Source of the DNA: an uncultured Bacteroidales bacterium
GTDB taxonomy: Bacteria; Bacteroidota; Bacteroidia; Bacteroidales; Paludibacteraceae
Reading direction: 5' to 3'
Assembly: GCA_902792535.1 (NCBI GenBank)
Contig: CADAZU010000011.1
Location: 1-64,000 of the forward strand
DNA length: 64,000 nt
Shown: positions 1 through 64,000 of the stretch, one piece after another
Layout of the letters: every line of letters starts with the position of its first letter
Position numbering within the stretch: position 1 is the first letter of the stretch
Position numbers and translations under genes: made by a program
The notes under the pieces: generated by a model
Databases searched by the model: none
Told to the model about the DNA's origin: nothing
What the model saw: the letters and a program-made list of their open reading frames with translations, nothing else

Positions 1-618
1 CGCGCAGGCGGAGAAAATATCCGTCTGCTGGTCGAAGATACCGACCATGGTCTCTTTGGCGTGGTAGAGCACGTCCAGATCGTTGGTGTCGAACTCGGCG
101 ATTCCGGCGCAAGGAGGGCAGGTGTGTCCGAGATCAATGATCACCGCTTCTCCGCTGGCGTCGTTCAGCACGATGTTGGCGGGAGTGATGTCATTGTGGC
201 ACAACGGTGTCGCCTGCGAATGCATGTATTGCAGTCCGGTCAGGATCGCGCGGAAGATACCGAGTGCTTCCTCTTCGCCCATTATGCCGCCGCGAGCGAT
301 ACGGTCTGCCAGAACGGAACCGGAGAAATAATTGGTCACGTAGTATTGGTACGCGCCGCTCTCTTTCTCGATCGACCCGTCCGCAACGTGGCTCACAATA
401 TTGCGATGGTTCAGCTGGCGGCAGTATTCAATCTCGCGTACCGTCTTCGTGCCCTCGTTCATCAGCTTCGAGGGCAGGTTATTCAGTATGAATAGTTTGA
501 GAAAGAAAGGCGTGTTATCGCCATCCACTACACGGTAAGTCTCCGTGTAGCGGTTGGCTTTAATCAGGTTTTGGACGGTATAACCGCCTATTCTTTCGCC
601 TTGTGATAATTCTGCCAT
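1..618 (-). CDS. Ser/Thr protein kinase-like protein, C-terminus beyond window
   Basis: This is the N-terminal 206 residues of a Hanks-type (eukaryotic-like) protein kinase; the gene runs off the left edge. I translated it from the ATG at 618. Visible parts are a degenerate nucleotide loop near residues 10-30, a candidate ATP-binding lysine in FFLKLF (K41), a helix-C glutamate in REIEYC, the catalytic loop HNDITPANIVL (H141, D143, N148) and IDLGHT as the DFG equivalent (D162). FDQQTDIFSACA near 196-206 matches subdomain IX, where the family has a D in the qsDiFSlG motif. HND replaces the usual HRD, so it is a non-RD kinase. It starts 9 bases after the upstream YbjN-like gene and is probably co-transcribed with it. 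What follows the kinase domain cannot be seen. Confidence 0.8.
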   Translation of the reverse strand, partial: MAELSQGERIGGYTVQNLIKANRYTETYRVVDGDNTPFFLKLFILNNLPSKLMNEGTKTVREIEYCRQLNHRNIVSHVADGSIEKESGAYQYYVTNYFSGSVLADRIARGGIMGEEEALGIFRAILTGLQYMHSQATPLCHNDITPANIVLNDASGEAVIIDLGHTCPPCAGIAEFDTNDLDVLYHAKETMVGIFDQQTDIFSACA

Positions 619-627
619 CGGGTCTAA

Positions 628-999
628 TTAGTTAAAAATCTCTTTTGCGGTGTCCTCGTAAGCCGAGATCAGGATGCGGCAGCAGCGCTCGAAGAAATCG
701 CCAACCTCCGGAGTCGAGTCAACAAACATCTCGATCGACAGCCACAGACGGTCTTTAACCAGATATGCTTTGACTACTTTGTAGTCACGGGTGATGGTGT
801 TGCATGCCTCCAATACCTTCACGCGGTTGTCCTCCAACTCGTAGATATTCGGCATAATGAGACGGAAATAGGTCTCGTCCTCGTCCGGCGTGAAATAGAT
901 ATGCTTTCCGTTGTAGCGGAAATGTACATCTCCGTCGGAATCGGTCTCGTGTTTGTAACCCTCGTTGTACAACCATGCGTTAATCAAATCTGCTTTCAT
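628..999 (-). CDS. YbjN-like / secretion-chaperone-fold small protein
   Basis: This is a 123-residue soluble acidic protein with no signal peptide. The pattern (short N-terminal helix, VHFRYNGKHIYF strand pair, a central FRLIMPN strand, VVKAYLVKDRLWLSIEMFVD strands, C-terminal helix) fits the YbjN/type III chaperone-like fold. I assign this by pattern only. It lies 40 bases after pepP and 9 bases before the kinase gene, on the same strand, so the three probably form one transcript. In other bacteria such folds often act as small binding partners, so an adaptor role for the kinase is an inference. It could equally be an unrelated alpha/beta protein. Confidence 0.55.
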   Translation of the reverse strand: MKADLINAWLYNEGYKHETDSDGDVHFRYNGKHIYFTPDEDETYFRLIMPNIYELEDNRVKVLEACNTITRDYKVVKAYLVKDRLWLSIEMFVDSTPEVGDFFERCCRILISAYEDTAKEIFN

Positions 1000-1039
1000 A
1001 ATGGTAAAATTTTAAATTGTTAATAATTATAGTGAGCGA

Positions 1040-2899
1040 TTAAATCTCTATTGCTTGACATTTATAGGCGAGGTACGACCGCTCTTCATCGTTCAGCAGC
1101 GGCGACACCTCTTTATATACGCGCACGTGATACGCGTTGAGCCAGTCGATCTCGTCCTCTGTCATCAGACTCATCTCGATCAGACTTGTGTCGTAGAAAC
1201 AGAGTGTCAGCGTCTCGAACGCCAGCCATTCGTCCTCCGTCGTAGTCGCTTTGGTCTGTTTGGCGGGAATGACGGTGATCAGGTTCTCCGTCCGGATTCC
1301 CCATTTGTCTGTGCGGTAAATGCCCGGTTCGTCGGAGATGATATGTCCGATCTCCAGCGGAGTGGGGTTATTGTCTGTGCGCACGTTCTGCGGTCCTTCG
1401 TGGCAGCAAAGGAAATGTCCCACGCCGTGACCTGTTCCGTGACCGAAAGTGATACCGGCTTCCCACATGTATTGCTTTGCCAGCGCGTCCAATTGGTTGC
1501 CGCGTGTGCCTCTCGGGAAGCGTGCACGCGAGAGTGCGATATGCCCTTTCAGCACGTACGTGTAATCCAATTTGGCTTGCTGCGGAATACGTCCGCCAAG
1601 CCAAACGGTACGCGTTATATCCGTTGTGCCGTCCAGATATTGACCGCCGGAATCCAGCAGCAGCATGCCTTCCGGCTTCACCTCTGCGCAATTCTCTTTC
1701 GTCGCGGAGTAATGAACGATCGCGCCGTTGCCTTGATAACCTGCAATCGTGCCGAACGACTCTTCCACGAAGTTCTCACCCATCGCGCGGAACTCATGCA
1801 ACTTCTCCATCAAATCCCACTCGGTCAATTTTGAATTTTGAATTTTGAATATTGAATTTCCAAACGCCTCCTCTTCCAGCCATTTGAAGAACCGTGTCAG
1901 GGCTGCTCCGTCCTGCCGCATGGCTTTCCGTTCACCCTCCAACTCCACCGCATTCTTCTTCGCTTTGTCAATAAGAATCGGCGATTTGATATTCTCCGCC
2001 TTGGTCCTTGGTCCTTGGTCACTTGGTACTTGATCTATCGCCTCGTATAACGCTTCGTTCACGCGTGCCCCGTCGTAGAACACAACGCCTTCCAGCCCGT
2101 GGATATATTCGAAGATCGCTTCGTACGGCTTTATGTCTATATTGTTGAACTCCAGATAGTTGCGAGCCGGAGTATCCACTTTGTCCTCATCGACAAACAG
2201 CGTGCATTTGTCTCCCTCCAAAACGCAATAACTGATCACAACGGGATTGTATTCGACATCATTTCCGCGGATGTTCAGCAGCCATGCAATCTCGTCCAAC
2301 GCGCTGATAATGAGCGCATATTTTGTTCCCTCCCTACGGGGGAGGGCTAGGGAGAGGCTTTTTCTCATCCTCTCCAGCTTGCTCTCTACTGTCTCGCCGG
2401 CATACTCCGCGGCGTACGGATAGAGTTTGTCTTGCGGGATTGCCGGACGACCTTCCGTCCAGATCGGTTTGATTAGGTCTATGCTCTTCACGCTGAAAGC
2501 CGAAAGCTCCTTTCTCAGCTCCGCAAAAGCATCCACGCTCCACATCTCCGGATTCACACCAACTACGACCTCTGAGGTCTGACGGCTGAATTCCCCTTTT
2601 ATCCACTCTGTTATGCTCGGGCAGTCCACGTCGCTCTCGCGCATCAACTCGATTCCGCTGTCTTTGAGCTCGATTCCTGCCTGCAGGTAATAGCGGCTGT
2701 CGGTCCACAGCAGCGCGCGATCCATCGTCACAACTACTGTTCCGGACTCGCCGTTGAAGCCCGAAATCCATTGCATCTCAAACCAATGTGATGCCATATA
2801 CTCGCTTGCGTGCGGGTCATTTCCCGGCACGATATACGCGCTTATTCTTTCTCTCCGCATCTCCTCGCGTAGCGCAGCTATTCTCTCTCGTACATTCAT
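1040..2899 (-). CDS. pepP: Xaa-Pro aminopeptidase (M24B), aminopeptidase P
   Basis: This cytosolic dimetal peptidase removes an N-terminal residue ahead of proline. It has the long three-domain layout: two creatinase-like N-terminal domains, a pita-bread M24 domain and a C-terminal M24_C extension. Metal and catalytic residues are visible in LLLDSGGQYLDGTTDITR (two Asp), HGTGHGVGH (His), SDEPGIY (Glu) and RTENLITV (Glu). I start it at the ATG at 2899 (MNVRERIAALREEM) and not at an upstream TTG at 2908, giving 619 residues. Oddly, three low-complexity repeat segments are carried in frame at 1826-1862, 1999-2035 and 2328-2358. All lie between conserved blocks, so the catalytic core is intact. 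It has its own promoter at 2999-3030. Confidence 0.93.
   Translation of the reverse strand: MNVRERIAALREEMRRERISAYIVPGNDPHASEYMASHWFEMQWISGFNGESGTVVVTMDRALLWTDSRYYLQAGIELKDSGIELMRESDVDCPSITEWIKGEFSRQTSEVVVGVNPEMWSVDAFAELRKELSAFSVKSIDLIKPIWTEGRPAIPQDKLYPYAAEYAGETVESKLERMRKSLSLALPRREGTKYALIISALDEIAWLLNIRGNDVEYNPVVISYCVLEGDKCTLFVDEDKVDTPARNYLEFNNIDIKPYEAIFEYIHGLEGVVFYDGARVNEALYEAIDQVPSDQGPRTKAENIKSPILIDKAKKNAVELEGERKAMRQDGAALTRFFKWLEEEAFGNSIFKIQNSKLTEWDLMEKLHEFRAMGENFVEESFGTIAGYQGNGAIVHYSATKENCAEVKPEGMLLLDSGGQYLDGTTDITRTVWLGGRIPQQAKLDYTYVLKGHIALSRARFPRGTRGNQLDALAKQYMWEAGITFGHGTGHGVGHFLCCHEGPQNVRTDNNPTPLEIGHIISDEPGIYRTDKWGIRTENLITVIPAKQTKATTTEDEWLAFETLTLCFYDTSLIEMSLMTEDEIDWLNAYHVRVYKEVSPLLNDEERSYLAYKCQAIEI
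1826..1862 (-). repeat. In-frame AT-rich repeat inside pepP
   Basis: A run of the unit ttgaatt/ttgaata sits in the pepP reading frame and encodes about FKIQNSKL. The same family occurs between genes elsewhere in the window, for example the gaattgagaattgag runs at 5822-5863 and 50963-51029. The flanking protein is normal M24 sequence, so the segment looks inserted and tolerated. Confidence 0.7.
1999..2035 (-). repeat. In-frame ccttggt repeat inside pepP
   Basis: Units of ccttggt followed by cacttggtactt are read in frame as roughly VPSDQGPRTKA. The complementary sequence family (accaagggac, aagtaccaag) appears between genes at 48661-48694, 60108-60144 and 61336-61365, and inside the TonB receptor at 55110-55142. 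Confidence 0.65.
2328..2358 (-). repeat. In-frame GC-rich palindromic repeat inside pepP
   Basis: The stretch ccctccctacgggggagg plus gctagggagagg encodes SLSLALPRREG in frame. It belongs to a palindromic cccTCC/GGAggg family also seen at 21014-21053 (inside the S41 protease), 21106-21133 and 57636-57663. Similar sequences are common between genes in Bacteroidetes. Confidence 0.65.
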
Positions 2900-2904
2900 A
2901 AATT

Positions 2905-2982
2905 CCAATATCGTATATATTTACAAATTCCTATATCGTATATTTACAAATTCCTATATCGTATATTTACAAATTCCTATTA
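2905..2982. repeat. 23-bp tandem repeat in the pepP leader
   Basis: About three copies of a 23-base unit (core tacaaattcctatatcgta) start at 2922, 2945 and 2968. They fill nearly all of the 5-prime leader between the pepP promoter and its start codon. The rest of the 2909-3407 intergenic region holds the pepP promoter, pyrimidine-rich ctccccctcctttt repeats at 3060-3115, the conserved element with a small ORF, and the promoter of the next gene. Confidence 0.8.
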
Positions 2983-2998
2983 ATTCCCATTTTGGCTG

Positions 2999-3030
2999 CA
3001 AATTTACTACTTTTTTTTGATATATGCAAG
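2999..3030 (-). promoter_or_regulatory. Bacteroidetes-type promoter of pepP
   Basis: On the minus strand TTGCATATATC (3029-3019) is the -33 region and TAAATTTG (3006-2999) the -7 box. The predicted start of transcription is near 2992, giving a leader of about 93 bases made mostly of 23-bp repeats. Confidence 0.75.
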
Positions 3031-3089
3031 AATTCCGTAAAATTTTCTCAAATTTTTAATCTCCCCCTCCTTTTGTCTCTTCCTTTCTT

Positions 3090-3140
3090 TTAATCTCCCC
3101 CTCCTTTCGTCTCATCCTTTCCGTCTTTTTTGCTCTCCAT
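3090..3140 (-). CDS. Putative 16-residue small ORF after conserved element copy 1
   Basis: Right after the conserved element, on the minus strand, an ATG opens a 16-codon ORF (MESKKDGKDETKGGGD). The second element copy leads into a different small ORF that begins MKAKK at the same distance from the element. The shared ATG and following AGCAAAAAA are the only reason to list it. There is no direct evidence that it is translated, and its second half is repeat-derived. Confidence 0.3.
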   Translation of the reverse strand: MESKKDGKDETKGGGD

Positions 3141-3243
3141 TTCACCCCTAAATAAGGGCCGCGTAAGGGTACTTTCGTGGTTGTCCTAGACTTTGTTCTA
3201 CAAACATACGACGCAATAAGCACATTTTCAGTAACTTATGCGC
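3129..3243 (-). other. 115-bp conserved element, copy 1
   Basis: This aligns without gaps to 36026-36140; I count about 87 of 115 identical positions by hand. The best conserved blocks are AATAAGGG, GGTACTTTC, CTAGACTTTGT and CACATTTTCA. Read on the minus strand, it contains a short hairpin (CCCTTATTTAGGGG) just before an ATG. It is not part of any large ORF. It may be an RNA leader, a small-ORF cassette or the remnant of a mobile element. Confidence 0.65.
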
Positions 3244-3351
3244 ATATTCTCAATGCCGGAAAATGCACGATTTTTGAGCTGAAAACACCAAAATATCGCA
3301 AAAAAAATCTCTCAAAAAACTTGCAGAAAAAAGATTTTTCTTCATATGCTC

Positions 3352-3382
3352 TTGCATATATGCAAAAAAAGTAGTAACTTTG
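3352..3382 (+). promoter_or_regulatory. Promoter of the GH3-HAD-acyltransferase-exporter operon
   Basis: TTGCATATATG at 3352 and TAACTTTG at 3375-3382 match the pattern seen ahead of most transcription units in this window. The predicted start of transcription lies about 20 bases before the ATG at 3408. Confidence 0.8.
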
Positions 3383-3407
3383 CAGCCGAATTGTACATTG
3401 CACTATT

Positions 3408-5273
3408 ATGGCTGAAGAAAAACCAAACTCAGATAAGAAAAAACCATATCTCGATAATAACGGCAAAGCTTTACCGTATCCTTGGATCATCAATACAATG
3501 CTGTGTATCGTGGGAGGCATGCAGACCATTCGTTTGCGGTTCTGGAGCCGGCGTCCGCGGCATGCGGCGGAGAAAACGCTGCGCGATATTCTGATGATCA
3601 GCAAAGATACCGTTTATGGCAAAGAACACCATTTCGACCGGATACTGACCGCCACCAACGCGGAAGATTTGTTCCGGCTGTACCGTCTGTACGTGCCGGT
3701 GAATGACAGTTTTGAGAGCTTGCGCCCTTACGTAGAGCGGCATAAGAACGGCGAGGAGAATGTGTTATTTCCCGGTAAACCGGATATGTATGCCACTACT
3801 TCGGGGACTACTTCTGCCCCCAAATGGATCCCGATGACCCATAAATACCTGAAGGACGTTTACGGCAGGATGAGCCATATATGGACATGGAATTTCGTCA
3901 AACACCGCAACCGTATTTTCGGCGGACATATCTTCACGACGGTCGGCAAAGAGTGCGAAGGCTACGCGCCGGATGGCACTTTGTACGGGGCTGTGAGTGG
4001 TGTGTTGGTTCGCGATATTCCGCCGATCATCAAGCAACATTACACGGCTCCTGCGTCGGTCATGGCGATCCCGGATTACGGCACGCGCAACTACGTACTG
4101 ATGCGTTTGGCGTTGCAATACCGCGATGTGACGCTGTGGGCGACGGCGAATCCTTCGACCATTTTGGAGTTGCTGCGTGCGCTGAACGAGAACACGGAGC
4201 AGATGATCAACGACATTGAGAAAGGCACGATCAACGAAGATGTGGATATCCCTTACGAGATCCGTTCGGAGTTGGACGCGTATGTTTCTCCGAAACCCGA
4301 ACGGGCTGCGGAGTTGCGGCAGATCTTGGCGGAGAAGGGACACTTGTATCCGAAAGATTTCTGGCCGTGGCTACAGTATCTGAGCACTTGGAAATGCGGC
4401 AATACCAAGATTTACATGGACAAATACATGGACCAGTTCAATTGGGACAAGACGTTCTACCAGGAGTTGGGATATATCGCCACGGAATGCCGTTTCGGTT
4501 TCTCGCTGGACGATACGAACGAGAGTGTGTTGTTCCCGCAATTCCATTATTATGAGTTTGTGGAGGAGAGCGAGCTGGACAGCCCGCGCAAACATTTCCT
4601 GCAGATCGACGAGTTGGAGGTCGGCAAGCGTTACTGCGCGTACGTGACGACCTACGCGGGCTTGTACCGGTATAACATGAACGACCTGGTGGAAGTTGGC
4701 GGCAAGTACTACAACACGCCGACCGTTCACATGGTGTCCAAAGTGAACGGAATCGTGTCGCTAACGGGTGAGAAATTATATGAGCCGCAATTCATGGACG
4801 CGGTACACCAAGCGGAGAAAGAGACGAAGATCAAGACCAAGTTCTTTGTCGGATTTGCAGACGTGGAGGAGTCCAAATACCATTTCTATTACGAGTTTGA
4901 GGACGAGAAGATCTCGCAGGAGCAAGCGGAGGAATTTACCAAAGTGGTGGACGAGAAACTGCAGCAGATCAATATCGAGTACGAGTCCAAGCGTCAGTCG
5001 TTCCGTCTGCATGCCCCGGAGACACATGTACTCCTTTCTAACGCGTACGCGCGATTTAAGGCGGCGTGTCTGAAGGACGGATTCAGGGATGGACAGTTCA
5101 AATTTAACCTGCTGATGCAGGACGAGAAACGCCGTAGCCGATTCAACCTGCTGTTGCGGATAGAAAGCGGTTTCGAGCGTTTCAGCGAAGGTGTAATCAA
5201 TAGTGCAGAGAAGATTGATGAAAGAAGAAAACAACGTGCTAAACGGCGTCAAAACCGTCGTGGTGGATCTTGA
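3408..5273 (+). CDS. GH3-family acyl-adenylating enzyme
   Basis: The GH3 auxin-responsive family activates a carboxylic acid as an acyl-adenylate and, in the studied plant members, couples it to an amino acid. This 621-residue cytosolic protein carries the ATP-binding motif ATTSGTTSAPKWIP (TSGTT at 131-135, Lys139). It also has the later family signatures YAGLYRYNMNDLVE and SLTGEKLYE, and ends in a basic tail rich in Arg and Lys. The ATG at 3408 follows its own promoter. Its 3-prime end overlaps the HAD gene by 56 bases, so the two are probably coupled. Bacterial members are common in Bacteroidetes, but their substrates are largely unknown. The operon (HAD phosphatase, acyltransferase, exporter) suggests lipid or acyl-amide chemistry. 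The substrate cannot be read from the sequence. Confidence 0.85.
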   Translation: MAEEKPNSDKKKPYLDNNGKALPYPWIINTMLCIVGGMQTIRLRFWSRRPRHAAEKTLRDILMISKDTVYGKEHHFDRILTATNAEDLFRLYRLYVPVNDSFESLRPYVERHKNGEENVLFPGKPDMYATTSGTTSAPKWIPMTHKYLKDVYGRMSHIWTWNFVKHRNRIFGGHIFTTVGKECEGYAPDGTLYGAVSGVLVRDIPPIIKQHYTAPASVMAIPDYGTRNYVLMRLALQYRDVTLWATANPSTILELLRALNENTEQMINDIEKGTINEDVDIPYEIRSELDAYVSPKPERAAELRQILAEKGHLYPKDFWPWLQYLSTWKCGNTKIYMDKYMDQFNWDKTFYQELGYIATECRFGFSLDDTNESVLFPQFHYYEFVEESELDSPRKHFLQIDELEVGKRYCAYVTTYAGLYRYNMNDLVEVGGKYYNTPTVHMVSKVNGIVSLTGEKLYEPQFMDAVHQAEKETKIKTKFFVGFADVEESKYHFYYEFEDEKISQEQAEEFTKVVDEKLQQINIEYESKRQSFRLHAPETHVLLSNAYARFKAACLKDGFRDGQFKFNLLMQDEKRRSRFNLLLRIESGFERFSEGVINSAEKIDERRKQRAKRRQNRRGGS

Positions 5274-5835
5274 CGGGACGATCTATGACAAGACCGGTCT
5301 GGCGCAGCGTATAGTGGCGCGTCTTTGGTGGTGTCTGCCGTTGCTGGCAGCAGAGCGTTTTGCGCGAAGGAATGCGCATTATGTCCAATTCGCTTCAAAG
5401 GAGGAGTTTTTCGGCTTTTTCTTTGAGACGATGGCACGCGGTCATTGGTGGGGAGCCGGAATCGCCCGCGCATGGTATTTCGAGGTCTATCTGCCGACGA
5501 TGGTAGGTCTCATCCGGCGCTACCATCATCCGCGCAAAGAGGTGCTTGAACTTATTCGCGAGGCGAAGAAGAAAGGGCTGAAAGTGGCGATCTATTCCGA
5601 TTATGGCGCCGTGGTGGAGAAACTGGATGCATTAGGAATAGCTCCCGATATGTTTGACCTGCTGATCTCTGCGCCGGAGTTAGGTGCACTCAAACCCTCT
5701 GAGCCTTGTGCACGCAGGGTGTTGGAGATGATAGAGGCAACGCCGGAGACCACGCTGTTTATCGGCGACCGAGATGACAAAGACGGAGCAAGCGCACGAG
5801 CCGTCGGAGCAAGGTTTTTGAGAATTGAGAGTTAA
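5218..5835 (+). CDS. HAD-superfamily phosphatase
   Basis: This is a 205-residue cytosolic HAD hydrolase. Motif I is VDLDGTIYD (nucleophile and acid Asp), motif II is IYSDYG, the Lys is in GALKPSEP and motif III is FIGDRDDKDG. A cap of about 90 residues between motifs I and II is rich in Trp and Arg, unlike small-molecule HADs with a minimal cap. I start it at the ATG at 5218 and not at the GTG at 5203; both lie inside the end of the GH3 gene. Its place between an acyl-adenylating enzyme and a PlsC-like acyltransferase points to a phosphorylated lipid intermediate as substrate, which is an inference. Confidence 0.85.
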   Translation: MKEENNVLNGVKTVVVDLDGTIYDKTGLAQRIVARLWWCLPLLAAERFARRNAHYVQFASKEEFFGFFFETMARGHWWGAGIARAWYFEVYLPTMVGLIRRYHHPRKEVLELIREAKKKGLKVAIYSDYGAVVEKLDALGIAPDMFDLLISAPELGALKPSEPCARRVLEMIEATPETTLFIGDRDDKDGASARAVGARFLRIES

Positions 5836-5863
5836 GAATTGAGAATTGAGAATTGAGATTTGA
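5822..5863. repeat. gaattgaga junction repeat
   Basis: Four to five copies of the 9-base unit gaattgaga fill the gap between the HAD and acyltransferase genes, and run into the last codons of the HAD gene (IES stop). This is the intergenic form of the repeat found in frame inside pepP and trmN6. Confidence 0.8.
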
Positions 5864-5865
5864 AA

Positions 5866-6759
5866 ATGAATAAACGATATAAAGAGTTAGAAGTGACGGA
5901 AGGGACGTATGTGCCGCCGGTGCAAACGGATTTTCCCGAAGACGATCCATACGTGGGCTTGTATAAGCCGGTCTATGACCGCGATTTTCCTGCGGTGGAT
6001 GCGAACTATCCGTATTTCGATGAGTCCTTTGCTGCCCGGTGCCGGACTTTCTTCGGCTATAATGTGGTGTTGCGTGTTTTGGGTTGGATCTTGCGGATCA
6101 AATATGGTCTGCGATGGCAGATAGAGGGGGAGCAGACATGGCATCGGAGTTCGTGTCCGGTGCGGAAATGGCTGCGGCAGTTTGACCTCTCGCGAGGGGC
6201 TATCACCATCGCTAATCATTGTTACAGACATGATTGCGCTTCGGTGTTGACCACATTCCATGCTTCATCCCACACGCGCATTCCAATGTTCGCACCTAAT
6301 TTCCGGACGAAGGACCAGTTCTACCTGCGTATCGTAGGCGGAGTACCTATTCCTGACGCGGAAGCAGGGTTGAGCGCGATGAAAGCATTCAATGCCGCTT
6401 TTGACCAATACAACGAGAAGGGATATTGGTTTCATATCTTCCCCGAAGCCAAACGCTGGGATTGGTACAAGCCGCTGCGTCCTTTCCAGAAAGGCGCGTT
6501 CACGATGGCATACAAATACAACAAACCCATCCTTCCTTTTGCGGTGACTTATCGCCCGAGAACAGGTATTTACCGCCTTTTCGGACCGAAAAACGAGCCG
6601 CTGACCCAAGTTATAATCGGTAAGCCGATTTACCCCGATACGACGCAGCCTCGCGCAGCCGAAACAGAACGATTATTAAACGAAACACACCAAACAATAT
6701 GTCGTTTAGCAGGAATAAAACACAATACATGGCCGTCCTCGCCCTCATTGCTGCAATGA
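5866..6759 (+). CDS. PlsC-like 1-acylglycerol-phosphate acyltransferase family protein
   Basis: This 297-residue protein is of the lysophospholipid acyltransferase family. The catalytic block is NHCYRHD (HX4D), and FPEAKRWDW is the FPEG-type substrate motif. An unusual N-terminal region of about 55 residues, rich in Tyr, Asp and Pro, precedes a hydrophobic segment (VLRVLGWILRI). I start it at the ATG at 5866, not at a TTG at 5860. Its last 61 bases overlap the start of the transporter gene. The family moves acyl chains onto glycerol-phosphate or related lipids at the inner membrane. A second, different acyltransferase lies at 21553-22557, so this one may serve the specialised operon and not bulk phospholipid synthesis. 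Confidence 0.83.
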   Translation: MNKRYKELEVTEGTYVPPVQTDFPEDDPYVGLYKPVYDRDFPAVDANYPYFDESFAARCRTFFGYNVVLRVLGWILRIKYGLRWQIEGEQTWHRSSCPVRKWLRQFDLSRGAITIANHCYRHDCASVLTTFHASSHTRIPMFAPNFRTKDQFYLRIVGGVPIPDAEAGLSAMKAFNAAFDQYNEKGYWFHIFPEAKRWDWYKPLRPFQKGAFTMAYKYNKPILPFAVTYRPRTGIYRLFGPKNEPLTQVIIGKPIYPDTTQPRAAETERLLNETHQTICRLAGIKHNTWPSSPSLLQ

Positions 6760-7655
6760 TCATCTGGTCCGCCAGCGGGATTGCGATCAAACAAGCTATG
6801 ACCGTTTTTCCTCCGCTTACGATGATCATTCTGCGTTTCACTCCGGCTGTCTTTCTGATGCTTGTCATCGGTCTGATTTGTCGTAAGAGCGAGCTTTTCC
6901 GTTTGCAAAAAGTGGAATGGCACGACCTGCCGCTATTCGCGTTAGCGGGTTTCTGTCAGCCGTTCCTGTACTACCTCTTGGAGACCTTCAGTTACGACGC
7001 GCTCAACAGCCCTACGATCGCCGAAGCGCTGCTGTCCACCAGTCCGTTGCTGGCGCCTGTGTTCGCGGCTATTTTCCTGCGCGAACGAGTGACGAGAAAT
7101 AATATCATCGGAATAGTGATTTCCACCATTGGTATGTTTATGCTGGTGTTGGTCGGCAGCCGCAATTTCTCGATCGGCAGTTATTGGGGTGTGCTGCTGG
7201 CTTTTGCCGCTGTTTCGGCTGCCGTAGCGGACTCCGTTGTGATGCGCAAGATTCCGGCTCAATACAGCCCGCTTACCATTATTTTTTATGCACAAATGGT
7301 GAGTCTCTGTTTCTTCATTCCGCTGTGGCTCTGGCGCGAAGGACCGGGCGCGTTGACGGCGATCGAATGGCGCGCATTGGGAGATATATCCACTCCGCTG
7401 TCGATTGCTGTGATCAGCGTACGGTATCTGACCATTTTCTCCAGCGTGATTGCCTTCATTCTCTTTTGCTACGCCCTGCGGATTGTGGGCGTCTCGCAGG
7501 CGAATGCGTTCAATAATATCCGACCGGGATTTACGGCACTATGGATGCTGCTTTTCTTCGGCGAACAATTACCTTTTGGCAAGTGGATAGGGATGATTTT
7601 AATCATTTTAGGGCTTTTTGTGTGCCAAAAACAAGAAAAAGATAACAAATCTTAA
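6699..7655 (+). CDS. DMT-superfamily (EamA) transporter
   Basis: This is a 318-residue inner-membrane protein with about ten hydrophobic segments arranged as two EamA repeats. An example of the repeat signature is IIWSASGIAIKQAM near the N-terminus, with LTIFSSVIAFILFCYAL in the second half. EamA proteins are metabolite exporters with very varied cargo. The ATG at 6699 lies inside the acyltransferase gene, an overlap of 61 bases. It is the last gene of the operon that begins at 3408; a new promoter follows at 7662-7693. It could export the product of the GH3/HAD/acyltransferase genes, but this is only suggested by position. Confidence 0.85.
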   Translation: MSFSRNKTQYMAVLALIAAMIIWSASGIAIKQAMTVFPPLTMIILRFTPAVFLMLVIGLICRKSELFRLQKVEWHDLPLFALAGFCQPFLYYLLETFSYDALNSPTIAEALLSTSPLLAPVFAAIFLRERVTRNNIIGIVISTIGMFMLVLVGSRNFSIGSYWGVLLAFAAVSAAVADSVVMRKIPAQYSPLTIIFYAQMVSLCFFIPLWLWREGPGALTAIEWRALGDISTPLSIAVISVRYLTIFSSVIAFILFCYALRIVGVSQANAFNNIRPGFTALWMLLFFGEQLPFGKWIGMILIILGLFVCQKQEKDNKS

Positions 7656-7661
7656 TATTTA

Positions 7662-7693
7662 TTTGTATAAACGAAATTTATTTCGTACCTTTG
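7662..7693 (+). promoter_or_regulatory. Promoter of the steroid-reductase operon
   Basis: TTTG at 7662-7665 and TACCTTTG at 7686-7693 form a standard Bacteroidetes promoter 60 bases ahead of the ATG at 7753. It lacks the GCATAT extension seen at most other promoters here. An imperfect dyad (aacgaaatttatttcgt) overlaps the spacer and may be an operator. Confidence 0.65.
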
Positions 7694-7752
7694 TACGCTT
7701 TTTTGGCGTCAATGATGATAGCCTTTATTATGAACTATAACAAACGATACTT

Positions 7753-8562
7753 ATGGAAAATATTTACTCGGTAGAGTTTTTTTACGACTTGTTGTTTATC
7801 CTGTTTCTGGTCGGTTTAGTGGTCTTTGTGGCTCTTTATTTTGTAGATGCGGGCTATGGTAAGATGCGTTCCGATAAATGGGGTCCGGCGATGAATAACA
7901 AAGCGGGCTGGCTGCTGATGGAAGCACCCGTCTTCTTCGTTTTCCTTTATCTTTATTTCAAGTCCTTCAATTTCAATGACGGCGTGACGATGAATGCGCC
8001 TTATTGGGTCTTTTTTCTGATATTCGAGTTTCATTATTTCCAGCGCTCGTTCATCTTCCCGTTCCTGCTGAAAGGTAAAGGGAAAATGCCGTTCGTCATT
8101 ATGATACTGTCCTTTATCTGGAATGTGATCAATGGGTATATCCAGGGCTATTTCCTCTTTTATATAGCCCCGACGGATCCGTATTACGCCCAGGCCTACA
8201 CGCTCTCGTGGCTCACCGACCCGAGGTTTATCATCGGCGTTATTCTGTTCTTCACCGGCTGGGGAATTAACATGCATTCGGACCACGTGATACGAAACCT
8301 GCGCAAGCCCGGAGACACCAAGCATTACCTGCCTAAGAAAGGGCTCTACAAATATGTCACCAGTGCCAATTATTTCGGAGAGATTACCGAGTGGCTCGGT
8401 TTTGCTATCATGACCTGGTCGTACGCCGGACTTGTCTTCTTCTGGTTCAGTTGCTGCAACCTCATCCCCCGCAGCAATGCCATTTACAAGAAATACGAGG
8501 AGGAGTTTCCCGATGAGTTCGACCGCAAGAAACTGAAACGAATCATACCGTTTATATACTAA
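7753..8562 (+). CDS. 3-oxo-5-alpha-steroid 4-dehydrogenase family (5-alpha-reductase, 5AR)
   Basis: This 269-residue polytopic membrane enzyme matches the steroid 5-alpha-reductase family, which reduces a C4-C5 double bond of 3-oxo-delta-4 steroids with NADPH. The C-terminal signature is close to the animal enzymes: NMHSDHVIRNLRKPGD, then LYKYVTSANYFGEITEW, then NLIPRS and a final IIPFIY. About six or seven hydrophobic segments are visible. The stop overlaps the next ATG (TAATG), so it is translationally coupled to the flavoprotein gene. In gut Bacteroidales a 5AR beside a 5-beta-reductase and a 3-beta-hydroxysteroid dehydrogenase converts 3-oxo-delta-4 bile acids to allo-bile acids; this operon has the same three families in series. 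The enoyl reductase of fatty-acid elongation (TER) is a relative, but the HSDHVIRNLR block favours the steroid branch. Confidence 0.88.
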   Translation: MENIYSVEFFYDLLFILFLVGLVVFVALYFVDAGYGKMRSDKWGPAMNNKAGWLLMEAPVFFVFLYLYFKSFNFNDGVTMNAPYWVFFLIFEFHYFQRSFIFPFLLKGKGKMPFVIMILSFIWNVINGYIQGYFLFYIAPTDPYYAQAYTLSWLTDPRFIIGVILFFTGWGINMHSDHVIRNLRKPGDTKHYLPKKGLYKYVTSANYFGEITEWLGFAIMTWSYAGLVFFWFSCCNLIPRSNAIYKKYEEEFPDEFDRKKLKRIIPFIY

Positions 8563-9845
8563 TGAACAAACTATTTACTCCTTTTCAATTAGGACCTATT
8601 ACGCTGCGCAACCGTATTATCCGTAGCGCAGCATTCGAGAATATGGCGCGCAATAATGCGCCGACGCAAGCGTTGCAAGACTATCATGTGTCCGTGGCGC
8701 GCGGCGGAGTAGGAATGACGACCGTAGCGTACGCAGCCGTGGATTTGAGTGGTGTGTCGTTCGACGGACAGCTCTATGTTCGCCCGGAAATCATTCCCGA
8801 TATGAAGAAAATGACCGATGCGATCCATGCGGAGGGCGCGAAAGCTTCGATCCAGTTGGGGCACTGCGGCAACATGACCCATTTCTACACTTGTCATTGT
8901 ATGCCGGTGAGCGCTGACACATGGTTTAACCTCTACAGCCCGACAATCCACCGGAGACTGAAAGTGGAGGAGATTCACCGGCTGGTGAAGAAATTCGGCG
9001 AAGCAGTGGACTGGGCACGCACTTGCGGATTCGACTGCGTGGAGATACACGCCGGACATGCGTACTTGATTTCGCAGTTTATCTCGCCGCGTACCAACCA
9101 CCGGCACGACCGGTACGGAGGTTCGTTTGAGAACCGCGTGCGGTTTATGAACGAAGTGCTGGACGAAGTAATGGCACACGCCGGTGACGACATGGCGGTA
9201 GTGGTCAAAACCAATATGTGGGACGACTGTTGGCACGGATCGGATATAGAGGAAGGCATCAAAATTGCCAAAGAGATCGCCAAGCACAAAGTGCATGGTA
9301 TTGTTCTCTCCGGCGGAACCGTGAGCCGTTCACCGATGACGATTCTTGGCGGCGCTATGCCGTATAAGACCCTCGCGCACTATATGAATATGAAGTCCTT
9401 CTGGTGGCTCAAAGCGGCGCTGAACATACCCGGAGTGGCGGCTATCATGACGCCTACCGTGCCCTTCAAGGAGTTGTATTTCATGGACAAAGCGAAGATC
9501 TTCCAGAAGGAGATCAAGGACGTTCCGCTGATCTATGTCGGTGGTGTGCAGAGCGGCGATAACTGTCGGCAGATCATGGACGAAGGATTCGAACTGTTCC
9601 AGATCGCGCACGTGCTGATCAAAGATCCGGAGTTCGTACACCATGTGCAGGAAAACCCGCACTACCATGCTGGCTGCGGACGATCCAACTACTGCGTGGG
9701 ACGTATGTACACGCTGGATATGAAATGCCATGAGTGCGTAGAGCGCGACGGCGAGAAGATCCCTGCGCGTCTGCAGAAAGAGATCGTCAAGCTGGAAGGC
9801 AAAGCCAAAGAGTCTATCGCCGCACAAAAGGAGGGGAAATGTTAG
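8562..9845 (+). CDS. Old Yellow Enzyme-family flavoprotein, candidate 3-oxo-delta-4-steroid 5-beta-reductase
   Basis: This is a 427-residue FMN-binding TIM-barrel enzyme of the NADH:flavin oxidoreductase family. FMN and active-site signatures are IQLGHCGN (97-104), EIHAGHAYLISQFISP (161-176), and NHRHDRYGGSFENR (179-192). Four cysteines near the C-terminus (372, 378, 389, 392) could bind an iron-sulfur cluster or a metal, but their spacing differs from the usual CX2CX3CX11C. The protein lacks the extra FAD/NAD domain of BaiCD and dienoyl-CoA reductases, so electrons must come directly or from a partner. The start overlaps the 5AR stop and the end overlaps the SDR start. The operon suggests it is the 5-beta counterpart of 5AR. 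Steroid specificity is inferred from context. Confidence 0.85.
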   Translation: MNKLFTPFQLGPITLRNRIIRSAAFENMARNNAPTQALQDYHVSVARGGVGMTTVAYAAVDLSGVSFDGQLYVRPEIIPDMKKMTDAIHAEGAKASIQLGHCGNMTHFYTCHCMPVSADTWFNLYSPTIHRRLKVEEIHRLVKKFGEAVDWARTCGFDCVEIHAGHAYLISQFISPRTNHRHDRYGGSFENRVRFMNEVLDEVMAHAGDDMAVVVKTNMWDDCWHGSDIEEGIKIAKEIAKHKVHGIVLSGGTVSRSPMTILGGAMPYKTLAHYMNMKSFWWLKAALNIPGVAAIMTPTVPFKELYFMDKAKIFQKEIKDVPLIYVGGVQSGDNCRQIMDEGFELFQIAHVLIKDPEFVHHVQENPHYHAGCGRSNYCVGRMYTLDMKCHECVERDGEKIPARLQKEIVKLEGKAKESIAAQKEGKC

Positions 9846-10666
9846 CTTTAGTGACCGGTGCGTCGTCCGGTATCGGACTGCAATACGCTACTGCCTTGGC
9901 GCGTGACTATCATTGCGACCTGCTGTTGGTGAGCAACCAGGAGAAAGAGCTGGAGCAAGTAGCGGCTGACTTGGCTTCTACGTATGGCGTGAAGACGATT
10001 GCTCATTTTGCGGATCTCAGTCTTGCAGACGCGGCGGAAAACCTGCATGCATGGTGCAAAGAGCAGGGGTATGTCATTGATATACTGATCAATAACGCCG
10101 GTGTGTTCTTCTTCAACCCGTATTGCGTGACCTCGATGAAGCGGATTGATCTGATGCTGCAACTGCATGTGGTGACGGTAGCCAAGTTGACACGTCTTTT
10201 TGCCGCTGACATGTGTGCGCGGCAACTGACGGAGGAAGAGGCGAACCAACGTATATGCGGGCATAAACGGATGAAGGGCTATATTCTCAATATGAGCAGC
10301 ATGTCTGCATGGATGGCAATGCCGGGTATTCAGACCTATAATGCCACCAAGGCGTTTATCTATAATTTCTCCAAGTCGATCTGGTACGAACTGAAACCGC
10401 AGAACGTCGGTATTACCGTCATGGCTCCCGGGGCAGTGGATACCGCTCTGTTCGGTTTGGCTCCTAACCTGCGCAAGTTGGCGGTGAACCTGACTGTTTC
10501 CATTCCGCCGGAGAAACTCGTGAAACGCGCCCTGCGCAAAATGTTCCGCAATAAGAAAGCCGACACACCGGGTTTCATCAACTGGCTCTCTACGCCGATT
10601 CTGAAACACACACCGGACTGGCTCGTATTTCTTGCAATAAAATTTGTCGGAAAATATCAAAAGTAA
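9839..10666 (+). CDS. Short-chain dehydrogenase, candidate hydroxysteroid dehydrogenase
   Basis: This is a 275-residue classical SDR. The cofactor loop TGASSGIG is at 6-13, NNAG at 85-88, the catalytic serine at about 154, and the Tyr-Lys pair is YNATK (Y167, K171). A C-terminal extension of about 35 residues with a hydrophobic stretch (WLVFLAIKFVG) may touch the membrane. The ATG at 9839 overlaps the flavoprotein stop by seven bases; an upstream in-frame start at 9734 would lie deep inside that gene and is rejected. In the bile-acid operons of gut Bacteroidales the third enzyme is a 3-beta-HSDH that reduces the 3-oxo group, giving iso- or isoallo-bile acids. Stereochemistry cannot be read here. 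Confidence 0.85.
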   Translation: MLALVTGASSGIGLQYATALARDYHCDLLLVSNQEKELEQVAADLASTYGVKTIAHFADLSLADAAENLHAWCKEQGYVIDILINNAGVFFFNPYCVTSMKRIDLMLQLHVVTVAKLTRLFAADMCARQLTEEEANQRICGHKRMKGYILNMSSMSAWMAMPGIQTYNATKAFIYNFSKSIWYELKPQNVGITVMAPGAVDTALFGLAPNLRKLAVNLTVSIPPEKLVKRALRKMFRNKKADTPGFINWLSTPILKHTPDWLVFLAIKFVGKYQK

Positions 10667-10740
10667 ATAATTTTCGTTAATATTCAGTATTCTTTTATTA
10701 CGAGGCTTAAAAAAAGTAAACTTTTTCTTATAGTAAATTA

Positions 10741-10771
10741 TTGGCTATATGAAGAAAAAGTAGTAATTTTG
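10741..10771 (+). promoter_or_regulatory. Promoter of the TonB-receptor / surface-protein locus
   Basis: TTGGCTATATG at 10741 and TAATTTTG at 10764-10771 form the promoter. The leader is about 25 bases, which places the start of the receptor at the ATG at 10800 and not at an upstream TTG at 10782. Confidence 0.75.
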
Positions 10772-10799
10772 CGCCGTTTTTTTGAGTAATACTGAATAT

Positions 10800-13544
10800 A
10801 TGAAACATTTTTACAGTTTATTGGTATTAGTTTGCGTTTCTCAAGCTATGCTTGCAGAGACCCTAACCGGTGTTATCACGGATGCTTTTACGCGTGAGCC
10901 GCTGATCGGCGTCACGATTTTGAACACAGCGAATAATAGTGGTACTGTAACCGATTTCGATGGAGCGTACTCGCTGGAGGTCACTTCGCTCCCGGCAACT
11001 ATCAAATTTTCGTATGTAGGCTACCAGACGGAGGAAAAGGTTTTCAAGACCATTCCTGCCGTCTTTAATATGGTGATGCAGGCGGATAATGAGGTGCTGG
11101 ATGAGGTGGTAGTGACCGCCGGTCGTTTCGAGCAGCGAATGACGGATGTGACCGTTTCGATCGAGGTGGTCAAGCCTCAAGCACTGCGCAGTCAGGCTCC
11201 TACGGACCTCTCGGCTACGTTGCAGACCCTGCCGGGTGTGGAGGTGATCGACAAACAGCCGTCTATCCGTGGCGGCGGCGGTTGGACCTACAGTGTAGGT
11301 TCGCGATGCCAGGTGCTGATGGACGGAATGACGATCCTGAACCCCAAGACCGGTGAAATCAACTGGAACAACGTGCCGTTGGAGAATGTGGCGCAGGTGG
11401 AGGTGGTCAAAGGTGCTTCCTCTGTGTTGTACGGTTCGTCCGCCCTCAACGGTGTGATCAACGTTCGTACCCAGCGTCCGGGACTCGAACCGGAGACCAA
11501 GATATCCGGCTATGTAGGTGTGTACGATAACTATCAGAACTATGCTTATACGGGTGCGCGCCTTCCTCTCTATTATGGAGCAGAGGCTTCTCATTCGCGC
11601 CGTGTGGACAATTTTGATGTATCGGGTGCTATCAGCGGATTCAAGGATGAAGGTTTCCGTCAGCAGGGTTTCAACGACCGTGTGCGTTTTGGCGGCAACA
11701 TGACCTACCATATGCCGACCGAGGCGAACAAGTATGTGAACATGGGTCTTAATATGAACTACGTAGCAAACCGCTTTGGCGATTTCTTCATCTGGCGCAG
11801 CCCGAAGGATCCGCTTCATCCGTCGCCACTGACCAATATGGGACGTAACGAGCATAACTTCAACATCGACCCCTTCTTCAATTACGACGATACGGAACGC
11901 GGTATCTCGCATAAACTGCGTACGCGCTTCTACATGACTTCGGATAATATCACCCGTCCTTCGGGCGTGATCAGCACCCAGGATCTGCTGAAATGGGGTC
12001 TGACCAGCTTCGACATGGACAAAGTGATGGGTTATGTGAACGACGTGACCGGCAATATCGGAAACGGAATGGATGTAGTCGACGCGCTGTTGCTGACTTT
12101 CAAAGACGTGACTGTGCCTATCGCCAACGAAGACTGGCTCACCGCAGTGGTGAATGGTATTGACCTCGTGAAGAACGGACTGGGTTATACCGGCACGGTA
12201 GCAGAGATGCAGGATGCAGTGGCTTATGTGATGGACCTGATGACAGATAAGACGCCGACTCGTCCGGAGTTGACCTATAACGGATACATCGACTACCAGT
12301 TCGCAAAACAGTGGAACTCCGGCGTGCGTCTGACAACCGGTATCAACTGGAATCATATCACGAACACGGCTAATATCACTGGAACGCACCATACGGACAA
12401 CGTAGCGGCATACCTGCAATACGACCACCGTATCGCTAACCGTCTCTCCCTCTCCGCCGGTGTGCGTCTGGAGTACTATCGAATGGACGACCAATACAAG
12501 GAAGCCAATATCCAGATCGGTAAATGGCTCTGTCCTGTCCGTCCTGTCTTCCGCGCCGGTTTGAACTGGGAGATCTACAAAGCCGGATTCCTCCGTGCTT
12601 CCTTCGGTCAGGGTTATCGTAACCCCTCTATCACGGAGAAATTTGCCCGTAAGGACATCGGCGGTGTGGGTGTGTACCCCAACAAAAATATCAAGCCGGA
12701 ATCCGGATTTAATGCGGAGTTGGGATATAAGCAGCTCTATAAATTCGGTCCTGTATCCGGTTCGTTGGACGTAGCCGCGTTCTACACCGAGTACCAGAAC
12801 ATGATTGAGTACCAGTTCGGTCTCTTCCGCAACTCGGATTTCACGATGGTGAATTCGATGTACGATGTGATCGATGAGTTGAAGGGTATCATCAATGGTT
12901 TCGCGCAGACCAAATCGCTCGCGAATGCCGGTATCGGTATCGGTGCGCAGTTCGTCAATGTGAGCCATGCGCGTATTTACGGTGCCGAGGTAAGCACCGC
13001 CGGTATGGTTGATATCCGGAAGGATATGAACCTGCGCTATTCGATCGGTTATACGTTCACCGAGCCGGAAGATCTGGACAATGATCGACGCATCGAGGAG
13101 GAGAAAACCTATACCGATCCTCTGCAGATGAAAAACAAGTCCAATGACTCTAAATATCTCAAATATCGTAACAAACACTCCTTCAAAACCACGATTGACT
13201 ATACCTATAAATGGTTCTCCATCGGTGTCAACATGTCGTACCGCAGTAAGATTTTGGCGGTGGACTACCTGATGGTAGATGAACGTGTGAAAGAGCAAAA
13301 GGACCTGATGGACTACGCGCGTATGTTCATCTTCGGATACGAAGACGGACTCTCGCTGCATGACTATTGGATGAGCCATAACAATGGTATTTTCACGATG
13401 GATCTGCGTGCTTCCGTACGTTTCAAGGAGCATGTGGAGATGCAATTCCTGGTAAATAACCTGCTGAATACGGAGTATAGCTATCGCCCGATGGCGCTGG
13501 CTCCCCCTCGTACGTTTGTATGCAGAATGAATATTAATTTCTAA
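10800..13544 (+). CDS. TonB-dependent outer-membrane receptor with carboxypeptidase-regulatory domain
   Basis: This is a 914-residue outer-membrane receptor. It has a signal peptide (cut after about MLA), then a carboxypeptidase-regulatory-like domain (LTGVITD to VGYQTEE, about 20-85). The plug follows (DEVVVTAGRFEQR, DLSATLQTLPGVEV, QVEVVKGASSVLYGSSALNGVINV) and then a large beta-barrel ending in an aromatic residue (MNINF). The plug is of the siderophore/vitamin type and there is no SusD partner nearby, so glycan import is less likely. Two large surface proteins follow on the same strand with a gap of 25 bases to the first. Its position beside the steroid operon makes a hydrophobic ligand possible, but this is only positional. 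Confidence 0.9.
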   Translation: MKHFYSLLVLVCVSQAMLAETLTGVITDAFTREPLIGVTILNTANNSGTVTDFDGAYSLEVTSLPATIKFSYVGYQTEEKVFKTIPAVFNMVMQADNEVLDEVVVTAGRFEQRMTDVTVSIEVVKPQALRSQAPTDLSATLQTLPGVEVIDKQPSIRGGGGWTYSVGSRCQVLMDGMTILNPKTGEINWNNVPLENVAQVEVVKGASSVLYGSSALNGVINVRTQRPGLEPETKISGYVGVYDNYQNYAYTGARLPLYYGAEASHSRRVDNFDVSGAISGFKDEGFRQQGFNDRVRFGGNMTYHMPTEANKYVNMGLNMNYVANRFGDFFIWRSPKDPLHPSPLTNMGRNEHNFNIDPFFNYDDTERGISHKLRTRFYMTSDNITRPSGVISTQDLLKWGLTSFDMDKVMGYVNDVTGNIGNGMDVVDALLLTFKDVTVPIANEDWLTAVVNGIDLVKNGLGYTGTVAEMQDAVAYVMDLMTDKTPTRPELTYNGYIDYQFAKQWNSGVRLTTGINWNHITNTANITGTHHTDNVAAYLQYDHRIANRLSLSAGVRLEYYRMDDQYKEANIQIGKWLCPVRPVFRAGLNWEIYKAGFLRASFGQGYRNPSITEKFARKDIGGVGVYPNKNIKPESGFNAELGYKQLYKFGPVSGSLDVAAFYTEYQNMIEYQFGLFRNSDFTMVNSMYDVIDELKGIINGFAQTKSLANAGIGIGAQFVNVSHARIYGAEVSTAGMVDIRKDMNLRYSIGYTFTEPEDLDNDRRIEEEKTYTDPLQMKNKSNDSKYLKYRNKHSFKTTIDYTYKWFSIGVNMSYRSKILAVDYLMVDERVKEQKDLMDYARMFIFGYEDGLSLHDYWMSHNNGIFTMDLRASVRFKEHVEMQFLVNNLLNTEYSYRPMALAPPRTFVCRMNINF

Positions 13545-13569
13545 TGTCTTGTGTTTAATGTTTTGTGAG

Positions 13570-16500
13570 ATGAAAAAGATATTATTTATCATAGCAAACT
13601 TATTGGTGAGCTGTACAGCCGTGATGGCAGTTGCAGTAAATGATGTTGCCGGAATGTATAAAGGAACATTACGTATCGCCGGCACTCCTTATGCGAATAA
13701 AGAGATTTATATTCTGCCGGGTGTTGAGAGCAATACCGTGACTTTCGTTCTGCCGGATTTCTCCTTCGGCGAAGTCTCGTTGGGAGACATCGTGGTGGTC
13801 AATATACCCATGGCGACCGATGGTAAGTTGACCTTGGAGAATCGCCCGCTGTATATCCGTGCGCTGGAGACACATGTTGCGGTGTCTATGACGAGCGAAT
13901 CGGTGCTCTCTGCTGCGAATGCCAAAGTCAATCTGAGTATTGCTGTGGAGGGAATAGACCCTATCGCGGTCTCTTTCTCCGGTGCGCCGAAAGCCGGCAA
14001 TTATGACTTCGAGAACGGTGGTTTCGAGGGTGCTTGGTCTGGTAATGAACCTGCCGGATGGCATTCGTTCGGTTCGGCTACCGGAAGTATGGCTTCTTTC
14101 GTAACCGGTAATACGGACCAGTTCACCCGCTCGACGGACAAACGTCCGGGGTCGACCGGCTCGCAGAGTGCGGTGATCAAATCCAAAACAATCTTTGGCG
14201 TAAAGGCGAACGGTAACTGCACCAACGGACGTATCTTCGCCGGCTCTATGACCGCTTCGGACGGATCGAAAAACTATAATTTCTCCGAGCCTTCCGCGAA
14301 TGATACGTATAATACGCCTTTTGTGGGGCAGCCGGACTCGATGGTATTCTGGGCAAAATATGTTCCTGCGGACGGCAATCCTTCTAATTCTAATAATAAG
14401 GCTCGCGCGCACGCAGTAATTACAACGAGTGCGAAATACCAAGACCCGGAGGCAGGCAATAACTACTCTTCGGTGAAGATTGCCGATGCGGAAATCAACT
14501 ATTCGGCTACCTCCTCAAAGGGATGGCAACGTATCTCGGTACCGTTCAAATATTATTCGGTTGATCCGACGAAAGCAGCCTATATACTGATGACATTTAC
14601 CACCAATGCAACCCCCGGAGGCGGTACTACTTCCGGTAGTTCGGTGGATAATATCTATCTGGACGACGCAGAAATGATCTATAACCATAGTCTCTCGTCC
14701 CTGACGATGAACGGAGCTGCGGTTTCTTTCTCCAACGGGAACGCTTCGTTGGATGCGCAATTCAGCGAAAGCGAGTACCTCTTTGCTGCCAAAACGAACG
14801 GCAAGGCGTCGAAATCGTTTATCGGATATGATCCATTTAAATACCGGGTTCATGTCTATGTAGTAGCCGGCAACTATTCCCAGGCAAAGAGCTACAGCCT
14901 CTATTCGCTCCAGATGGCTGAACCGATTGTTAAGCCGGGAGATACGCAATACACCTATTCCGCTACAACATGCGCCAATGAGCCTTATACGGATGCCAAC
15001 TTCGAGAACCTGACGGAGGAAGGCGTTTATACCAGGACTATTTCCAATGCAGCCGGAGCGGACTCTGTTATTACATTGACGCTGTCTGTTCTGCCGACTT
15101 ATCTCTTTAACGAAGAGATCTCAACGGCAAATTCGACCATAGAATGGAGAGGAAAGCAGATCAGCGGGTTGGAGTATTCCGACGAACCCTATTTCTTCTA
15201 CGATAGTCTGAAGACCACACAGGGCTGCGACTCGATCTATCGTCTCTCGCTCTATTATACCTCTGTTCCGCGTACCTATGGTGAGTACAAAGCTCGCATG
15301 TGCGAAGGCGACTCGGTAGAGTTCAACGGGGTATATTACCATTCTGCCTTTACGGGCGATGTAGTCCTCTCGAAACCGAACCATTTTGGCGGAGACTCAG
15401 TAGTACACCTGACGATAGAAACCGCGCCTCATTACCAGACAGAGGAATACATGACCATCCATCAAGGCGAAGAGAAGACATGGGCGGGTTTTGACCTGAG
15501 CAAAATGGATCCCGGAATGCTGACGCTCAAGACGCAGTATGTGTCGGCTGATGAATGCGACTCTATCTGTATCCTGCATCTCACGGTGCTTTCGACCTCC
15601 AAGCCTTGGAGCAAAGGTACCGAGACTTATACGGTGCGCGAGCTGTGTGGCAAATATGAAGGAGAGTTGGTCATCGACGGAGCTATTTATGCGGATAAAG
15701 AGGTATATGTCCTGCCGGGCACTGTGGATAGCACGGTGACCTTCGTACTGCCGGACTTCACCTATAATGCCGGCAAACTGGGACATATCGTGCTTCCGAA
15801 TATCGACGTCACTTCGTATGGACAGTTGTTGCTGGAGCATAGAGCGCTCTATATGGATACGATCAGCGAGCGCGCTACCGTGACTATGATTAATGGTCTG
15901 AAGGAAGGAAGGGAGGAGTATTATTCCTTGCTCTCGCCGGAGCAAGCACAAGTGGTGCTCTATATCGAGGCACCGTCTCTGCCGCAAGGTATTCTGGTCT
16001 TCTTCCGCGGTATAGCAGATCGCGAGAAGAACTATGATGTAGTGAACGGCGGTTTCGAGGGTACTTGGTCCAATAACGAGCCTGCCGGATGGCATTCCTT
16101 CGGCTCGGCTACCGGCGCTATGGTGGATTTTGTAAAAAATAACACGCAACAATTTGTGCCCTCTACGCAGGTGCGGCCGTGGTCGAATGGCAAACAAAGC
16201 GCCCTGATTTCTTCCACGAAACTACTGAAAGTAATGGCGAATGGTAACTGCACCAATGGTCAGATCAATGCCGGTTCGTATAATGCTACCGATATAACGA
16301 AGAATTACAACTTCTCCGATCCGGCGAACGAAGGATTTAATACTCCTTTCCACGGCCGTCCGGACTCGATTGTCTTCTGGGCGAAATATATTCCTGCTGA
16401 TCGCAATGCGAAGAATGAGGTGAACAAGGCACGTATGAGTACGATCATTACGACCGATGCGCGCTATCAGGATCCGGAGGAAGGGGACTACTATGCCGAT

Positions 16501-17121
16501 GTCAAGATCGCTAAAGCGGAAGTTAACTATGCCGCTGCTGCTGACCTGGGATGGCAACGCATCTCGACTCCGTTCCGCTATAATGAGGCTACGGCAGAGA
16601 GCAAACCGGCGTACGTACTGACCACCTTTACGACCAATATGTTGCAGGGCGGAGGCTCGTCCTATACCGATACGGAGGCTAATCGCAATGTCTTTGACTC
16701 CGTTTATCTGGACGACGTGAAAATGATCTACAATAAAGATCTGACCATGCTCGTCCGCAACGAGGAGCCGGTGGGTTATAAGGACGGCGTATTTGAAGTA
16801 GAAGAGACCTATTGCGATTCGTGTGATCTCTATAGCGCTATGACCAATGGTATCTCTACCCAGACTTTCTTCGCTTTCGACGAGGCGCACCGCTGTGTCT
16901 TTGTATATGTGATCGCGGACGACTACAGCCGCTCGGTGGACTATACGCTCTATCGCGTGGAGTTCAGCGACAGCGACACAAAGGGGCTGATTCAGCCGAC
17001 AGAGGCAATAGAGAATGTGTCTCTTCGCGATGCCCGGTTTGAGAAAGTGCTCTACCAGGGCGAACTCTATATCCGTTGCGGCGATGTTTGGTTTAACGCC
17101 TCGGGCGCGCGCGTAAAATAA
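13570..17121 (+). CDS. Large surface protein with duplicated calycin-like and PCMD domains
   Basis: This 1183-residue exported protein begins MKKILFIIANLLVSC at the ATG at 13570. The LVSC could be a lipobox, or the signal may be cut later at AVMA. A calycin-like domain (MYKGTLRIAG, about 29-135) is followed by a PCMD carbohydrate-metabolism domain (NYDFENGGFEGAW, from about 143, to about 375). Three small Cys-containing repeats follow (pattern GCDSIYRLSL). A second calycin-like domain (KYEGELVIDG, from 695) and a second PCMD (from 820) follow. The two halves are still alike at DNA level about 2.0 kb apart, so this is an internal duplication. The C-terminal 25 residues (KVLYQGELYIRCGDVWF) resemble those of the next gene and may be a sorting tail. 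It lies 25 bases after the TonB receptor, probably in the same operon. Confidence 0.75.
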   Translation: MKKILFIIANLLVSCTAVMAVAVNDVAGMYKGTLRIAGTPYANKEIYILPGVESNTVTFVLPDFSFGEVSLGDIVVVNIPMATDGKLTLENRPLYIRALETHVAVSMTSESVLSAANAKVNLSIAVEGIDPIAVSFSGAPKAGNYDFENGGFEGAWSGNEPAGWHSFGSATGSMASFVTGNTDQFTRSTDKRPGSTGSQSAVIKSKTIFGVKANGNCTNGRIFAGSMTASDGSKNYNFSEPSANDTYNTPFVGQPDSMVFWAKYVPADGNPSNSNNKARAHAVITTSAKYQDPEAGNNYSSVKIADAEINYSATSSKGWQRISVPFKYYSVDPTKAAYILMTFTTNATPGGGTTSGSSVDNIYLDDAEMIYNHSLSSLTMNGAAVSFSNGNASLDAQFSESEYLFAAKTNGKASKSFIGYDPFKYRVHVYVVAGNYSQAKSYSLYSLQMAEPIVKPGDTQYTYSATTCANEPYTDANFENLTEEGVYTRTISNAAGADSVITLTLSVLPTYLFNEEISTANSTIEWRGKQISGLEYSDEPYFFYDSLKTTQGCDSIYRLSLYYTSVPRTYGEYKARMCEGDSVEFNGVYYHSAFTGDVVLSKPNHFGGDSVVHLTIETAPHYQTEEYMTIHQGEEKTWAGFDLSKMDPGMLTLKTQYVSADECDSICILHLTVLSTSKPWSKGTETYTVRELCGKYEGELVIDGAIYADKEVYVLPGTVDSTVTFVLPDFTYNAGKLGHIVLPNIDVTSYGQLLLEHRALYMDTISERATVTMINGLKEGREEYYSLLSPEQAQVVLYIEAPSLPQGILVFFRGIADREKNYDVVNGGFEGTWSNNEPAGWHSFGSATGAMVDFVKNNTQQFVPSTQVRPWSNGKQSALISSTKLLKVMANGNCTNGQINAGSYNATDITKNYNFSDPANEGFNTPFHGRPDSIVFWAKYIPADRNAKNEVNKARMSTIITTDARYQDPEEGDYYADVKIAKAEVNYAAAADLGWQRISTPFRYNEATAESKPAYVLTTFTTNMLQGGGSSYTDTEANRNVFDSVYLDDVKMIYNKDLTMLVRNEEPVGYKDGVFEVEETYCDSCDLYSAMTNGISTQTFFAFDEAHRCVFVYVIADDYSRSVDYTLYRVEFSDSDTKGLIQPTEAIENVSLRDARFEKVLYQGELYIRCGDVWFNASGARVK

Positions 17122-17162
17122 ATAAGGAATAAACATTAATATTAACTTATAATTTATTTAGT

Positions 17163-19346
17163 ATGAGAAAGATTTATGCTTTTTTAGTGCTGTGCGTAGC
17201 AACACTTACTGTCTCCGCGCAGACGTACAGAAATGGTGCATGGTATTCGTATTATGACGATACCGAGCATGTTATGAATACCCAGGGCGATTATGCTACA
17301 GGAGGTATCTTCGCTCCTACTGCCGGTGTCCTCAACGTGCAGTGGGGCTATGAGTGGATTGATTGGGCGGGAGCTTTTCGTAAGATTGACACGGAGATTA
17401 TGGAATCCGCTGATAATGGCGCAACTACCTTCATTGTGGGTAAGTTGGCTGAGAATACAGGCAATAATAGTAATACCTCGGAGTCATTCAACGTAAGTGC
17501 CAATATCAACTGGATCAAATACAGCCGTTCCGGTCTCCCTACGCATAAGGTGCATGTCTATCATTTCGATCTTCCGTTGGCAAAACATATCTTGCTGGCA
17601 AGTGGCACGTATGGCAAATCGACGGACTCGCATGACTTTGATACGATTGAAGTGGATGCTGTTTCTGAGGCTTATACGGTGAACCTTCGTTCTTTCTATA
17701 CCGATGGCGACATCTACATCACTTCGTCTGATCCTCAGAACTTCCGCATTGGTGACGTGGAAAATACCGAAGGTCTTACTTATGAGGTGGGCGCTAATGC
17801 GTGCGCTTCGGCGAACGGTAAGGCGGCAGCTGCACAAGACGGTACGCTGGGAAATATCGCTAACTATGCTTTCCCGATCTATTTCACTCCGAAGAAAGGC
17901 GGTGATTTTGAGGCTACGATCACGATCACGGATGGCACCTCTACAGCTACTATTACAGTGACCGGTGTAGCTCCGAAAAAGGAACAAGCCATTACTTGGA
18001 ACGAAGAGCAAACAGCTCTCTTAACGAATGGTTCTATTGCTACGGCTACGGCTTCTTCCGGTCTGGAGGTAAGTTATACTTTTGCCCCGGAAGGCGTGGT
18101 TTCCTATACAGACGGTGCGTTTGTTATTCTGTCTGAAGGAGACGTACAGATTACAGCAAACCAAGCAGGAAACGATATTTATCATGCGGCTGAGCCGGTC
18201 GTTAAGACTTTCTCTATTTACGCTGCAGAGGTGCTTGACGCAAGGAGCGCCGATATATGCGAGGGTAGTTTCTATGACGATTCGCATTTCGGCAATCTTG
18301 CAGTAGCAGGTGTCTATACGGATACCTTGAATACCATTCATGGCGGTGATTCTATTATCTCGCTGACTCTGGCTGTTCATCCGCTCTTTAGCTTCGAAGA
18401 GGAACTTTCCTTCACTACAGGAGAACAGCATAGATGGCAGGGCATTGACCTTGGCGAATTCGGGGTATGTGATACCACGCTCGTAGCGAAGTATCAGTCT
18501 TTGTATGGCTGCGACTCGATCTATACGCTCCATCTGACAGTCAAGCCGCATATCATCACTTATGGCGCGGATACGATCCATGCCTGCTCCGGCGAGACAG
18601 TGATCTATGAGGGAAAATCCTACAGACAGTCCGCTACGGATTCGATAGTTCTCTCCGGACGGAACTATGCCGGCGGTGACTCGATCGTAGTGCTCGTTGT
18701 TTCCTTCTCGCAACCGTTCTCTGCGGAGTCCTACCTCACGATCACAAAGGGTGATGAAGAGACATGGCAAGGTGTTGACCTCAGCACTATCGGAGTTGGC
18801 GATACCACGCTCGTAGCGGAATATACGTCGATCTATGGCTGTGACTCGATTTATACGCTCCATCTGACGGTGGAACCGCTTATCATCACTTACGGCGCAG
18901 ACACGATCTATGCTTGCTCCGGCGAGACGGTTACCTATGAAGGAAAATCCTATACCCAGTCCGCTACGGACACTATTGTCCTCTCCGGACGGAACTATGC
19001 CGGTGGTGACTCGATCGTAGTGCTCGTTGTTTCCTTCTCGCAACCGTTCTATGCAGAGTCCAACCTCACAATCACAAAGGGCGATAAAGAGACATGGCAA
19101 GGCATTGACCTCAGCACTATCGGAGTTGGCGATACCACGCTCGTAGCGGAATATACGTCGGTCTATGGTTGCGACTCAATCTATGTGCTCAATCTGATCG
19201 TAGAGGAGAAAAAGGAAGAAGCTATTCCGTTCACCGGCGCAGACCAAGTAGGAGTGCAGAAGGTTCTCTATCAAGGTAATATCTACATCCGCAAGGGAGA
19301 TGAACTCTTCGATATCCGCGGTATCAAGGTAGAAGTGAAGAAATAA
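17163..19346 (+). CDS. Exported repeat protein with GCDSIY modules
   Basis: This 727-residue protein has a clear signal peptide (cut near TVSAQ). Its first 220 residues are unrecognised and rich in Tyr, Trp and Asn, like a jelly-roll. They are followed by Ig-like strands (ATITITDGTSTATITVTG), then modules of about 110 residues ending YGCDSIYTLHLTV. Two modules are nearly identical tandem copies (330 bp each). The C-terminal tail KVLYQGNIYIRKGDELFDIRG is homologous to that of the upstream gene. The modules also occur in the upstream protein, so the two may form a shared surface assembly. Function is unknown. It lies 41 bases after the upstream gene and ends at a strong terminator. Confidence 0.7.
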   Translation: MRKIYAFLVLCVATLTVSAQTYRNGAWYSYYDDTEHVMNTQGDYATGGIFAPTAGVLNVQWGYEWIDWAGAFRKIDTEIMESADNGATTFIVGKLAENTGNNSNTSESFNVSANINWIKYSRSGLPTHKVHVYHFDLPLAKHILLASGTYGKSTDSHDFDTIEVDAVSEAYTVNLRSFYTDGDIYITSSDPQNFRIGDVENTEGLTYEVGANACASANGKAAAAQDGTLGNIANYAFPIYFTPKKGGDFEATITITDGTSTATITVTGVAPKKEQAITWNEEQTALLTNGSIATATASSGLEVSYTFAPEGVVSYTDGAFVILSEGDVQITANQAGNDIYHAAEPVVKTFSIYAAEVLDARSADICEGSFYDDSHFGNLAVAGVYTDTLNTIHGGDSIISLTLAVHPLFSFEEELSFTTGEQHRWQGIDLGEFGVCDTTLVAKYQSLYGCDSIYTLHLTVKPHIITYGADTIHACSGETVIYEGKSYRQSATDSIVLSGRNYAGGDSIVVLVVSFSQPFSAESYLTITKGDEETWQGVDLSTIGVGDTTLVAEYTSIYGCDSIYTLHLTVEPLIITYGADTIYACSGETVTYEGKSYTQSATDTIVLSGRNYAGGDSIVVLVVSFSQPFYAESNLTITKGDKETWQGIDLSTIGVGDTTLVAEYTSVYGCDSIYVLNLIVEEKKEEAIPFTGADQVGVQKVLYQGNIYIRKGDELFDIRGIKVEVKK
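18541..19200 (+). repeat. Tandem 330-bp in-frame duplication
   Basis: Bases 18541-18870 and 18871-19200 are near-identical copies, each coding for a 110-residue module. The matching landmark tatcatcactta lies at 18551 and 18881. A more diverged half module precedes them at about 18400-18540. The low divergence suggests recent expansion, so copy number may vary between strains. Confidence 0.85.
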
Positions 19347-19362
19347 GGAGTACTTCCTTTCA

Positions 19363-19396
19363 TGAAAAAGAGCATCCGTGAGGGTGCTCTTTTTTA
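19363..19396. terminator. Bidirectional intrinsic terminator
   Basis: The stem AAAGAGCA (19367-19374) pairs with TGCTCTTT (19385-19392) around a 10-base loop, followed by a T-run. On the minus strand the same hairpin is followed by a T-run too, so it can end both the surface-protein operon and the convergent S41 protease gene. Confidence 0.85.
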
Positions 19397-19442
19397 TTGG
19401 CGTTTATTTCAGTAGTTGTTTATTTCATTATTTCTGTATGAA

Positions 19443-21092
19443 TTATTTCAGTTCCTGCAGCGCGCGCTTAAGCTCTTTGTCGAACCGCAGCGAGTAAGCG
19501 ATCTGCCCTTTCTGGTAGTAATACCGCAGAACGATCTCGGAGCCTAATAACTCTTTGACGCCCTCTTTGTTCCGCGCGATAGCTTCTTTATAACTCGGAC
19601 GCAGGATTTCTTCGTATGTCTCTAGCTGTGCGATCGTAGCCGAGTCAATGTCTTCGTGCTTCGCCATCTTCAGCATGTCGTCGTAGAATTTGCTGGTCTC
19701 GGTCTCGTATTTATATCCCCGCTCTTCCAAGAAAGCGCAGAAGGACTCTATCTCTTCGTCGTTGATCTCGAACTCCTCCGGCTTGGCTATGCTGTCGTGC
19801 GAATGGCGGTAGCGCGTAGCGTAGTCGAAGAAATAATGATCCATATAGAGCGAATAGGTGATGTCCACTTTTGCGCTGTCGTTCATCACGATGTCCGGCA
19901 GAATACCTCCTGCGGTGTCGCGTTTCAGTTCGTGTCCTTTCTGGCGTTCGCTGTAGTCGATCGCTTGGATGCAGCGTCCGGAGGGCAGGTAATACTTGCT
20001 GGTCGTCACTTTGATATGTCCGCCATAGGCGATCGGACGCACATTCTGGACCAAACCTTTGCCGAAAGTGCGTTGCCCGATCAATTTGGCGCGTCCGAGA
20101 TCCTGCAGCGCACCGGAGACGATCTCGCTCGCCGAAGCGGAGTTCTTATCCACCAGCACGACCAGCGGCAGATCTTTGTACCGCGGGTTATTGCGGGTTA
20201 TATAGGTGCGATTGCTGTTACTCGTCTTTCCCTTGGTCTCCACTACTTTCGTGTCGCGATCGACGAACAGGTTCACAATCTGGATCGCTTCGTCCACGAT
20301 ACCTCCTCCGTTGCCGCGCAGGTCTATGATCAGCGCGCGCGCACCTTGGGTGTAATAGAGCTCGTCCAAAGCATTGCTGAAGGCTTGCGCCGAACCCTCT
20401 GTGAACTCATTGAAACGGATGTAACCCACCGGCTCTTTGAGGCTGTCGGCGCGGAAGGCGGTGTAATAGCTCACCGGCTCCAAGTGAATGTCCTCGCGCA
20501 CGATGGAGACCTTGAACGGTTTCTCTACTCCTTCCCGTTCGAGCTCCAGCACGACCGTACTACCCGGTACGCCGCGCAGCAGGTTGCTCACTTCGCTTAC
20601 CACCAGACCTTTGGTGCTCTTGCCGTCCACGGACAGGATCCGGTCTCCGGCTTCCACTCCTGCGCGTTGCGCCGGCTTGCCTTCGTAAGGGTTCACGGCA
20701 TAAGTTGCCAGCGAGTCTTTGTTCACTTTTCCCTTGCGCCCTTCGCCTTTCGCTTTGGGCAAGGGGCGTTGCTGGATGATACTGCCGATACCGCCGTACT
20801 TGCCGGTGGTCAGCATGCGCAGATCCTTGTCGTTCTTCTTGGGATAATACACCGTATAGGGGTCAATCTTACGCAGCATGGCGTTGATTGCGGTCTCCGT
20901 CAGATCTTCGTAATTGAGTGTGTCCACATAGTTGACATCGACTTGGCGTAGCACGTCGTTGAAGATCGCGATGCACTCGTCCGCGCGCGTCGTGGCACTC
21001 CGCTCCTGCGCGAAGAGGGAAGAACCCCTCCACCCTCCCCACAAAGGGAGGGCTACAAGCATCAATGCTAAAAATTTATGATAATTATTCAT
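19443..21092 (-). CDS. S41 C-terminal processing peptidase
   Basis: This 549-residue exported serine protease has a signal peptide, an N-terminal helical domain, a PDZ domain (PAQRAGVEAGDRILSVDG) and an S41 catalytic domain. The Ser lies in KNSASASEIVSG and the Lys in TFGKGLVQ. The family cleaves periplasmic or envelope proteins near their C-termini. Two short segments look repeat-derived and are in frame: LWGGWRGSS within the signal peptide (21014-21053), and LPKAKGEGRKGK between the N-terminal and PDZ regions (20731-20767). The first would alter the end of the signal peptide. It is the last gene of a long minus-strand run that begins near 27277. Confidence 0.9.
   Translation of the reverse strand: MNNYHKFLALMLVALPLWGGWRGSSLFAQERSATTRADECIAIFNDVLRQVDVNYVDTLNYEDLTETAINAMLRKIDPYTVYYPKKNDKDLRMLTTGKYGGIGSIIQQRPLPKAKGEGRKGKVNKDSLATYAVNPYEGKPAQRAGVEAGDRILSVDGKSTKGLVVSEVSNLLRGVPGSTVVLELEREGVEKPFKVSIVREDIHLEPVSYYTAFRADSLKEPVGYIRFNEFTEGSAQAFSNALDELYYTQGARALIIDLRGNGGGIVDEAIQIVNLFVDRDTKVVETKGKTSNSNRTYITRNNPRYKDLPLVVLVDKNSASASEIVSGALQDLGRAKLIGQRTFGKGLVQNVRPIAYGGHIKVTTSKYYLPSGRCIQAIDYSERQKGHELKRDTAGGILPDIVMNDSAKVDITYSLYMDHYFFDYATRYRHSHDSIAKPEEFEINDEEIESFCAFLEERGYKYETETSKFYDDMLKMAKHEDIDSATIAQLETYEEILRPSYKEAIARNKEGVKELLGSEIVLRYYYQKGQIAYSLRFDKELKRALQELK
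20731..20767 (-). repeat. Possible in-frame purine-rich repeat in S41 protease
   Basis: The sequence cccttgcgcccttcgccttt followed by cgctttgggcaagggg has the short-unit character of the other inserts and lies in a region of the protein not conserved in the family. Only the low-complexity pattern supports it. Confidence 0.4.
21014..21053 (-). repeat. GC-rich palindromic repeat inside the S41 signal peptide
   Basis: The stretch with cccctccaccctccccac and aaagggagggct is the same palindromic family as 21106-21133 only 60 bases away. It is read in frame as LPLWGGWRGSS just before the predicted cleavage site. Confidence 0.65.
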
Positions 21093-21105
21093 CCTTCGTA
21101 TTTCC

Positions 21106-21133
21106 TCCCTTGAGGGGAGGTCAGGTGGGGTTT
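21106..21133. repeat. GC-rich palindromic repeat between S41 protease and coaD
   Basis: The hairpin cctcccttgaggggagg followed by tcaggtgggg fills the 42-base gap between the two genes. It may act as an mRNA processing or stability element in the operon. Confidence 0.7.
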
Positions 21134-21134
21134 A

Positions 21135-21584
21135 TTATCTCAACTTATTGGGCACAAAATCGCTTACGTCCTTGCCGTACGCATAGAGGTCGCGCACGAG
21201 GGTGGAGGATATATGCGCGTACTCCGGACGGGTGTACAGAATGATCGTCTCTACGCCGCCGAGTTGTTTGTTGGCTTCCGCCATGTTGCGCTCGTACTCG
21301 AAATCTTCCACACACCGGATACCGCGCAGGATAAACGGCGCCTCTTGTGCTTTCGCGAAATCGACGGTTAAGCAGTCGTAAATCGCTACTTTGACGCGCG
21401 GTTCGTCCGCAAAGATCTTACGGATCGCCTCTTCGCGCTCACGAATGGGGAAAGTCTCTTTCTTTGTGCTGTTACGTCCTATACCGATGATGATTTCATC
21501 AAAAATCTTCAGACCACGCTTGACAATGTCGTAGTGGCCTACTGTGAAGGGATCAAACGATCCCGGGAATATTGCTCTTTTCAT
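21135..21584 (-). CDS. coaD: Pantetheine-phosphate adenylyltransferase
   Basis: This enzyme makes dephospho-CoA from 4-phosphopantetheine and ATP, the penultimate step of coenzyme A synthesis. The 149-residue protein has the nucleotidyltransferase motif GSFDPFTVGHYDIV and the C-terminal ISSTLVRD motif that binds ATP phosphates. Length is normal for the family. Its first 32 bases overlap the end of the upstream acyltransferase gene. Confidence 0.96.
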   Translation of the reverse strand: MKRAIFPGSFDPFTVGHYDIVKRGLKIFDEIIIGIGRNSTKKETFPIREREEAIRKIFADEPRVKVAIYDCLTVDFAKAQEAPFILRGIRCVEDFEYERNMAEANKQLGGVETIILYTRPEYAHISSTLVRDLYAYGKDVSDFVPNKLR

Positions 21585-22557
21585 AATTTATTCTTGGGTT
21601 GTTATACATCTCATATAGTTTCTCCCGCAGGAAGGTTTCATCCTTATTGGGAATGTCAATCTTGGCGAGCCTGCTCTCGATATACGTATCAAAATCCGTG
21701 CCATGCTCATAGATTTCATATCCTTGATGGATATGTCGGTCGATAATATCGCATATATGCTGCAGCTGGTCGTGGCTCGGCTGTTCGCGGTATTCGGGGT
21801 GCGCAGCCAACATCGCATCTATCTCCGGGTTGATACTCGGGGTCAGGCGATAGACCACTCTGCCTTTGTAGCCCTCGATACCGGTCTGCATGGATATGAC
21901 GTCGTCGCGTTTGGTCTTGCGCCATTTGGGATTGTCGCGTTTGAGTTGCATCTCCGCCGCCTTCAGGTAGTCGCAGGGATCAAACTCGTACGTGATACTC
22001 ACGGGGCATATATTAAGCGCTTTGACGTTTTCGTACAAATCTCCTTCGCCTATGGTCAGCATGTGCAGCACCGAAGCCTGGGTCAGGTCGTTGCTGTCTT
22101 TGGCGCGTCCTTCGCGTTGCGCGAGCCAGATCGACTTACCGCGGCTGCGCAGATGGCGGATGTATGCCGACAGCTGTTTGGCGTTCTCCAGTTGGGCATG
22201 AAGTGCTGCGCCGCGTTTGACCGCAAAGCAGCGAAAGTATTTCATCAAAAACTCAATCCACGGCTTGGCGAACAAATTATCGCCCACGCCCATGTACGGG
22301 CGGATGAAATAGTGTATGCGCAGCAGGTACGAGAGCCAAGCCGCATCCATAATGATGTCGCGGTGGTTCGTCATGAAGAACGCGCCATGCTTGATGTCTT
22401 TCTCTATCTGCTTGCGGTCGCCGAGGTAGTCCAGTTTCAGGCTCTTAGTCCGCTTCCACGCCCAAATCTGCAGGATCGGGAAGACGATCAGAAAGTCCGT
22501 CAACCATAGTATCCATCCTGTGCGATACGCTCTAATATCTTTAAATTCGTCTTTCAC
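21553..22557 (-). CDS. Acyltransferase of the PlsC type with NHRDI motif
   Basis: This 334-residue protein starts at a GTG (22557); no closer ATG keeps the conserved N-terminus. One N-terminal hydrophobic helix (ILWLTDFLIVFPILQIWAW) is followed by the acyltransferase block TNHRDIIMDAAWL, the Bacteroidetes variant of the HX4D motif. WLAQREGRAKDSNDLT matches the substrate-binding segment. It resembles the glycerol-phosphate acyltransferases often found beside lipid genes. It lies 30 bases after yigZ and overlaps coaD by 32 bases. It is distinct from the acyltransferase at 5866-6759. Confidence 0.82.
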   Translation of the reverse strand: MKDEFKDIRAYRTGWILWLTDFLIVFPILQIWAWKRTKSLKLDYLGDRKQIEKDIKHGAFFMTNHRDIIMDAAWLSYLLRIHYFIRPYMGVGDNLFAKPWIEFLMKYFRCFAVKRGAALHAQLENAKQLSAYIRHLRSRGKSIWLAQREGRAKDSNDLTQASVLHMLTIGEGDLYENVKALNICPVSITYEFDPCDYLKAAEMQLKRDNPKWRKTKRDDVISMQTGIEGYKGRVVYRLTPSINPEIDAMLAAHPEYREQPSHDQLQHICDIIDRHIHQGYEIYEHGTDFDTYIESRLAKIDIPNKDETFLREKLYEMYNNPRINYEKSNIPGIV

Positions 22558-22640
22558 TAATCTTCAAATTTTCAAATCTTCAAATTTTCAAATCATCAAA
22601 TTTTCAAATCCCCCAATCCCCCAATTGTCCAATGCTGCTT
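22556..22640. repeat. Junction repeat (tcaaattt units) running into the yigZ 3-prime end
   Basis: Six or so units of cttcaaatttt are followed by cccccaatcccccaattgtc. The sequence fills the gap after yigZ and supplies its last dozen codons (DNWGIGGFENLMI), so the present C-terminus is repeat-derived. Confidence 0.75.
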
Positions 22641-22968
22641 TAGCAGCTTCTCTGTACGCGACCATGAGTCCTCCTGTGCCGAGCAGCGTGCCGCCGAAAT
22701 AGCGCACGACCACTACCAGAATATTATCCAGCCCCCGTGCGTCGATGGATCGCAGGATCGGCGCTCCGGCGGTGCCGTGCGGCTCGCCGTCGTCCTTCGT
22801 CCGCCATAAGTTCGGTCCGAGACGGTATGCGTAGCATACATGCCGCGCGTCGTGGTATTTCTTCTTATACCACGCGATACGCGTTTTTGCCTCTTCTTCA
22901 TCCGCGATCGGTTCGGCGAACGCGAGGAACTTGCTCCCTCTGTCCTTATAGATTCCTTCGGCTGCCAT
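22588..22968 (-). CDS. YigZ/IMPACT family protein, C-terminally short
   Basis: This is a 126-residue protein of the UPF0029/IMPACT family, which affects translation regulation in better-studied members. Family signatures include SKFLAFAEP, ARHVCYAYR, DDGEPHGTAGAPIL and VVVVRYFGGTLLGTGGL. Most bacterial homologues are about 200 residues and carry a second (DUF1949) domain; here it is absent. The last 13 residues come from the repeat tract that follows, suggesting truncation by repeat insertion or expansion. The start overlaps the stop of the C1 peptidase gene by one base (TAATG). Confidence 0.85.
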   Translation of the reverse strand: MAAEGIYKDRGSKFLAFAEPIADEEEAKTRIAWYKKKYHDARHVCYAYRLGPNLWRTKDDGEPHGTAGAPILRSIDARGLDNILVVVVRYFGGTLLGTGGLMVAYREAAKAALDNWGIGGFENLMI

Positions 22969-24176
22969 TAAATGCCTAATTTCTTGCGGATGTCTTTCGG
23001 GATGGCGTTCTTATTCACCAGCACGTCGTTGGTCTTGTATTGCATGAACGCTTCGCTCACGTACCAGATCCCTTTGTAGTCGGAGCGCATCGTGCCCCAG
23101 CTGTTCTTCACCATGTAGTACCGCTTGCCGTTCTGGTCCTTGGCGGTACCGAAGATCTGCATTCCGTGGTCGTCGGTCGTCTCCCAATTGTCGAATGCGT
23201 TCTGGCGCATCTCCTGGGTGATCGTTTTCTCCGGCAGCGGTTTCTTGGTCAACTCCTCTTTCTTTTTGTCCGCAGTCATACCTACCCATTTCGCCATGTC
23301 GGAACCGGTGATGTCTGCGCCATTATCTTCGTCCGGCATAACGCCTATACCTTTGCGGGTGAACCCGGTCTCGCTGACATCTGCACCCCAAGCGAGGGTG
23401 TAGCCGTTGGCGATCGCGTGGTCAATAATCCGCATCATATCCTCCATCGGAACGTTGTACATCTGGTCCATGCGCCAGTTATCGGGCACCTCCAGCGCGA
23501 AGCGCTCGTAGAACGGATGGTGGGTGTAACTGGTGATAGAGACATAGTCGTCGGCGTTCAGACCGAGGCTCTCAACGAAACTCTGCGGCGTGTATTTCTT
23601 GCCTTCGAACTCAAACTCCTCCGGGCATTTTCCCAGATATGTATCGTAGATGGCTTGCAGTCCTTCGCGCCAGACGGGACTCAGCTTCTTCAGACCCGTC
23701 AGACCTTTGATATATCCTCCCGCTACGCGGTCCAACTCGCCGTGAACGGGCAGGGTGTCGTTCTTCGTCCATCCGTAGCGGATGCCCGGCATCGCTTCCT
23801 GCGGCACGAGACCGTAATGTCCCATGCAGTAGATCACGTCGTATGCGCTACCGCCTGGTGCAAAACGCGGCTCGTTGTACAGCCGCACGCAGTACGTCGC
23901 GCGATCCATCATGGTCTTGCTGACCACGAACATCTCGCTCAAGTCCAGCTCTTTGCCTTTGGTGCGCAGCACTTCCGATTCGATAAAACCGATCGTCGAG
24001 AACGCCCAGCAGGTCGAGCTTCGGTTCTGATCCTTCACCGGCGTGATGGCTACGCTATCGACCGTCGTAAAACGGAAACCTTCCGTCGTGTCCTTTTCTA
24101 CTTTCGTTGTGTCTGTCTGCGCGAAAGCGAAGGTCGCCATCGCGGCAAATGTAAGGGTGTATAAGATTCGTTTCAT
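22968..24176 (-). CDS. Exported C1 (bleomycin hydrolase-like) cysteine aminopeptidase
   Basis: This is a 402-residue C1B peptidase. The catalytic Cys lies in NRSSTCWAFST, the His in DDHGMQIFG and the Asn in VKNSWGT. Unlike cytosolic PepC it has a signal peptide (MKRILYTLTFAAMATFAFAQ), so it should act in the periplasm or outside. The family trims peptides from the N-terminus as a self-compartmentalised hexamer. It lies 25 bases after prfB. Confidence 0.92.
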   Translation of the reverse strand: MKRILYTLTFAAMATFAFAQTDTTKVEKDTTEGFRFTTVDSVAITPVKDQNRSSTCWAFSTIGFIESEVLRTKGKELDLSEMFVVSKTMMDRATYCVRLYNEPRFAPGGSAYDVIYCMGHYGLVPQEAMPGIRYGWTKNDTLPVHGELDRVAGGYIKGLTGLKKLSPVWREGLQAIYDTYLGKCPEEFEFEGKKYTPQSFVESLGLNADDYVSITSYTHHPFYERFALEVPDNWRMDQMYNVPMEDMMRIIDHAIANGYTLAWGADVSETGFTRKGIGVMPDEDNGADITGSDMAKWVGMTADKKKEELTKKPLPEKTITQEMRQNAFDNWETTDDHGMQIFGTAKDQNGKRYYMVKNSWGTMRSDYKGIWYVSEAFMQYKTNDVLVNKNAIPKDIRKKLGI

Positions 24177-24201
24177 ATCCTAATTTTAATATATTACTTC
24201 T

Positions 24202-25308
24202 TTACTCCGGGAACTCCATCAGGTACGCCTTGATGAACGCATCAATGTCTCCGTCCATGACGGCATTGACATTCGAAGTCTGGTAGTTGGTGCGGTGGTC
24301 TTTGACGCGCCGGTCGTCAAAGACGTACGATCGGATCTGGCTGCCCCATTCTATCTTCTTCTTGCCTGCTTCCACTTTCGCCTGCGCCTGACGGCGTTTC
24401 TCCAGCTCCAGTTCGTAGAGTTGGCTACGCAAGTGCCGCAAGGCGTTCTCGCGGTTCTTGGGCTGATCGCGCGTCTCCGTGTTCTCAATCACGATCTCAT
24501 CCGGCTGCCCGGTTAGCGGATTGACGAACTTATAGTGCAAGCGCACGCCGGACTCCACTTTGTTGACGTTCTGTCCTCCGGCACCGGAGCTGCGGAACGT
24601 GTCCCAACTCAGTCCGGCAGGGTTCACCTCCACCTCGATCGTGTCGTCGATGAGGGGCACCACGAAGACCGAAGCGAAGGAAGTCATTCGCTTTCCCTGC
24701 GCGTTATAAGGACTCACGCGCACGAGGCGGTGTACGCCGTTTTCGGACTTGAGATAGCCGTACGCCATGTCGCCTTCGATATTGAAGGTCACGGTTTTGA
24801 TGCCCGCTTCGTCGCCTTCCTGCAGGTTCGCGATCGTCACTTTGTAATCGTGCTTCTCGCAATACCGCTGGTACATACGCATCAGCTGCTCCGCCCAGTC
24901 CTGCGCTTCCGTTCCACCGGCGCCGGCTACGATCTTCAGCACGGCGGGCATCTGGTCTTCTTCATGCGAAAGCATGTTCTTCATCTCCAGATCCTCCACC
25001 TCTTGAAGCGCGTGCGAGTAAGCGGCATCCACTTCTTCTTCGGAGACCAACTCCTCTTTGTAATACTCAAAACTCAGCGTCAGTTCTTCCACTGCCGCGC
25101 GCACACCTTCGTAGCCCTCGATCCATCGTTTGATGCCTTTGACCTTGCGCATCTGCGCTTCGGCGGCTTTGGCATCGTCCCAGAATCCGGGGGCTTGCGT
25201 GTGCAACTCTTCTTCTTCCAACTGAATGCGTTTCTCGTCAATCTGCAAGTACGCTTTCAGCTTGTCAGCCCGTTGCTGAACGTCTTTTAATTGTTCTATT
25301 GTTATCAT
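24202..25308 (-). CDS. prfB: Peptide chain release factor 2 (no programmed frameshift)
   Basis: This 368-residue class I release factor ends translation at UGA and UAA. GAGGQNVNKVES carries the GGQ that triggers peptide release. The stop-recognition tripeptide is SPY where E. coli has SPF. The gene reads straight through from the ATG. In E. coli a UGA follows the YL of LRGYL and demands a +1 frameshift; here the matching KAYLQIDEK is uninterrupted, so that autoregulation is absent. It sits in the middle of a minus-strand gene run, 33 bases after the AsmA-like gene. Confidence 0.96.
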   Translation of the reverse strand: MITIEQLKDVQQRADKLKAYLQIDEKRIQLEEEELHTQAPGFWDDAKAAEAQMRKVKGIKRWIEGYEGVRAAVEELTLSFEYYKEELVSEEEVDAAYSHALQEVEDLEMKNMLSHEEDQMPAVLKIVAGAGGTEAQDWAEQLMRMYQRYCEKHDYKVTIANLQEGDEAGIKTVTFNIEGDMAYGYLKSENGVHRLVRVSPYNAQGKRMTSFASVFVVPLIDDTIEVEVNPAGLSWDTFRSSGAGGQNVNKVESGVRLHYKFVNPLTGQPDEIVIENTETRDQPKNRENALRHLRSQLYELELEKRRQAQAKVEAGKKKIEWGSQIRSYVFDDRRVKDHRTNYQTSNVNAVMDGDIDAFIKAYLMEFPE

Positions 25309-25341
25309 AATTCAATCTTCAAATCTTCAAATTCTCAAATC
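25309..25341. repeat. tcttcaaa junction repeat
   Basis: Units of atcttcaaa/attctcaaa occupy the whole gap between the AsmA-like gene and prfB, directly upstream of the prfB start codon. They belong to the same family as 22556-22640. Confidence 0.7.
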
Positions 25342-27003
25342 CTAATTCACCTGCTTGTGCACATACAGCCCCGGCAGCATGGTCATTTTGATTCCGTCTA
25401 TACACGGTCCGAAGAGGTATAGCGGATACGGCTGCCAGATGTCGCGTTTCCATTCGACGCTGTAGCGCCGCGGATGGATGTCCACCGCCGTCGGATTGCT
25501 CTTCGGCACCAGCGAGTTCGCCAGCCCGGTAAACAGATCCGCATGTTCGGTCACGATCTTATAGGGGATGTCGTCCTCTTTATGCACCAGCACGTCCAGC
25601 CCGTGGTATAGGAATCCGAAAGTGCCTTTGGCGATCGTCTTGTCGCCTTTGTAGTTTGCCTCTACCTTGTCCACATGGCAGGTACAAGTGATCCCCACCA
25701 GCGGACGGATGAAAGGATTCATATCGCTTAACTCAATCTCTTCGCCTTGCAGCGAGAGTTCAAACGAGGACGCTTTGTCCATCCGGAAATCATACCGTGC
25801 GTCCACATGCCCTTTGTCGCCGAACGGCGCTTTGGCGCGGTTGTGCCATACCGCACCGGGTTTGTTGCTGACGTTCTTCATCCATGCGTGGCTGTTCTTC
25901 ACGTGCAACTTGCCGCAGTTTTTCGCCGTCGTGTATAGCTCTACATCGACGATCCGCGCCAGCGCGTTCACCTCTTTGATCTGGAACATGATCGGCAGAC
26001 TCCGCAGGAACTCCTGAGGCGTACCGAACGGCTTCTTGGGTTTGAACCGCTCGTCCCGACATACATGCATCCGCTTGACGTCCACGTCGATGCGGTCCAT
26101 AGTCCAGTCCTCGGTTTGGATCTTCTTGATCGGGTCAAAGGGACTTAATTTCACGCTGTTCAGCTCCATGTCGATCCATGTGATCGGTTCTTTCGCCATC
26201 TCCGCCATCTTGGTGTGGTCGATCAGGTTCAGCACCCGTGTGTAACCCCATTGGATGTTGAAAAGCTGATCGCTTTCGCCTGACGGCTGAATGCTGAAAT
26301 CCCTCATCTCGATAGCCACCATTCCGTCCGGCGTCTCTACTTTCGCGGAAGCGATCGACACCGAATAATCCGACTCGTCGAAACGGAATGCTGAATCCTG
26401 ATGGCTGACGTCTGACAGCTGATAGTTGATAGATGCCAGGTTCACGCTCAGGCTGTCGATCGCTATATGCAGCGGCGAAGAGGTACTCTTCATGCGACCG
26501 CTGAAATCGTCTATCTCGATATGGCTGACCGCGATGTCGCGCAACCAATTACCGGCTTTCTCAATCGTCGTGTCTCTGGGAATGGTCGGCAAGATACTCT
26601 CCGGGTGCTCCTCGTCCAGATAAACCAGCGCTTTCGGCTCGTCCAGACTGATCTTATAGACCACCAGCCTGCGATGGCGGAATAACTCCGCATAACTGAT
26701 GTTCCAAACCGCGAGGGTGGGGATATGCATCGCGAGTCCCGGCGCACGGTCGAGGCTCTCCTCGTCCTCCAGCTGCAGACTATGCGTGCTGAACGAGATG
26801 TCTTTGACGATCGCCGAACCGCTTAATAGGTTCAGATACACCCCTCCGATCGAAGCGTCCGCGTCCGGCATACGGGAAAAAGTCTTACTCACCTCGCGTT
26901 TCACGATCTGCGAAGCAAGGATGTCTGCGCCAAGAAAAACACCGATCACCAGCACCACCAGCGATCCGAGTACCCACAGGGTTATTTTGGCCGACTTTTT
27001 CAT
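25342..27003 (-). CDS. AsmA-like envelope protein with N-terminal membrane anchor
   Basis: This 553-residue protein has one N-terminal transmembrane helix (ITLWVLGSLVVLVIGVFLGA) and a long periplasmic part rich in beta strands. The pattern resembles the AsmA/DUF748 bridge-like lipid-transfer family (SGSAIVKDISFSTHSLQL near the start, EIELSDMNPFIRPLVGI near the end). I chose the ATG at 27003. Two segments (IQPSGESDQ at about 26272-26300 and INYQLSDVSHQDS at about 26385-26432) look like in-frame copies of a gctgatggctgac-type repeat. Similarity is weak, so the family call is tentative. It lies 19 bases after the small membrane protein gene. Confidence 0.6.
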   Translation of the reverse strand: MKKSAKITLWVLGSLVVLVIGVFLGADILASQIVKREVSKTFSRMPDADASIGGVYLNLLSGSAIVKDISFSTHSLQLEDEESLDRAPGLAMHIPTLAVWNISYAELFRHRRLVVYKISLDEPKALVYLDEEHPESILPTIPRDTTIEKAGNWLRDIAVSHIEIDDFSGRMKSTSSPLHIAIDSLSVNLASINYQLSDVSHQDSAFRFDESDYSVSIASAKVETPDGMVAIEMRDFSIQPSGESDQLFNIQWGYTRVLNLIDHTKMAEMAKEPITWIDMELNSVKLSPFDPIKKIQTEDWTMDRIDVDVKRMHVCRDERFKPKKPFGTPQEFLRSLPIMFQIKEVNALARIVDVELYTTAKNCGKLHVKNSHAWMKNVSNKPGAVWHNRAKAPFGDKGHVDARYDFRMDKASSFELSLQGEEIELSDMNPFIRPLVGITCTCHVDKVEANYKGDKTIAKGTFGFLYHGLDVLVHKEDDIPYKIVTEHADLFTGLANSLVPKSNPTAVDIHPRRYSVEWKRDIWQPYPLYLFGPCIDGIKMTMLPGLYVHKQVN

Positions 27004-27022
27004 ATTCACAAAACACTAAATA

Positions 27023-27277
27023 TTACTTTTGGTCCCCTGCAATCAACAGAATAATCCACGTCAGCAACGGCGATACGAAGAACGAAAGCAACGCCCATCC
27101 CAGCGGGTCGCGATGCCGATTCACCGCCATCCTGTAGGCGATGTGGATGCGGATAAAATACGCCACTAACAGCGCCAATATCACTACCAGCACACAGATC
27201 ATACCGACCGCTAATCCCGACATGCCGGCGAATATACCAGCCATCAAAGCCTGAATTGTTTCTACTAAACTTTCCAT
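27023..27277 (-). CDS. Small two-helix membrane protein
   Basis: This 84-residue protein has two hydrophobic helices (GLAVGMICVLVVILALLVAYF and ALLSFFVSPLLTWIILLIAG) joined by a basic loop with RMAVNRHRDPLGW. The loop and second helix resemble small Bacteroidetes membrane proteins predicted to sit near envelope genes. I start it at the ATG at 27277 and not at the GTG at 27289. It follows its own promoter and heads the long minus-strand run. Function is unknown. Confidence 0.7.
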   Translation of the reverse strand: MESLVETIQALMAGIFAGMSGLAVGMICVLVVILALLVAYFIRIHIAYRMAVNRHRDPLGWALLSFFVSPLLTWIILLIAGDQK

Positions 27278-27308
27278 ATTATTAAGCACTATACATTCAT
27301 AGCGCGTG

Positions 27309-27340
27309 CAAAATTACAACTTTTTTTTGATATACGCAAG
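27309..27340 (-). promoter_or_regulatory. Promoter heading the minus-strand run 27277-19443
   Basis: On the minus strand TTGCGTATATC (27339-27329) and TAATTTTG (27316-27309) form the promoter, 32 bases from the ATG at 27277. It is divergent from the secA promoter. Confidence 0.75.
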
Positions 27341-27377
27341 TGCGCGCGTACTTTTTATAAAAAAATCATAAAAACTC

Positions 27378-27408
27378 TTGCGTATGTGCAATTTTTGTTG
27401 TACCTTTG
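27378..27408 (+). promoter_or_regulatory. Promoter of secA
   Basis: TTGCGTATGTG at 27378 and TACCTTTG at 27401-27408 are followed by a leader of about 25 bases to the ATG at 27441. Confidence 0.78.
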
Positions 27409-27440
27409 CAGCGCATTTTGTGTAAATAACGAAACGATAT

Positions 27441-30400
27441 ATGAATTTTTTAGAAATTATCACCAAACTATTCGGTAACAAGGCGCAGAAAGATATGCGT
27501 GCTATTCAGCCGATAGTGGACAAAATCAAGGCGCAGTATGAGACGATCGACGCGCTCTCGCATGACGAGCTCCGTGCGCACTCGTACGCCCTGATGGACA
27601 AGTTGCAGGAAGCCGTAGCGGACCGCAAGAACCGCATCGCCGAACTCAAAGCTTCTATCGAAGGCACGCCGATCGAGAAACGCGAGAAGATCTACAATGA
27701 AGTGGACCGTCTGGAGAAGGAGATCAAGGACGAGTACGAACGCGTGCTGAATGAGATCCTGCCGGAGGCATATGCGATCGTCAAGTCGGCTGCACGCCGT
27801 TTTGCGCAGAACGAGAAGATTTCGGTCGTAGCTACCGACCTCGACCGCGATCTGGCGGCGCAGTACGATTTCATAGAAATCGCAGGTATTCACGCTATCT
27901 ATCATAACCATTGGATGGCGGGCGGCAATGAGATCACATGGGATATGATCCATTATGACGTCCAGCTCTTCGGCGGTGTCGTATTGCACCAAGGCAAGAT
28001 CGCCGAGGTACCTCAACGCCCTCACCCACGAGGGTGTGCATGTGGTCACCGTCAATGACTACCTCGCCAAACGTGACTGCGAGTGGAACGGTCCGCTGTA
28101 TATGTTCCTCGGTCTGACCGTGGACTGCATCGACCGCTATAAACCCAACTCCGACGAGCGCCGCAAAGCCTATGCATGCGACATTACGTTCGGTACCAAC
28201 AACGAGTTCGGTTTTGACTACCTGCGCGATAACATGGCGATCAGTCCGCTCGACCTCGTGCAGCGCGGACATAACTACGCGATCGTGGATGAGGTGGACT
28301 CGGTCCTGATCGACGACGCCCGTACGCCGCTTATCATCTCCGGTCCTGTGCCCCGCGGTGAGGACCAGATGTTCGACGAATACAAAGACCGCGTAGCAGC
28401 ACTCGTTCGCACCCAGACGACCCTCACAACCAAGCTGCTCGCAGAGGCGAAAGCCAAGATGAGCTCCGAGGACGAGAAAGTGCGTGAGGAAGGCGAGTTG
28501 GCGCTCTTCCGTTCCTTCAAGGGTATGCCGAAATCGAAGGCGCTCATCAAGTTCCTCTCCGAGCCGGGTATCAAAGTGCGGCTCCAGAAAACCGAGGAGT
28601 TCTACCTCCAGGAGAACGAGAAGAACATGCATATCGCCACCGACGAACTCTATTTCGTCATTGACGAGAAGAACAAGTCTATCGAACTGACCGACAAGGG
28701 TATTGATGCCCTCACCGGCACGACCGACGACCCGAATTTCTTCGTCCTGCCCGACGTGGGAAGCGAGATGGCGGAGCTGGAGAACCAGACTTCCCTTTCC
28801 GCAGAAGAGAAACAGCAGAAAAAGGACGATATTCTGACCAATTATTCTGTTAAATCCGAGCGCGTGCATACCGTGCACCAGCTGCTCAAAGCATACACTC
28901 TTTTTGAGAAAGATGTGGACTATATCATCGACGGAGGCGAGGTGAAGATCGTGGATGAGCAGACCGGACGTATTATGGAGGGTCGCCGTTGGTCCGACGG
29001 ACTGCACCAGGCGGTGGAAGCCAAGGAGAATGTCAAGGTCGAAGGTGCGACCCAGACCTTCGCTACGATCACGCTGCAGAACTATTTCCGTATGTACCAC
29101 AAGCTCGCCGGTATGACCGGTACAGCCGAGACCGAAGCAGGCGAGTTCTGGAATATATACAAGTTGGACGTGGTGGTCATTCCGACCAATAAGCCCATTG
29201 CCCGAATTGACATGAACGACCGTATTTATCGCACCAAGCGCGAGAAATACAACGCCGTGATTGACGAAATCGTCTCCATGGTGAACCAAGGTCGTCCGGT
29301 GCTCGTCGGTACGACTTCAGTCGAGATCTCCGAGCTCTTGAGCAAGATGCTTAATATCCGTAAGATCAAGCATAATGTCCTCAATGCCAAGCTTCACCAG
29401 CAGGAGGCGCAAGTCGTTGCCGAAGCGGGCAGACCGGGCGTTGTGACGATAGCAACCAACATGGCGGGTCGTGGTACCGATATCAAGCTGACGCCGGAGG
29501 TCAAAGCCGCCGGCGGTCTGGCTATCATCGGTACGGAGCGTCATGAGAGCCGTCGTGTGGACAGACAGTTGCGCGGACGTGCCGGACGTCAAGGTGACCC
29601 GGGTAGCTCCGTCTTCTATGTTTCGCTGGAGGACGATCTGATGCGTATGTTCGGTTCCGAGCGTATAGCAGGCGTCATGGACAGGATGGGCTTCCAAGAG
29701 GGCGAGATGATCGAGCATTCCATGATCTCCAGCTCCATCGAGCGGGCGCAGAAGAAAGTGGAGGAGAACAACTTCGGTATTCGTAAACGACTGATCGAAT
29801 ACGACGACGTCATGAACCAGCAGCGTAACCTCATCTACGCCAAGCGTCGCCACGCCCTGATGGGTGAGCGTATAGGTGTGGATATCACCAATATGATCTA
29901 CGAGACCGCTGAGGCTATCCTCAATGAGGCGCGTCAGGCGGGTGACTACGAGGGCTTGCAATTCGACGTCATGCAGACTTTCGCTATTGAGGTTCCGTTC
30001 GATGAAGAGACCTTCTCTCGCGGCAAACGTCAGGAACTGAGTGAGCAGATCGCTGAGGCAGCGCTGGAGAGTTTCAAACGCCGTATGGACAAACTGACCC
30101 AGATCGCCGACCCGCAGATCCAGTATGTCTATGAGACCAAAGGGCAGATGTACGAGAACATCCTGATCCCTATTACCGATGGCAAGAAGGTCTATAACAT
30201 CGCTGTCAACCTCAAGTCGGCGGCGGAGAGCCACAGCAAGGAGGTAGTAAAGGAGTTCGAGAAACGAATGCTGCTCTATGTCATCGACGACGAATGGAAA
30301 GAGCACCTTCGTCAGTTGGACGACCTCAAGCAGAGCGTGCAGAACGCTTCGTACGAACAGAAGGATCCGCTGTTGATCTACAAACTGGAGTCGTTCAATA

Positions 30401-30729
30401 TCTTCCGCGAGATGCTGGACACCCTGAACCGCCGTGCGTTGGCGATCCTGCTGCGTGGTCAGATCCATGTGCAGGAGCCGGACAAAGTGCAGCAGGCGCA
30501 ACAGCAACGCCGGATGGACTACAGCCGCTATCGCACCCAGAAAGATGCGGTACAACAGGCAGCGCAGGCTTCCGGTATGTCGCAAGCAGCAGGACGCGAC
30601 ACCCGCGAGCAACAACGCCCCGAACCGATTCACGTAGATAAGAAACCGAGACCCAATGACCCATGTCCTTGCGGCTCGGGCAAGAAATACAAACAATGTC
30701 ACGGACGCCCCGGAGTAGCGGGAATTTAA
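27441..30729 (+). pseudogene. secA: secA, reading frame broken by a deletion that removes Walker A
   Basis: SecA is the essential ATPase that drives protein export through SecYEG. The first 189 codons (27441-28007) and the last 906 (from 28009) are normal SecA in two different frames. The junction is at about 28007: GKIAE is followed directly by [12 protein letters not shown]. The family's MATGEGKTLVATLPV, which holds Walker A, is missing. A loss of about 44 bases explains both the gap and the frame change. Walker B ([16 protein letters not shown]), the helicase motifs and the C-terminal zinc motif ([14 protein letters not shown]) are intact. No second secA is visible. Because the gene is essential, an assembly or consensus error is more likely than a real null. 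Restored length would be near 1110 residues. Confidence 0.9.
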
Positions 30730-30733
30730 GAAT

Positions 30734-31900
30734 TTGAGAATTAGAGTATCAATTATAGTAGGATTGATTTGCGCCGCCATGAGTATGACGGCGCAACAAT
30801 TATATACGGACACCTTCAAACTGTCCGACCAGCAGAGCACCGCCGACATGGATGCGCTCTTGCTGGACATGGTCTCCCGCCAAAGCGAACAGATCCATGC
30901 CTCGGACACCGTGGACACCCTGACCCTCGCGGAGATCATGCGCCTCGACTCGATCCAACGCGAGATAGCGGAGGTGGATTCGCTCAAGACGGTCAATGCT
31001 GCGCTGGAGCTGCAAAAGATCCCCAAAGCACCGGAGATTGTGATAGAAAAATCATGGGTCAAGGATGAGGTGGAGGACCGCAATGACGTGCTGCGCGCGA
31101 TAAGAGATATGCGGTCGCCTTGGCGCAAAGAAGCGACCATCATGCTCCAGGTCACTCAGAACTACGTCACTTCCAACTGGTATCAAGGCGGTTCGTCTTC
31201 CTTCGCCGGGCTCGGTATCGCCAAAGGGCAGATCAGTTATATTACCGACCGGTTCACATGGGAGAACACCGGCGAATGGCGTATCGGCGGATCGACGATC
31301 TCTGCCGACAGCTTGCATAAGGTCAACACGACCGATGATCTGCTGAGGCTCTATTCGAAAGCGAACCTCCGGATCGTGCCCAAACTCTTTACCTCCCTCT
31401 CCGCCGAGCTGGAGACACGGCTTCTGCCGACCTATAAATCCAACTCAATGGAACTGAAATCGGGGCCTTTCTCGCCCTTCCGTTTCAATGCCGCTTTCGG
31501 TATTGACTACAAGCCCGTGAAAGGGCTCTCGGTCTCCGTTTCGCCGATCTCTTACAAAGTGATCCACGTCATGGACACGGCGCGGGTGAAAGCAACGGAA
31601 TATGGTCTGGAAGCCGGACAGCGAACCCAGCATAATATCGGTTCGTCCGTCCGCGTGGAATATACATGGAAGCCGGTGCGGGAGGTGGCGTTGGAGTCCA
31701 AATTCTATATGTACACCAACTACCGCCATGTAGAGCTGGACCTGGAGATAAACTGCGATTTTATCATCAATCGCTTCATGTCTGCGCGGCTTATGTTGCA
31801 CCCGCGCTACGACTCGTCGGTCATAATGGAGGGGGACACGCACGCCAAGATCCAGTTCCGGGAGCTGCTCTCCGTCGGCTTCGCGCATAAGTTTAAATAG
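30734..31900 (+). CDS. DUF3078 outer-membrane-type protein
   Basis: This 388-residue exported protein of the Bacteroidetes DUF3078 family is predicted as a beta-barrel or porin-like protein (TSNWYQGGSSSFAGLG, FTWENTGEWRIGG, C-terminal LLSVGFAHKFK). It begins at a TTG at 30734, four bases after the secA stop; no ATG would keep the signal peptide (IIVGLICAAMSMTAQ). It probably shares the secA transcript. A second family member lies at 47400-48662. Function of the family is not established. Confidence 0.78.
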   Translation: MRIRVSIIVGLICAAMSMTAQQLYTDTFKLSDQQSTADMDALLLDMVSRQSEQIHASDTVDTLTLAEIMRLDSIQREIAEVDSLKTVNAALELQKIPKAPEIVIEKSWVKDEVEDRNDVLRAIRDMRSPWRKEATIMLQVTQNYVTSNWYQGGSSSFAGLGIAKGQISYITDRFTWENTGEWRIGGSTISADSLHKVNTTDDLLRLYSKANLRIVPKLFTSLSAELETRLLPTYKSNSMELKSGPFSPFRFNAAFGIDYKPVKGLSVSVSPISYKVIHVMDTARVKATEYGLEAGQRTQHNIGSSVRVEYTWKPVREVALESKFYMYTNYRHVELDLEINCDFIINRFMSARLMLHPRYDSSVIMEGDTHAKIQFRELLSVGFAHKFK

Positions 31901-31910
31901 CCTTCAGCCA

Positions 31911-32459
31911 TCAGCCGCAAAGCGCCTCCAGTTCCTGCCATCTGACGAACGCTTCGTGACCGTATTTCCAGATATTGTATTTGATTTTCTCTAAAGCCAC
32001 TTCTTCGCCGAGGTGGCTTTTTGAATAGAATTTGTCGGCGTAGCAGATGATCTTCTCCTCCAAACTCTGCGGGCAATAATTGCGTTCTGGAATAGGTAAT
32101 TCTTCGCGCTCGATCTGTTCGATCGTGATACCTGTTCCGGTGTGCCGCTCGGCAACCAAGGCATGCTTCGGCAGCCCTTCTTTGCGCAGCAATTCTGCGC
32201 CTAAATACCCGTGCTCGATATAAGCGTGCGGACCGTTGCAGTAGATCTTCGGCGCGTTGCAATAGATAATTCCGATATCGTGCAGCATGGCGGCTTCTTC
32301 GATGAACGTGCGGTCCACCAGCCCTTCCGCCTCCCATTGCGGATGGGCGTCCACAATCCGCAGCGCACGGTCTGCCACCTGCCTGCTGTGCGTCACTAAC
32401 ACATGCCGCAACTCCGGACTCTCGCCGTAGTACTTATCTATGAGTTTAATGTAGTCCAT
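31911..32459 (-). CDS. HD-domain phosphohydrolase
   Basis: This is a 182-residue cytosolic HD-domain protein. Metal ligands are visible in VTHSRQVADRAL (His), AAMLHDIGII (HD) and ERHTGTGIT (His), with a later Asp in CYADKFYSK. The family hydrolyses phosphate esters of nucleotides or other small molecules. It starts inside fmt (14-base overlap) and is the last gene of the nadK-lgt-fmt run. Substrate is unknown. Confidence 0.85.
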   Translation of the reverse strand: MDYIKLIDKYYGESPELRHVLVTHSRQVADRALRIVDAHPQWEAEGLVDRTFIEEAAMLHDIGIIYCNAPKIYCNGPHAYIEHGYLGAELLRKEGLPKHALVAERHTGTGITIEQIEREELPIPERNYCPQSLEEKIICYADKFYSKSHLGEEVALEKIKYNIWKYGHEAFVRWQELEALCG

Positions 32460-33378
32460 TGAGAAACGCTTTTGCGTCCATTCGTTTCTTGCCCGGCACT
32501 TGCAGCTCCAGAATCCGCACCGCCCCTTCGCGGCATGGGATGATGAGCTCGTTTTTCGATATTTCGGTATGTCGGGATTCCGCTATTTCGACTTTATAAA
32601 TCTTGACGTTTTCGAAGCTCTGCCCATGGATCGTCAGGTTCGCCCATGCGGCAGGGTAAGGACTGAGACCGCGAACGAAATTATGCACCTGCTCGGCACT
32701 CATTTCGTCGAAACGGATCTCGCAGGTCTCTTTGAATAATTTCGGCGCAGGGCGCAGCTCAGCTATCTCCGGCTGCGGCGTGGTCGGCAGCGGCGTGCCG
32801 TTGTTTTCACAGGCGATGATCAGATCCACCGTGCGGGTCACTAATCCGGTTCCCATCTCCATCAGTCGGTCATGTACCGAACCGACGTTCTCGTCCTCGC
32901 CGATAGCGATCTTCTCCTGCAGGATCATGTTACCGGTGTCGATCTCTTGTTTGAGCATAAAGGTCGTCGCTCCGGTCTCTTTGTCGCCGTTGATAACCGC
33001 CCAGTTGATCGGCGCTGCGCCGCGGTATTGGGGCAGGAGCGAAGCGTGCAGGTTGAACGTGCCGAGCCGCGGCATCGCCCAAACGACCTCCGGCAGCATA
33101 CGGAATGCCACCACGATCTGCAGGTCCGCATGGTACGAACGCAGCTCTTCGAGGAACGCTTCGTCTTTCAGCTTCTCCGGCTGCAACACCGGCAGACCGA
33201 CCGACAGCGCATATTTCTTCACGTCCGAGAACTGCATCTGGTGTCCTCTGCCTGCGGGTTTGTCCGGCATCGTCACTACCGCCACCACATTATAGCCGCC
33301 TTCCACCAACGCCTGCAGACTCGCTACCGCAAACTCCGGCGTACCGAGAAATATGATACGTAAATCTTTCTTTGTCAT
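32446..33378 (-). CDS. fmt: Methionyl-tRNA formyltransferase
   Basis: This enzyme formylates the initiator Met-tRNA using 10-formyl-tetrahydrofolate. The 310-residue protein shows the N-terminal Rossmann start (IIFLGTPEFA), the catalytic/folate region FNLHASLLPQYRGAAPINWA and the C-terminal OB-like domain from about 205. Its start overlaps the lgt stop (ATGA). A segment near the C-terminus (ESRHTEISKN) has a repetitive DNA sequence and may be another tolerated insert. Confidence 0.96.
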   Translation of the reverse strand: MTKKDLRIIFLGTPEFAVASLQALVEGGYNVVAVVTMPDKPAGRGHQMQFSDVKKYALSVGLPVLQPEKLKDEAFLEELRSYHADLQIVVAFRMLPEVVWAMPRLGTFNLHASLLPQYRGAAPINWAVINGDKETGATTFMLKQEIDTGNMILQEKIAIGEDENVGSVHDRLMEMGTGLVTRTVDLIIACENNGTPLPTTPQPEIAELRPAPKLFKETCEIRFDEMSAEQVHNFVRGLSPYPAAWANLTIHGQSFENVKIYKVEIAESRHTEISKNELIIPCREGAVRILELQVPGKKRMDAKAFLNGLH

Positions 33379-34334
33379 TTGTCTTGATAATTTTTCTCCA
33401 AACTCTTCGGGCGCACATCTACCACCGGGCTTAGCGGGCGCCTGTACGCGCGTATAATAAGGTATATGCCCAGCAGGATGAACGGAATACTCAACAGCTG
33501 TCCCATATTCAGCACATGCCCTGCCTCAAACGCCTCTTGGTCGTTCTTGATAAACTCCAGCAGGAAGCGCGTCACGAACACGATCTCTAAAAAGATACCC
33601 AGCAGCAGTCCTTCGCGTCTCCGTGCGTCGGTGTGCCAATAGAGCGGCCATGTCACGCAAAGCGCCACGAAGCAATAGAGGATCTCGTATATCTGCGTCG
33701 GATGACACGGAACGGTCTGTCCGTCGCGAACGAAGATGAATCCCCACGGCAGGTCGGTCGGACCGCCGTAGATCTCGCTGTTCATCAGATTGCCGAGGCG
33801 AATCAGCATCGCCGTGAAGCACACGCCGACACACAAACGGTCGAGGATCCAAAGCCAACTCGTCCCGAACTGCGGATAGCGGCTGAACTTGTATTTATTG
33901 AGCAAAACAGCGGCTGTAATGAGTCCGATTGCGCCTCCGTGGCTGCTCAGACCGCCTTCCCAGATCTTCAGAAGCATCAGCGGGTGCTCGATATACGGAT
34001 TGCGGTAAACGAACTCCCACGCGATGAAATGCCAAGGCTTGGTCGAGATACGCATGTACTCGCAATAACCCGCCAACGCAGGGTTCGTTACGTCGTGCCA
34101 TTCGTAGAACCAGCAATGCCCCAGCCGCGCGCCAATGATCACACCCGCAGCCATCCAAAAGAAAAGCTGATCCGCCCATTCCGCCGGACAGTTCTCGCGT
34201 TTGTACATCTGTTCGTTCACTTTCCAGCAGATATACAGACCGATCGCCCACAGCAGGCCATACCATCGTATTCCTCCGTCCCCGAAATGTATCAATATCG
34301 GGTCCACATCCCAAACTATAGAATCTAATATCAT
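33375..34334 (-). CDS. lgt: Prolipoprotein diacylglyceryl transferase
   Basis: Lgt transfers diacylglycerol from phosphatidylglycerol to the lipobox Cys of prolipoproteins at the inner membrane. The 319-residue protein has about seven hydrophobic helices and the conserved GGLSSHGGAIG and RLGNLMNSEIYG segments. I start it at the ATG at 34334, which overlaps the nadK stop by four bases; the upstream TTG at 34343 is rejected. It is one enzyme of the lipoprotein pathway used by the surface proteins of this order. Confidence 0.95.
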   Translation of the reverse strand: MILDSIVWDVDPILIHFGDGGIRWYGLLWAIGLYICWKVNEQMYKRENCPAEWADQLFFWMAAGVIIGARLGHCWFYEWHDVTNPALAGYCEYMRISTKPWHFIAWEFVYRNPYIEHPLMLLKIWEGGLSSHGGAIGLITAAVLLNKYKFSRYPQFGTSWLWILDRLCVGVCFTAMLIRLGNLMNSEIYGGPTDLPWGFIFVRDGQTVPCHPTQIYEILYCFVALCVTWPLYWHTDARRREGLLLGIFLEIVFVTRFLLEFIKNDQEAFEAGHVLNMGQLLSIPFILLGIYLIIRAYRRPLSPVVDVRPKSLEKNYQDK

Positions 34335-35224
34335 TTTCCCCAATTGAGTTTTGTCCGTAGTGATTTCAAGAAGCTGTTATCGCCGATCTGTACCACTTTG
34401 ACGGTGTAATTAGCGCGCTCGATATGCAGGCTCATGTCGGTGCTCAGACTCTGGCTGCGACCATCGACCGAGACCATGTAGGTGTCGTAGCGGCTGTTGA
34501 CGCGGATGTCGAATGTCCAGTCGTCCGGCACCACGATCGGTTTGACCGTCAGACTGTGCGGCGCGATCGGAGTCAGGATGATCGTCCTGTTCTGCGGCAC
34601 TACCAGCGGACCGCCGATAGAGAGGTTGTACGCTGTACTGCCGGTCGGCGTGGAGATGACCAGACCGTCCGAATGGTACGTGTGCAGCAACTCGCCGTTC
34701 ACTTTGGTCTCGATGGTCAGCATGTTGGTCAGACCTTGCTTCAAGATCGCTACTTCGTTCAGCGCATTCGGCGCCATGACGAGGTCGTTGCGCAAGATCC
34801 CTTCTTTGTCTAACACTTTGACATTCAGCAGGCTACGGCGCTCAATCGTGTATTCGCCGGCTACTAACTTTTGGAGTATATCGTCCAAGTCTTGCGATTG
34901 CACGTCTGCCAGAAATCCCAAATGTCCGACGTTGACACCAAGGATCGGAATGTTCTTGTTGCCGATCACGGCAGCGGAAGTTAAAAACGTGCCGTCGCCG
35001 CCGACCGAAAGAGCAAAATCAATCGGCTCGCCATACACGTTCTCCGGCTGCTCGTTGCTGTCCCAGTTTTCAGGAAATCCGGGGTACTCGCGCAAGTCCA
35101 ATTCCTGCCGTAATTCCTGCGAGAGCAACACATGCACGCCTTTCGCCGTCATGAATTCCAAAATATGCCGCACCTCTACCAAAGTCTGCGACTTCATCGC
35201 ATTTCCAAATATTGCTATTGTCAT
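34331..35224 (-). CDS. nadK: NAD kinase
   Basis: This 297-residue enzyme phosphorylates NAD to NADP. The diphosphate loop is SVGGDGTFLTSA, and the NE/D motif is in APNALNEVAI; SDGLVISTPTGSTAYN is the second family signature. It follows its own promoter and heads the nadK-lgt-fmt-HD run. In many Bacteroidales nadK stands near pdxJ; here the two are separated by a 2.2 kb accessory region. Confidence 0.96.
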   Translation of the reverse strand: MTIAIFGNAMKSQTLVEVRHILEFMTAKGVHVLLSQELRQELDLREYPGFPENWDSNEQPENVYGEPIDFALSVGGDGTFLTSAAVIGNKNIPILGVNVGHLGFLADVQSQDLDDILQKLVAGEYTIERRSLLNVKVLDKEGILRNDLVMAPNALNEVAILKQGLTNMLTIETKVNGELLHTYHSDGLVISTPTGSTAYNLSIGGPLVVPQNRTIILTPIAPHSLTVKPIVVPDDWTFDIRVNSRYDTYMVSVDGRSQSLSTDMSLHIERANYTVKVVQIGDNSFLKSLRTKLNWGK

Positions 35225-35255
35225 AAGGCGATTCCTCGCTAATCTAATTTGGGCA

Positions 35256-35287
35256 CAAAGGTAGTACTTTTTTTTGACATGAGCAAA
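35256..35287 (-). promoter_or_regulatory. Promoter of nadK
   Basis: On the minus strand TTTGCTCATGTC (35287-35276) and TACCTTTG (35263-35256) precede the nadK ATG at 35224 by about 30 bases. Confidence 0.75.
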
Positions 35288-35303
35288 TTTTAATGCTTAT
35301 TTT

Positions 35304-35987
35304 TTATATCGGAGGCGGAAGATTCGATTCCCAAAAGGCTTTGTTTGGAGGTTCAAACCTGTCTTCCGGCTTGGCGAAAACGTCCAAAAGCGTGTTTGAA
35401 GCAGTTTGGAATGTTTGTCGTTTCAATCGGAAAGGTTGCTCCATGGAAATCGGTTCAAAAGCAACGGGTTCCGGTTCCTGCGCTTTCTTCCGCTCCGCTT
35501 GTAACTGCCGATAAACCGCCACGTACGTATATTGATAAAACCGCGAATAGCGTTTCATGCCTTCTTCGGGCTTGGCACCGCCTTTGACGACCGTAAAATA
35601 ATGGTTGAAGAACCGCACGCGCCAAGTAAGCGCCTCCAGCGAATGGTCATGTTCGATGGCGTGCGCCAGACGCTGCGCTTCTTTGATCAACTCGCGGTTT
35701 GCAACGCAAGCCGCAGACCAATGTTTGGGAAAATGGTAGGTATATAGTTCAAAGAGGCCGTTCCGAAAACGTGAAGGGCGGACGACGATGCGCTTTTTGT
35801 AGTGTTGACCTTCTTTAAGTGCATCCATCGCACCCCATAATGTTTTCACTTCAATAGGAGGATGAAAATAGTGCACACCCCGTTTATGAGGCGTGGCTGT
35901 CCGCGGAAGTGAGATGAAATCGAATCCATCCCATTTCAAACGGTTAATTACTATGGTTTTCAAGTGCATTGACATATGCATCGACAT
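35304..35987 (-). CDS. Unrecognised 227-residue protein
   Basis: I do not recognise this family. It is soluble and basic, rich in Arg, Tyr and Phe, with no signal peptide or membrane helix. Conspicuous segments are KKRIVVRPSRFRNGLFELY, HDHSLEALTWRVRFFNHYF and GMKRYSRFYQYTYVAVYR. The last 70 residues are Pro- and Glu-rich and look disordered. Start codons at 35987, 35981, 35975 and 35969 are all possible (MSMHMSMH). They overlap a 30-codon small ORF in another frame. The basic, aromatic profile could suit nucleic-acid binding, which is a guess. It sits with a conserved leader element between nadK and the DUF1963 gene, and may be acquired. Confidence 0.6.
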   Translation of the reverse strand: MSMHMSMHLKTIVINRLKWDGFDFISLPRTATPHKRGVHYFHPPIEVKTLWGAMDALKEGQHYKKRIVVRPSRFRNGLFELYTYHFPKHWSAACVANRELIKEAQRLAHAIEHDHSLEALTWRVRFFNHYFTVVKGGAKPEEGMKRYSRFYQYTYVAVYRQLQAERKKAQEPEPVAFEPISMEQPFRLKRQTFQTASNTLLDVFAKPEDRFEPPNKAFWESNLPPPI

Positions 35988-36036
35988 ATTTTTTTGCTTT
36001 CATTTCAAATGCATTGACATATTTTTTTGCTTTCAT
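35944..36036 (-). CDS. Putative 30-residue small ORF with duplicated MKAKKYV unit
   Basis: Right after conserved element copy 2 an ATG at 36036 opens a 30-codon ORF made of two near copies of an 11-residue unit starting MKAKKYV, encoded by a 33-bp direct repeat. It overlaps the start of the 227-residue gene in another frame, so it could act as a leader peptide coupled to that gene. The promoter at 36171-36202 would transcribe both. There is no proof of translation. Confidence 0.4.
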   Translation of the reverse strand: MKAKKYVNAFEMKAKKYVDAYVNALENHSN

Positions 36037-36140
36037 TTTCAACCCTGAATAAGGGGCGCGCAGGGGTACTTTCAGGGTAGTTCTAGACTTTGTATTGCAT
36101 ATATACGGCACAAATACCACATTTTCAACTACTTACAAGC
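36026..36140 (-). other. 115-bp conserved element, copy 2
   Basis: This is ungapped to 3129-3243 with about 76 percent identity by hand count. On the minus strand it lies inside the leader of the unknown gene, between its promoter (36171-36202) and the small ORF at 36036. It carries the hairpin CCCCTTATTCAGGGTT next to the ATG and a GC-rich block CCCCTGCGCGCCCC. Confidence 0.65.
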
Positions 36141-36170
36141 AAATTAGCGAGATTGAATTTAATTCCGCTG

Positions 36171-36202
36171 CAAAGGTACAAAAAATAGTTGGAATATGCA
36201 AA
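36171..36202 (-). promoter_or_regulatory. Promoter reading through the conserved element
   Basis: On the minus strand TTTGCATATTCC (36202-36191) and TACCTTTG (36178-36171) form the promoter. The leader before the small ORF would be about 130 bases and contains the whole conserved element. This is the longest promoter-to-ORF leader I could measure in the window. Confidence 0.7.
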
Positions 36203-36240
36203 TTTTAGAGAGCAAAAATAGAAATATTTGCCATCGGGGC

Positions 36241-36271
36241 TTGCACATCTCAAAAAAATGTTGTACCTTTG
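36241..36271 (+). promoter_or_regulatory. Promoter of the MORN/DUF1963 gene
   Basis: TTGCACATCTC at 36241 and TACCTTTG at 36264-36271 lie inside an open frame that starts at 36196. They show that the real start codon is downstream, at 36322. Confidence 0.75.
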
Positions 36272-36321
36272 CCGCGGAAAATCTACAATACTATATTAAC
36301 CATATATTAACCACGGATGTT

Positions 36322-37431
36322 ATGGATGAGATCAGATTTGTTTCCTGTTCGTACGAGGGAGAAGTGGACGAGCAGGGATTGCCGCACGGAAAAGGGACGA
36401 TGACTTATATCGCGGACAAAAGCGAGAATGCGGACGCGCGCGATTATAAATATGAAGGTGAGTTCGTGCACGGCGTGCGGAATGGAGAGGGATGTATATG
36501 CAGGGATAGTTTTTTCCCTAATCCGAAAACGGAATATGAATGGTATAGCGAGGGCGATTATGACAGTTGCGGCAGGTTGATTCATCCGAGTCATCCGGCA
36601 GGCACGTATAGCCGCTATTTGAGTGGCTGGTGCATTGTATGGGAAGGGACATGGGAAAACGATATGCCTGTTAAACCCAAGCGCGATTACAAAGATCAAT
36701 ATCCCGACGCCCGCGATATGGCTTTGGCTCGCGCTACGGCTTGGGAGTCGCTGAAAGACACAGTCCGGCACGCAGGAAACAGCGCGATCCGCCTATGCCA
36801 CGAACCCACCGACCGGGACCTGAAAGGACATAGTAAGTTCGGAGGAAGACCTGATCTGCCGCAAGGAGTGGCATATCCCATGATTGAACTGACAGACGAA
36901 CAAGGAGAGAGGTACGAAGATCCGATGTTTTTCGTTTGCCAACTGCGGTGCGAAGAGTTAGCGGCGCACGACCCGATGAACTTGTTACCCCACTCGGGAA
37001 TGATATATGTCTTTGCCGAAATAGACTATTTCCTCGGGCATTTCGAATCGGAGTCTCCGGGCATGGGAAAATGGGAAAAGAAGTATTTTCGGGTAATGCA
37101 CTACGACGCCATAGCCTGCACGCATTTGGAAACGCATACCGTCTATGTGGAGCGAGACGGCAAACAGGAGTTGTATGGACTGCCGGAGGAGAAAATTACA
37201 TTTGAGCCAGGCGCAGACCCTTGCGGCGACGGATTAAGACTGCTGGGAATGCCTTATATCGAAGACGTGCGGGAGGAAATGCCGAGGTATATCAATCTTC
37301 TGCAGATCGACGAAGTGGACGAGTGGAATCTGAGTTTCTTCGACTGCGGCACGCTTAATTTCCTCATCCGACCGGAGGACCTAAAAGAAAAACGCTTCCA
37401 GCACGTTGAATGTTACCTGCATTCGTTCTAA
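36322..37431 (+). CDS. MORN-repeat and DUF1963 (YwqG-like) protein
   Basis: This is a 369-residue cytosolic protein. The N-terminal part has two MORN-like repeats (YEGEVDEQGLPHGKGTMTY and YEGEFVHGVRNGEG). After a linker of about 60 residues comes a DUF1963/YwqG domain, marked by SKFGGRPDLPQGVAYP and FVCQLRCEEL. The ATG at 36322 is chosen because a promoter sits between it and upstream in-frame starts. DUF1963 proteins are widespread and uncharacterised, and often lie in accessory regions as possible immunity or scaffold proteins. Here it lies between nadK and pdxJ, divergent from the unknown 227-residue gene. Confidence 0.8.
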   Translation: MDEIRFVSCSYEGEVDEQGLPHGKGTMTYIADKSENADARDYKYEGEFVHGVRNGEGCICRDSFFPNPKTEYEWYSEGDYDSCGRLIHPSHPAGTYSRYLSGWCIVWEGTWENDMPVKPKRDYKDQYPDARDMALARATAWESLKDTVRHAGNSAIRLCHEPTDRDLKGHSKFGGRPDLPQGVAYPMIELTDEQGERYEDPMFFVCQLRCEELAAHDPMNLLPHSGMIYVFAEIDYFLGHFESESPGMGKWEKKYFRVMHYDAIACTHLETHTVYVERDGKQELYGLPEEKITFEPGADPCGDGLRLLGMPYIEDVREEMPRYINLLQIDEVDEWNLSFFDCGTLNFLIRPEDLKEKRFQHVECYLHSF

Positions 37432-37475
37432 AAACAAGTAAGAACAAGGAAAGTTCAATTTTTTATGCGGAACTC

Positions 37476-37506
37476 TTGCATATCTCAAAAAAATGTTGTA
37501 CCTTTG
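37476..37506 (+). promoter_or_regulatory. Promoter of pdxJ and the exbBD-tonB operon
   Basis: TTGCATATCTC at 37476 and TACCTTTG at 37499-37506 leave a very short leader of about 10 bases before the ATG at 37522. Its spacer is nearly identical to that of the promoter at 36241-36271 (tcaaaaaaatgttg), suggesting one was copied from the other. Confidence 0.78.
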
Positions 37507-37521
37507 CAGCGGATTTAGAAT

Positions 37522-38241
37522 ATGAGTATGACGAGACTGAGTGTAAATATCAATAAAGTGGCTACGCTTCGCAATGCGCGCGGAGGTAACTTGCCGGACG
37601 TGGAGCGTTTTGCGGTGGATTGCGAGTTGTTCGGTGCGCAGGGGATTACGGTTCATCCGCGTCCCGACGAGCGGCATATACGCAAAGAGGACGTCTATCA
37701 GTTGAAATCGATGGTGAAGACGGAGCTGAACGTGGAGGGCAATCCGACGGAGGAGTTTATGGCGCTGGTGACGGACATCCGTCCGACGCAAGTGACGCTG
37801 GTGCCGGACGACCCGAATCAGCTGACCTCTAATCACGGTTGGGACACCAAGCGGCATCTGGATTTTCTGAAGGGCGTGGTGAATGAATTGCACTCGCATC
37901 GTATACGCGTGAGCATTTTTGTGGATCCGGATCCGGTGATGGTGGAGTATGCGCTGCGCACGGGTGCCGACCGCGTGGAGCTGTACACGGGACCTTATGC
38001 GGAGCTGTTTAACGAGGACCCGAAGAAGGCGATCGAGAAATACCGTCCGGCGGCGGAGAAAGCGCACGAACTGGGTCTGGGTATGAATGCCGGACACGAC
38101 TTGAACCTGAAGAACCTGAAACCGTTTATCCAAGCATTCCCTTGGACCGCGGAGGTGTCGATCGGACATGCCATCGTCTGCGACGCGCTCTATCTGGGCA
38201 TCCAGGAGACGATACAGGAATACTTGGACTTACTGAAGTAA
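37522..38241 (+). CDS. pdxJ: Pyridoxine 5-phosphate synthase
   Basis: PdxJ condenses 1-deoxyxylulose 5-phosphate with 3-amino-2-oxopropyl phosphate to give pyridoxine 5-phosphate (the DXP-dependent vitamin B6 route). The 239-residue TIM barrel shows [57 protein letters not shown] and [12 protein letters not shown]. Length is normal. In Bacteroidetes pdxJ commonly stands ahead of exbB-exbD-tonB, as it does here. Confidence 0.97.
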
Positions 38242-38242
38242 G

Positions 38243-38335
38243 TCATTTGATATTTGATATTTCTTATCTCGGCAAAGCCTCGAACGATCGGCTGAAGCCG
38301 TATGGACATTTGATATTTGATATTTGAAAATTAAT
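38243..38335. repeat. Composite repeat: AT-rich arms around a GC-rich core
   Basis: Two copies of catttgatatttgatattt flank a core of about 43 bases that contains cggctgaagccg. The whole gap between pdxJ and exbB consists of it. The trmN6 insert at 50963-51029 has the same arm-core-arm plan with different sequences. Confidence 0.75.
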
Positions 38336-39025
38336 ATGTTATTACAAATTGACACAATTGCCCTCGCGGAGGACATGGTAGCACAGGAAGAGGCTGTGCA
38401 GGAATCAATCAACTTATGGGAAATGGCGCAATACGGCGGCTGGATCATGGTCATTCTGGCGATCCTGCTGGCGATTGCATGTTATATTTTTATCGCTCGT
38501 CTGGTGGTGATCAAGCAAGCCACGCGCGAGGATAAATCGTTCATGGACCGCATTCGCGACTACATCCATGACGGCAAGATCGACTCGGCGCTGAACCTCT
38601 GCAAGCAGACCGACACTCCGTCCGCGCACATGATAGAGAAAGGTATCACGCGTATAGGCCGTCCGATGCAGGACGTGCAGGTGGCGGTTGAGAACGTCGG
38701 AAACCTGGAGGTCGGACGTCTGGAGAAAGGGCTGGTGATCATGGCGACGATCGCAGCCGGTGCTCCGATGCTGGGTTTCCTCGGAACGGTGCTCGGTATG
38801 GTGCAGACCTTCTATAACATGGCGCAGACCTCCGGCGGCGTGATCGAGATGAGCGCGCTGTCCACCGGTATGTACCAGGCGATGGTGACCACGATCGGCG
38901 GTCTGATCGTCGGTATTCTGGCGATGTTTGCGTACAACTATCTGGTGTCGCGTATCGACCGCGTGGTACGTCTGCTGGAGAGCCGTACGCTGGAGTTTAT
39001 GGACCTTTTGAATGAGCCCGCATAA
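38336..39025 (+). CDS. exbB: MotA/TolQ/ExbB proton-channel protein
   Basis: This 229-residue inner-membrane protein of the ExbB/TolQ family has a first helix (GGWIMVILAILLAIACYIFI), a cytoplasmic loop and two helices (LVIMATIAAGAPMLGFLGTV and VTTIGGLIVGILAMFAYNYL). With ExbD it turns proton flow into force on TonB. I start it at the ATG at 38336. It is two bases before exbD and in one operon with exbD and tonB. Confidence 0.93.
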   Translation: MLLQIDTIALAEDMVAQEEAVQESINLWEMAQYGGWIMVILAILLAIACYIFIARLVVIKQATREDKSFMDRIRDYIHDGKIDSALNLCKQTDTPSAHMIEKGITRIGRPMQDVQVAVENVGNLEVGRLEKGLVIMATIAAGAPMLGFLGTVLGMVQTFYNMAQTSGGVIEMSALSTGMYQAMVTTIGGLIVGILAMFAYNYLVSRIDRVVRLLESRTLEFMDLLNEPA

Positions 39026-39027
39026 GT

Positions 39028-39435
39028 ATGGCATTAAAGAGACGCAATAGGGTAGAAGCGACGTTCGCGATGAGCTCCATGACGGACTTGGTGTTCCTGC
39101 TGCTGCTGTTCTTCGTCATGGCGTCCACGATGTCTTCGCCCAATGATATCAAGATCAACCTGCCGACTTCGCGTTCGCAGAAAGCGACCCGTCCGCAGGT
39201 AGCCAAAGTGTCGATTGACAACCTCGGCAACTATTATGTGGCGATCGGCAAAGCCAAACCGGTCGCAATCGATCCGGAGAGTCTGGAGGGATACCTGAGC
39301 GGTATTCAGGCTTCGGACAGCACGATGTACATTGCGCTGCATGCCGACGAGGATGTGGCGTACAAGGAAGTGGTGCGCGTGCTGGACATAGCGAACGAAC
39401 ACCACATGCGGCTGGTAGTGGCGACTAAGAAATGA
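39028..39435 (+). CDS. exbD: ExbD/TolR biopolymer transport protein
   Basis: This 135-residue protein has a short cytoplasmic N-terminus, one helix (LVFLLLLFFVMASTM) preceded by the key Asp in SMTDLVFLLL that carries protons, and a periplasmic domain. It is the partner of ExbB. Its stop overlaps the tonB start (ATGA). Confidence 0.93.
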   Translation: MALKRRNRVEATFAMSSMTDLVFLLLLFFVMASTMSSPNDIKINLPTSRSQKATRPQVAKVSIDNLGNYYVAIGKAKPVAIDPESLEGYLSGIQASDSTMYIALHADEDVAYKEVVRVLDIANEHHMRLVVATKK

Positions 39436-40244
39436 CCAAAAAACAAGAGCGACATATTGTAGCGACGACAGGCACGATCCTGTTTCTGCTTCTGGTATTC
39501 CTGCTGCTTTGGTTCATTCGCTTGACTGCCGTAGTGCCGGAAGAGGAAGAAGGCGTGGAGGTAGCGTTCGGCGAAGTGATGGAAGCCGGAGGCTACATGG
39601 CGGAGCAATCGGAGGCGGTTCCTTTGGAGCAGCCGTCTGCAGCCGCTCCTGTGCAGCCTTCCGCTCCTTCGAATAATGACCTGATGACGCAGGAGGACGA
39701 GGAGTCGCTTGCGTTGCAGAAAGAGCAGGAACGCAAAGAGCGCGAGCGCAAGCAGGCAGAAGCGGCGGAGAAACAGCGCCAGCGCGAAGAGCAAGCCCGA
39801 TTAGAGGCGGAGCGCAAAGCCCGTGAAGCAGCCGAAGCGGCAGAGCGGGCCAAACAAGCGGAAGCGATCGCCAAAGCCAACCAGATGGGTTCGTTGTTCG
39901 GTCAATCCGGCAACACGACCGGTTCGGGCAACAGCCAAGGAGCCGGACAGAAAGGCAATCCTGTGGGACACGGTTCGCAAGGCGGCAACAGCTGGTCGCT
40001 CGGAGGACGAAGCATCAAAGGCACTTTGCCGCAGCCGTCCAATACGTTTAATCAAGAGGGACGCGTGATCGTAGAGATCCGCGTGAATGCTGCCGGACAA
40101 GTGATCTCGGCGACCCACAAAGGCGGCACTATTTCGGATAAACAAACTATCCAACTCGCTCTCGACGCCGCCAAAAAGGCGAAGTTTACCGAGGGCGACC
40201 ATGACCAGATCGGAACAATTACCTATAATTTCAAGTTTAACTAA
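39432..40244 (+). CDS. tonB: TonB/TolA-like energy transducer
   Basis: This 270-residue protein has an N-terminal anchor (TILFLLLVFLLLWFIRL) and a long charged linker rich in Glu, Lys, Arg and Ala (about 95-145) that should be a helix. A Gly/Ser/Asn linker and a C-terminal TonB-like domain follow (EGRVIVEIRVNAAGQVISA to TITYNFKFN). It transmits energy to the TonB-dependent receptors at 10800 and 54924, and may serve in a Tol-like system. The long EKRA linker is more TolA-like than the Pro-rich TonB linker. Confidence 0.85.
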   Translation: MTKKQERHIVATTGTILFLLLVFLLLWFIRLTAVVPEEEEGVEVAFGEVMEAGGYMAEQSEAVPLEQPSAAAPVQPSAPSNNDLMTQEDEESLALQKEQERKERERKQAEAAEKQRQREEQARLEAERKAREAAEAAERAKQAEAIAKANQMGSLFGQSGNTTGSGNSQGAGQKGNPVGHGSQGGNSWSLGGRSIKGTLPQPSNTFNQEGRVIVEIRVNAAGQVISATHKGGTISDKQTIQLALDAAKKAKFTEGDHDQIGTITYNFKFN

Positions 40245-40274
40245 ATTGTAAATTACTAAATTGTAAATTACGTT

Positions 40275-40802
40275 ATGAACTACTTGTTTCTTGACAATGG
40301 TTTCGAGGAGATCGAAGCAGTTACCACGATTGATTTACTGCGTCGCGCAAAGATCGCATTGACGACAGTGTCTGTTACCGGCAATCCGATGGTTCTCGGC
40401 GCACATAACATCGCCGTGGAAGCACACGGACTGATCGAAAAGATTGATTTCTCGGACGCCGAGATGCTGATCCTTCCGGGCGGACAGACCAAATTAGGCG
40501 AATGTTCCGCATTGTGCGAGCTGCTCGTCGAGCATAACAAAGCCGACAAGCTGATTGCGGCGATCTGTGCTGCTCCGACCGTACTGGCTAAATTAGGCAT
40601 TCTGGAGGGCAAACAGGCTACTTGTTATCCCGGTCTGCAAGCTGCGCTGGGAGAGAGTTATGTCGGCGGACTGGTCGTTGAAAGCAAGAATATTATCACC
40701 GGCAAAGGTCCCGGATTGAGTTCCGACTTTGCCTTCTGTATCATAGAACGTCTAGCGGGCGCCGAGACAGCGGACGCCGTATATGACGCTGCTCAATATT
40801 AA
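40275..40802 (+). CDS. DJ-1/PfpI family protein (YajL-like)
   Basis: This is a 175-residue DJ-1 superfamily protein with the early Glu (FEEIEAV) and the nucleophile Cys in AAICAAPTVLA. The order of motifs fits the YajL/DJ-1 branch, whose members are linked to oxidative or glycation stress. It follows tonB after a gap of 30 bases made of aaattgtaaattacta repeat, and is probably co-transcribed. Confidence 0.9.
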   Translation: MNYLFLDNGFEEIEAVTTIDLLRRAKIALTTVSVTGNPMVLGAHNIAVEAHGLIEKIDFSDAEMLILPGGQTKLGECSALCELLVEHNKADKLIAAICAAPTVLAKLGILEGKQATCYPGLQAALGESYVGGLVVESKNIITGKGPGLSSDFAFCIIERLAGAETADAVYDAAQY

Positions 40803-40824
40803 TTAACCACAAATTTTTACAATT

Positions 40825-41214
40825 ATGACAAGAGAACAAATTTTTGCTGCTTTTGCCACGAACATCGCATTGGTAGATGGCAATCTGTATGACTCTGAGG
40901 TAGAGCGTATCGGCGATTTGGCTGCCGCTAACGGTTTGGACCGTAGTGCTGTGCTCCGCGCTTGCGCTGCCGAGGTAGATCATCCGACCAACCTGGCTGC
41001 TCTTACTCCGCTGATGAGCGAGGATGACAAAGACTTGGCTATCTTCGGTATGGTACGTATTTCGATCGCTGACAACCGCATCGCTATCAAAGAGATGCAA
41101 CGCGTTCACACCGCTTGCGAGAACTTCGGTTGGGGTGCGCAGTACGTGACGATCAAGTTCCTGCAGCAGCTGAAGAAAGATCCGTCGCTGCTCGTAGAAG
41201 GTGTAGATTTCTAA
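40825..41214 (+). CDS. TerB-like helical protein
   Basis: This 129-residue all-helical acidic cytosolic protein has the TerB-type metal-binding pattern ALVDGNLYDSEVERI (Asp and Glu pair) with a second helix-pair repeat (ISIADNRIAIKEMQRV). TerB domains are linked to tellurite and metal responses, and also occur as general modules. It is followed by a strong terminator and is probably the last gene of the pdxJ operon. Confidence 0.65.
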   Translation: MTREQIFAAFATNIALVDGNLYDSEVERIGDLAAANGLDRSAVLRACAAEVDHPTNLAALTPLMSEDDKDLAIFGMVRISIADNRIAIKEMQRVHTACENFGWGAQYVTIKFLQQLKKDPSLLVEGVDF

Positions 41215-41232
41215 TTCACCCACGAGGATATG

Positions 41233-41266
41233 AAAAACAGACGCTCGAAGGCGTCTGTTTTTTTTA
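41233..41266. terminator. Bidirectional terminator between the terB-like gene and queE
   Basis: The 10-base stem AAACAGACGC (41235-41244) pairs with GCGTCTGTTT (41251-41260) around TCGAAG, followed by a T-run. The A-run on the other side gives a T-run on the minus strand, so it also ends the que operon. Confidence 0.9.
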
Positions 41267-41920
41267 TCGAAGTCCAATGATTTTATGGAGTTGGACGCTG
41301 AGTCGCCAGAAGGGGTGCGCCAGAATATATCGGACGGTCTCGTCCAAGTTGTCATTGTTGTCCTCCGACCATTCGTCGATGCCGCTCTCCATGAGCAGAT
41401 CGCCGTTGTAACGTAGAGGCTGCAACATCCAATGCTCCGCTTCTATCTGTGAGCGCCAGATCTCCGGATCGTACGTGCCGGTGAAGACCACCTTCACTTC
41501 GTTCACCTTTTTGAGCGCCAAAGGCGGCTGATGGCTGAGGACTGCATGTCGGAGACTTAGCTCTTTGGGAGAACAAGTGATCCAGTCGATCCCTTCGGGC
41601 AGCGGGTGTGTGCCGTTGGTCTCTATACAGATATAGAATCCCGCTTCGTGGAGGGCGTCAATAAGCGGTTTGTCCACCTGCAGACTCGGTTCGCCGCCGG
41701 TAAGGACGCACATCTTACGCCGCTCGTTGGGCGCGTCGTAGAGCGTGCGCATCTCCGCTATGATCTCCGATGCACTCATCTCGGTGAACTCCGCAAAGTC
41801 GGTGTCGCACCAAGGGCAGCGTAGATTGCAGCCGCTAAAGCGAACGAACACAGCGGGAATGCCGCTGTGTGCTCCCTCGCCCTGCAAGGTAAAGAATATT
41901 TCGTTAACTCTATATAGCAT
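41264..41920 (-). CDS. queE: 7-carboxy-7-deazaguanine synthase
   Basis: This radical SAM enzyme converts carboxy-tetrahydropterin to 7-carboxy-7-deazaguanine in queuosine synthesis. The 218-residue protein has the cluster motif FSGCNLRCPWCDTDF (CX3CX2C) near residue 30 and the LTGGEPSLQ motif. I start it at the ATG at 41920 (MLYRVNEIFFTLQGEG); an alternative ATG at 41950 would add ten residues of non-conserved sequence. It is the last gene of the operon queF-queC-queD-queE. Confidence 0.95.
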   Translation of the reverse strand: MLYRVNEIFFTLQGEGAHSGIPAVFVRFSGCNLRCPWCDTDFAEFTEMSASEIIAEMRTLYDAPNERRKMCVLTGGEPSLQVDKPLIDALHEAGFYICIETNGTHPLPEGIDWITCSPKELSLRHAVLSHQPPLALKKVNEVKVVFTGTYDPEIWRSQIEAEHWMLQPLRYNGDLLMESGIDEWSEDNNDNLDETVRYILAHPFWRLSVQLHKIIGLR

Positions 41921-41958
41921 AGGATGGACTAGGTTGACCTGGGACGACATAGGAAGCC

Positions 41959-42291
41959 CTAGTCTCTCTCGTAAATAGCGGTGTTGCCTTCGGATTCTTG
42001 GACGGAGACCTTGTAGCAATTCTCCACATGGTCGCAAATCCAGCGGGCGATGTTTTCTGCGGACGGATTGACGTCCAGCACTTCGTTGATATATTTATGG
42101 TCAAAGGTGTCCTTCACTACTTTTTTGATGTGCGTGAAGTCAGTCACCATACCGTCTTTGTTCAACTCCTTGGCTTTGCAATAAACCACAATGATCCAGT
42201 TGTGGCCATGGAGGTTCTCGCATTTGCTTTCGTACGACAGCATCAAGTTATGCGCCGCCGAGATCTCTATTTTCTTTTCTACGTAGTACAC
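41959..42291 (-). CDS. queD: 6-carboxytetrahydropterin synthase
   Basis: QueD makes 6-carboxytetrahydropterin from dihydroneopterin triphosphate. The 110-residue protein has the zinc ligands His14 (SAAHNL), His28 and His30 (NLHGHNW) and the catalytic Cys24. It starts at a GTG (42291), as no ATG is near. It lies 35 bases after queC across an aaaattaaaaattac-type junction repeat. Confidence 0.95.
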   Translation of the reverse strand: MYYVEKKIEISAAHNLMLSYESKCENLHGHNWIIVVYCKAKELNKDGMVTDFTHIKKVVKDTFDHKYINEVLDVNPSAENIARWICDHVENCYKVSVQESEGNTAIYERD

Positions 42292-42296
42292 GGGGT

Positions 42297-42326
42297 AATT
42301 AAAAATTAAAAATTACGAATTAAAAA
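42297..42326. repeat. aattaaaa junction repeat
   Basis: Three units of aattaaaaatta fill the gap between queC and queD, directly before the queD GTG start. Confidence 0.65.
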
Positions 42327-42980
42327 TTAATTATCATAGATCGTGTTATCCTCAATGCCGGCTTGCGCGAGGGCTTCTTTGCGCTCGCGGCAGGTGCCGC
42401 ATACACCGCAGTGGTGCTCGCCGCCTTTGTAGCAACTCCAGGTCTCGGAGTAGTCAATATTCAGTTCTTTGCCTTTGGAGGCTATCTCCGCCTTGGTGAG
42501 TTTGGTATAAGGCGTGAGGAGCTGGACGCCATTCCAGGTGCCGAAATGGATCGCTTGGTTCATCGCTTCCACGAACTCCGGCCGGCAGTCCGGATAGATT
42601 GTATGGTCTCCGGCATGGTTCGCCAGCATGACGTACTGCATCTTGTTGTTCTCCGCAATGCCTGCGGCGATAGAGAGCATAATGCCGTTGCGGAAAGGCA
42701 CAACGGTCGATTTCATGTTCTCTTCGTCGTAATTGCCTTCGGGTATCGCTTCGGCTCCTTCGAGCAACGAGGATTTGAAGAATTGCTTGATAAACGGCAG
42801 GCGAATGACCAGATGGGGTATTCCGAGCCGTTCGCAATGCAGCTTGGCAAACTCTAACTCGCGGTCATTATGGTTGCTGCCATAGTGAAACGAGACCGCC
42901 ATGCCGATGCGAAAGCGGTACTCGTAAAGCATTGTGGTGGAGTCCAATCCACCGGAAAGGACGATAAGGGTATCTTTCAT
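42327..42980 (-). CDS. queC: 7-cyano-7-deazaguanine synthase
   Basis: QueC turns the carboxylate made by QueE into the nitrile preQ0 using ATP and ammonia. The 217-residue protein has the PP-loop VLSGGLDSTTML (9-14) and a C-terminal zinc site with four cysteines (ETWSCYKGG and HHCGVCGTCRE). It lies six bases after queF. Confidence 0.97.
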   Translation of the reverse strand: MKDTLIVLSGGLDSTTMLYEYRFRIGMAVSFHYGSNHNDRELEFAKLHCERLGIPHLVIRLPFIKQFFKSSLLEGAEAIPEGNYDEENMKSTVVPFRNGIMLSIAAGIAENNKMQYVMLANHAGDHTIYPDCRPEFVEAMNQAIHFGTWNGVQLLTPYTKLTKAEIASKGKELNIDYSETWSCYKGGEHHCGVCGTCRERKEALAQAGIEDNTIYDN

Positions 42981-42986
42981 AAATGT

Positions 42987-43463
42987 TTAATGCTTAGTGT
43001 TTAGGGAGAATTGTTCTCTCAGCCGTTGTGCCTTCAGTTCCTCGTGCTCCTTGTCAGCATAATTGGCAAAGGGATAGATGCTGATTCCGCCGCGAGGCAT
43101 GAAATAACCGATGACCTCCAAGTATTTGGGATCCATCAACTTGACCAGATCTTTCATGATAATATTGACGCAATCCTCATGGAAGTCCCCATGGTTGCGG
43201 AAGGAGAAGAGGTATAGTTTGAGACTCTTGCTCTCTACCATCCGTTCGCGCGGGATATAACTGATGTACAGATGTCCGAAATCCGGTTGCCCTGTCTTGG
43301 GGCAAAGGGTGGTGAACTCCGGACAATTGAAAGTAACGAGGTATTCGTTCTCGGGGTGTTTGTTCGGGAATGTCTCCAGCACGGAGGGGTTATAGTTGTC
43401 GCTATATTGCACGTGCTGGTTTCCCAAGAGGGTAACTCCTTCTAATTCGTTTTCAGTTCGCAT
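42987..43463 (-). CDS. queF: NADPH-dependent 7-cyano-7-deazaguanine reductase
   Basis: QueF reduces preQ0 to preQ1. The 158-residue protein is of the short (unimodular) type with the catalytic Cys54 and Asp61 in [14 protein letters not shown] and the QueF motif [16 protein letters not shown]. It starts only seven bases after the stop of the large secreted protein, leaving no space for a preQ1 riboswitch or a promoter of its own. Confidence 0.97.
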
Positions 43464-43470
43464 GTCTGTT

Positions 43471-46400
43471 TTAACGCATAATTTTGAGGGTCTCGCCGCT
43501 TTCGGTCACAATGATGTACATTCCTCTCGGCAGATCCATCGTATAAATATTCTCGTTCGTCGTAGCTACTTTGCGACCATAAATATCAAAGATATTCACC
43601 CATTCGCCGGCTTCATATACATTCTCTATTCCTTCCGGATCATAGACATCGATGGTCAAGTTGTACGCCCGGCGGTTGATATAGTCGGTCACCACGTAAG
43701 TCTTCGGGGTATAGAGCGCATATTTCAAAGGCACGGAAGAAGTAGTGACATGGGTGTTGACTTCATCTGCTATTTTGATCGTGGGTTCCGCTCCCTCCAG
43801 CTGTTCGCTTTGCTCTATCGAGAGCGCCAAAGAGATCGTGTTATTGCGCTGGTCGATAGTAGCTTGCACTCCCAGGAGTTCGAAACTTTCGATTTTCAAC
43901 TCCGGTAACTCAATGATTGCTTGTTCCGGGCTCAGCAAGTAAGAGACAATACCGTTCAGCAAGTTCTTTCCCTGCTGGGTGAGAGTTACTCCTTTTGCCA
44001 TCGGCAGGCAGATGTATTTATTTCCGTTGCGCATGTCTGCCGGCACTTCGTGGAGAACCGTTTGCAGTTCGCCGTTTTTGTAGTAGTCGTTGATGTCGCG
44101 GGTATATGCGGTCGCCAAGCAATATGTGCCGAGCAGGTTGATGTTGATCGGCATGAGACCGTTCGACTCATAGTTGCTCAGGATCTGGATTGAGTCGCCT
44201 TTCTTCAGGCTGCCACCCATTTGTGTAAAAATGGGGTGGGTGGGTTGCTCAATGTATAGTTTGGTACCTTTGTTCTTCGTGTTTTGGGTAGTGTCGATTG
44301 CTCCGTTGTCGGGGTCTCCCCATCCCAAACGTCCCTGCGAATAGGTAAAGCCCTTCATGTTCAAAACAGGCAAGTTAGCTGCGCCTTGGACGACATCCAA
44401 TACCTCCAAGTTATCCGCATCGGCGTCTTCGGAGATCAAAATCCATTGGTAGTTAGCGTATTGGTTAGCGGGACGCGAACCGTCTTCTTTCTGTTTGCGA
44501 GGGATGAGTTCCCATTGGTTGGAACCGGTACCATTCAATGCCTGATATACCGCGTCCCGGTTGAAATCCTTGACATTCTTGCATAGATACATAACGGATT
44601 TGGGACCGTAGTTCGGAGTAATGACAGAGATCGTACCGGTGAACGTCGTGTCGCCGCCGACAGTAGTGATCGAGTAGGGGTACGTGCCCGTAGAGACAGT
44701 CGGAGTTCCTCCAATGATATACTTGCCTTTGCTGCCGGAGCCGCTAATGCCCGTCGGCTGCTGACCATTGAGCCATTTCAGCCGGACACTATCAGGAGAT
44801 AGTGCGTAATAAGAGAAGATGATTTGATCCATATCTTCGCCCGTATAAGCAACTACATCCAATTCGGATCTGGCAGCAATAGAAGAATTAACCGTGAATT
44901 TACCGGAGACGCGGTTGATTTCTCCACCGTTATAGAAAGCCGCTATATGGTAGTTGTATTCGCCTATTTGGCAATTGGCTTGTCCGCTCAGGATCAGTGT
45001 GTCGCTCAGTCCGCCCTCATGTATCGTCGGACTAATTCCGTCGGCTGCCGGTCCATCCCACACCAAGACAGTCTCTGCGCCCGGGATGTTATTGTACTTG
45101 GTGGTGTACGTGATCGGAGTGATAGAGCCTGTTTGGTAAACGACCTGGGTAGAGTCGTTTCCTCTCAACCATTTTGTGCGCGGTTCTTGCGGCAGACGGA
45201 GGGAGAAGGCACGCAAGCGGTTCGCATCAGATCCTTTTCCTGAAACCTTTATCACATATTCTTGCCGCGGATTCAGGTCAAAACGCCATATTGTCCAGTC
45301 CGTAGCTGAATGAGTGATCGTTTTCGTTTCATCATTGATGGTTACAACAAATTGTTTATTAACATCAGAAGCGCTATTATCACGTCCAGAGAAAGAGAAT
45401 TGGTCATATCCCTTAATGTGGATGGAGAAAGTTCCTGAACTGGTTATTTCCGCGTAGTGTGTGCTATTTGCGGCATCAGAAACAGCAAACTCATCTTTGG
45501 GAGACGTGTTACTACCGCTATATTTGCCGGCAGAGATAGCAAGCCATCCGTCATCAGATTTCAAGTTACCAGCACTTACACCGTCAATTCCGGGTAAAAG
45601 AGGGACGGTACTATTCGTGGTATACGATCCTCCCAAACCTAAATAGACCAAGTTACTTTTGTAGCTAAAGAAATAGGTCTCATATTCATGTTGGTTATAG
45701 TTGGTGAGTGAGGCACCATAGCCGGCAGGTGCTTTTTCTTCGTAGACTCCGGGTTCATGGAGCGTCAGATTGGTCGCAGGCACAAGTTCGCCGTCAGTGA
45801 TATTTACAGTACAAGTAGCGGTTTTATTGCCATCGACGGTTTTGACGGTAATAGTGGCAGTACCTTCGGCAATACCTTTAACTTGTCCGTTCGTAACCGT
45901 TGCTATAGCGGCATTGCTACTTTCCCAAGTAACTCTTGTATCGGTAGCGTCGGTCGGAGCAACAGTAGCCACAAGAGTTTCACTTTGTCCTATTTTGAGG
46001 GAGAGTGCATGCTTGTTCAGGCTGACGCCGGAAACAGCAACAGCTTGTACGGAGACGTTACAAGTAGCGGTAAAGCCTCCTGTTGAGGTTGCGGTAATTG
46101 TGGCGGTACCTGCTGTAACACCGGTAACCACACCATCGGCTACCGTGGCAACATTTTCATTGGAAGAAGTCCAAGTGATACCTAAACCTTGGTTTGCGTC
46201 CGCCGGTGTATAGTTGACGGTGAGCGACTTAGTAGCGCCAACATTAATGGTGGCACTTGATTCGCTTAAACCAATTCCGGTTACATCTTTCGGAGTCGGA
46301 GGAGCGGTGACGGTAACTGTACAAGAGGCTGTTTTGCTGCCGTCGGTAGTAGTTACCGTAATTGTTGCCTGACCCTCAGCAAGCGCACTGATATTACCAT

Positions 46401-47115
46401 TTTGATCAACCGTAGCGACATTCGTGTTGTCGCTGGACCAAGAGACGGAAGTATCGTCTGCGTTTGCGGGCTGTACCGTTGCGGTCAGTTGTTCCGTTTG
46501 ACCGGCAACAATAGAAGTTGTCGTTTTATTGAGCGTGACCCCCGTAACAGCAACTGGGCCTGCAACTCCTTCAATTAAAAACACAATGACATTGTATTCT
46601 TTACCTGAGGAATTGGCTATTTGGATTTGATTAGTGAAAGTACCTTCTACAACCTTAACAAAAGAATTTTTATTATTGGTAGAAACGGTCTCGCCTGCTA
46701 CATTCAGCGTGCACGGATCATTACTAGCACATCTTCCACCAACTATAATTTTGCTAATTGCAATAGAACCAAGACCAATAGTCATTGTCTCACTTCCTGT
46801 TATCTTAAATCCTCGCATTGTACGAGCAGAAGAACTTGACGATGAATAATTGCTTGCATTCGTTATGTCTGCATATGCCAAGGAAGTGGAATTGTAATAA
46901 AATCCTGCGGTTGCAGTGATGTTACAAGTGACAGCGGTTGTTAAAGTAGCAGTAGAGCCGTCCCATTTGAAAAATTGCGTTTTTGCATTGTTCATCCCGG
47001 CAGTAAGAGGTACATTACACTGACCGCTGAGTACATACATGGTTTCAGCCGAAGCAGAAATGACCATCAAGCAGGCTGCGATGAAAAGAAGACTTTTCTT
47101 AAATGTGTTTGTCAT
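43471..47115 (-). CDS. Large type IX-secreted protein with three bacterial Ig-like (BIG2) domains
   Basis: This 1214-residue secreted or surface protein has a signal peptide ([16 protein letters not shown]) and an N-terminal unrecognised domain of about 150 residues. Three BIG2 Ig-like domains lie at about 190-275, 277-360 and 362-445 (signatures [46 protein letters not shown]). A middle of about 600 residues with no clear family follows. The C-terminal sorting domain of the type IX secretion system ends it ([29 protein letters not shown]). BIG2 domains are typical of adhesins. A promoter lies at 47219-47250. The protein stops seven bases before queF. Confidence 0.85.
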
Positions 47116-47218
47116 ATGTGTTGTTTATTTTGATTCTATCGTCTCGTATGTGTCTCGTATCCGTCTCGTAAATCAGCCGTAGCGAAAAGTACGTTTTAGC
47201 GGATATTAATTCACGCTG

Positions 47219-47250
47219 CAAAATTACTGCTTTTTTTGCATATGCGTGTG
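47219..47250 (-). promoter_or_regulatory. Promoter of the large type IX-secreted protein (and possibly que genes)
   Basis: On the minus strand the -33 region ACGCATATGC and TAATTTTG (47226-47219) lie about 100 bases before the ATG at 47115. No other promoter was found before queF, so this one may drive the whole run to 41264. The region 47116-47399 otherwise holds only A/T-rich sequence and the divergent promoter. Confidence 0.6.
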
Positions 47251-47320
47251 TATATATTGAAAAAAAATGTGTAAAAATTGACACATTTGTCGAAAAAAGT
47301 CTCATATGTACACTATTTAT

Positions 47321-47351
47321 TTGCGTATATGAGAAATTTTTTGTAATTTTG
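47321..47351 (+). promoter_or_regulatory. Promoter of the second DUF3078 gene
   Basis: TTGCGTATATG at 47321 and TAATTTTG at 47344-47351 lie about 45 bases ahead of the ATG at 47400. Confidence 0.78.
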
Positions 47352-47399
47352 TGCCCGAATTTTTAAAAATTATTGTATAACAAACAATTTCGAATAAAA

Positions 47400-48662
47400 A
47401 TGAAGAAAACTATTTTATCTGTAGCGCTGGCGCTTTTGACTGTGCTGAGTGTGTCTGCGCAGACCGTGGATAAAGCTACGGTCACAAGCAATGCAGAAGC
47501 AGCTGCAAAAGCAGGAGCGGATTTGAAGAAGCTGGATTCGGCTGACAAGGCTTGGAAATTTGATGGAACAGTGGGACTGAATGCCGCTGCGACCGGTTTG
47601 GTGAACTGGGCTGCCGGTGGTAAGAACAACGTGAACGGTATTGTATATGCCAAGTTGCACTTGCTGTACCACAAGAATGCGATTGCATGGGAGACCAACT
47701 TCGACACCGATTTCGGTATGACCTGGATTGACCAGAAAGAGGATGCATTCCAGAAATCGAGCGATAATATCAAGCTGGCTACCAAGTTCGGTTGGGAGTT
47801 CAAAGAGAGTTGGTATTTGACCGTTTTAGGAAGTTTCCAAAGCCAGTATGCGCTGGGTCGCAACTACGTGGACGGCTACAACAACATCATTTCCAAATGG
47901 CTTGCTCCTTCTTACACCGATATCTCAGTCGGTATTGACTGGAAGAAGAGTTACAAGGGCGCAGACTTCTCTATCTATCTGTCTCCGATTGCGGGTCGTA
48001 TTACAACGGCTTACACCGGCGATGCCTGGAATAGAAAAAACAGCCGCGAGGCAGCTTTGGGTGCCTTCCAATATGCACTGGATCAGGCAAAAACAGCTGC
48101 AGAGCGCACCGCTGCGCAGACCGCATATGATGCTGCTGCTTTAGCATATGATAATGGCGGCGGTTTTGATTTGCAGACCGCAGCAGGAGAGGATTTGCGC
48201 TCCAAAATGCAGAAAGCATATGGTACTTATGTGTATGACGCAGCCGGAAACAAAGTTTATCGCAACGCACGTGCTGAGTTCGGTTTGAGTTTCAAGGGCG
48301 GTATTGCTTATACCTACAAAGATTTGAAACTGAGTACGACTCTGGCTCTCTTCTCTCCGTATCAGGGCAAGGGCTTCAGTCTGAAGGACCTCTATGAGAA
48401 TACGTACGGCGCAGGTTCATGGGAGACTCGCGACAAGAACGAGAATTACTACGAGTATTCGAACAACAACCGTTATTTCGGTCATTTCGATGTAGACTGG
48501 GACTGCGCGTTGAGCTATCAGTTCCTGAAATGCCTGCAAATTACTCTTCAGACCAGCCTGAAATACTACAACGGAACTCTGATTGCAGACAAAGAAGGCA
48601 ATCTGAGCGAGCGTTGCCAGTTCAAGGGCGTGATCGGTCTGGGTGTCGGATATAGTTTCTAA
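47400..48662 (+). CDS. DUF3078 outer-membrane-type protein
   Basis: This is a 420-residue exported protein with a clear signal peptide (TILSVALALLTVLSVSAQ). It has a short Ala/Lys-rich stretch, then the DUF3078 beta-rich domain (GTVGLNAAATGLVNWAAGGKNNVNG, YLTVLGSFQSQYALG, final GLGVGYSF). A long Ala-rich insert (about 215-275) is predicted helical and probably extends from the barrel. I start it at the ATG at 47400, not at a start at 47373. It is related to 30734-31900. Function is unknown. Confidence 0.8.
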   Translation: MKKTILSVALALLTVLSVSAQTVDKATVTSNAEAAAKAGADLKKLDSADKAWKFDGTVGLNAAATGLVNWAAGGKNNVNGIVYAKLHLLYHKNAIAWETNFDTDFGMTWIDQKEDAFQKSSDNIKLATKFGWEFKESWYLTVLGSFQSQYALGRNYVDGYNNIISKWLAPSYTDISVGIDWKKSYKGADFSIYLSPIAGRITTAYTGDAWNRKNSREAALGAFQYALDQAKTAAERTAAQTAYDAAALAYDNGGGFDLQTAAGEDLRSKMQKAYGTYVYDAAGNKVYRNARAEFGLSFKGGIAYTYKDLKLSTTLALFSPYQGKGFSLKDLYENTYGAGSWETRDKNENYYEYSNNNRYFGHFDVDWDCALSYQFLKCLQITLQTSLKYYNGTLIADKEGNLSERCQFKGVIGLGVGYSF

Positions 48663-48694
48663 GTACCAAGGGACAAAGTACCAAGTACCAACTC
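48661..48694. repeat. aagtaccaagggac junction repeat
   Basis: Units of aagtaccaa and agggacaa fill the gap between the DUF3078 gene and the coiled-coil gene, directly before its start codon. The family recurs at 60108-60144 and 61336-61365. Confidence 0.75.
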
Positions 48695-48970
48695 ATGCAG
48701 GCTCTCAACGACCTTTCGCAAAACGTACATCTGTTGCTGGAGCGCTATCAGGCGTTGCTGCAGGAGAATGTGCGGCTGCGGGAGGACATAGAGCGGCAAC
48801 GGGGAGAACTGATCCGAACGCATAGTGAACTGCTGGAGTTGCAGCAACAGAACCGCCGGATGGCTACCGCGAACGCCATGACGGCGGCAGAAGGAGCCGA
48901 AGAAGCAACGAAACGGATCAATGCGCTGATAGCACAAGTGGATCGGGCGATAGGTGCGCTGAAGCGCTGA
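48695..48970 (+). CDS. Short coiled-coil protein upstream of zapA
   Basis: This is a 91-residue, almost wholly helical protein with heptad repeats (LLLERYQALLQENVRLRED and RTHSELLELQQQNRR). It lies directly before zapA, so a role at the division septum, like that of the coiled-coil ZapB, is likely but not proven. It shows no clear sequence match to ZapB itself. Confidence 0.7.
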   Translation: MQALNDLSQNVHLLLERYQALLQENVRLREDIERQRGELIRTHSELLELQQQNRRMATANAMTAAEGAEEATKRINALIAQVDRAIGALKR

Positions 48971-49006
48971 TTTGAGGATTTGATAATTTGAAGATTTGAT
49001 AATTTG
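48971..49006. repeat. tttgataatttgaaga junction repeat
   Basis: Four units of gatttgaa/gataattt fill the gap directly before the zapA ATG at 49007. They are of the same family as 22556-22640. Confidence 0.7.
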
Positions 49007-49297
49007 ATGTCCGGCAAGCAACATATTAACCTGCATCTGGATGCACATACAGTGGGACTGGATGTGCCGCGCGAGGCGGAACCGAACTACCGCAACGCGG
49101 CGGAGTTGCTGAACAGACGCTATCAGTATTATCTGAAATTACGTCCAAACGCTTCGGCAGAGCAGCTATGGATGTACACGGCGCTCGAAGTAGCGGTGGC
49201 GCTGCAATCCGATGCACGGGAGAAGAGTCTGGAACCCGTGGAGAAAGAACTGAAAGAACTAAACGAAGCTTTGCTTCGAGCCTTAAATAATAACTAA
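49007..49297 (+). CDS. zapA: Cell division protein ZapA
   Basis: ZapA bundles FtsZ filaments at the division site. The 96-residue protein has the N-terminal strand region (KQHINLHLDAHTVGLDVPRE) and a long C-terminal helix (LWMYTALEVAVALQSDARE) as in the family. The ATG at 49007 is chosen over a TTG at 49004. It is placed between the coiled-coil gene and rny, an arrangement known in Bacteroidetes. Confidence 0.85.
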   Translation: MSGKQHINLHLDAHTVGLDVPREAEPNYRNAAELLNRRYQYYLKLRPNASAEQLWMYTALEVAVALQSDAREKSLEPVEKELKELNEALLRALNNN

Positions 49298-49312
49298 ATG
49301 GTAAATTAATTT

Positions 49313-50845
49313 ATGAACACAGCAATCCTTATTGTTATTTGCATAGTTGCCGGTCTCCTGGTCGGAGCAGGCGGCTACTACTTTATCGCCAAGCTTGTCG
49401 GCGCCGGAATTATTCAGAAAGCGACCGAAGAAGCGGAGGTGGTGAAGAAAAATAAGATTGTTGAGGCAAAGGAGAAATTTATCGCTCTGAAACTGGAGCA
49501 CGACAATGCCGTGCGCGAGCAGGAGAAACGTATACAACAACAAGAACAACGTTTACAGCAGCGCGAGCAACAGTTGAACCAGAGACAGGGAGATATTCAA
49601 CGGACCCTCAATGAGACGAATCAGAAGATGCAGGTGATAGAGCAACGTCAGCAGGCGTTGGACTATCGTCAGCAAGAGATTGAGAAAATGCACCACGAGG
49701 CACAGCGTCAGTTGGAGCAACTAAGCGGCATGAGTGCCGAGGAAGCAAAAGTGCAACTGGTGGAAGCGCTGAAAGATGAAGCGAAGACCGCAGCCATGTC
49801 TTATGTGAACGAGATCATGGACAATGCGCGTCTGGAGGCGAACAAGGAGGCGAAGAAGATCATTATTCAGACCATCCAGCGTGTGGCTTCCGAGACCGCA
49901 GCCGAGAGCACCGTGTCTGTTTTCCATATCGAGAACGACGAGGTGAAAGGTCGTATCATCGGCCGCGAGGGACGTAATATCCGTGCGCTGGAGGCGGCTA
50001 CGGGTGTGGAGATCGTTGTGGATGACACGCCGGAGGCTATCACCCTTTCCGCTTTCGATCCGGTACGCCGCGAGATCGCGCGTCTGTCGTTGCACCAGTT
50101 GGTACAAGACGGTCGTATCCACCCTGCGCGTATTGAGGAAGTGGTAGCGAAAGTGACCAAACAGGTAGAGGAAGAGATCGTTGAGACGGGTAAGCGTACG
50201 ACGATCGATCTCGGTATTCATGGTCTGCATCCAGAGTTGATCCGCTTGGTAGGAAAGATGAAATACCGCTCTTCGTACGGTCAGAACCTGTTGCAGCACG
50301 CCCGCGAGACCGCAAACCTCTGTGCCGCTATGGCAGGTGAGTTGGGACTGAACGTCAAGGCGGCAAAGCGCGCCGGACTGCTGCACGATATTGGTAAAGT
50401 GGCGGACGACGATGTCGAGCTGCCGCACGCAGAGCTGGGTATGAAACTTTGTGAGAAATACGGCGAGAAGCCGGATATATGCAATGCGGTGGGTGCTCAC
50501 CACGACGAGTGCGAGATGAAGACGCTGATTGCTCCGATCGTACAGGCGTGTGATGCAATCTCCGGTGCACGGCCGGGAGCTCGTCGGGAGATCGTCGAGA
50601 GTTACGTGAAGCGACTGAATGACCTGGAGAACCTCGCTATGTCGTTCCCCGGTGTCGTGAAGACGTACGCGCTGCAGGCAGGTCGTGAGTTGCGCGTGAT
50701 CGTGGGAGCAGACAAAGTGTCCGACAAGGATGTCGAGCTGCTGTCGTTCGATCTCGCCAAACGAATCCAAGACGAGATGACGTATCCGGGTCAGATCAAG
50801 GTGACCGTCATCCGCGAGGTGCGCGCGATCAATGTAGCCAAATAA
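49313..50845 (+). CDS. rny: Ribonuclease Y
   Basis: RNase Y is a membrane-anchored endoribonuclease that starts mRNA decay. The 510-residue protein has an N-terminal helix ([21 protein letters not shown]), a long Glu/Gln/Arg-rich coiled coil (about 50-170), a KH domain ([17 protein letters not shown]) and an HD domain ([15 protein letters not shown]). Length and order are those of the family. It is the last gene of the run from 47400. Confidence 0.96.
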
Positions 50846-50866
50846 TCAGCCATACATGGCTGATAC

Positions 50867-50901
50867 AAAAAGGACTTCCGCCTATAGGTAGAAGTCCTTT
50901 G
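50867..50901. terminator. Convergent terminator between rny and trmN6
   Basis: AAAGGACTTC (50869-50878) pairs with GAAGTCCTTT (50891-50900) around a 12-base loop. The end of the methyltransferase gene lies inside the hairpin. On the minus strand a run of five T follows; on the plus strand the T-run is weak. A second short perfect hairpin TCAGCCATACATGGCTGA lies at 50847-50864. Confidence 0.75.
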
Positions 50902-51685
50902 TTATTTCCCTATAGGCGGCGGAACGGCCGCCTTTTTCGTCCTCAAGGACGAGGGCGTCTTCGGAAAATTGAGAATTGAGAGTTCTTAGCCCCGAAGGGG
51001 CACGATTATCAGAGAATTGAGAATTGGAAAAGCATAGTAGAATTCTCCGTGCGGGTTTCGAGTCCTTGCTATACACGCGTGTGATGCGCGTGAGATATAA
51101 GGAGTGTTGAGCGGCAAGGGAGCATATTTCTTGTTCCGCTTCCGCCGGCAGAACGAGCGCCAGAATGCCGTTTTCGGTCAAAAGGCGTACGCTATGATGG
51201 ATTAACTCGCTGAAACTCAATGTGTCCGTATGGCGTGCGGTCTGTCGTCCTTTGTCCGGATTCTTGAGACTGTTCTGGAAATAAGGCGGGTTGGAGACGA
51301 TGAGGGAGTAAGGTAATGTACGAGGGGACGATGTACGATGTACGATTTGCCAGTCTTGCAGGCGTGCATGGAATGCATGCAGACGGTCGGACCAAGGCGA
51401 AGCGGCGAAATTCTCTGCGGCTTGCTCTACGGCGGCTTTGTCTATGTCGATTGCGTCAATAAGCGCGTCGGGAAAACGCTGGGCGAGCATGAGCGCGATT
51501 AAGCCGGAACCGGTGCCAATGTCAAGGCACCTTGCGTAGTGGTAACGATGTGGTATTGTAGGTGACCCGGCAGCGGCTGCATCATAGCCACTCCAGCAGC
51601 CCAACAACACCCCGTCGGTTCCCACTTTCATGGCACAACGGTCATGCCGGACGAAGAATTGCTTGAACTGAAAACCCAAGTTCAT
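50882..51685 (-). CDS. tRNA1(Val) adenine-N6-methyltransferase-like protein with in-frame repeats
   Basis: This is a 267-residue class I methyltransferase of the TrmN6/YfiC group, which methylates A37 of tRNA-Val in E. coli. The SAM motif is CLDIGTGSGLIALML, and IVSNPPYF is the NPPY motif for adenine-N6 transfer. Two segments are repeat-derived and in frame: QIVHRTSSPRTLPYS (51312-51347, units of atgtacg) and NSQFSDNRAPSGLRTLNSQF (50963-51029, gaattgaga arms round a gccccgaaggggc core). A third at about 51540-51575 (SPTIPHRYHYAR) is possible. Both clear inserts lie outside the conserved motifs, so the enzyme may work. Its last codons form part of the terminator. Confidence 0.82.
   Translation of the reverse strand: MNLGFQFKQFFVRHDRCAMKVGTDGVLLGCWSGYDAAAAGSPTIPHRYHYARCLDIGTGSGLIALMLAQRFPDALIDAIDIDKAAVEQAAENFAASPWSDRLHAFHARLQDWQIVHRTSSPRTLPYSLIVSNPPYFQNSLKNPDKGRQTARHTDTLSFSELIHHSVRLLTENGILALVLPAEAEQEICSLAAQHSLYLTRITRVYSKDSKPARRILLCFSNSQFSDNRAPSGLRTLNSQFSEDALVLEDEKGGRSAAYREITKDFYL
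50963..51029 (-). repeat. Composite in-frame repeat in trmN6
   Basis: Two arms of gaattgaga units flank a core with the perfect hairpin gccccgaaggggc. The unit is open in the reading frame of the gene and adds about 22 residues near the C-terminus. It has the same arm-core-arm plan as 38243-38335. Confidence 0.8.
51312..51347 (-). repeat. In-frame gatgtacgatgtacg repeat in trmN6
   Basis: Units of gatgtac are read in frame just before the NPPY block, giving a Ser/Pro/Arg-rich loop. Confidence 0.65.
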
Positions 51686-51703
51686 TGACGATTTACGATA
51701 AGG

Positions 51704-52435
51704 TTATTTGACCAATTCTGTATGCTCATGGTGGCAGCAGTCTCCGTGGGCATGTTCGTGCGCTTCGATCACGCAATGGATACACAGATAGATACCGATA
51801 CCGATGAAAAGGACGGCACAAATATGCCGGAACCACTTCTCGAAATGGGTCATTTTCTGGGTCAGATTGCCGATGCTGACTGCGCTGTAACTTACGAGCC
51901 AAGCAATGAGCATGATCGGCAGACCTGTTCCGAGACCGAAGATTACCGGCATAAGCCAGTTCCACGTGCTCGGCAGCGTCAGGGTAATATCTATCATGGT
52001 CAGGAAATAGACCAAGCGATGCGGACAGAAGGCGATTGCGAAGAAGATACCGAGGATGAACGACCACAGCCAGCTGGCGTTGGAGTCCGCATTTTGGAGA
52101 AATTTGCTGACACCATGGTCGTGCGTGTGGTGGTGATGTCCGCTGAAGAGCAGCACAATACCACAGACGAGCATGAATCCCGCCAAGATCGGTTCGCCCC
52201 AATGACTCAGCACATGCTGAATACCGTCGGTCTGCGCACCCATTAGGAAGGGAATACTGAGCAGAACGTACGTCGCCAGTTTACCCAGCACGAACATAGC
52301 GCCGTTGCTCAGAACTTTGCGTTTATTATTGATTTCCTTGTCGATATAGCTGATGGCGGTAATACTTGTCACCAGCGTGCAAGGGTCCAATATTGTGAGC
52401 AATCCTAATAGAAAAGCCGTTAAAATTTGTACCAT
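51704..52435 (-). CDS. His-rich CcdA/DsbD-like membrane permease (ArsG-like)
   Basis: This 243-residue inner-membrane protein has six helices and the CcdA/DsbD-type DP(C)-containing turns: LTILDPCTLVTSI in the first helix and IAFCPHRLVYF in the fourth. Related Bacteroidetes proteins are annotated as ArsG-type permeases or TauE-like exporters. It carries a cytoplasmic or periplasmic loop HHHHTHDHG and a His/Cys-rich tail (AHEHAHGDCCHHEHTE), strongly suggesting metal binding. Heavy-metal export or redox transfer are both possible. I start it at the ATG at 52435; the in-frame upstream start lies inside the promoter. Confidence 0.75.
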   Translation of the reverse strand: MVQILTAFLLGLLTILDPCTLVTSITAISYIDKEINNKRKVLSNGAMFVLGKLATYVLLSIPFLMGAQTDGIQHVLSHWGEPILAGFMLVCGIVLLFSGHHHHTHDHGVSKFLQNADSNASWLWSFILGIFFAIAFCPHRLVYFLTMIDITLTLPSTWNWLMPVIFGLGTGLPIMLIAWLVSYSAVSIGNLTQKMTHFEKWFRHICAVLFIGIGIYLCIHCVIEAHEHAHGDCCHHEHTELVK

Positions 52436-52463
52436 AATGTATATTTTGTACCAAAAAAGCGTG

Positions 52464-52511
52464 CAAAGGTACAAAATTATTTTGACATGTGCAAAAATTG
52501 TTGTAATTTTG
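52464..52511. promoter_or_regulatory. Face-to-face divergent promoters sharing one -33 element
   Basis: TTTGACATGTGCAAA (52481-52495) is an imperfect palindrome that serves as the -33 region on both strands. The minus promoter has TACCTTTG at 52471-52464 (permease gene) and the plus promoter has TAATTTTG at 52504-52511 (histidine kinase). Polymerase cannot bind both at once, so the two genes should compete. Confidence 0.75.
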
Positions 52512-52541
52512 CAACCGAAAAATGTTTATTCGCTCGTTCGG

Positions 52542-53981
52542 ATGAAAAAATCTTTGCGAAACATACCTATTACGTCTCGAATCCTGGTGGTCGTTTTGAC
52601 GTGCGTGACTATGATTTTTATCTTCACGCTGTTCATGTCGATCCGCTATGTCTATTCCAGCGTGGAGGAGCAGCAGCGTCGGGATCTGATCACGAAGGCG
52701 GAGTATATCCAGTCGTATCTGCGGTCGCTTTATTACTGGGATGTGACGTTGACTCCGTTGCAGTCGGACGGACTGACCATTGACCTGCGTGACCTGAGTA
52801 TTGATATGCACCAAGATATCCATGTCTATGCGATGAATGGCGAGTTACTGGCTTCTTCTTCGCCGCAGTTGTTTGACGGCGGCATCCTGTCGCGTAACAT
52901 GAATCCCAGCAAGCCTTTCTTCAGCGACGACCATATTGCGCTTTTCTATGAGCAGATCAAGGAACAGCCTTACCTCATTGCTTATCTGCCGTTTCATAAT
53001 GGTGCGTTCGTCACGATCGGGTATATTGCGGTTCCTTATTTCTTGAGCGAACAGACGCGTCAGGCGGAGGTGCAGTCCCTGCTCAAACGGCTTGTCCCGG
53101 CATATTTGCTGGCGCTTCTTTTTTCGCTTTTTGTCTCGTATTTCGCCACGCGGTCCATGACGGCGCCAATATCCATGCTTGCGGACAAGATGCGTCGGTT
53201 CGAGATCGGCGGTCGGGACAATCATATCGAGTACCCTTATCACGATGAATTGGGTGCACTCGTGGAGCGGTATAACATGCTGGTCGATCGGGTAGAGGAG
53301 AGTGCGGAGCAGTTGGCTCGCGCGGAGCGCGAAGGAGCTTGGCGGACGATGGCGAGACAGATAGCACATGAGATCAATAATCCGCTTACACCCATGAAAC
53401 TGTCCGTCCAGAAACTGCAACTCAAACGCGGCAAAGAGGGATTTGACGAGTATTTCGACAAGACCACTAAGATGCTGATAGCTGAGATCGACAATCTGGC
53501 GCATATAGCGCAGTCTTTCTCCGCTTTTGCCAAGCAGCCGGAGGTAATAACGACAGAAGTGGACGTAGCCGAAAAACTGTCGAATGTCATTACGCTCCAG
53601 CGTGCGAATGACGAACAGATCCCTGTGCGGTATGTGGGAGCCGACTCCGGTGTCATGGTACGTGCGGACAACGAGCAGATCAGCCAGGTCTTCGTCAATA
53701 TTATCCGCAATGCCTTGCAGGCTTCGCCGACCGATATTATTGTGGTGCTCAACGCCGCTTATTCGGACCGCGAAGTGCAGATCTCGATCTCCGACGACGG
53801 AACAGGAATACCGAAGGATATTCAGGCGCGTATTTTCCAGCCGAACTTCACTACCAAGTCCAACGGAAACGGACTCGGTTTGGCGATCTCGAAGCATATC
53901 GTGGAAGGTTCCGGCGGACGAATCGAGTTCGCGACTTCGTCCAAAGGGACGACTTTCTTTATCTACTTGCGCAAAAAGTAA
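52542..53981 (+). CDS. Sensor histidine kinase (NtrY-like)
   Basis: This is a 479-residue membrane sensor kinase. TM1 is at about 13-34, followed by a periplasmic sensor of about 145 residues with no known domain, TM2 at about 185-203 and HAMP at about 203-255. HisKA carries the phospho-acceptor His276 (ARQIAHEINNPLTPMK), and the HATPase domain has the N box (VFVNIIRNALQAS), DDGTGIP and NGLGLAIS. The HEINNPLTP block is typical of NtrY-type kinases. No response regulator is adjacent; the next gene is an AraC regulator. The ATG at 52542 follows the promoter. A seven-codon ORF (MFIRSFG) starts at 52522 and its stop overlaps this ATG, so it may be a leader. Confidence 0.88.
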   Translation: MKKSLRNIPITSRILVVVLTCVTMIFIFTLFMSIRYVYSSVEEQQRRDLITKAEYIQSYLRSLYYWDVTLTPLQSDGLTIDLRDLSIDMHQDIHVYAMNGELLASSSPQLFDGGILSRNMNPSKPFFSDDHIALFYEQIKEQPYLIAYLPFHNGAFVTIGYIAVPYFLSEQTRQAEVQSLLKRLVPAYLLALLFSLFVSYFATRSMTAPISMLADKMRRFEIGGRDNHIEYPYHDELGALVERYNMLVDRVEESAEQLARAEREGAWRTMARQIAHEINNPLTPMKLSVQKLQLKRGKEGFDEYFDKTTKMLIAEIDNLAHIAQSFSAFAKQPEVITTEVDVAEKLSNVITLQRANDEQIPVRYVGADSGVMVRADNEQISQVFVNIIRNALQASPTDIIVVLNAAYSDREVQISISDDGTGIPKDIQARIFQPNFTTKSNGNGLGLAISKHIVEGSGGRIEFATSSKGTTFFIYLRKK

Positions 53982-53985
53982 ACTA

Positions 53986-54846
53986 ATGTTTTTTCAAATC
54001 ATTCATCCCGCAGCGTTTCTGCGACCGTATATATCCCGCTATGTGTTCGTGCGCGCGGAGGGTTCGACCGATACGATGACGCCTCCTGCAGACGATCCGC
54101 GGTTTGTGAACGGGAAGCATGTGCAGCCGATGTTACCCAACTACGGCAGTCTGATCTTTGTCCGGAATGCCGTTGTGGAAATAGGCGGCAAGCAATCCGA
54201 TGAGTTGCTGTTGCTCGGCGCGAATCAGACCACTTTGGGGCTTACTACTGTCAGCGGTTGGTTCGAAGGAATGATGATGGATTTTGAGCCGGGAGGCATG
54301 CATATATTAACCGGTGTGGATCTGCAGCAGTTATCCGGCAAAGTGTTGAGGGCAAGCGAATCGGGCGATGAAGGTTTGGCGCACTTGGATCAGATCTTCA
54401 AATCAACACTCAAGGCGGAAGATATTGCGCCGCAAATGGATGCTTTTTTCTTGGGGCGTATTCCTGTAAAGGAAGATATCAACTATGCGCGGATAAGAAA
54501 AGTGATTGCCGCTTGTGATGAAGCGAAAGGCAATATCTCGGCGGCAGAGATGGCTTCCGTGGCTTGTTTGGGTGAAAGGCAGTTTTTGCGGGTTTTCCGT
54601 AATTATGTGGGTATTCCGCCGAAGCAGTATGTGCGTCTGAGGCGTTTTCATCGTGCGATACAAGCCATGCAGATCCAGGCTGCGCAAGGCAAACCGATTG
54701 ATTTGCTGGCAACGGTTTTGGAGCATGGTTATTATGATTTGAGTCACGCCGCGATGGAGTTTCAGCAGATGGGGTGTGTCTCGCCGGGGCAGTTCCGAAT
54801 GCTCGGTATTCCTTTGACGGACGATTTTTCGGTCTTTTTTGCATAA
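53986..54846 (+). CDS. AraC-family transcriptional regulator
   Basis: This 286-residue protein has an N-terminal ligand domain (about 1-165) and a C-terminal AraC-type double helix-turn-helix: SAAEMASVACLGERQFLRVFRNYVGIPPKQYVRLRRF, with the second part LATVLEHGYYDLSHAAMEFQQMGCVSPGQFR, described here as two motifs. The ATG at 53986 is four bases after the kinase stop, so the two are co-transcribed. Likely targets are its neighbours, especially the TonB receptor that follows. The ligand is unknown. Confidence 0.85.
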   Translation: MFFQIIHPAAFLRPYISRYVFVRAEGSTDTMTPPADDPRFVNGKHVQPMLPNYGSLIFVRNAVVEIGGKQSDELLLLGANQTTLGLTTVSGWFEGMMMDFEPGGMHILTGVDLQQLSGKVLRASESGDEGLAHLDQIFKSTLKAEDIAPQMDAFFLGRIPVKEDINYARIRKVIAACDEAKGNISAAEMASVACLGERQFLRVFRNYVGIPPKQYVRLRRFHRAIQAMQIQAAQGKPIDLLATVLEHGYYDLSHAAMEFQQMGCVSPGQFRMLGIPLTDDFSVFFA

Positions 54847-54867
54847 AAACATATAATGTCCGTTTTT

Positions 54868-54901
54868 TCATATACCGGGCGCAAGAAAAGCAGTACTTTT
54901 G
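54868..54901 (+). promoter_or_regulatory. Probable promoter of the second TonB receptor
   Basis: TACTTTTG at 54894-54901 is a good -7 box, but the -33 region (ttttttcatatacc) is a weak match, as expected for a promoter that needs an activator. The AraC-family regulator just upstream is the obvious candidate. Confidence 0.55.
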
Positions 54902-54923
54902 CACCGGATTTGAAATTTGAGTT

Positions 54924-57407
54924 ATGAAAAAGCTAGTTTTATTATTTGCTCTGTTAGTCTCTGTAGCAGCAAAAGCAGAGACGATTAAAGGAAGTGTGGT
55001 GGATAGCCGCGGCGAAGCCATGCCGTATGTGACGATTTCTGTGCTTGCGCCCGATTCCAGTCTGGTAACCGGTGCTATTACCGATGAGGAGGGAAAGTAC
55101 GAAGTAGAAGTGACTAAGGGACTAAGTACCAAGGGACTAATTATTCAGGCTTCGTATGTGGGTTATCAAACGGCGTTCGGCGGACCGGATTTTGTGCTGC
55201 GCGAAGAGACAGAGCGGCTCAAAGAGGTGGAGGTGAAAGCCAAGAAACCGCTTATTGAGCGACAGATGGACAAGTTGGTGGTGAATGTCTCTGCTTCGCC
55301 GCTCGCGGCGGGTTCTAACGGAAATGATATTCTCCGCCGTTCGCCGGGTGTGCGGATCGACAAGGACGGCAATATTACCGTGAACGGTAAATCGGTGGAG
55401 ATCTATGTCGATGGCAAGCCTTCGTACCTCAGCGGTCAGCAGCTCAAAGCCATGTTGGACGGAACGGACGGAAACACGATCGAGAAGATTGAAATTATCT
55501 CGAATCCTTCTGCTAAATACGACGCTTCGGGTCAAGGTGGAATCATCAATATCAAGACCAAGCGGAATATGATGAAAGGTCTGAACGGAATGCTTTCTGC
55601 CGGTTATGGAGGAATGTATTTCGGCGATGTGAGGCGGTGGCTGAACACAGAAATGGTGTCACTCAACCTCAATTACCGGAGCGATAAGACGTACACTTTC
55701 GGCCAGTTCACGCAGGTCTTTGCGCAGAATGACATTGACTTTGAGTCCTACCGCGAGACGCCGGCGCTGAAGAACTACTCCTATTCGGATTACAACATCA
55801 ATTTCCAGTACTACATGCTGAAGGTCGGTAACGACTGGTATGTGGATTCGCTCAACACGCTCGGTTTTATCCTTCAGGTGCCGTTCATGGACGTGGACCA
55901 GTATATCGTGCCGGGGCTCAATGCCGCTTATATGATCCAAGGAACGGACACGACGAACAGTACGACCAATTCGCAGAATCGTCTGAAAGCTCCGCAGCAC
56001 ACGGCGAACCTCAACTATACGCACACGTTCTCGGAGGATCTGGAGCGCGAGCTGACCGTTAATGTCGATTACAACCGCTACAACAACGGTTCCGTGAATT
56101 TCCAAGAGACGCGATACGACAAGCCTTTTAATGGTATTAGTGCGCTTGGAATTGACATTAGAAGCAGGCAGATTGTCAATATTTATTCTGCCAAGATGGA
56201 CTTCCAGACCAAGTTCTGGAAAACCGGTATGATTGAAGCCGGCGTCAAGTATGCGCTCTCTTCGACCGACAATAACATGACGACCGATTCGACGCGCAAC
56301 GGAGATGTGCGTCCGACGGATCATAACGCTTTCCGTTATGACGAGCACGTGGCGGCGGCATATATCTCTGTCGGCAAACAGTTCGGCGAACATTGGTCGG
56401 TTAAGCTGGGTCTGCGCGGCGAATATACGTTTTCGCACGGCGACTGGAAAGACGACGGCTTGGATTCGGTCATCAACAAGTCTTATTTTGACCCGTTCCC
56501 GACCGCTTATATCGGCTATACGACGAAGCCGCTGGGTAAGTTGCAGCAGCCGATAGCCGTTTCTGCGAGCTATACGCGGCGTATCAAACGTCCGAACTAC
56601 TGGATGCTGAATCCGTTTACTTCGTACGTGGACGCCTATTCGATCCAGAAAGGAAATACCAACCTCACGCCGGAGTTTAACAACGATGTGGAGGTGCATT
56701 TCAGCTGGACGCAGTACCTCAATATGACTTTCAATTTTGCGCACACGCAGGATATGTTCTCCTCCAAAGTGACGATTCTGCCGAACGGAATCGGTCTCTC
56801 TCAATGGTCGAATTTCGGTACGTGCACTACGCATGGTGCGAATATATCGCTGACGGAGTTGCCGCTGGTGCCGAAGTATGTTAAGGCGGAGGACGGTTCC
56901 AAGTCGATGCAGGGCGCATGGCTGGCGCTTACGGTCAATGCCGGATGGCTGCATTTCATCAACAAGTCGTACGAGAAACAAGCGGACGGCACGCCGGTGT
57001 ATGAGAATAGGAGCCATTACGGCTATGTGGGAGGCACGCTCTCGGCGTATCTGCCGCAGGACTGGACGCTGACGATCGACGGCAACTGGTCGTCCCCGAT
57101 GACTACGGGTTATAACCGCTCGGGGAGTACTTATTTTGCAAGCTTCGGCGTGCGTAAGATGTGGATGAAGAAAGGACTGATTTTCAATCTCAATGTGCAG
57201 GATCTGCTTCGTTCGCTCAGTTTCCAAAGTGACGATTTAGGTCAGCAGCCGGGCTATCGTTCGTGGTATAAGAATACCGTCCGCCAGCAGCGTGTGATGC
57301 TGTCCGTGACATGGATGTTCGGTCAGTACCAGCAGCACAAGAACCGCAAAGTGGGCGATCTCGATGAATCGTCCCGTCTCGGCGGCGGTGGCGGAGTGGG
57401 GCAGTAA
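54924..57407 (+). CDS. TonB-dependent receptor-like outer-membrane protein
   Basis: This is an 827-residue outer-membrane protein with a signal peptide (MKKLVLLFALLVSVAAKAE). Its carboxypeptidase-regulatory domain (IKGSVVDSRGEAMPYVTISV to VGYQT) precedes a plug (LRRSPGVRIDKDGNITVNG, DGTDGNTIEKIEIISNPSA) and a barrel of the outer-membrane beta-barrel-3 family. Within the first domain a repeat-derived segment VTKGLSTKGLII (55110-55142) is carried in frame. This subfamily has no SusD partner and its ligands are mostly unknown. The gene follows an AraC regulator and has an activator-type promoter. The C-terminus is Gly-rich (LGGGGGVGQ). Confidence 0.85.
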   Translation: MKKLVLLFALLVSVAAKAETIKGSVVDSRGEAMPYVTISVLAPDSSLVTGAITDEEGKYEVEVTKGLSTKGLIIQASYVGYQTAFGGPDFVLREETERLKEVEVKAKKPLIERQMDKLVVNVSASPLAAGSNGNDILRRSPGVRIDKDGNITVNGKSVEIYVDGKPSYLSGQQLKAMLDGTDGNTIEKIEIISNPSAKYDASGQGGIINIKTKRNMMKGLNGMLSAGYGGMYFGDVRRWLNTEMVSLNLNYRSDKTYTFGQFTQVFAQNDIDFESYRETPALKNYSYSDYNINFQYYMLKVGNDWYVDSLNTLGFILQVPFMDVDQYIVPGLNAAYMIQGTDTTNSTTNSQNRLKAPQHTANLNYTHTFSEDLERELTVNVDYNRYNNGSVNFQETRYDKPFNGISALGIDIRSRQIVNIYSAKMDFQTKFWKTGMIEAGVKYALSSTDNNMTTDSTRNGDVRPTDHNAFRYDEHVAAAYISVGKQFGEHWSVKLGLRGEYTFSHGDWKDDGLDSVINKSYFDPFPTAYIGYTTKPLGKLQQPIAVSASYTRRIKRPNYWMLNPFTSYVDAYSIQKGNTNLTPEFNNDVEVHFSWTQYLNMTFNFAHTQDMFSSKVTILPNGIGLSQWSNFGTCTTHGANISLTELPLVPKYVKAEDGSKSMQGAWLALTVNAGWLHFINKSYEKQADGTPVYENRSHYGYVGGTLSAYLPQDWTLTIDGNWSSPMTTGYNRSGSTYFASFGVRKMWMKKGLIFNLNVQDLLRSLSFQSDDLGQQPGYRSWYKNTVRQQRVMLSVTWMFGQYQQHKNRKVGDLDESSRLGGGGGVGQ
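55110..55142 (+). repeat. In-frame gggactaagtacc repeat in TonB receptor
   Basis: Units of gactaag and gtaccaag are read in frame within the N-terminal carboxypeptidase-like domain. The family matches junction repeats at 48661-48694 and 60108-60144. Confidence 0.65.
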
Positions 57408-57465
57408 GGCGTTTTTCCCTGTTTGAGTATAGTGTAACCATAGTGTGATTCGCTTACTAACCTAC

Positions 57466-57619
57466 GAATCACCTATGAATCACCTATGAATCACCTATGA
57501 ATCACCTATGAATCACCTAAGAATCACCTAAGAATCACCTAAGAATCACCTAAGAATCACCTAAGAATCACCTAAGAATCACCTAAGAATCACCTAAGAA
57601 TCACCTAAGAATCACCAAT
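57466..57619. repeat. 11-bp tandem array, 14 units
   Basis: Fourteen head-to-tail units of gaatcacctaN start every 11 bases from 57466 to 57609. The first four read gaatcacctat, the next nine gaatcacctaa and the last gaatcaccaat. The order of variants suggests growth from one end. The unit is close to one turn of the DNA helix, so the same face is repeated. It lies in the 350-bp gap between the TonB receptor and the NUDIX gene, which otherwise holds a palindromic repeat and a promoter. Confidence 0.95.
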
Positions 57620-57635
57620 AGATTACTGCATGCAA

Positions 57636-57663
57636 AGCCCCCCAACCCCCTAAAGGGGGAGAG
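57636..57663. repeat. GC-rich palindromic repeat (ccccctaaaggggg)
   Basis: A hairpin of ccccct and aggggg with a short loop, flanked by ccccccaac and agagaggtgaaagg, is the intergenic form of the repeat seen in frame at 2328-2358 and 21014-21053. Confidence 0.75.
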
Positions 57664-57703
57664 AGGTGAAAGGTGAGAAAATTAGGAAAAAACGCGCGCG
57701 CAC

Positions 57704-57734
57704 TTGCATATATGAAAAAAAAGTAGTAATTTTG
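57704..57734 (+). promoter_or_regulatory. Promoter of the NUDIX gene
   Basis: TTGCATATATG at 57704 and TAATTTTG at 57727-57734 lie just ahead of the ATG at 57758, an excellent match to the local consensus. Confidence 0.8.
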
Positions 57735-57757
57735 CAGGCAAAATTGGAAGAATAGCA

Positions 57758-58315
57758 ATGTATCCGAAAATTGATAATCGTCCTTGGAAGGTGGTGCACA
57801 GCGAGAATATACTGCGGTTGGGACCGTGGCTTTCTGTGCGTCAGGAGTGTGTGGAGTTGCCTTCGGGCAAGCAGATTCCGACTTGGTTCATATTGGAGTT
57901 TCCCGACTGGATCAACGTGATTGCCATTACCAAAGACGGCAAGATGGTGATGGAGGATCAATACCGTCACGCGCTGGGTGAGACGCACTATGAGTTAGTG
58001 GCAGGCGTGATTGATCCGGGCGAGACGCCGCTGGAAGCAGCCAAGCGCGAGTTGAGCGAAGAGACCGGATATGAGGGCGGGGAATGGAGTCTTTTCATGA
58101 CCCTTTCGCCGAATCCGACGAATCATAACAACTTGTCTTATACCTTTTTAGCAACGGGCGTGGAGAAACGCCGCGAACAACACCAGGAGGCGACAGAGGA
58201 CATTCATGTGGATATCATGGAGAAGGAGCAGGTTCGAGAAATGCTGGAGGACGGCGAGATCATCCAAGCGCTGCATGCCGCGCCGCTGTGGAAATACTTT
58301 GCGATGCATAATTAA
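57758..58315 (+). CDS. NUDIX hydrolase (ADP-sugar pyrophosphatase type)
   Basis: This 185-residue protein has the full NUDIX box GX5EX7REUXEEXGU at GVIDPGETPLEAAKRELSEE and TGYEGG. The sequence before the box (YRHALGETHYELVAG) fits the ADP-ribose or ADP-sugar pyrophosphatase branch, in which ELPAG or ELVAG is usual. It has its own promoter. The substrate is not certain. Confidence 0.9.
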   Translation: MYPKIDNRPWKVVHSENILRLGPWLSVRQECVELPSGKQIPTWFILEFPDWINVIAITKDGKMVMEDQYRHALGETHYELVAGVIDPGETPLEAAKRELSEETGYEGGEWSLFMTLSPNPTNHNNLSYTFLATGVEKRREQHQEATEDIHVDIMEKEQVREMLEDGEIIQALHAAPLWKYFAMHN

Positions 58316-58358
58316 ATAAATTGTTACGATAATTTTAAGAAAAAAAACATATAAAACC

Positions 58359-58480
58359 CTTTTGAAGGCTTTAGCGCAAAGCGCCATGCGTATTTTGCCG
58401 GTAAAAACTCCTCGCAAGCAAGCTTTCGGATAGTTTTTACCAACAAACTCCGCAACTCTGCGAGTAAAAGCCTTCAAAAG
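58359..58480. other. Cloverleaf-like inverted-repeat structure
   Basis: A perfect 14-base inverted repeat (CTTTTGAAGGCTTT at 58359-58372 and its complement at 58467-58480) encloses three further hairpins: GCGC-AAA-GCGC (58374-58384), GGTAAAAACT (58400-58409) with AGTTTTTACC (58432-58441), and CGCA-ACTC-TGCG (58451-58462). The whole 122 bases can fold as a closed multibranch structure. It lies after the NUDIX gene and before gdhA. It may be a structured RNA, a terminator complex or a MITE-like element. I do not recognise a known RNA family. Confidence 0.65.
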
Positions 58481-58545
58481 CAATAAACATTAAAAACATT
58501 TTTATTGGTCAACAATTATCCACAATTACCAACAATTTATTAAAC

Positions 58546-58690
58546 GGCGAATTACGCGAATTAAACGAATTTTTAAGGTTCACAAATTAAACAGATTTTT
58601 TAAAACGGCGAATTACGCGAATTAAACGAATTTTTAAGGTTCACAAATTAAACAGATTTTTTAAAACGGCGAATTACGCGAATTAAACGA
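58546..58690. repeat. 61-bp tandem repeat, about 2.4 copies
   Basis: The unit (landmark ggcgaattacgcgaatt) begins at 58546, 58607 and 58668. Units include cacaaattaaacagatttt, a type of intergenic filler common in Bacteroidetes. It occupies the gdhA upstream region, and I saw no standard promoter between it and the gdhA start codon at 58764. Confidence 0.85.
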
Positions 58691-58763
58691 ATTTACGTAA
58701 CGCGGAACTTAAAATATCGCAACAATAGTAAGAAAAAAATTCTAACCATAAAAACACAAAATA

Positions 58764-60107
58764 ATGAAAGTACAAGACATTATGCAGCGTTTGGCTGCGA
58801 AACACCCGGGGGAAGCAGAGTACCTGCAGGCGGTTCAGGAAGTATTGGAGTCGATTGAAGAGGTGTACAACCAACACCCGGAGTTTGAGCAAGCCAAAAT
58901 CGTAGAGCGGATGGTGGAGCCGGATCGAATCTTCACGTTCCGCGTGACATGGATTGACGATCAGGGCGAAGTGCAGACGAACCTCGGTTACCGCGTTCAG
59001 TTCAACAGCGCGATCGGTCCGTACAAAGGCGGTCTGCGTTTCCACAGAGCGGTCACGCCGTCGATGCTGAAGTTCTTAGGCTTCGAGCAGACGTTCAAGA
59101 ACGCGCTGACGACGCTGCCGATGGGTGGCGCGAAAGGCGGTTCGGACTTTGATCCGGTGGGAAAGAGTGATGCGGAGATTATGCGATTCTGCCAAGCGTT
59201 CATGTTGGAATTGTGGCGTTGCATCGGTCCGGATCAGGATATTCCGGCAGGCGATGTGGGCGTCGGCGGACGTGAGATCGGTTTCCTGAACGGAATGTAT
59301 CAGAAACTCGCGCGCGAATACCATACAGGTGTTTTGACAGGCAAAGGCATGACTTGGGGCGGAAGTATTCTGCGACCGGAAGCCACCGGTTTCGGCGCAC
59401 TCTATTTCACGCAACACCTGCTGCACAAAGCCGGCAAAGATATCAAGGGAAAGAAAGTGGCTATTTCGGGCTTCGGTAATGTGGCTTGGGGAGCTGCGAC
59501 GAAAGCGGTTGAGTTGGGCGCACAAGTAGTGGCGATCAGCGGACCGGACGGCGTAGTAGAAATTAAGGACGGTATTACGAAAGAGATGATTGATTACATG
59601 CTCGTTATGCGTGCTTCGAACCGCAATAAAGTGCAAGACATGGCGGACAAGTTCCCGGAGCTCTGTGCGTTTACCGCGGGCAAGAAGGCATGGTCGGTAC
59701 CGTGCGACATTGCGCTACCATGTGCGTTCCAGAACGAGTTGAGCGAAGAGGACGCGAAGGAGCTGAAGGCAAACGGTTGCTGGTGTTGCTGCGAGGTTTC
59801 GAACATGGGCTGCCAACCGGGAGCGATCCATTTCTTCCAGCATAACGGAGTGCTCTTTGCACCGGGCAAGGCGGTCAACGCAGGCGGCGTGGCTACAAGC
59901 GGTCTGGAAATGACCCAGAACGCCGAGCACCTGAGTTGGACAGGAAAAGAGGTGGATGAGCGTCTGCATCATATCATGGAGTCGATTCACGAACAATGTG
60001 TCCGTTACGGCACGCAGAAAGACGGCACGATCGACTACGTGAAGGGCGCGAACATCGCCGGATTCATGAAAGTGGCGACGGCTATGTTGGAGCAGGGAAT
60101 CATTTAA
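58764..60107 (+). CDS. gdhA: NADP-type glutamate dehydrogenase
   Basis: This 447-residue enzyme reversibly aminates 2-oxoglutarate to glutamate. The hexameric short-type family is shown by KGGLRFHRAVTPS, LPMGGAKGGSDFDP (catalytic Lys), PAGDVGVGGREIG and the Rossmann loop ISGFGNVAWGA. Length matches the NADP-dependent type I enzymes. It may supply the glutamate pool next to the threonine-degrading kbl and tdh genes downstream. Confidence 0.96.
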   Translation: MKVQDIMQRLAAKHPGEAEYLQAVQEVLESIEEVYNQHPEFEQAKIVERMVEPDRIFTFRVTWIDDQGEVQTNLGYRVQFNSAIGPYKGGLRFHRAVTPSMLKFLGFEQTFKNALTTLPMGGAKGGSDFDPVGKSDAEIMRFCQAFMLELWRCIGPDQDIPAGDVGVGGREIGFLNGMYQKLAREYHTGVLTGKGMTWGGSILRPEATGFGALYFTQHLLHKAGKDIKGKKVAISGFGNVAWGAATKAVELGAQVVAISGPDGVVEIKDGITKEMIDYMLVMRASNRNKVQDMADKFPELCAFTAGKKAWSVPCDIALPCAFQNELSEEDAKELKANGCWCCCEVSNMGCQPGAIHFFQHNGVLFAPGKAVNAGGVATSGLEMTQNAEHLSWTGKEVDERLHHIMESIHEQCVRYGTQKDGTIDYVKGANIAGFMKVATAMLEQGII

Positions 60108-60144
60108 AGTGACAAAGGGACAAAGTACTAAGCGACAAACAACT
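60108..60144. repeat. acaaagggacaaagtac junction repeat
   Basis: Units of gacaaag and agtactaag fill the gap between gdhA and kbl, ending just before the kbl ATG at 60145. The same family fills 61336-61365 between kbl and tdh. Confidence 0.75.
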
Positions 60145-61335
60145 ATGTATCAGGAATTTCAGAAACACCTGCAGCAGACCTTGGCGGAGATCAAGGAGGC
60201 AGGACTTTATAAGAACGAGCGGGTGATCATCACCCCGCAGTCAAGCGGAATCAAAGTAGAAGGCGGACAGGAAGTGATTAACTTCTGTGCGAATAACTAT
60301 CTGGGTTTGGCGGACAATAAAGAGTTGATCGAAGCTGCGAAGGCGCGTATGGACGCACGCGGTTACGGCATGGCTTCCGTGCGTTTCATCTGCGGCACGC
60401 AGGACACGCACAAAGAGCTGGAGAAGGTGATCTCGGACTTCTTCGGAACAGAGGATACGATCCTTTATGCGGCTTGTTTTGACGCGAACGGCGGTCTGTT
60501 TGAACCGCTGCTGACCGAAGAAGATGCTATCATCTCCGATGCGCTCAACCACGCTTCTATCATCGACGGCGTGCGGCTTTGCAAGGCGGTTCGTTACCGT
60601 TATGCGAACGGAGACATGGCGGATCTGGAGGAGCAGCTGAAGAAAGCGCAGGCACAGCGTTTCCGAATTATTGCAACGGACGGTGTGTTCTCCATGGATG
60701 GTAACGTCTGTCCGCTGGATAAGATCTATGAGTTGGCGCAGAAATACAACGCGCTGGTCATGGTGGATGAGAGCCACTCGGCAGGCGTGGTCGGCAAGAC
60801 CGGACACGGCGTGACCGAACTATACAACATGCGCGGCAAGGTGGAGATCATCACCGGCACGCTCGGCAAAGCGTTCGGCGGATCGGTTGGCGGTTTCACT
60901 ACGGGTAAGAAAGAGATCATTGACCTCTTGCGTCAGCGCAGCCGTCCGTATCTGTTCTCGAACTCGATCCCGCCGATGATTGCCGCGGCAGGAATCAAGA
61001 CGTTTGAGATCTTGACGCGGAGCAACGAGCTGCAGGATCGTCTGCACGAGAACACGGCGTACTTCGTAGAGAAGATGAAAGCGGCAGGATTCGATATCAA
61101 GCCGACGCAGTCTGCTATCTGCGCAGTTATGCTGTATGACGCACGGCTGAGTCAGGAGTTCGCTGCGGCGCTCCAGAAAGAAGGAATATACGTAACGGGC
61201 TTTTATTATCCGGTCGTTCCGAAAGGACAGGCGCGTATCCGCGTGCAGGTTTCCGCCGCGCATACACGCGAACAATTGGATAAATGTATCGCCGCCTTTA
61301 CGAAGATTGGCACGATTCTTGGTGTATTGAAGTGA
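60145..61335 (+). CDS. kbl: Glycine C-acetyltransferase (2-amino-3-ketobutyrate CoA ligase)
   Basis: Kbl cleaves 2-amino-3-oxobutyrate with CoA to glycine and acetyl-CoA, the second step of threonine breakdown. The 396-residue PLP enzyme of the alpha-oxoamine synthase family shows NNYLGLADN, GTQDTHKELE, MVDESHSAGVVG and the PLP lysine in TGTLGKAFGG. The ATG at 60145 is chosen over a start in the repeat upstream. Its partner tdh follows. Confidence 0.94.
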   Translation: MYQEFQKHLQQTLAEIKEAGLYKNERVIITPQSSGIKVEGGQEVINFCANNYLGLADNKELIEAAKARMDARGYGMASVRFICGTQDTHKELEKVISDFFGTEDTILYAACFDANGGLFEPLLTEEDAIISDALNHASIIDGVRLCKAVRYRYANGDMADLEEQLKKAQAQRFRIIATDGVFSMDGNVCPLDKIYELAQKYNALVMVDESHSAGVVGKTGHGVTELYNMRGKVEIITGTLGKAFGGSVGGFTTGKKEIIDLLRQRSRPYLFSNSIPPMIAAAGIKTFEILTRSNELQDRLHENTAYFVEKMKAAGFDIKPTQSAICAVMLYDARLSQEFAAALQKEGIYVTGFYYPVVPKGQARIRVQVSAAHTREQLDKCIAAFTKIGTILGVLK

Positions 61336-61365
61336 CAAAGTGACAAAGTACAAGGGACAAAGGAA
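61336..61365. repeat. gacaaagtgacaaagtac junction repeat
   Basis: Units of gacaaag and acaagg fill the kbl-tdh gap, directly before the tdh ATG. Confidence 0.75.
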
Positions 61366-62391
61366 ATGAAAGCATTAGTTAAGAAATATGCGGAGCCGGG
61401 CATTTGGATGGAAGAAGTTCCGATGCCGGAAGTGGGCGTGAACGACGTGCTGATCAAGGTCATCAAAGCCGCTATTTGCGGAACGGATTTGCACATGTAC
61501 AAATGGGACGCATGGTCGCAAAGCCACTGCAAACCGCCTTATACGATGGGTCATGAGTTCGTGGGAATAGTAGCCGAAGTGGGCGCAGGTGTGCGCAATT
61601 TCAAGGTTGGCGAGCGCGTCACGGCGGAAGGGCATATCGTTTGCGGACATTGCCGCAACTGCCGCAGAGGCATGGGACATGTGTGCGAGAATACGATCTC
61701 GGTCGGAATAATGGGCAAAGACGGTTGTTTCGCAGAGTACGTGACGATTCCGGAGAGTAATGTGGTTAAGTTGCGTCCGGAGATACCTGACGATTTCGCA
61801 GCGATCATGGATCCGTTCGGCAATGCCACCCATACGGCACTTGCTTTTCCTCTTTTGGGCGAAGATGTGCTGATCACGGGCGCAGGGCTGATCGGAACGA
61901 TGGCAGCAGGAATCTGCCGCTATGCGGGAGCCAAACATATCGTGGTGACGGACATCAATCCGCTGCGGCTGGAGATCGCCAAGAAGATGGGTGCGACGCT
62001 GACAGTAGATGGCAGCAAGGGCGAGACGGTAGAAGGCGCGATGAAGCAATTAGGCATCAAAGGTTTCGATGTGGGACTGGAGATGTCCGGCGCACCTGCT
62101 GCCTTCAATGAGATGATCGAGCATATGTACAAAGGTGCCAACATCGCCCAGCTCGGTATCCTCCCTTCTGACACCCAGGTCAACTGGTCGGATGTGATCT
62201 TCAATGCCTTGACAATCAAAGGAATCACGGGTCGCCGCATGTGGGAGACTTGGTATCAGATGGAGCAGATGCTGCTCGGAGGACTGGACCTCAGTCCGGT
62301 GATCACCCACCGCTTCCAGTTCGAGGACTTCCAAAAGGGCTTCGACGTCATGGTAAGCGGTCAATGCGGCAAAGTTCTCCTCGAATGGTAA
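61366..62391 (+). CDS. tdh: L-threonine 3-dehydrogenase
   Basis: Tdh oxidises threonine to 2-amino-3-oxobutyrate with NAD, feeding Kbl. The 341-residue zinc alcohol-dehydrogenase family enzyme has the catalytic zinc Cys in ICGTDLHMYKWDAW and His in MGHEFVG. The structural zinc cysteines are in CGHCRNCRRGMGHVC, and the NAD loop is in ITGAGLIGTMA. Length matches E. coli Tdh. Confidence 0.95.
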   Translation: MKALVKKYAEPGIWMEEVPMPEVGVNDVLIKVIKAAICGTDLHMYKWDAWSQSHCKPPYTMGHEFVGIVAEVGAGVRNFKVGERVTAEGHIVCGHCRNCRRGMGHVCENTISVGIMGKDGCFAEYVTIPESNVVKLRPEIPDDFAAIMDPFGNATHTALAFPLLGEDVLITGAGLIGTMAAGICRYAGAKHIVVTDINPLRLEIAKKMGATLTVDGSKGETVEGAMKQLGIKGFDVGLEMSGAPAAFNEMIEHMYKGANIAQLGILPSDTQVNWSDVIFNALTIKGITGRRMWETWYQMEQMLLGGLDLSPVITHRFQFEDFQKGFDVMVSGQCGKVLLEW

Positions 62392-62460
62392 GAAAACCTA
62401 GATAAACTAGTACAACTAGTTAAACTAGATAAAATAGAACAAACTAAATAATTAACAACA
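62392..62460. repeat. aactagat/aactagta junction repeat
   Basis: Units of aaactagat, aactagtac and aactagtt fill most of the gap between tdh and the M16 gene. It is another family of short-unit junction repeat. Confidence 0.7.
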
Positions 62461-64000
62461 ATGAGAAAGTATTTACTTAGCGCTCTGCTGCTGGTATGCA
62501 GCATCGCATTTCTCTCTGCTCAGACCCGTGAGGGTTTGACTGAGTACAAGTTGGAAAATGGTCTCACTGTGCTTTTGTGGGAAGACCACGATGCGCCGGA
62601 TGTAACGGGCTATGTAGTAGTTCGCGCCGGAGCTGTGGACGAGCCGTCCGAGTACACCGGTTTGGCTCACTATCTGGAGCATATGCTCTTCAAGGGTACG
62701 CAACGTATCGGTGCATTGGATTGGGAGAAAGAGAAACCGATCTATGATTCGATCATTGCTTTGTATGACCAGTACAGCGACGCAACGGATCCGAAAGTGC
62801 GCGAGGAACTCGCAACGAAGATCAACGAGTGCTCCATGCGTGAGGCGAAGATCTCTTCGACCGAAGATTTCTTCAACATGCTGGACCTCATCGGAGCTGA
62901 GGGCGTGAACGCGTACACGTCCTATGACCTGACAGCGTATCATAACTCGTTCCCAGCAGCAGAGATGTACCGCTGGTTGACGATCTTCTCCGACCGTCTG
63001 ATTAATCCTGTGTTCCGTACGTTCCAAGCCGAGCTGGAGAACGTGTTCGAGGAGTATAACATGTACGCCAACGAGCCTTCTTCGCAGGCGCAAAAACAGC
63101 TGATGGAAGATATCTACAAAGGTTCTCCGTACGAGCGCGACGTGATCGGTCTGCCGGAGCACCTGAAGAATCCGCGTCTGAGCCGTCTGATCGAGTTCTA
63201 CAACACATGGTATGTGCCGAACAACATGGCATTGATCATCGTGGGTGATTTCGACACCGAGAGCACCAAGCCGATGATTGCGCAGACTTTCGGTCGTTTG
63301 GAGCCGAAAGAGTTGCCTGCTCGTCCGAGCTATCCGGAGGTTAAGCTGACCGGAAAGAAGCACTACAATCTGGGTTACAACCCGCAGGTAGCTTGGGTTT
63401 ATCAGGGTGTCAAAGAGGGCGATCCGGATCAGGATGTACTGGAGTTCGTTTGCGAACTGCTCTACAACGGTCAGACCGGTCTGCTGGATCAAGTGAACAC
63501 CAAGGGTGATGTTTCCGCAGCATATGCCTTCTCCGACACCCGTCGTAATGACGGACGTGTGATCGTGATGGCAGTTCCGTACTATGACGCAAACCAGCAG
63601 ATGTTCGAGTCCGACAAGGCTACCGAGGCAATCGTAATGCGCGAGATCGACAAGATCAAACGCGGCGAGATCTCGGATGAGCTGATCGCGAACGTAAAAC
63701 ATATGTATGCCCAGAGCTACAAGGGCTTCAACGAATCGCCTTCGACCAAGATGAGCGTGCTCGTGGATGCATTCACATATGCAAAACCGGTAGATGACAT
63801 CTTCACGGCAAACGAGAAGATTCAGAACCTCACCAAAGAGGAGATTGCACGCGTGGCAAAGAAATATTTCGATGCTGACCATATGACCATCTCCTTTGAC
63901 GAGGACACCAAGAACATGAAGGCAAAGACGCTGCCGAAGCCGAATATCAAACCGCTTGATCCGGTGAAGAATGCGAAGACCGCTTATGCCGAGGAGTTCA
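62461..64000 (+). CDS. M16 (insulinase-type) zinc peptidase, partial at right edge
   Basis: The first 513 residues of an exported M16 peptidase are seen; the gene continues past the window. It has a signal peptide (LLSALLLVCSIAFLSAQ) and the inverted zinc motif HYLEHMLF (HXXEH), with the third ligand Glu expected in the later ENVFEEYN region. The first M16 domain is followed by the inactive M16_C domain from about residue 255. Bacteroidetes members act in the periplasm, many as the larger paired-domain form of about 930 residues. It lies 69 bases after tdh. Confidence 0.92.
   Translation, partial: MRKYLLSALLLVCSIAFLSAQTREGLTEYKLENGLTVLLWEDHDAPDVTGYVVVRAGAVDEPSEYTGLAHYLEHMLFKGTQRIGALDWEKEKPIYDSIIALYDQYSDATDPKVREELATKINECSMREAKISSTEDFFNMLDLIGAEGVNAYTSYDLTAYHNSFPAAEMYRWLTIFSDRLINPVFRTFQAELENVFEEYNMYANEPSSQAQKQLMEDIYKGSPYERDVIGLPEHLKNPRLSRLIEFYNTWYVPNNMALIIVGDFDTESTKPMIAQTFGRLEPKELPARPSYPEVKLTGKKHYNLGYNPQVAWVYQGVKEGDPDQDVLEFVCELLYNGQTGLLDQVNTKGDVSAAYAFSDTRRNDGRVIVMAVPYYDANQQMFESDKATEAIVMREIDKIKRGEISDELIANVKHMYAQSYKGFNESPSTKMSVLVDAFTYAKPVDDIFTANEKIQNLTKEEIARVAKKYFDADHMTISFDEDTKNMKAKTLPKPNIKPLDPVKNAKTAYAEEF

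Follow-up and report, generated by a model that had tools for sequence, protein, structure and literature searches.

We report that three overlapping genes in an uncultured Bacteroidales bacterium probably encode one reductive pathway that acts on the A and B rings of 3-oxo steroids. The genes lie within the window, by which we mean the whole 64,000-nucleotide stretch of DNA that was analysed, and encode a steroid 5-alpha-reductase family protein (5AR), a short Old Yellow Enzyme (OYE) and a short-chain dehydrogenase (SDR). The features that enter the argument are as follows.

3408..5273, + strand: GH3 family protein resembling acyl-acid amido synthetases, upstream neighbour (Pfam GH3, 7e-65; in 44/80 loci of named relatives)
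5224..5835, + strand: HAD hydrolase, upstream neighbour (Pfam Hydrolase, 4.5e-18; 44/80 loci)
5866..6759, + strand: PlsC-like acyltransferase, upstream neighbour (Pfam Acyltransferase, 3e-8; 44/80 loci)
6699..7655, + strand: EamA (DMT) transporter, upstream neighbour (Pfam EamA, 5e-40; 67/80 named loci)
7600..8500, + strand: stretch (approximate limits) that recombination has exchanged, compared with the nearest relatives, L002 and L003 (DNA identity; conflicting 5AR and OYE trees)
7662..7693, + strand: match to the Bacteroides-type promoter, TTTG-N20-TACCTTTG (regular-expression scan), 59 nt 5' of the 5AR start
7753..8562, + strand: 5AR, steroid 5-alpha-reductase family membrane protein, 269 aa (Pfam Steroid_dh, 7e-41; PDB 7c83, 9e-58, and 7bw1, 6e-41; tree)
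7918..8037, + strand: 5AR catalytic motif M56-E57...Y95 (QEY in other SRD5As, with Q replaced by M; alignment)
8562..9845, + strand: OYE, short FMN Old Yellow Enzyme, 427 aa, candidate 5-beta-reductase/dehydrogenase (Pfam Oxidored_FMN, 3e-58; Y168 in 155/155)
9675..9737, + strand: OYE cysteines C372, C378 and C389 (near-invariant) and C392, a probable Fe-S site that has lost the usual second Cys (alignments)
9839..10666, + strand: SDR, classical-type, 275 aa, candidate hydroxysteroid dehydrogenase (Pfam adh_short, 3e-32; S153/Y167/K171)

The first A of the OYE gene is also the final base of the 5AR stop codon, and OYE and SDR share 7 nt; the ORF coordinates thus agree with the overlaps of one and seven bases described in the initial annotation, and the Pfam matches bear out the three enzyme families named there. 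Its proposal of a single operon under one promoter fits both the overlapping genes and the one promoter match before 5AR; scanning the whole + strand for the consensus listed above gave four matches in the 64 kb. The conserved unit is frequently extended upstream in the named loci by the GH3, HAD, acyltransferase and EamA genes. As an order-wide partner EamA is unsupported, with close matches at 0/28 order 5AR loci and 1/29 order OYE loci within short flanks, the single positive locus being a genus member. At some loci OYE and SDR are separated by UbiA and DMT genes, and some relatives have an FMN reductase nearby. An RND efflux pump near the ruminant OYE, an idea taken from a P. distasonis record, was not seen when the ORF starts of loci L044 and L046 were inspected by eye; both loci encode a protein of 1,214-1,216 aa.

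The three-gene arrangement is not due to chance. Among the 111 genomes of the genus sampled, 5AR was present in 102 and OYE in 104, and each was found in 44 of the 45 of good quality. At family level (150 genomes) 5AR occurred in 65, OYE in 64 and SDR in 61 (E cut-offs 1e-3, 1e-60 and 1e-45, respectively), with all three in 56, and the co-presence of 5AR and OYE gave a Fisher p of ~1e-28, uncorrected for kinship. Both were present in 59 family genomes, lying no more than 500 bp apart in 45, and SDR accompanied OYE in 58, in 10 of which the two shared a contig at a distance of 10-205 kb; separate contigs for two genes in a draft genome need not mean that they are unlinked. Across 295 genomes of the order, a close 5AR was found in 35, a close OYE in 39 and both in 33 (within 1,100 bp in 29), close and distant homologues being split at a gap in the match listing and two OYE fragments of genome G296 being assigned to the distant class. 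The loci of named relatives contained 5AR in 77/80 and SDR in 74/80, some of them ending at a contig edge; these 80 were kept from the 134 relatives found by the OYE scan, which favours near kin because its patterns were built on the OYE of the window itself. Since 5AR, OYE and SDR co-occur in Bacteroidales, they most likely serve a single pathway. A 3-beta-HSD/isomerase like the one beside a more distant 5AR clade was found in 0/41 genus genomes, in a search run without a positive control.

The alignments (155, 152, 168 and 93 sequences) were cleared of rows with internal stops or with less than 75-80% coverage and retain some duplicates (L001 and L086, for instance, are both the window); the trees were midpoint-rooted and carried long-branch warnings. 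The best solved relatives of 5AR were PbSRD5A (7c83, 9e-58) and human SRD5A2 (7bw1, 6e-41), with homology over almost the full length, as against 4e-8 for the enoyl-CoA reductase art-1. We therefore rejected an enoyl-CoA reductase identity; grouping with those enzymes had been named in advance as grounds for abandoning the steroid reading, and the protein lies nearer to the true SRD5As. Excerpts of the SRD5A structural study give the catalytic role of QEY and a list of NADPH sites, and record that Q56A/L abolished the activity of human SRD5A2 (PMC7815742). By that site list, as excerpted, the window 5AR retains E57 and Y91 in common with the solved SRD5As, as well as seven of eight NADPH sites (N160, D164, R171, N193, E197, R227 and Y235), and differs from them in having M at Q56 and I at H231. 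MEY replaced QEY in 168/168 aligned Bacteroidales 5AR sequences and in 3/3 further loci of a phylum sample. With the Q of QEY replaced and E and Y kept, 5AR is best regarded as a homologue with an altered signature rather than a standard SRD5A member. Position 231 was I, L or V in 152/152 sequences of the closer clade, whereas H was kept in 14/16 of the more distant Bacteroidales clade. The window's 5AR allele has also been exchanged by recombination, to judge from the DNA identity to L002/L003, which is 67-83% within 7600..8500 and 81-98% in the intervals outside it.

The OYE has Oxidored_FMN as its only Pfam match and a second domain is absent, in keeping with the earlier description of a short protein that lacks a FAD/NAD domain. 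Its suspected status as a distinct branch was upheld by a clade with 100/100 support on a long stem in the midpoint-rooted tree. BaiCD-type enzymes have a C-terminal FAD/NAD(P) domain and a four-Cys Fe-S motif, and a C-terminal Cys motif is also carried by the ci2350-type 5-beta-reductases and by 2,4-dienoyl-CoA reductase; the window OYE has the barrel and catalytic Tyr in common with all of these. Membership of BaiCD was rejected: against the 642-position model (NCBIfam NF041087, cut-off 825 bits) the single-domain protein of 427 aa scored 175.5 bits in a match confined to the OYE barrel; its score against a mycofactocin OYE model was about equal, at 175.0 bits. The catalytic Y168 was kept in 155/155 relatives and is directly preceded by A, with Q at Tyr+4. 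By contrast, the tested steroid clade has N at Tyr-1 and S at Tyr+4, and the bile-acid clade has Y or S at Tyr-1 and E at Tyr+4; the BaiCD and ci2350 types have S or E at Tyr+4. The preceding Ala occurred in 78/80 named loci and was replaced by Gly in 56/72 other relatives.

The cysteine pattern CX5CX10CX2C is as initially described, but the claim that it is unusual fails within the protein's own branch, where all 155 relatives have C372 and C378, 154 have C389 and 110 have C392. This fourth cysteine was present in 79/80 named loci and absent from records of P. massiliensis and P. distasonis, and the second cluster Cys position was Ser in the window OYE and in 80/80 named relatives. With three near-invariant cysteines as against four in related enzymes, the alignments suggest that this is probably an Fe-S site from which the second Cys has been lost. 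The predicted structure of the OYE was set aside (mean pLDDT 57, with residues 345-401, including most of the Cys region, below 50).

The SDR has the classical TGxxxGxG start (T6 in 92/93 relatives) and the catalytic S-Y-K, with S153 in 91/93, Y167 in 93/93 and K171 in 93/93. The catalytic tetrad of classical SDRs is N-S-Y-K, and the tetrad Asn is replaced here by His110, which was found in 93/93 relatives and aligned to the Asn of two solved SDRs; N85 was ruled out as the tetrad Asn because His110 occupies the aligned position. Catalytic residues of the operon are conserved with three exceptions, namely Q56 to M and H231 to I in 5AR and the tetrad Asn to His in SDR, and these, together with the low BaiCD score of OYE and the atypical flanks of its catalytic Tyr, count against a steroid pathway.

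As we infer the reactions, with their direction, stereochemistry, substrates and OYE electron donor, 5AR would use NADPH to convert 3-oxo-delta-4 steroids to the 3-oxo-5-alpha (flat) form, OYE would act on the 5-beta (bent) side, either from delta-4 to 5-beta or in reverse, and SDR would interconvert 3-oxo and 3-hydroxy groups. Jointly they could flip 5-beta steroids to 5-alpha and epimerise C3. A conversion of this kind, in which 5BR, 5AR and 3-beta-HSDH turn 5-beta bile acids into their 5-alpha forms, is reported for gut Bacteroidetes in excerpts of three studies (PMC9645264, PMC12697870, PMC11271093). The three families of that isoalloLCA-pathway set are those of the window operon, clustered likewise in a Bacteroidales genome, and the kinship to the gut gene set put forward in the initial annotation stands. 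In place of the tested Parabacteroides and Odoribacteraceae proteins, two records catalogued as plasmids were compared: that of Phocaeicola massiliensis has 5AR (53% identical) and OYE (54% identical), with a different type of SDR after them, and that of P. distasonis has OYE and SDR (51% and 38% identical), with no 5AR found in the record. The ruminant clade differs from the gut set in its long stem, the fourth OYE cysteine, the Ala before the catalytic Tyr, the upstream GH3-HAD-acyltransferase-EamA block and the lack of strong bile salt hydrolase (BSH) matches alongside this OYE type. The bile-acid 5-alpha-reductases BaiP/BaiJ of Firmicutes share with the window 5AR the proposed class of end product (5-alpha). 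An excerpt of PMC9645264 distinguishes them from the membrane enzymes with this activity in Bacteroidetes; the window 5AR is of the membrane SRD5A type.

The operon is possibly, as we tentatively propose, a forestomach-adapted, ring-isomerising one for plant-steroid substrates, in which a short OYE with a three-cysteine Fe-S site would draw on a separate electron carrier, the OYE type tracking the compartment (bile-exposed or pre-bile) within the genus. Substrates of the ruminant clade would likely be steroids that enter the forestomach, such as plant sapogenins, sterols and some host steroids, with bile acids when present. It is also quite possible that the genes are a plain gut Bacteroidales bile-acid pathway, of the type that converts 3-oxoLCA to isoalloLCA, with bile acids as the natural substrate; the chemistry would be the same and the substrate would differ. 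Consistent with this are the shared families and an order-wide clade that includes Phocaeicola and Parabacteroides species, which are from the human gut. The labels of the 80 named relatives include hindgut in three and abomasum or duodenum in two. Against it, a forestomach organ is given in 19 and RUG, which we take to mean rumen uncultured genome, in 27 (together 46), while 24 state no habitat. Strong BSH matches (CBAH, E <1e-49) were found in 0/17 genomes with the window OYE type and in 14/47 with other types (p = 0.013), the E cut-off and the 79% identity line between OYE types both having been chosen post hoc; with weak matches included the counts are 5/17, which favours bile acids, and 19/47, which means that the strong matches carry the contrast. 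Strong CBAH matches also occurred in 4/86 genomes without the window OYE, and the window's own genome (82.65% complete) gave no CBAH match.

In the rumen, excerpts of one study describe the conversion of added bile acids by microbes to alloCA and 3-beta epimers ("5-alpha- and 3-beta-epimerisation"), which speaks for a role in bile-acid metabolism, yet report bile acids as very rare in the control, untreated rumen (PMC11193847). The initial annotation's view of bile acids as the natural substrate is accordingly weakened by the forestomach and RUG labels, the absence of strong BSH matches and the near bile-free untreated rumen. As the operon seems to lie largely upstream of bile, plant steroids become a serious alternative target. 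Diosgenin undergoes saturation and epimerisation in the rumen (PMC5535167), and tigogenin has been reported from sheep too (PMC10385484).

It is unlikely, in our judgement, that the pathway serves an endogenous lipid, in which case the 5AR-like protein would reduce a lipid of the enone or polyprenal type, and membrane-lipid synthesis or repair would be the business of OYE, SDR, GH3, HAD and acyltransferase. A gene set so nearly universal in the genus (44/45 good genomes for 5AR and OYE alike) could nonetheless serve such a lipid rather than a dietary steroid, and the upstream GH3, HAD and acyltransferase genes at 44/80 loci and the UbiA and DMT genes between OYE and SDR would fit; the polyprenal-type SRD5A3, moreover, was outside the 5AR structure comparison, which took in PbSRD5A, SRD5A2 and art-1. 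Set against this are the patchy distribution in the order (close 5AR in 35/295, close OYE in 39/295), the conservation in 168/168 sequences of the E and Y of the motif that recognises the 3-oxo group and the lack of any GH3 or acyltransferase match in order loci outside the family, where flanks of ~1.5 kb would mostly miss GH3. Slightly less probable still is that OYE reduces another enone, for example a plant secondary product, and is not a 5-beta-reductase, leaving only 5AR and SDR active on steroids: OYEs are promiscuous, the active-site positions resemble neither tested clade and OYE occurs without 5AR in 5/64 family carriers and without a close 5AR in 6/39 order carriers, but it co-occurs strongly with this 5AR clade and overlaps 5AR in the window.

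The literature surveyed, mostly titles and abstract openings, yielded no gene assigned to ruminal sapogenin reduction or epimerisation. For rumen alloCA formation the excerpts of PMC11193847 assign no reductase, and they propose L-ribulose-5-phosphate 3-epimerase for the 3-beta step; 3-alpha- and 3-beta-HSDH were absent from dairy-cow intestinal MAGs by KO annotation, according to PMC9750977. Epismilagenin, a product of sapogenin reduction and epimerisation by rumen microbes, once conjugated by the liver, blocks bile flow and leads to photosensitisation in grazing animals (PMC5535167, in excerpt).

In summary, 5AR provides a natural case for asking whether a whole bacterial clade can dispense with the Gln of QEY that the human enzyme needs. 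If the proposed pathway is true, the operon would supply enzymes for the ruminal conversion of diosgenin to smilagenin/epismilagenin and tigogenin, which has been known for a long time, and for the 5-alpha-epimerisation of bile acids, described in the rumen only recently, and it provides concrete candidate genes for ruminal alloCA formation and for the reduction and epimerisation of plant sapogenins.

We confirmed that the trio at 7753-10666 is a real operon of tightly coupled genes, with overlaps of 1 and 7 bases, and Pfam assigned the products, in gene order, to the enzyme families named in the initial annotation, which had read them as a steroid or bile-acid reductase operon:

7753-8562, + strand, steroid 5-alpha-reductase family protein (5AR; Pfam Steroid_dh)
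8562-9845, + strand, short FMN Old Yellow Enzyme of 427 aa (OYE; Pfam Oxidored_FMN)
9839-10666, + strand, short-chain dehydrogenase (SDR; Pfam adh_short)

The + strand of the 64 kb contains four matches to the Bacteroides-type promoter consensus, of which one lies ahead of the trio at 7662-7693. Because a separate -7-like box at 10764 serves the TonB-dependent receptor downstream, the SDR is probably the last gene of the operon.

When the OYE was used as query against 84,980 species genomes, the best 80 of 134 relatives were kept (the named loci; 81-98% identity), by title Paludibacteraceae or unclassified Bacteroidales/Bacteroidia MAGs. Titles of these best 80 of 134 gave rumen, reticulum or omasum for 19, RUG isolates (presumably rumen) for 27, other ruminant MAGs for five, caecum or colon for three, abomasum or duodenum for two and no habitat for 24. 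Of 111 genomes sampled from the genus of the window, 102 carried 5AR and 104 OYE; among the 45 of good quality, each gene was present in 44. Across 150 genomes of the family, 5AR occurred in 65, OYE in 64 and SDR in 61, with 5AR and OYE together in 59 and all three in 56; across 295 genomes of the order, 35 had a close 5AR and 39 a close OYE, and 33 had the two together, no more than 1,100 bp apart in 29 (Fisher p ~1e-28 for the family and ~1e-35 for the order, kinship not being corrected for). This co-occurrence makes a single pathway the most likely reading. Spacing in the family was at most 500 bp for 45/59 5AR-OYE and 28/58 OYE-SDR pairs. Eleven of the 14 non-adjacent 5AR/OYE pairs lay on different contigs, which in drafts are not necessarily unlinked, and in 10 family genomes the SDR was retained on the same contig 10-205 kb from the OYE.

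Upstream of the trio, the ruminant loci carry GH3, HAD and acyltransferase genes (44/80 each) and EamA (67/80), a block that occupies 3408-7655 in the window; the GH3 protein scored 89.7 bits against the OlsH model, far under its 620-bit cut-off. Downstream, 10803-17121 encodes the TonB-dependent receptor (14/80 loci) and then a large protein that contains a calycin-like domain (13/80 loci). In four loci (L053, L057, L061, L065) OYE and SDR are separated by a DUF486 DMT-type small membrane protein and a UbiA prenyltransferase, as judged from Pfam runs on one example of each insert (L053, L065). A second SDR, 48-55% identical to that of the window, directly follows the first in six of the 80 loci (L034, L035, L036, L039, L044, L046) and could provide the opposite C3 stereochemistry.

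The solved structures nearest to the 5AR are PbSRD5A (9e-58) and human SRD5A2 (6e-41), with the enoyl-CoA reductase art-1 at 4e-8. The 3-oxo group is held by a Q-E-Y motif, and human activity is lost in Q56A/L, E57L and Y91F (PMC7815742). Instead, M-E-Y was found in all 168 aligned Bacteroidales 5ARs and in three further loci of the phylum-wide sample, in which 4/247 genomes, that of the window included, had 5AR matches. The Met is probably tolerated in these candidate 5ARs, because the Phocaeicola sequence has M-E-Y too and active 5ARs have been reported for gut Bacteroidetes. At the NADPH-binding position H231, the His is retained by 14 of 16 more distant sequences; the 152 closer ones have I, L or V there, the window having I. 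Those distant sequences represent a separate Bacteroidales clade (34-42% identity), in which an extended SDR precedes the 5AR by 7-88 bp in 10 of the 16 loci fetched (L166, L167, L168, L171, L174, L176, L178, L181, L182, L185); two examples run through Pfam matched Epimerase and 3Beta_HSD, so that a two-gene steroid or sterol cassette is possible. A search of 41 genomes of the window's genus, run without a positive control, did not find this type of extended SDR.

The catalytic residues of the SDR are conserved: of 93 relatives, 91 have S153 and all have Y167 and K171. Ordinary classical SDRs carry a tetrad Asn; the residue aligned with it, His110 in the window, is His in 93/93 relatives, a further clade-wide oddity.

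The suggestion that the OYE is a distinct branch was borne out: the named ruminant loci and unnamed kin group together (support 100/100, stem length 0.84 changes per column) in a midpoint-rooted tree with long-branch warnings, and Phocaeicola and Parabacteroides records branch elsewhere within the larger clade that includes them all. Its short length, without any further Pfam domain, and the annotated cysteine pattern (CX5CX10CX2C) also held. The motif of distant relatives is C-x2-C-x2-C with one further Cys; Ser replaces the second of these four in the window (CGRSNYC) and in 80/80 named loci, while C372, C378 and C389 remain near-invariant, a pattern suggestive of a cluster ligated by three cysteines, or of a substitute for the lost ligand. 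C392 occurs in 79/80 named loci and in 29/72 other relatives, mostly of the family, and is thus not unique to the ruminant clade. A structure model was set aside for the Cys site, its quality being too poor. Lacking an FAD/NAD domain, the OYE likely depends on an outside electron donor; candidates are the genes for an NADPH-dependent FMN reductase that lie close to the OYE in the alternative contexts of L049, L064 and L072. Tyr+4 is Q in 154/155 sequences, and Tyr-1 is A in 78/80 named loci and G in 56/72 others; for steroid-hormone and bile-acid 5-beta-reductases, respectively, PMC12238238 gives S and E at Tyr+4, and N and Y/S at Tyr-1. The genus holds two OYE types, 14 of 104 carriers being at 65-68% identity to the window OYE; their 5AR is at 70-76%, which suggests OYE replacement in these carriers.

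When L002 and L003, the closest relatives, are compared with the window, DNA identity drops to 67-83% across ~7600-8500 (promoter and 5AR), from 81-98% in the intervals around it in an otherwise conserved operon. The OYE tree places the window beside L002 (100/96), the 5AR tree with L019 and L025 (99/96). The dip and this conflict indicate that the 5AR was most likely exchanged as a module, probably by allelic replacement. The pattern recurs in two genus genomes, G737 and G742, with the OYE at 98% and the 5AR at 80%, although these may be identical with L002 and L003.

As to substrate, the kinship to Bacteroidetes bile-acid genes proposed initially stood, and two findings favour bile acids. 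A gut pathway acting on them has been reported for Bacteroidetes, and rumen microbes fed bile acids yield alloCA, a 5-alpha bile acid, and 3-beta epimers, for which the consulted sections of PMC11193847 propose other enzymes and do not name 5AR. Yet the same source describes bile acids as very rare in the untreated rumen. Strong bile salt hydrolase (BSH) matches (E below 1e-49) occurred in 0/17 genomes with this OYE type (79% identity line) versus 14/47 with other types (p 0.013), both cut-offs having been set after the data were seen; with weak matches the counts were 5/17 and 19/47. Of the 13 genus members in this sample, G118 and G138 had strong BSH matches, and they alone carried an OYE of the 66-67% type. 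Forestomach labels, rumen scarcity and the BSH contrast count against bile acids being the natural substrate. Annotated 3-alpha- and 3-beta-HSDH are reported absent from dairy-cow intestinal MAGs, in a study whose scope, as far as consulted, excluded 5AR/5BR and rumen MAGs (PMC9750977). Other findings favour plant steroids: the rumen saturates and epimerises diosgenin (PMC5535167), and smilagenone, epismilagenin and tigogenin have been reported in sheep (PMC10385484). Such products would be expected if OYE, 5AR and SDR worked on a 3-oxo-delta-4 sapogenin.

5AR, OYE and SDR most likely constitute a reductase/isomerase set for steroid A/B rings that is kin to the bile-acid genes of Bacteroidetes. 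What is new is that such an operon, with sequence features of its own, characterises a whole genus of ruminant bacteria that seem to live mostly upstream of bile.
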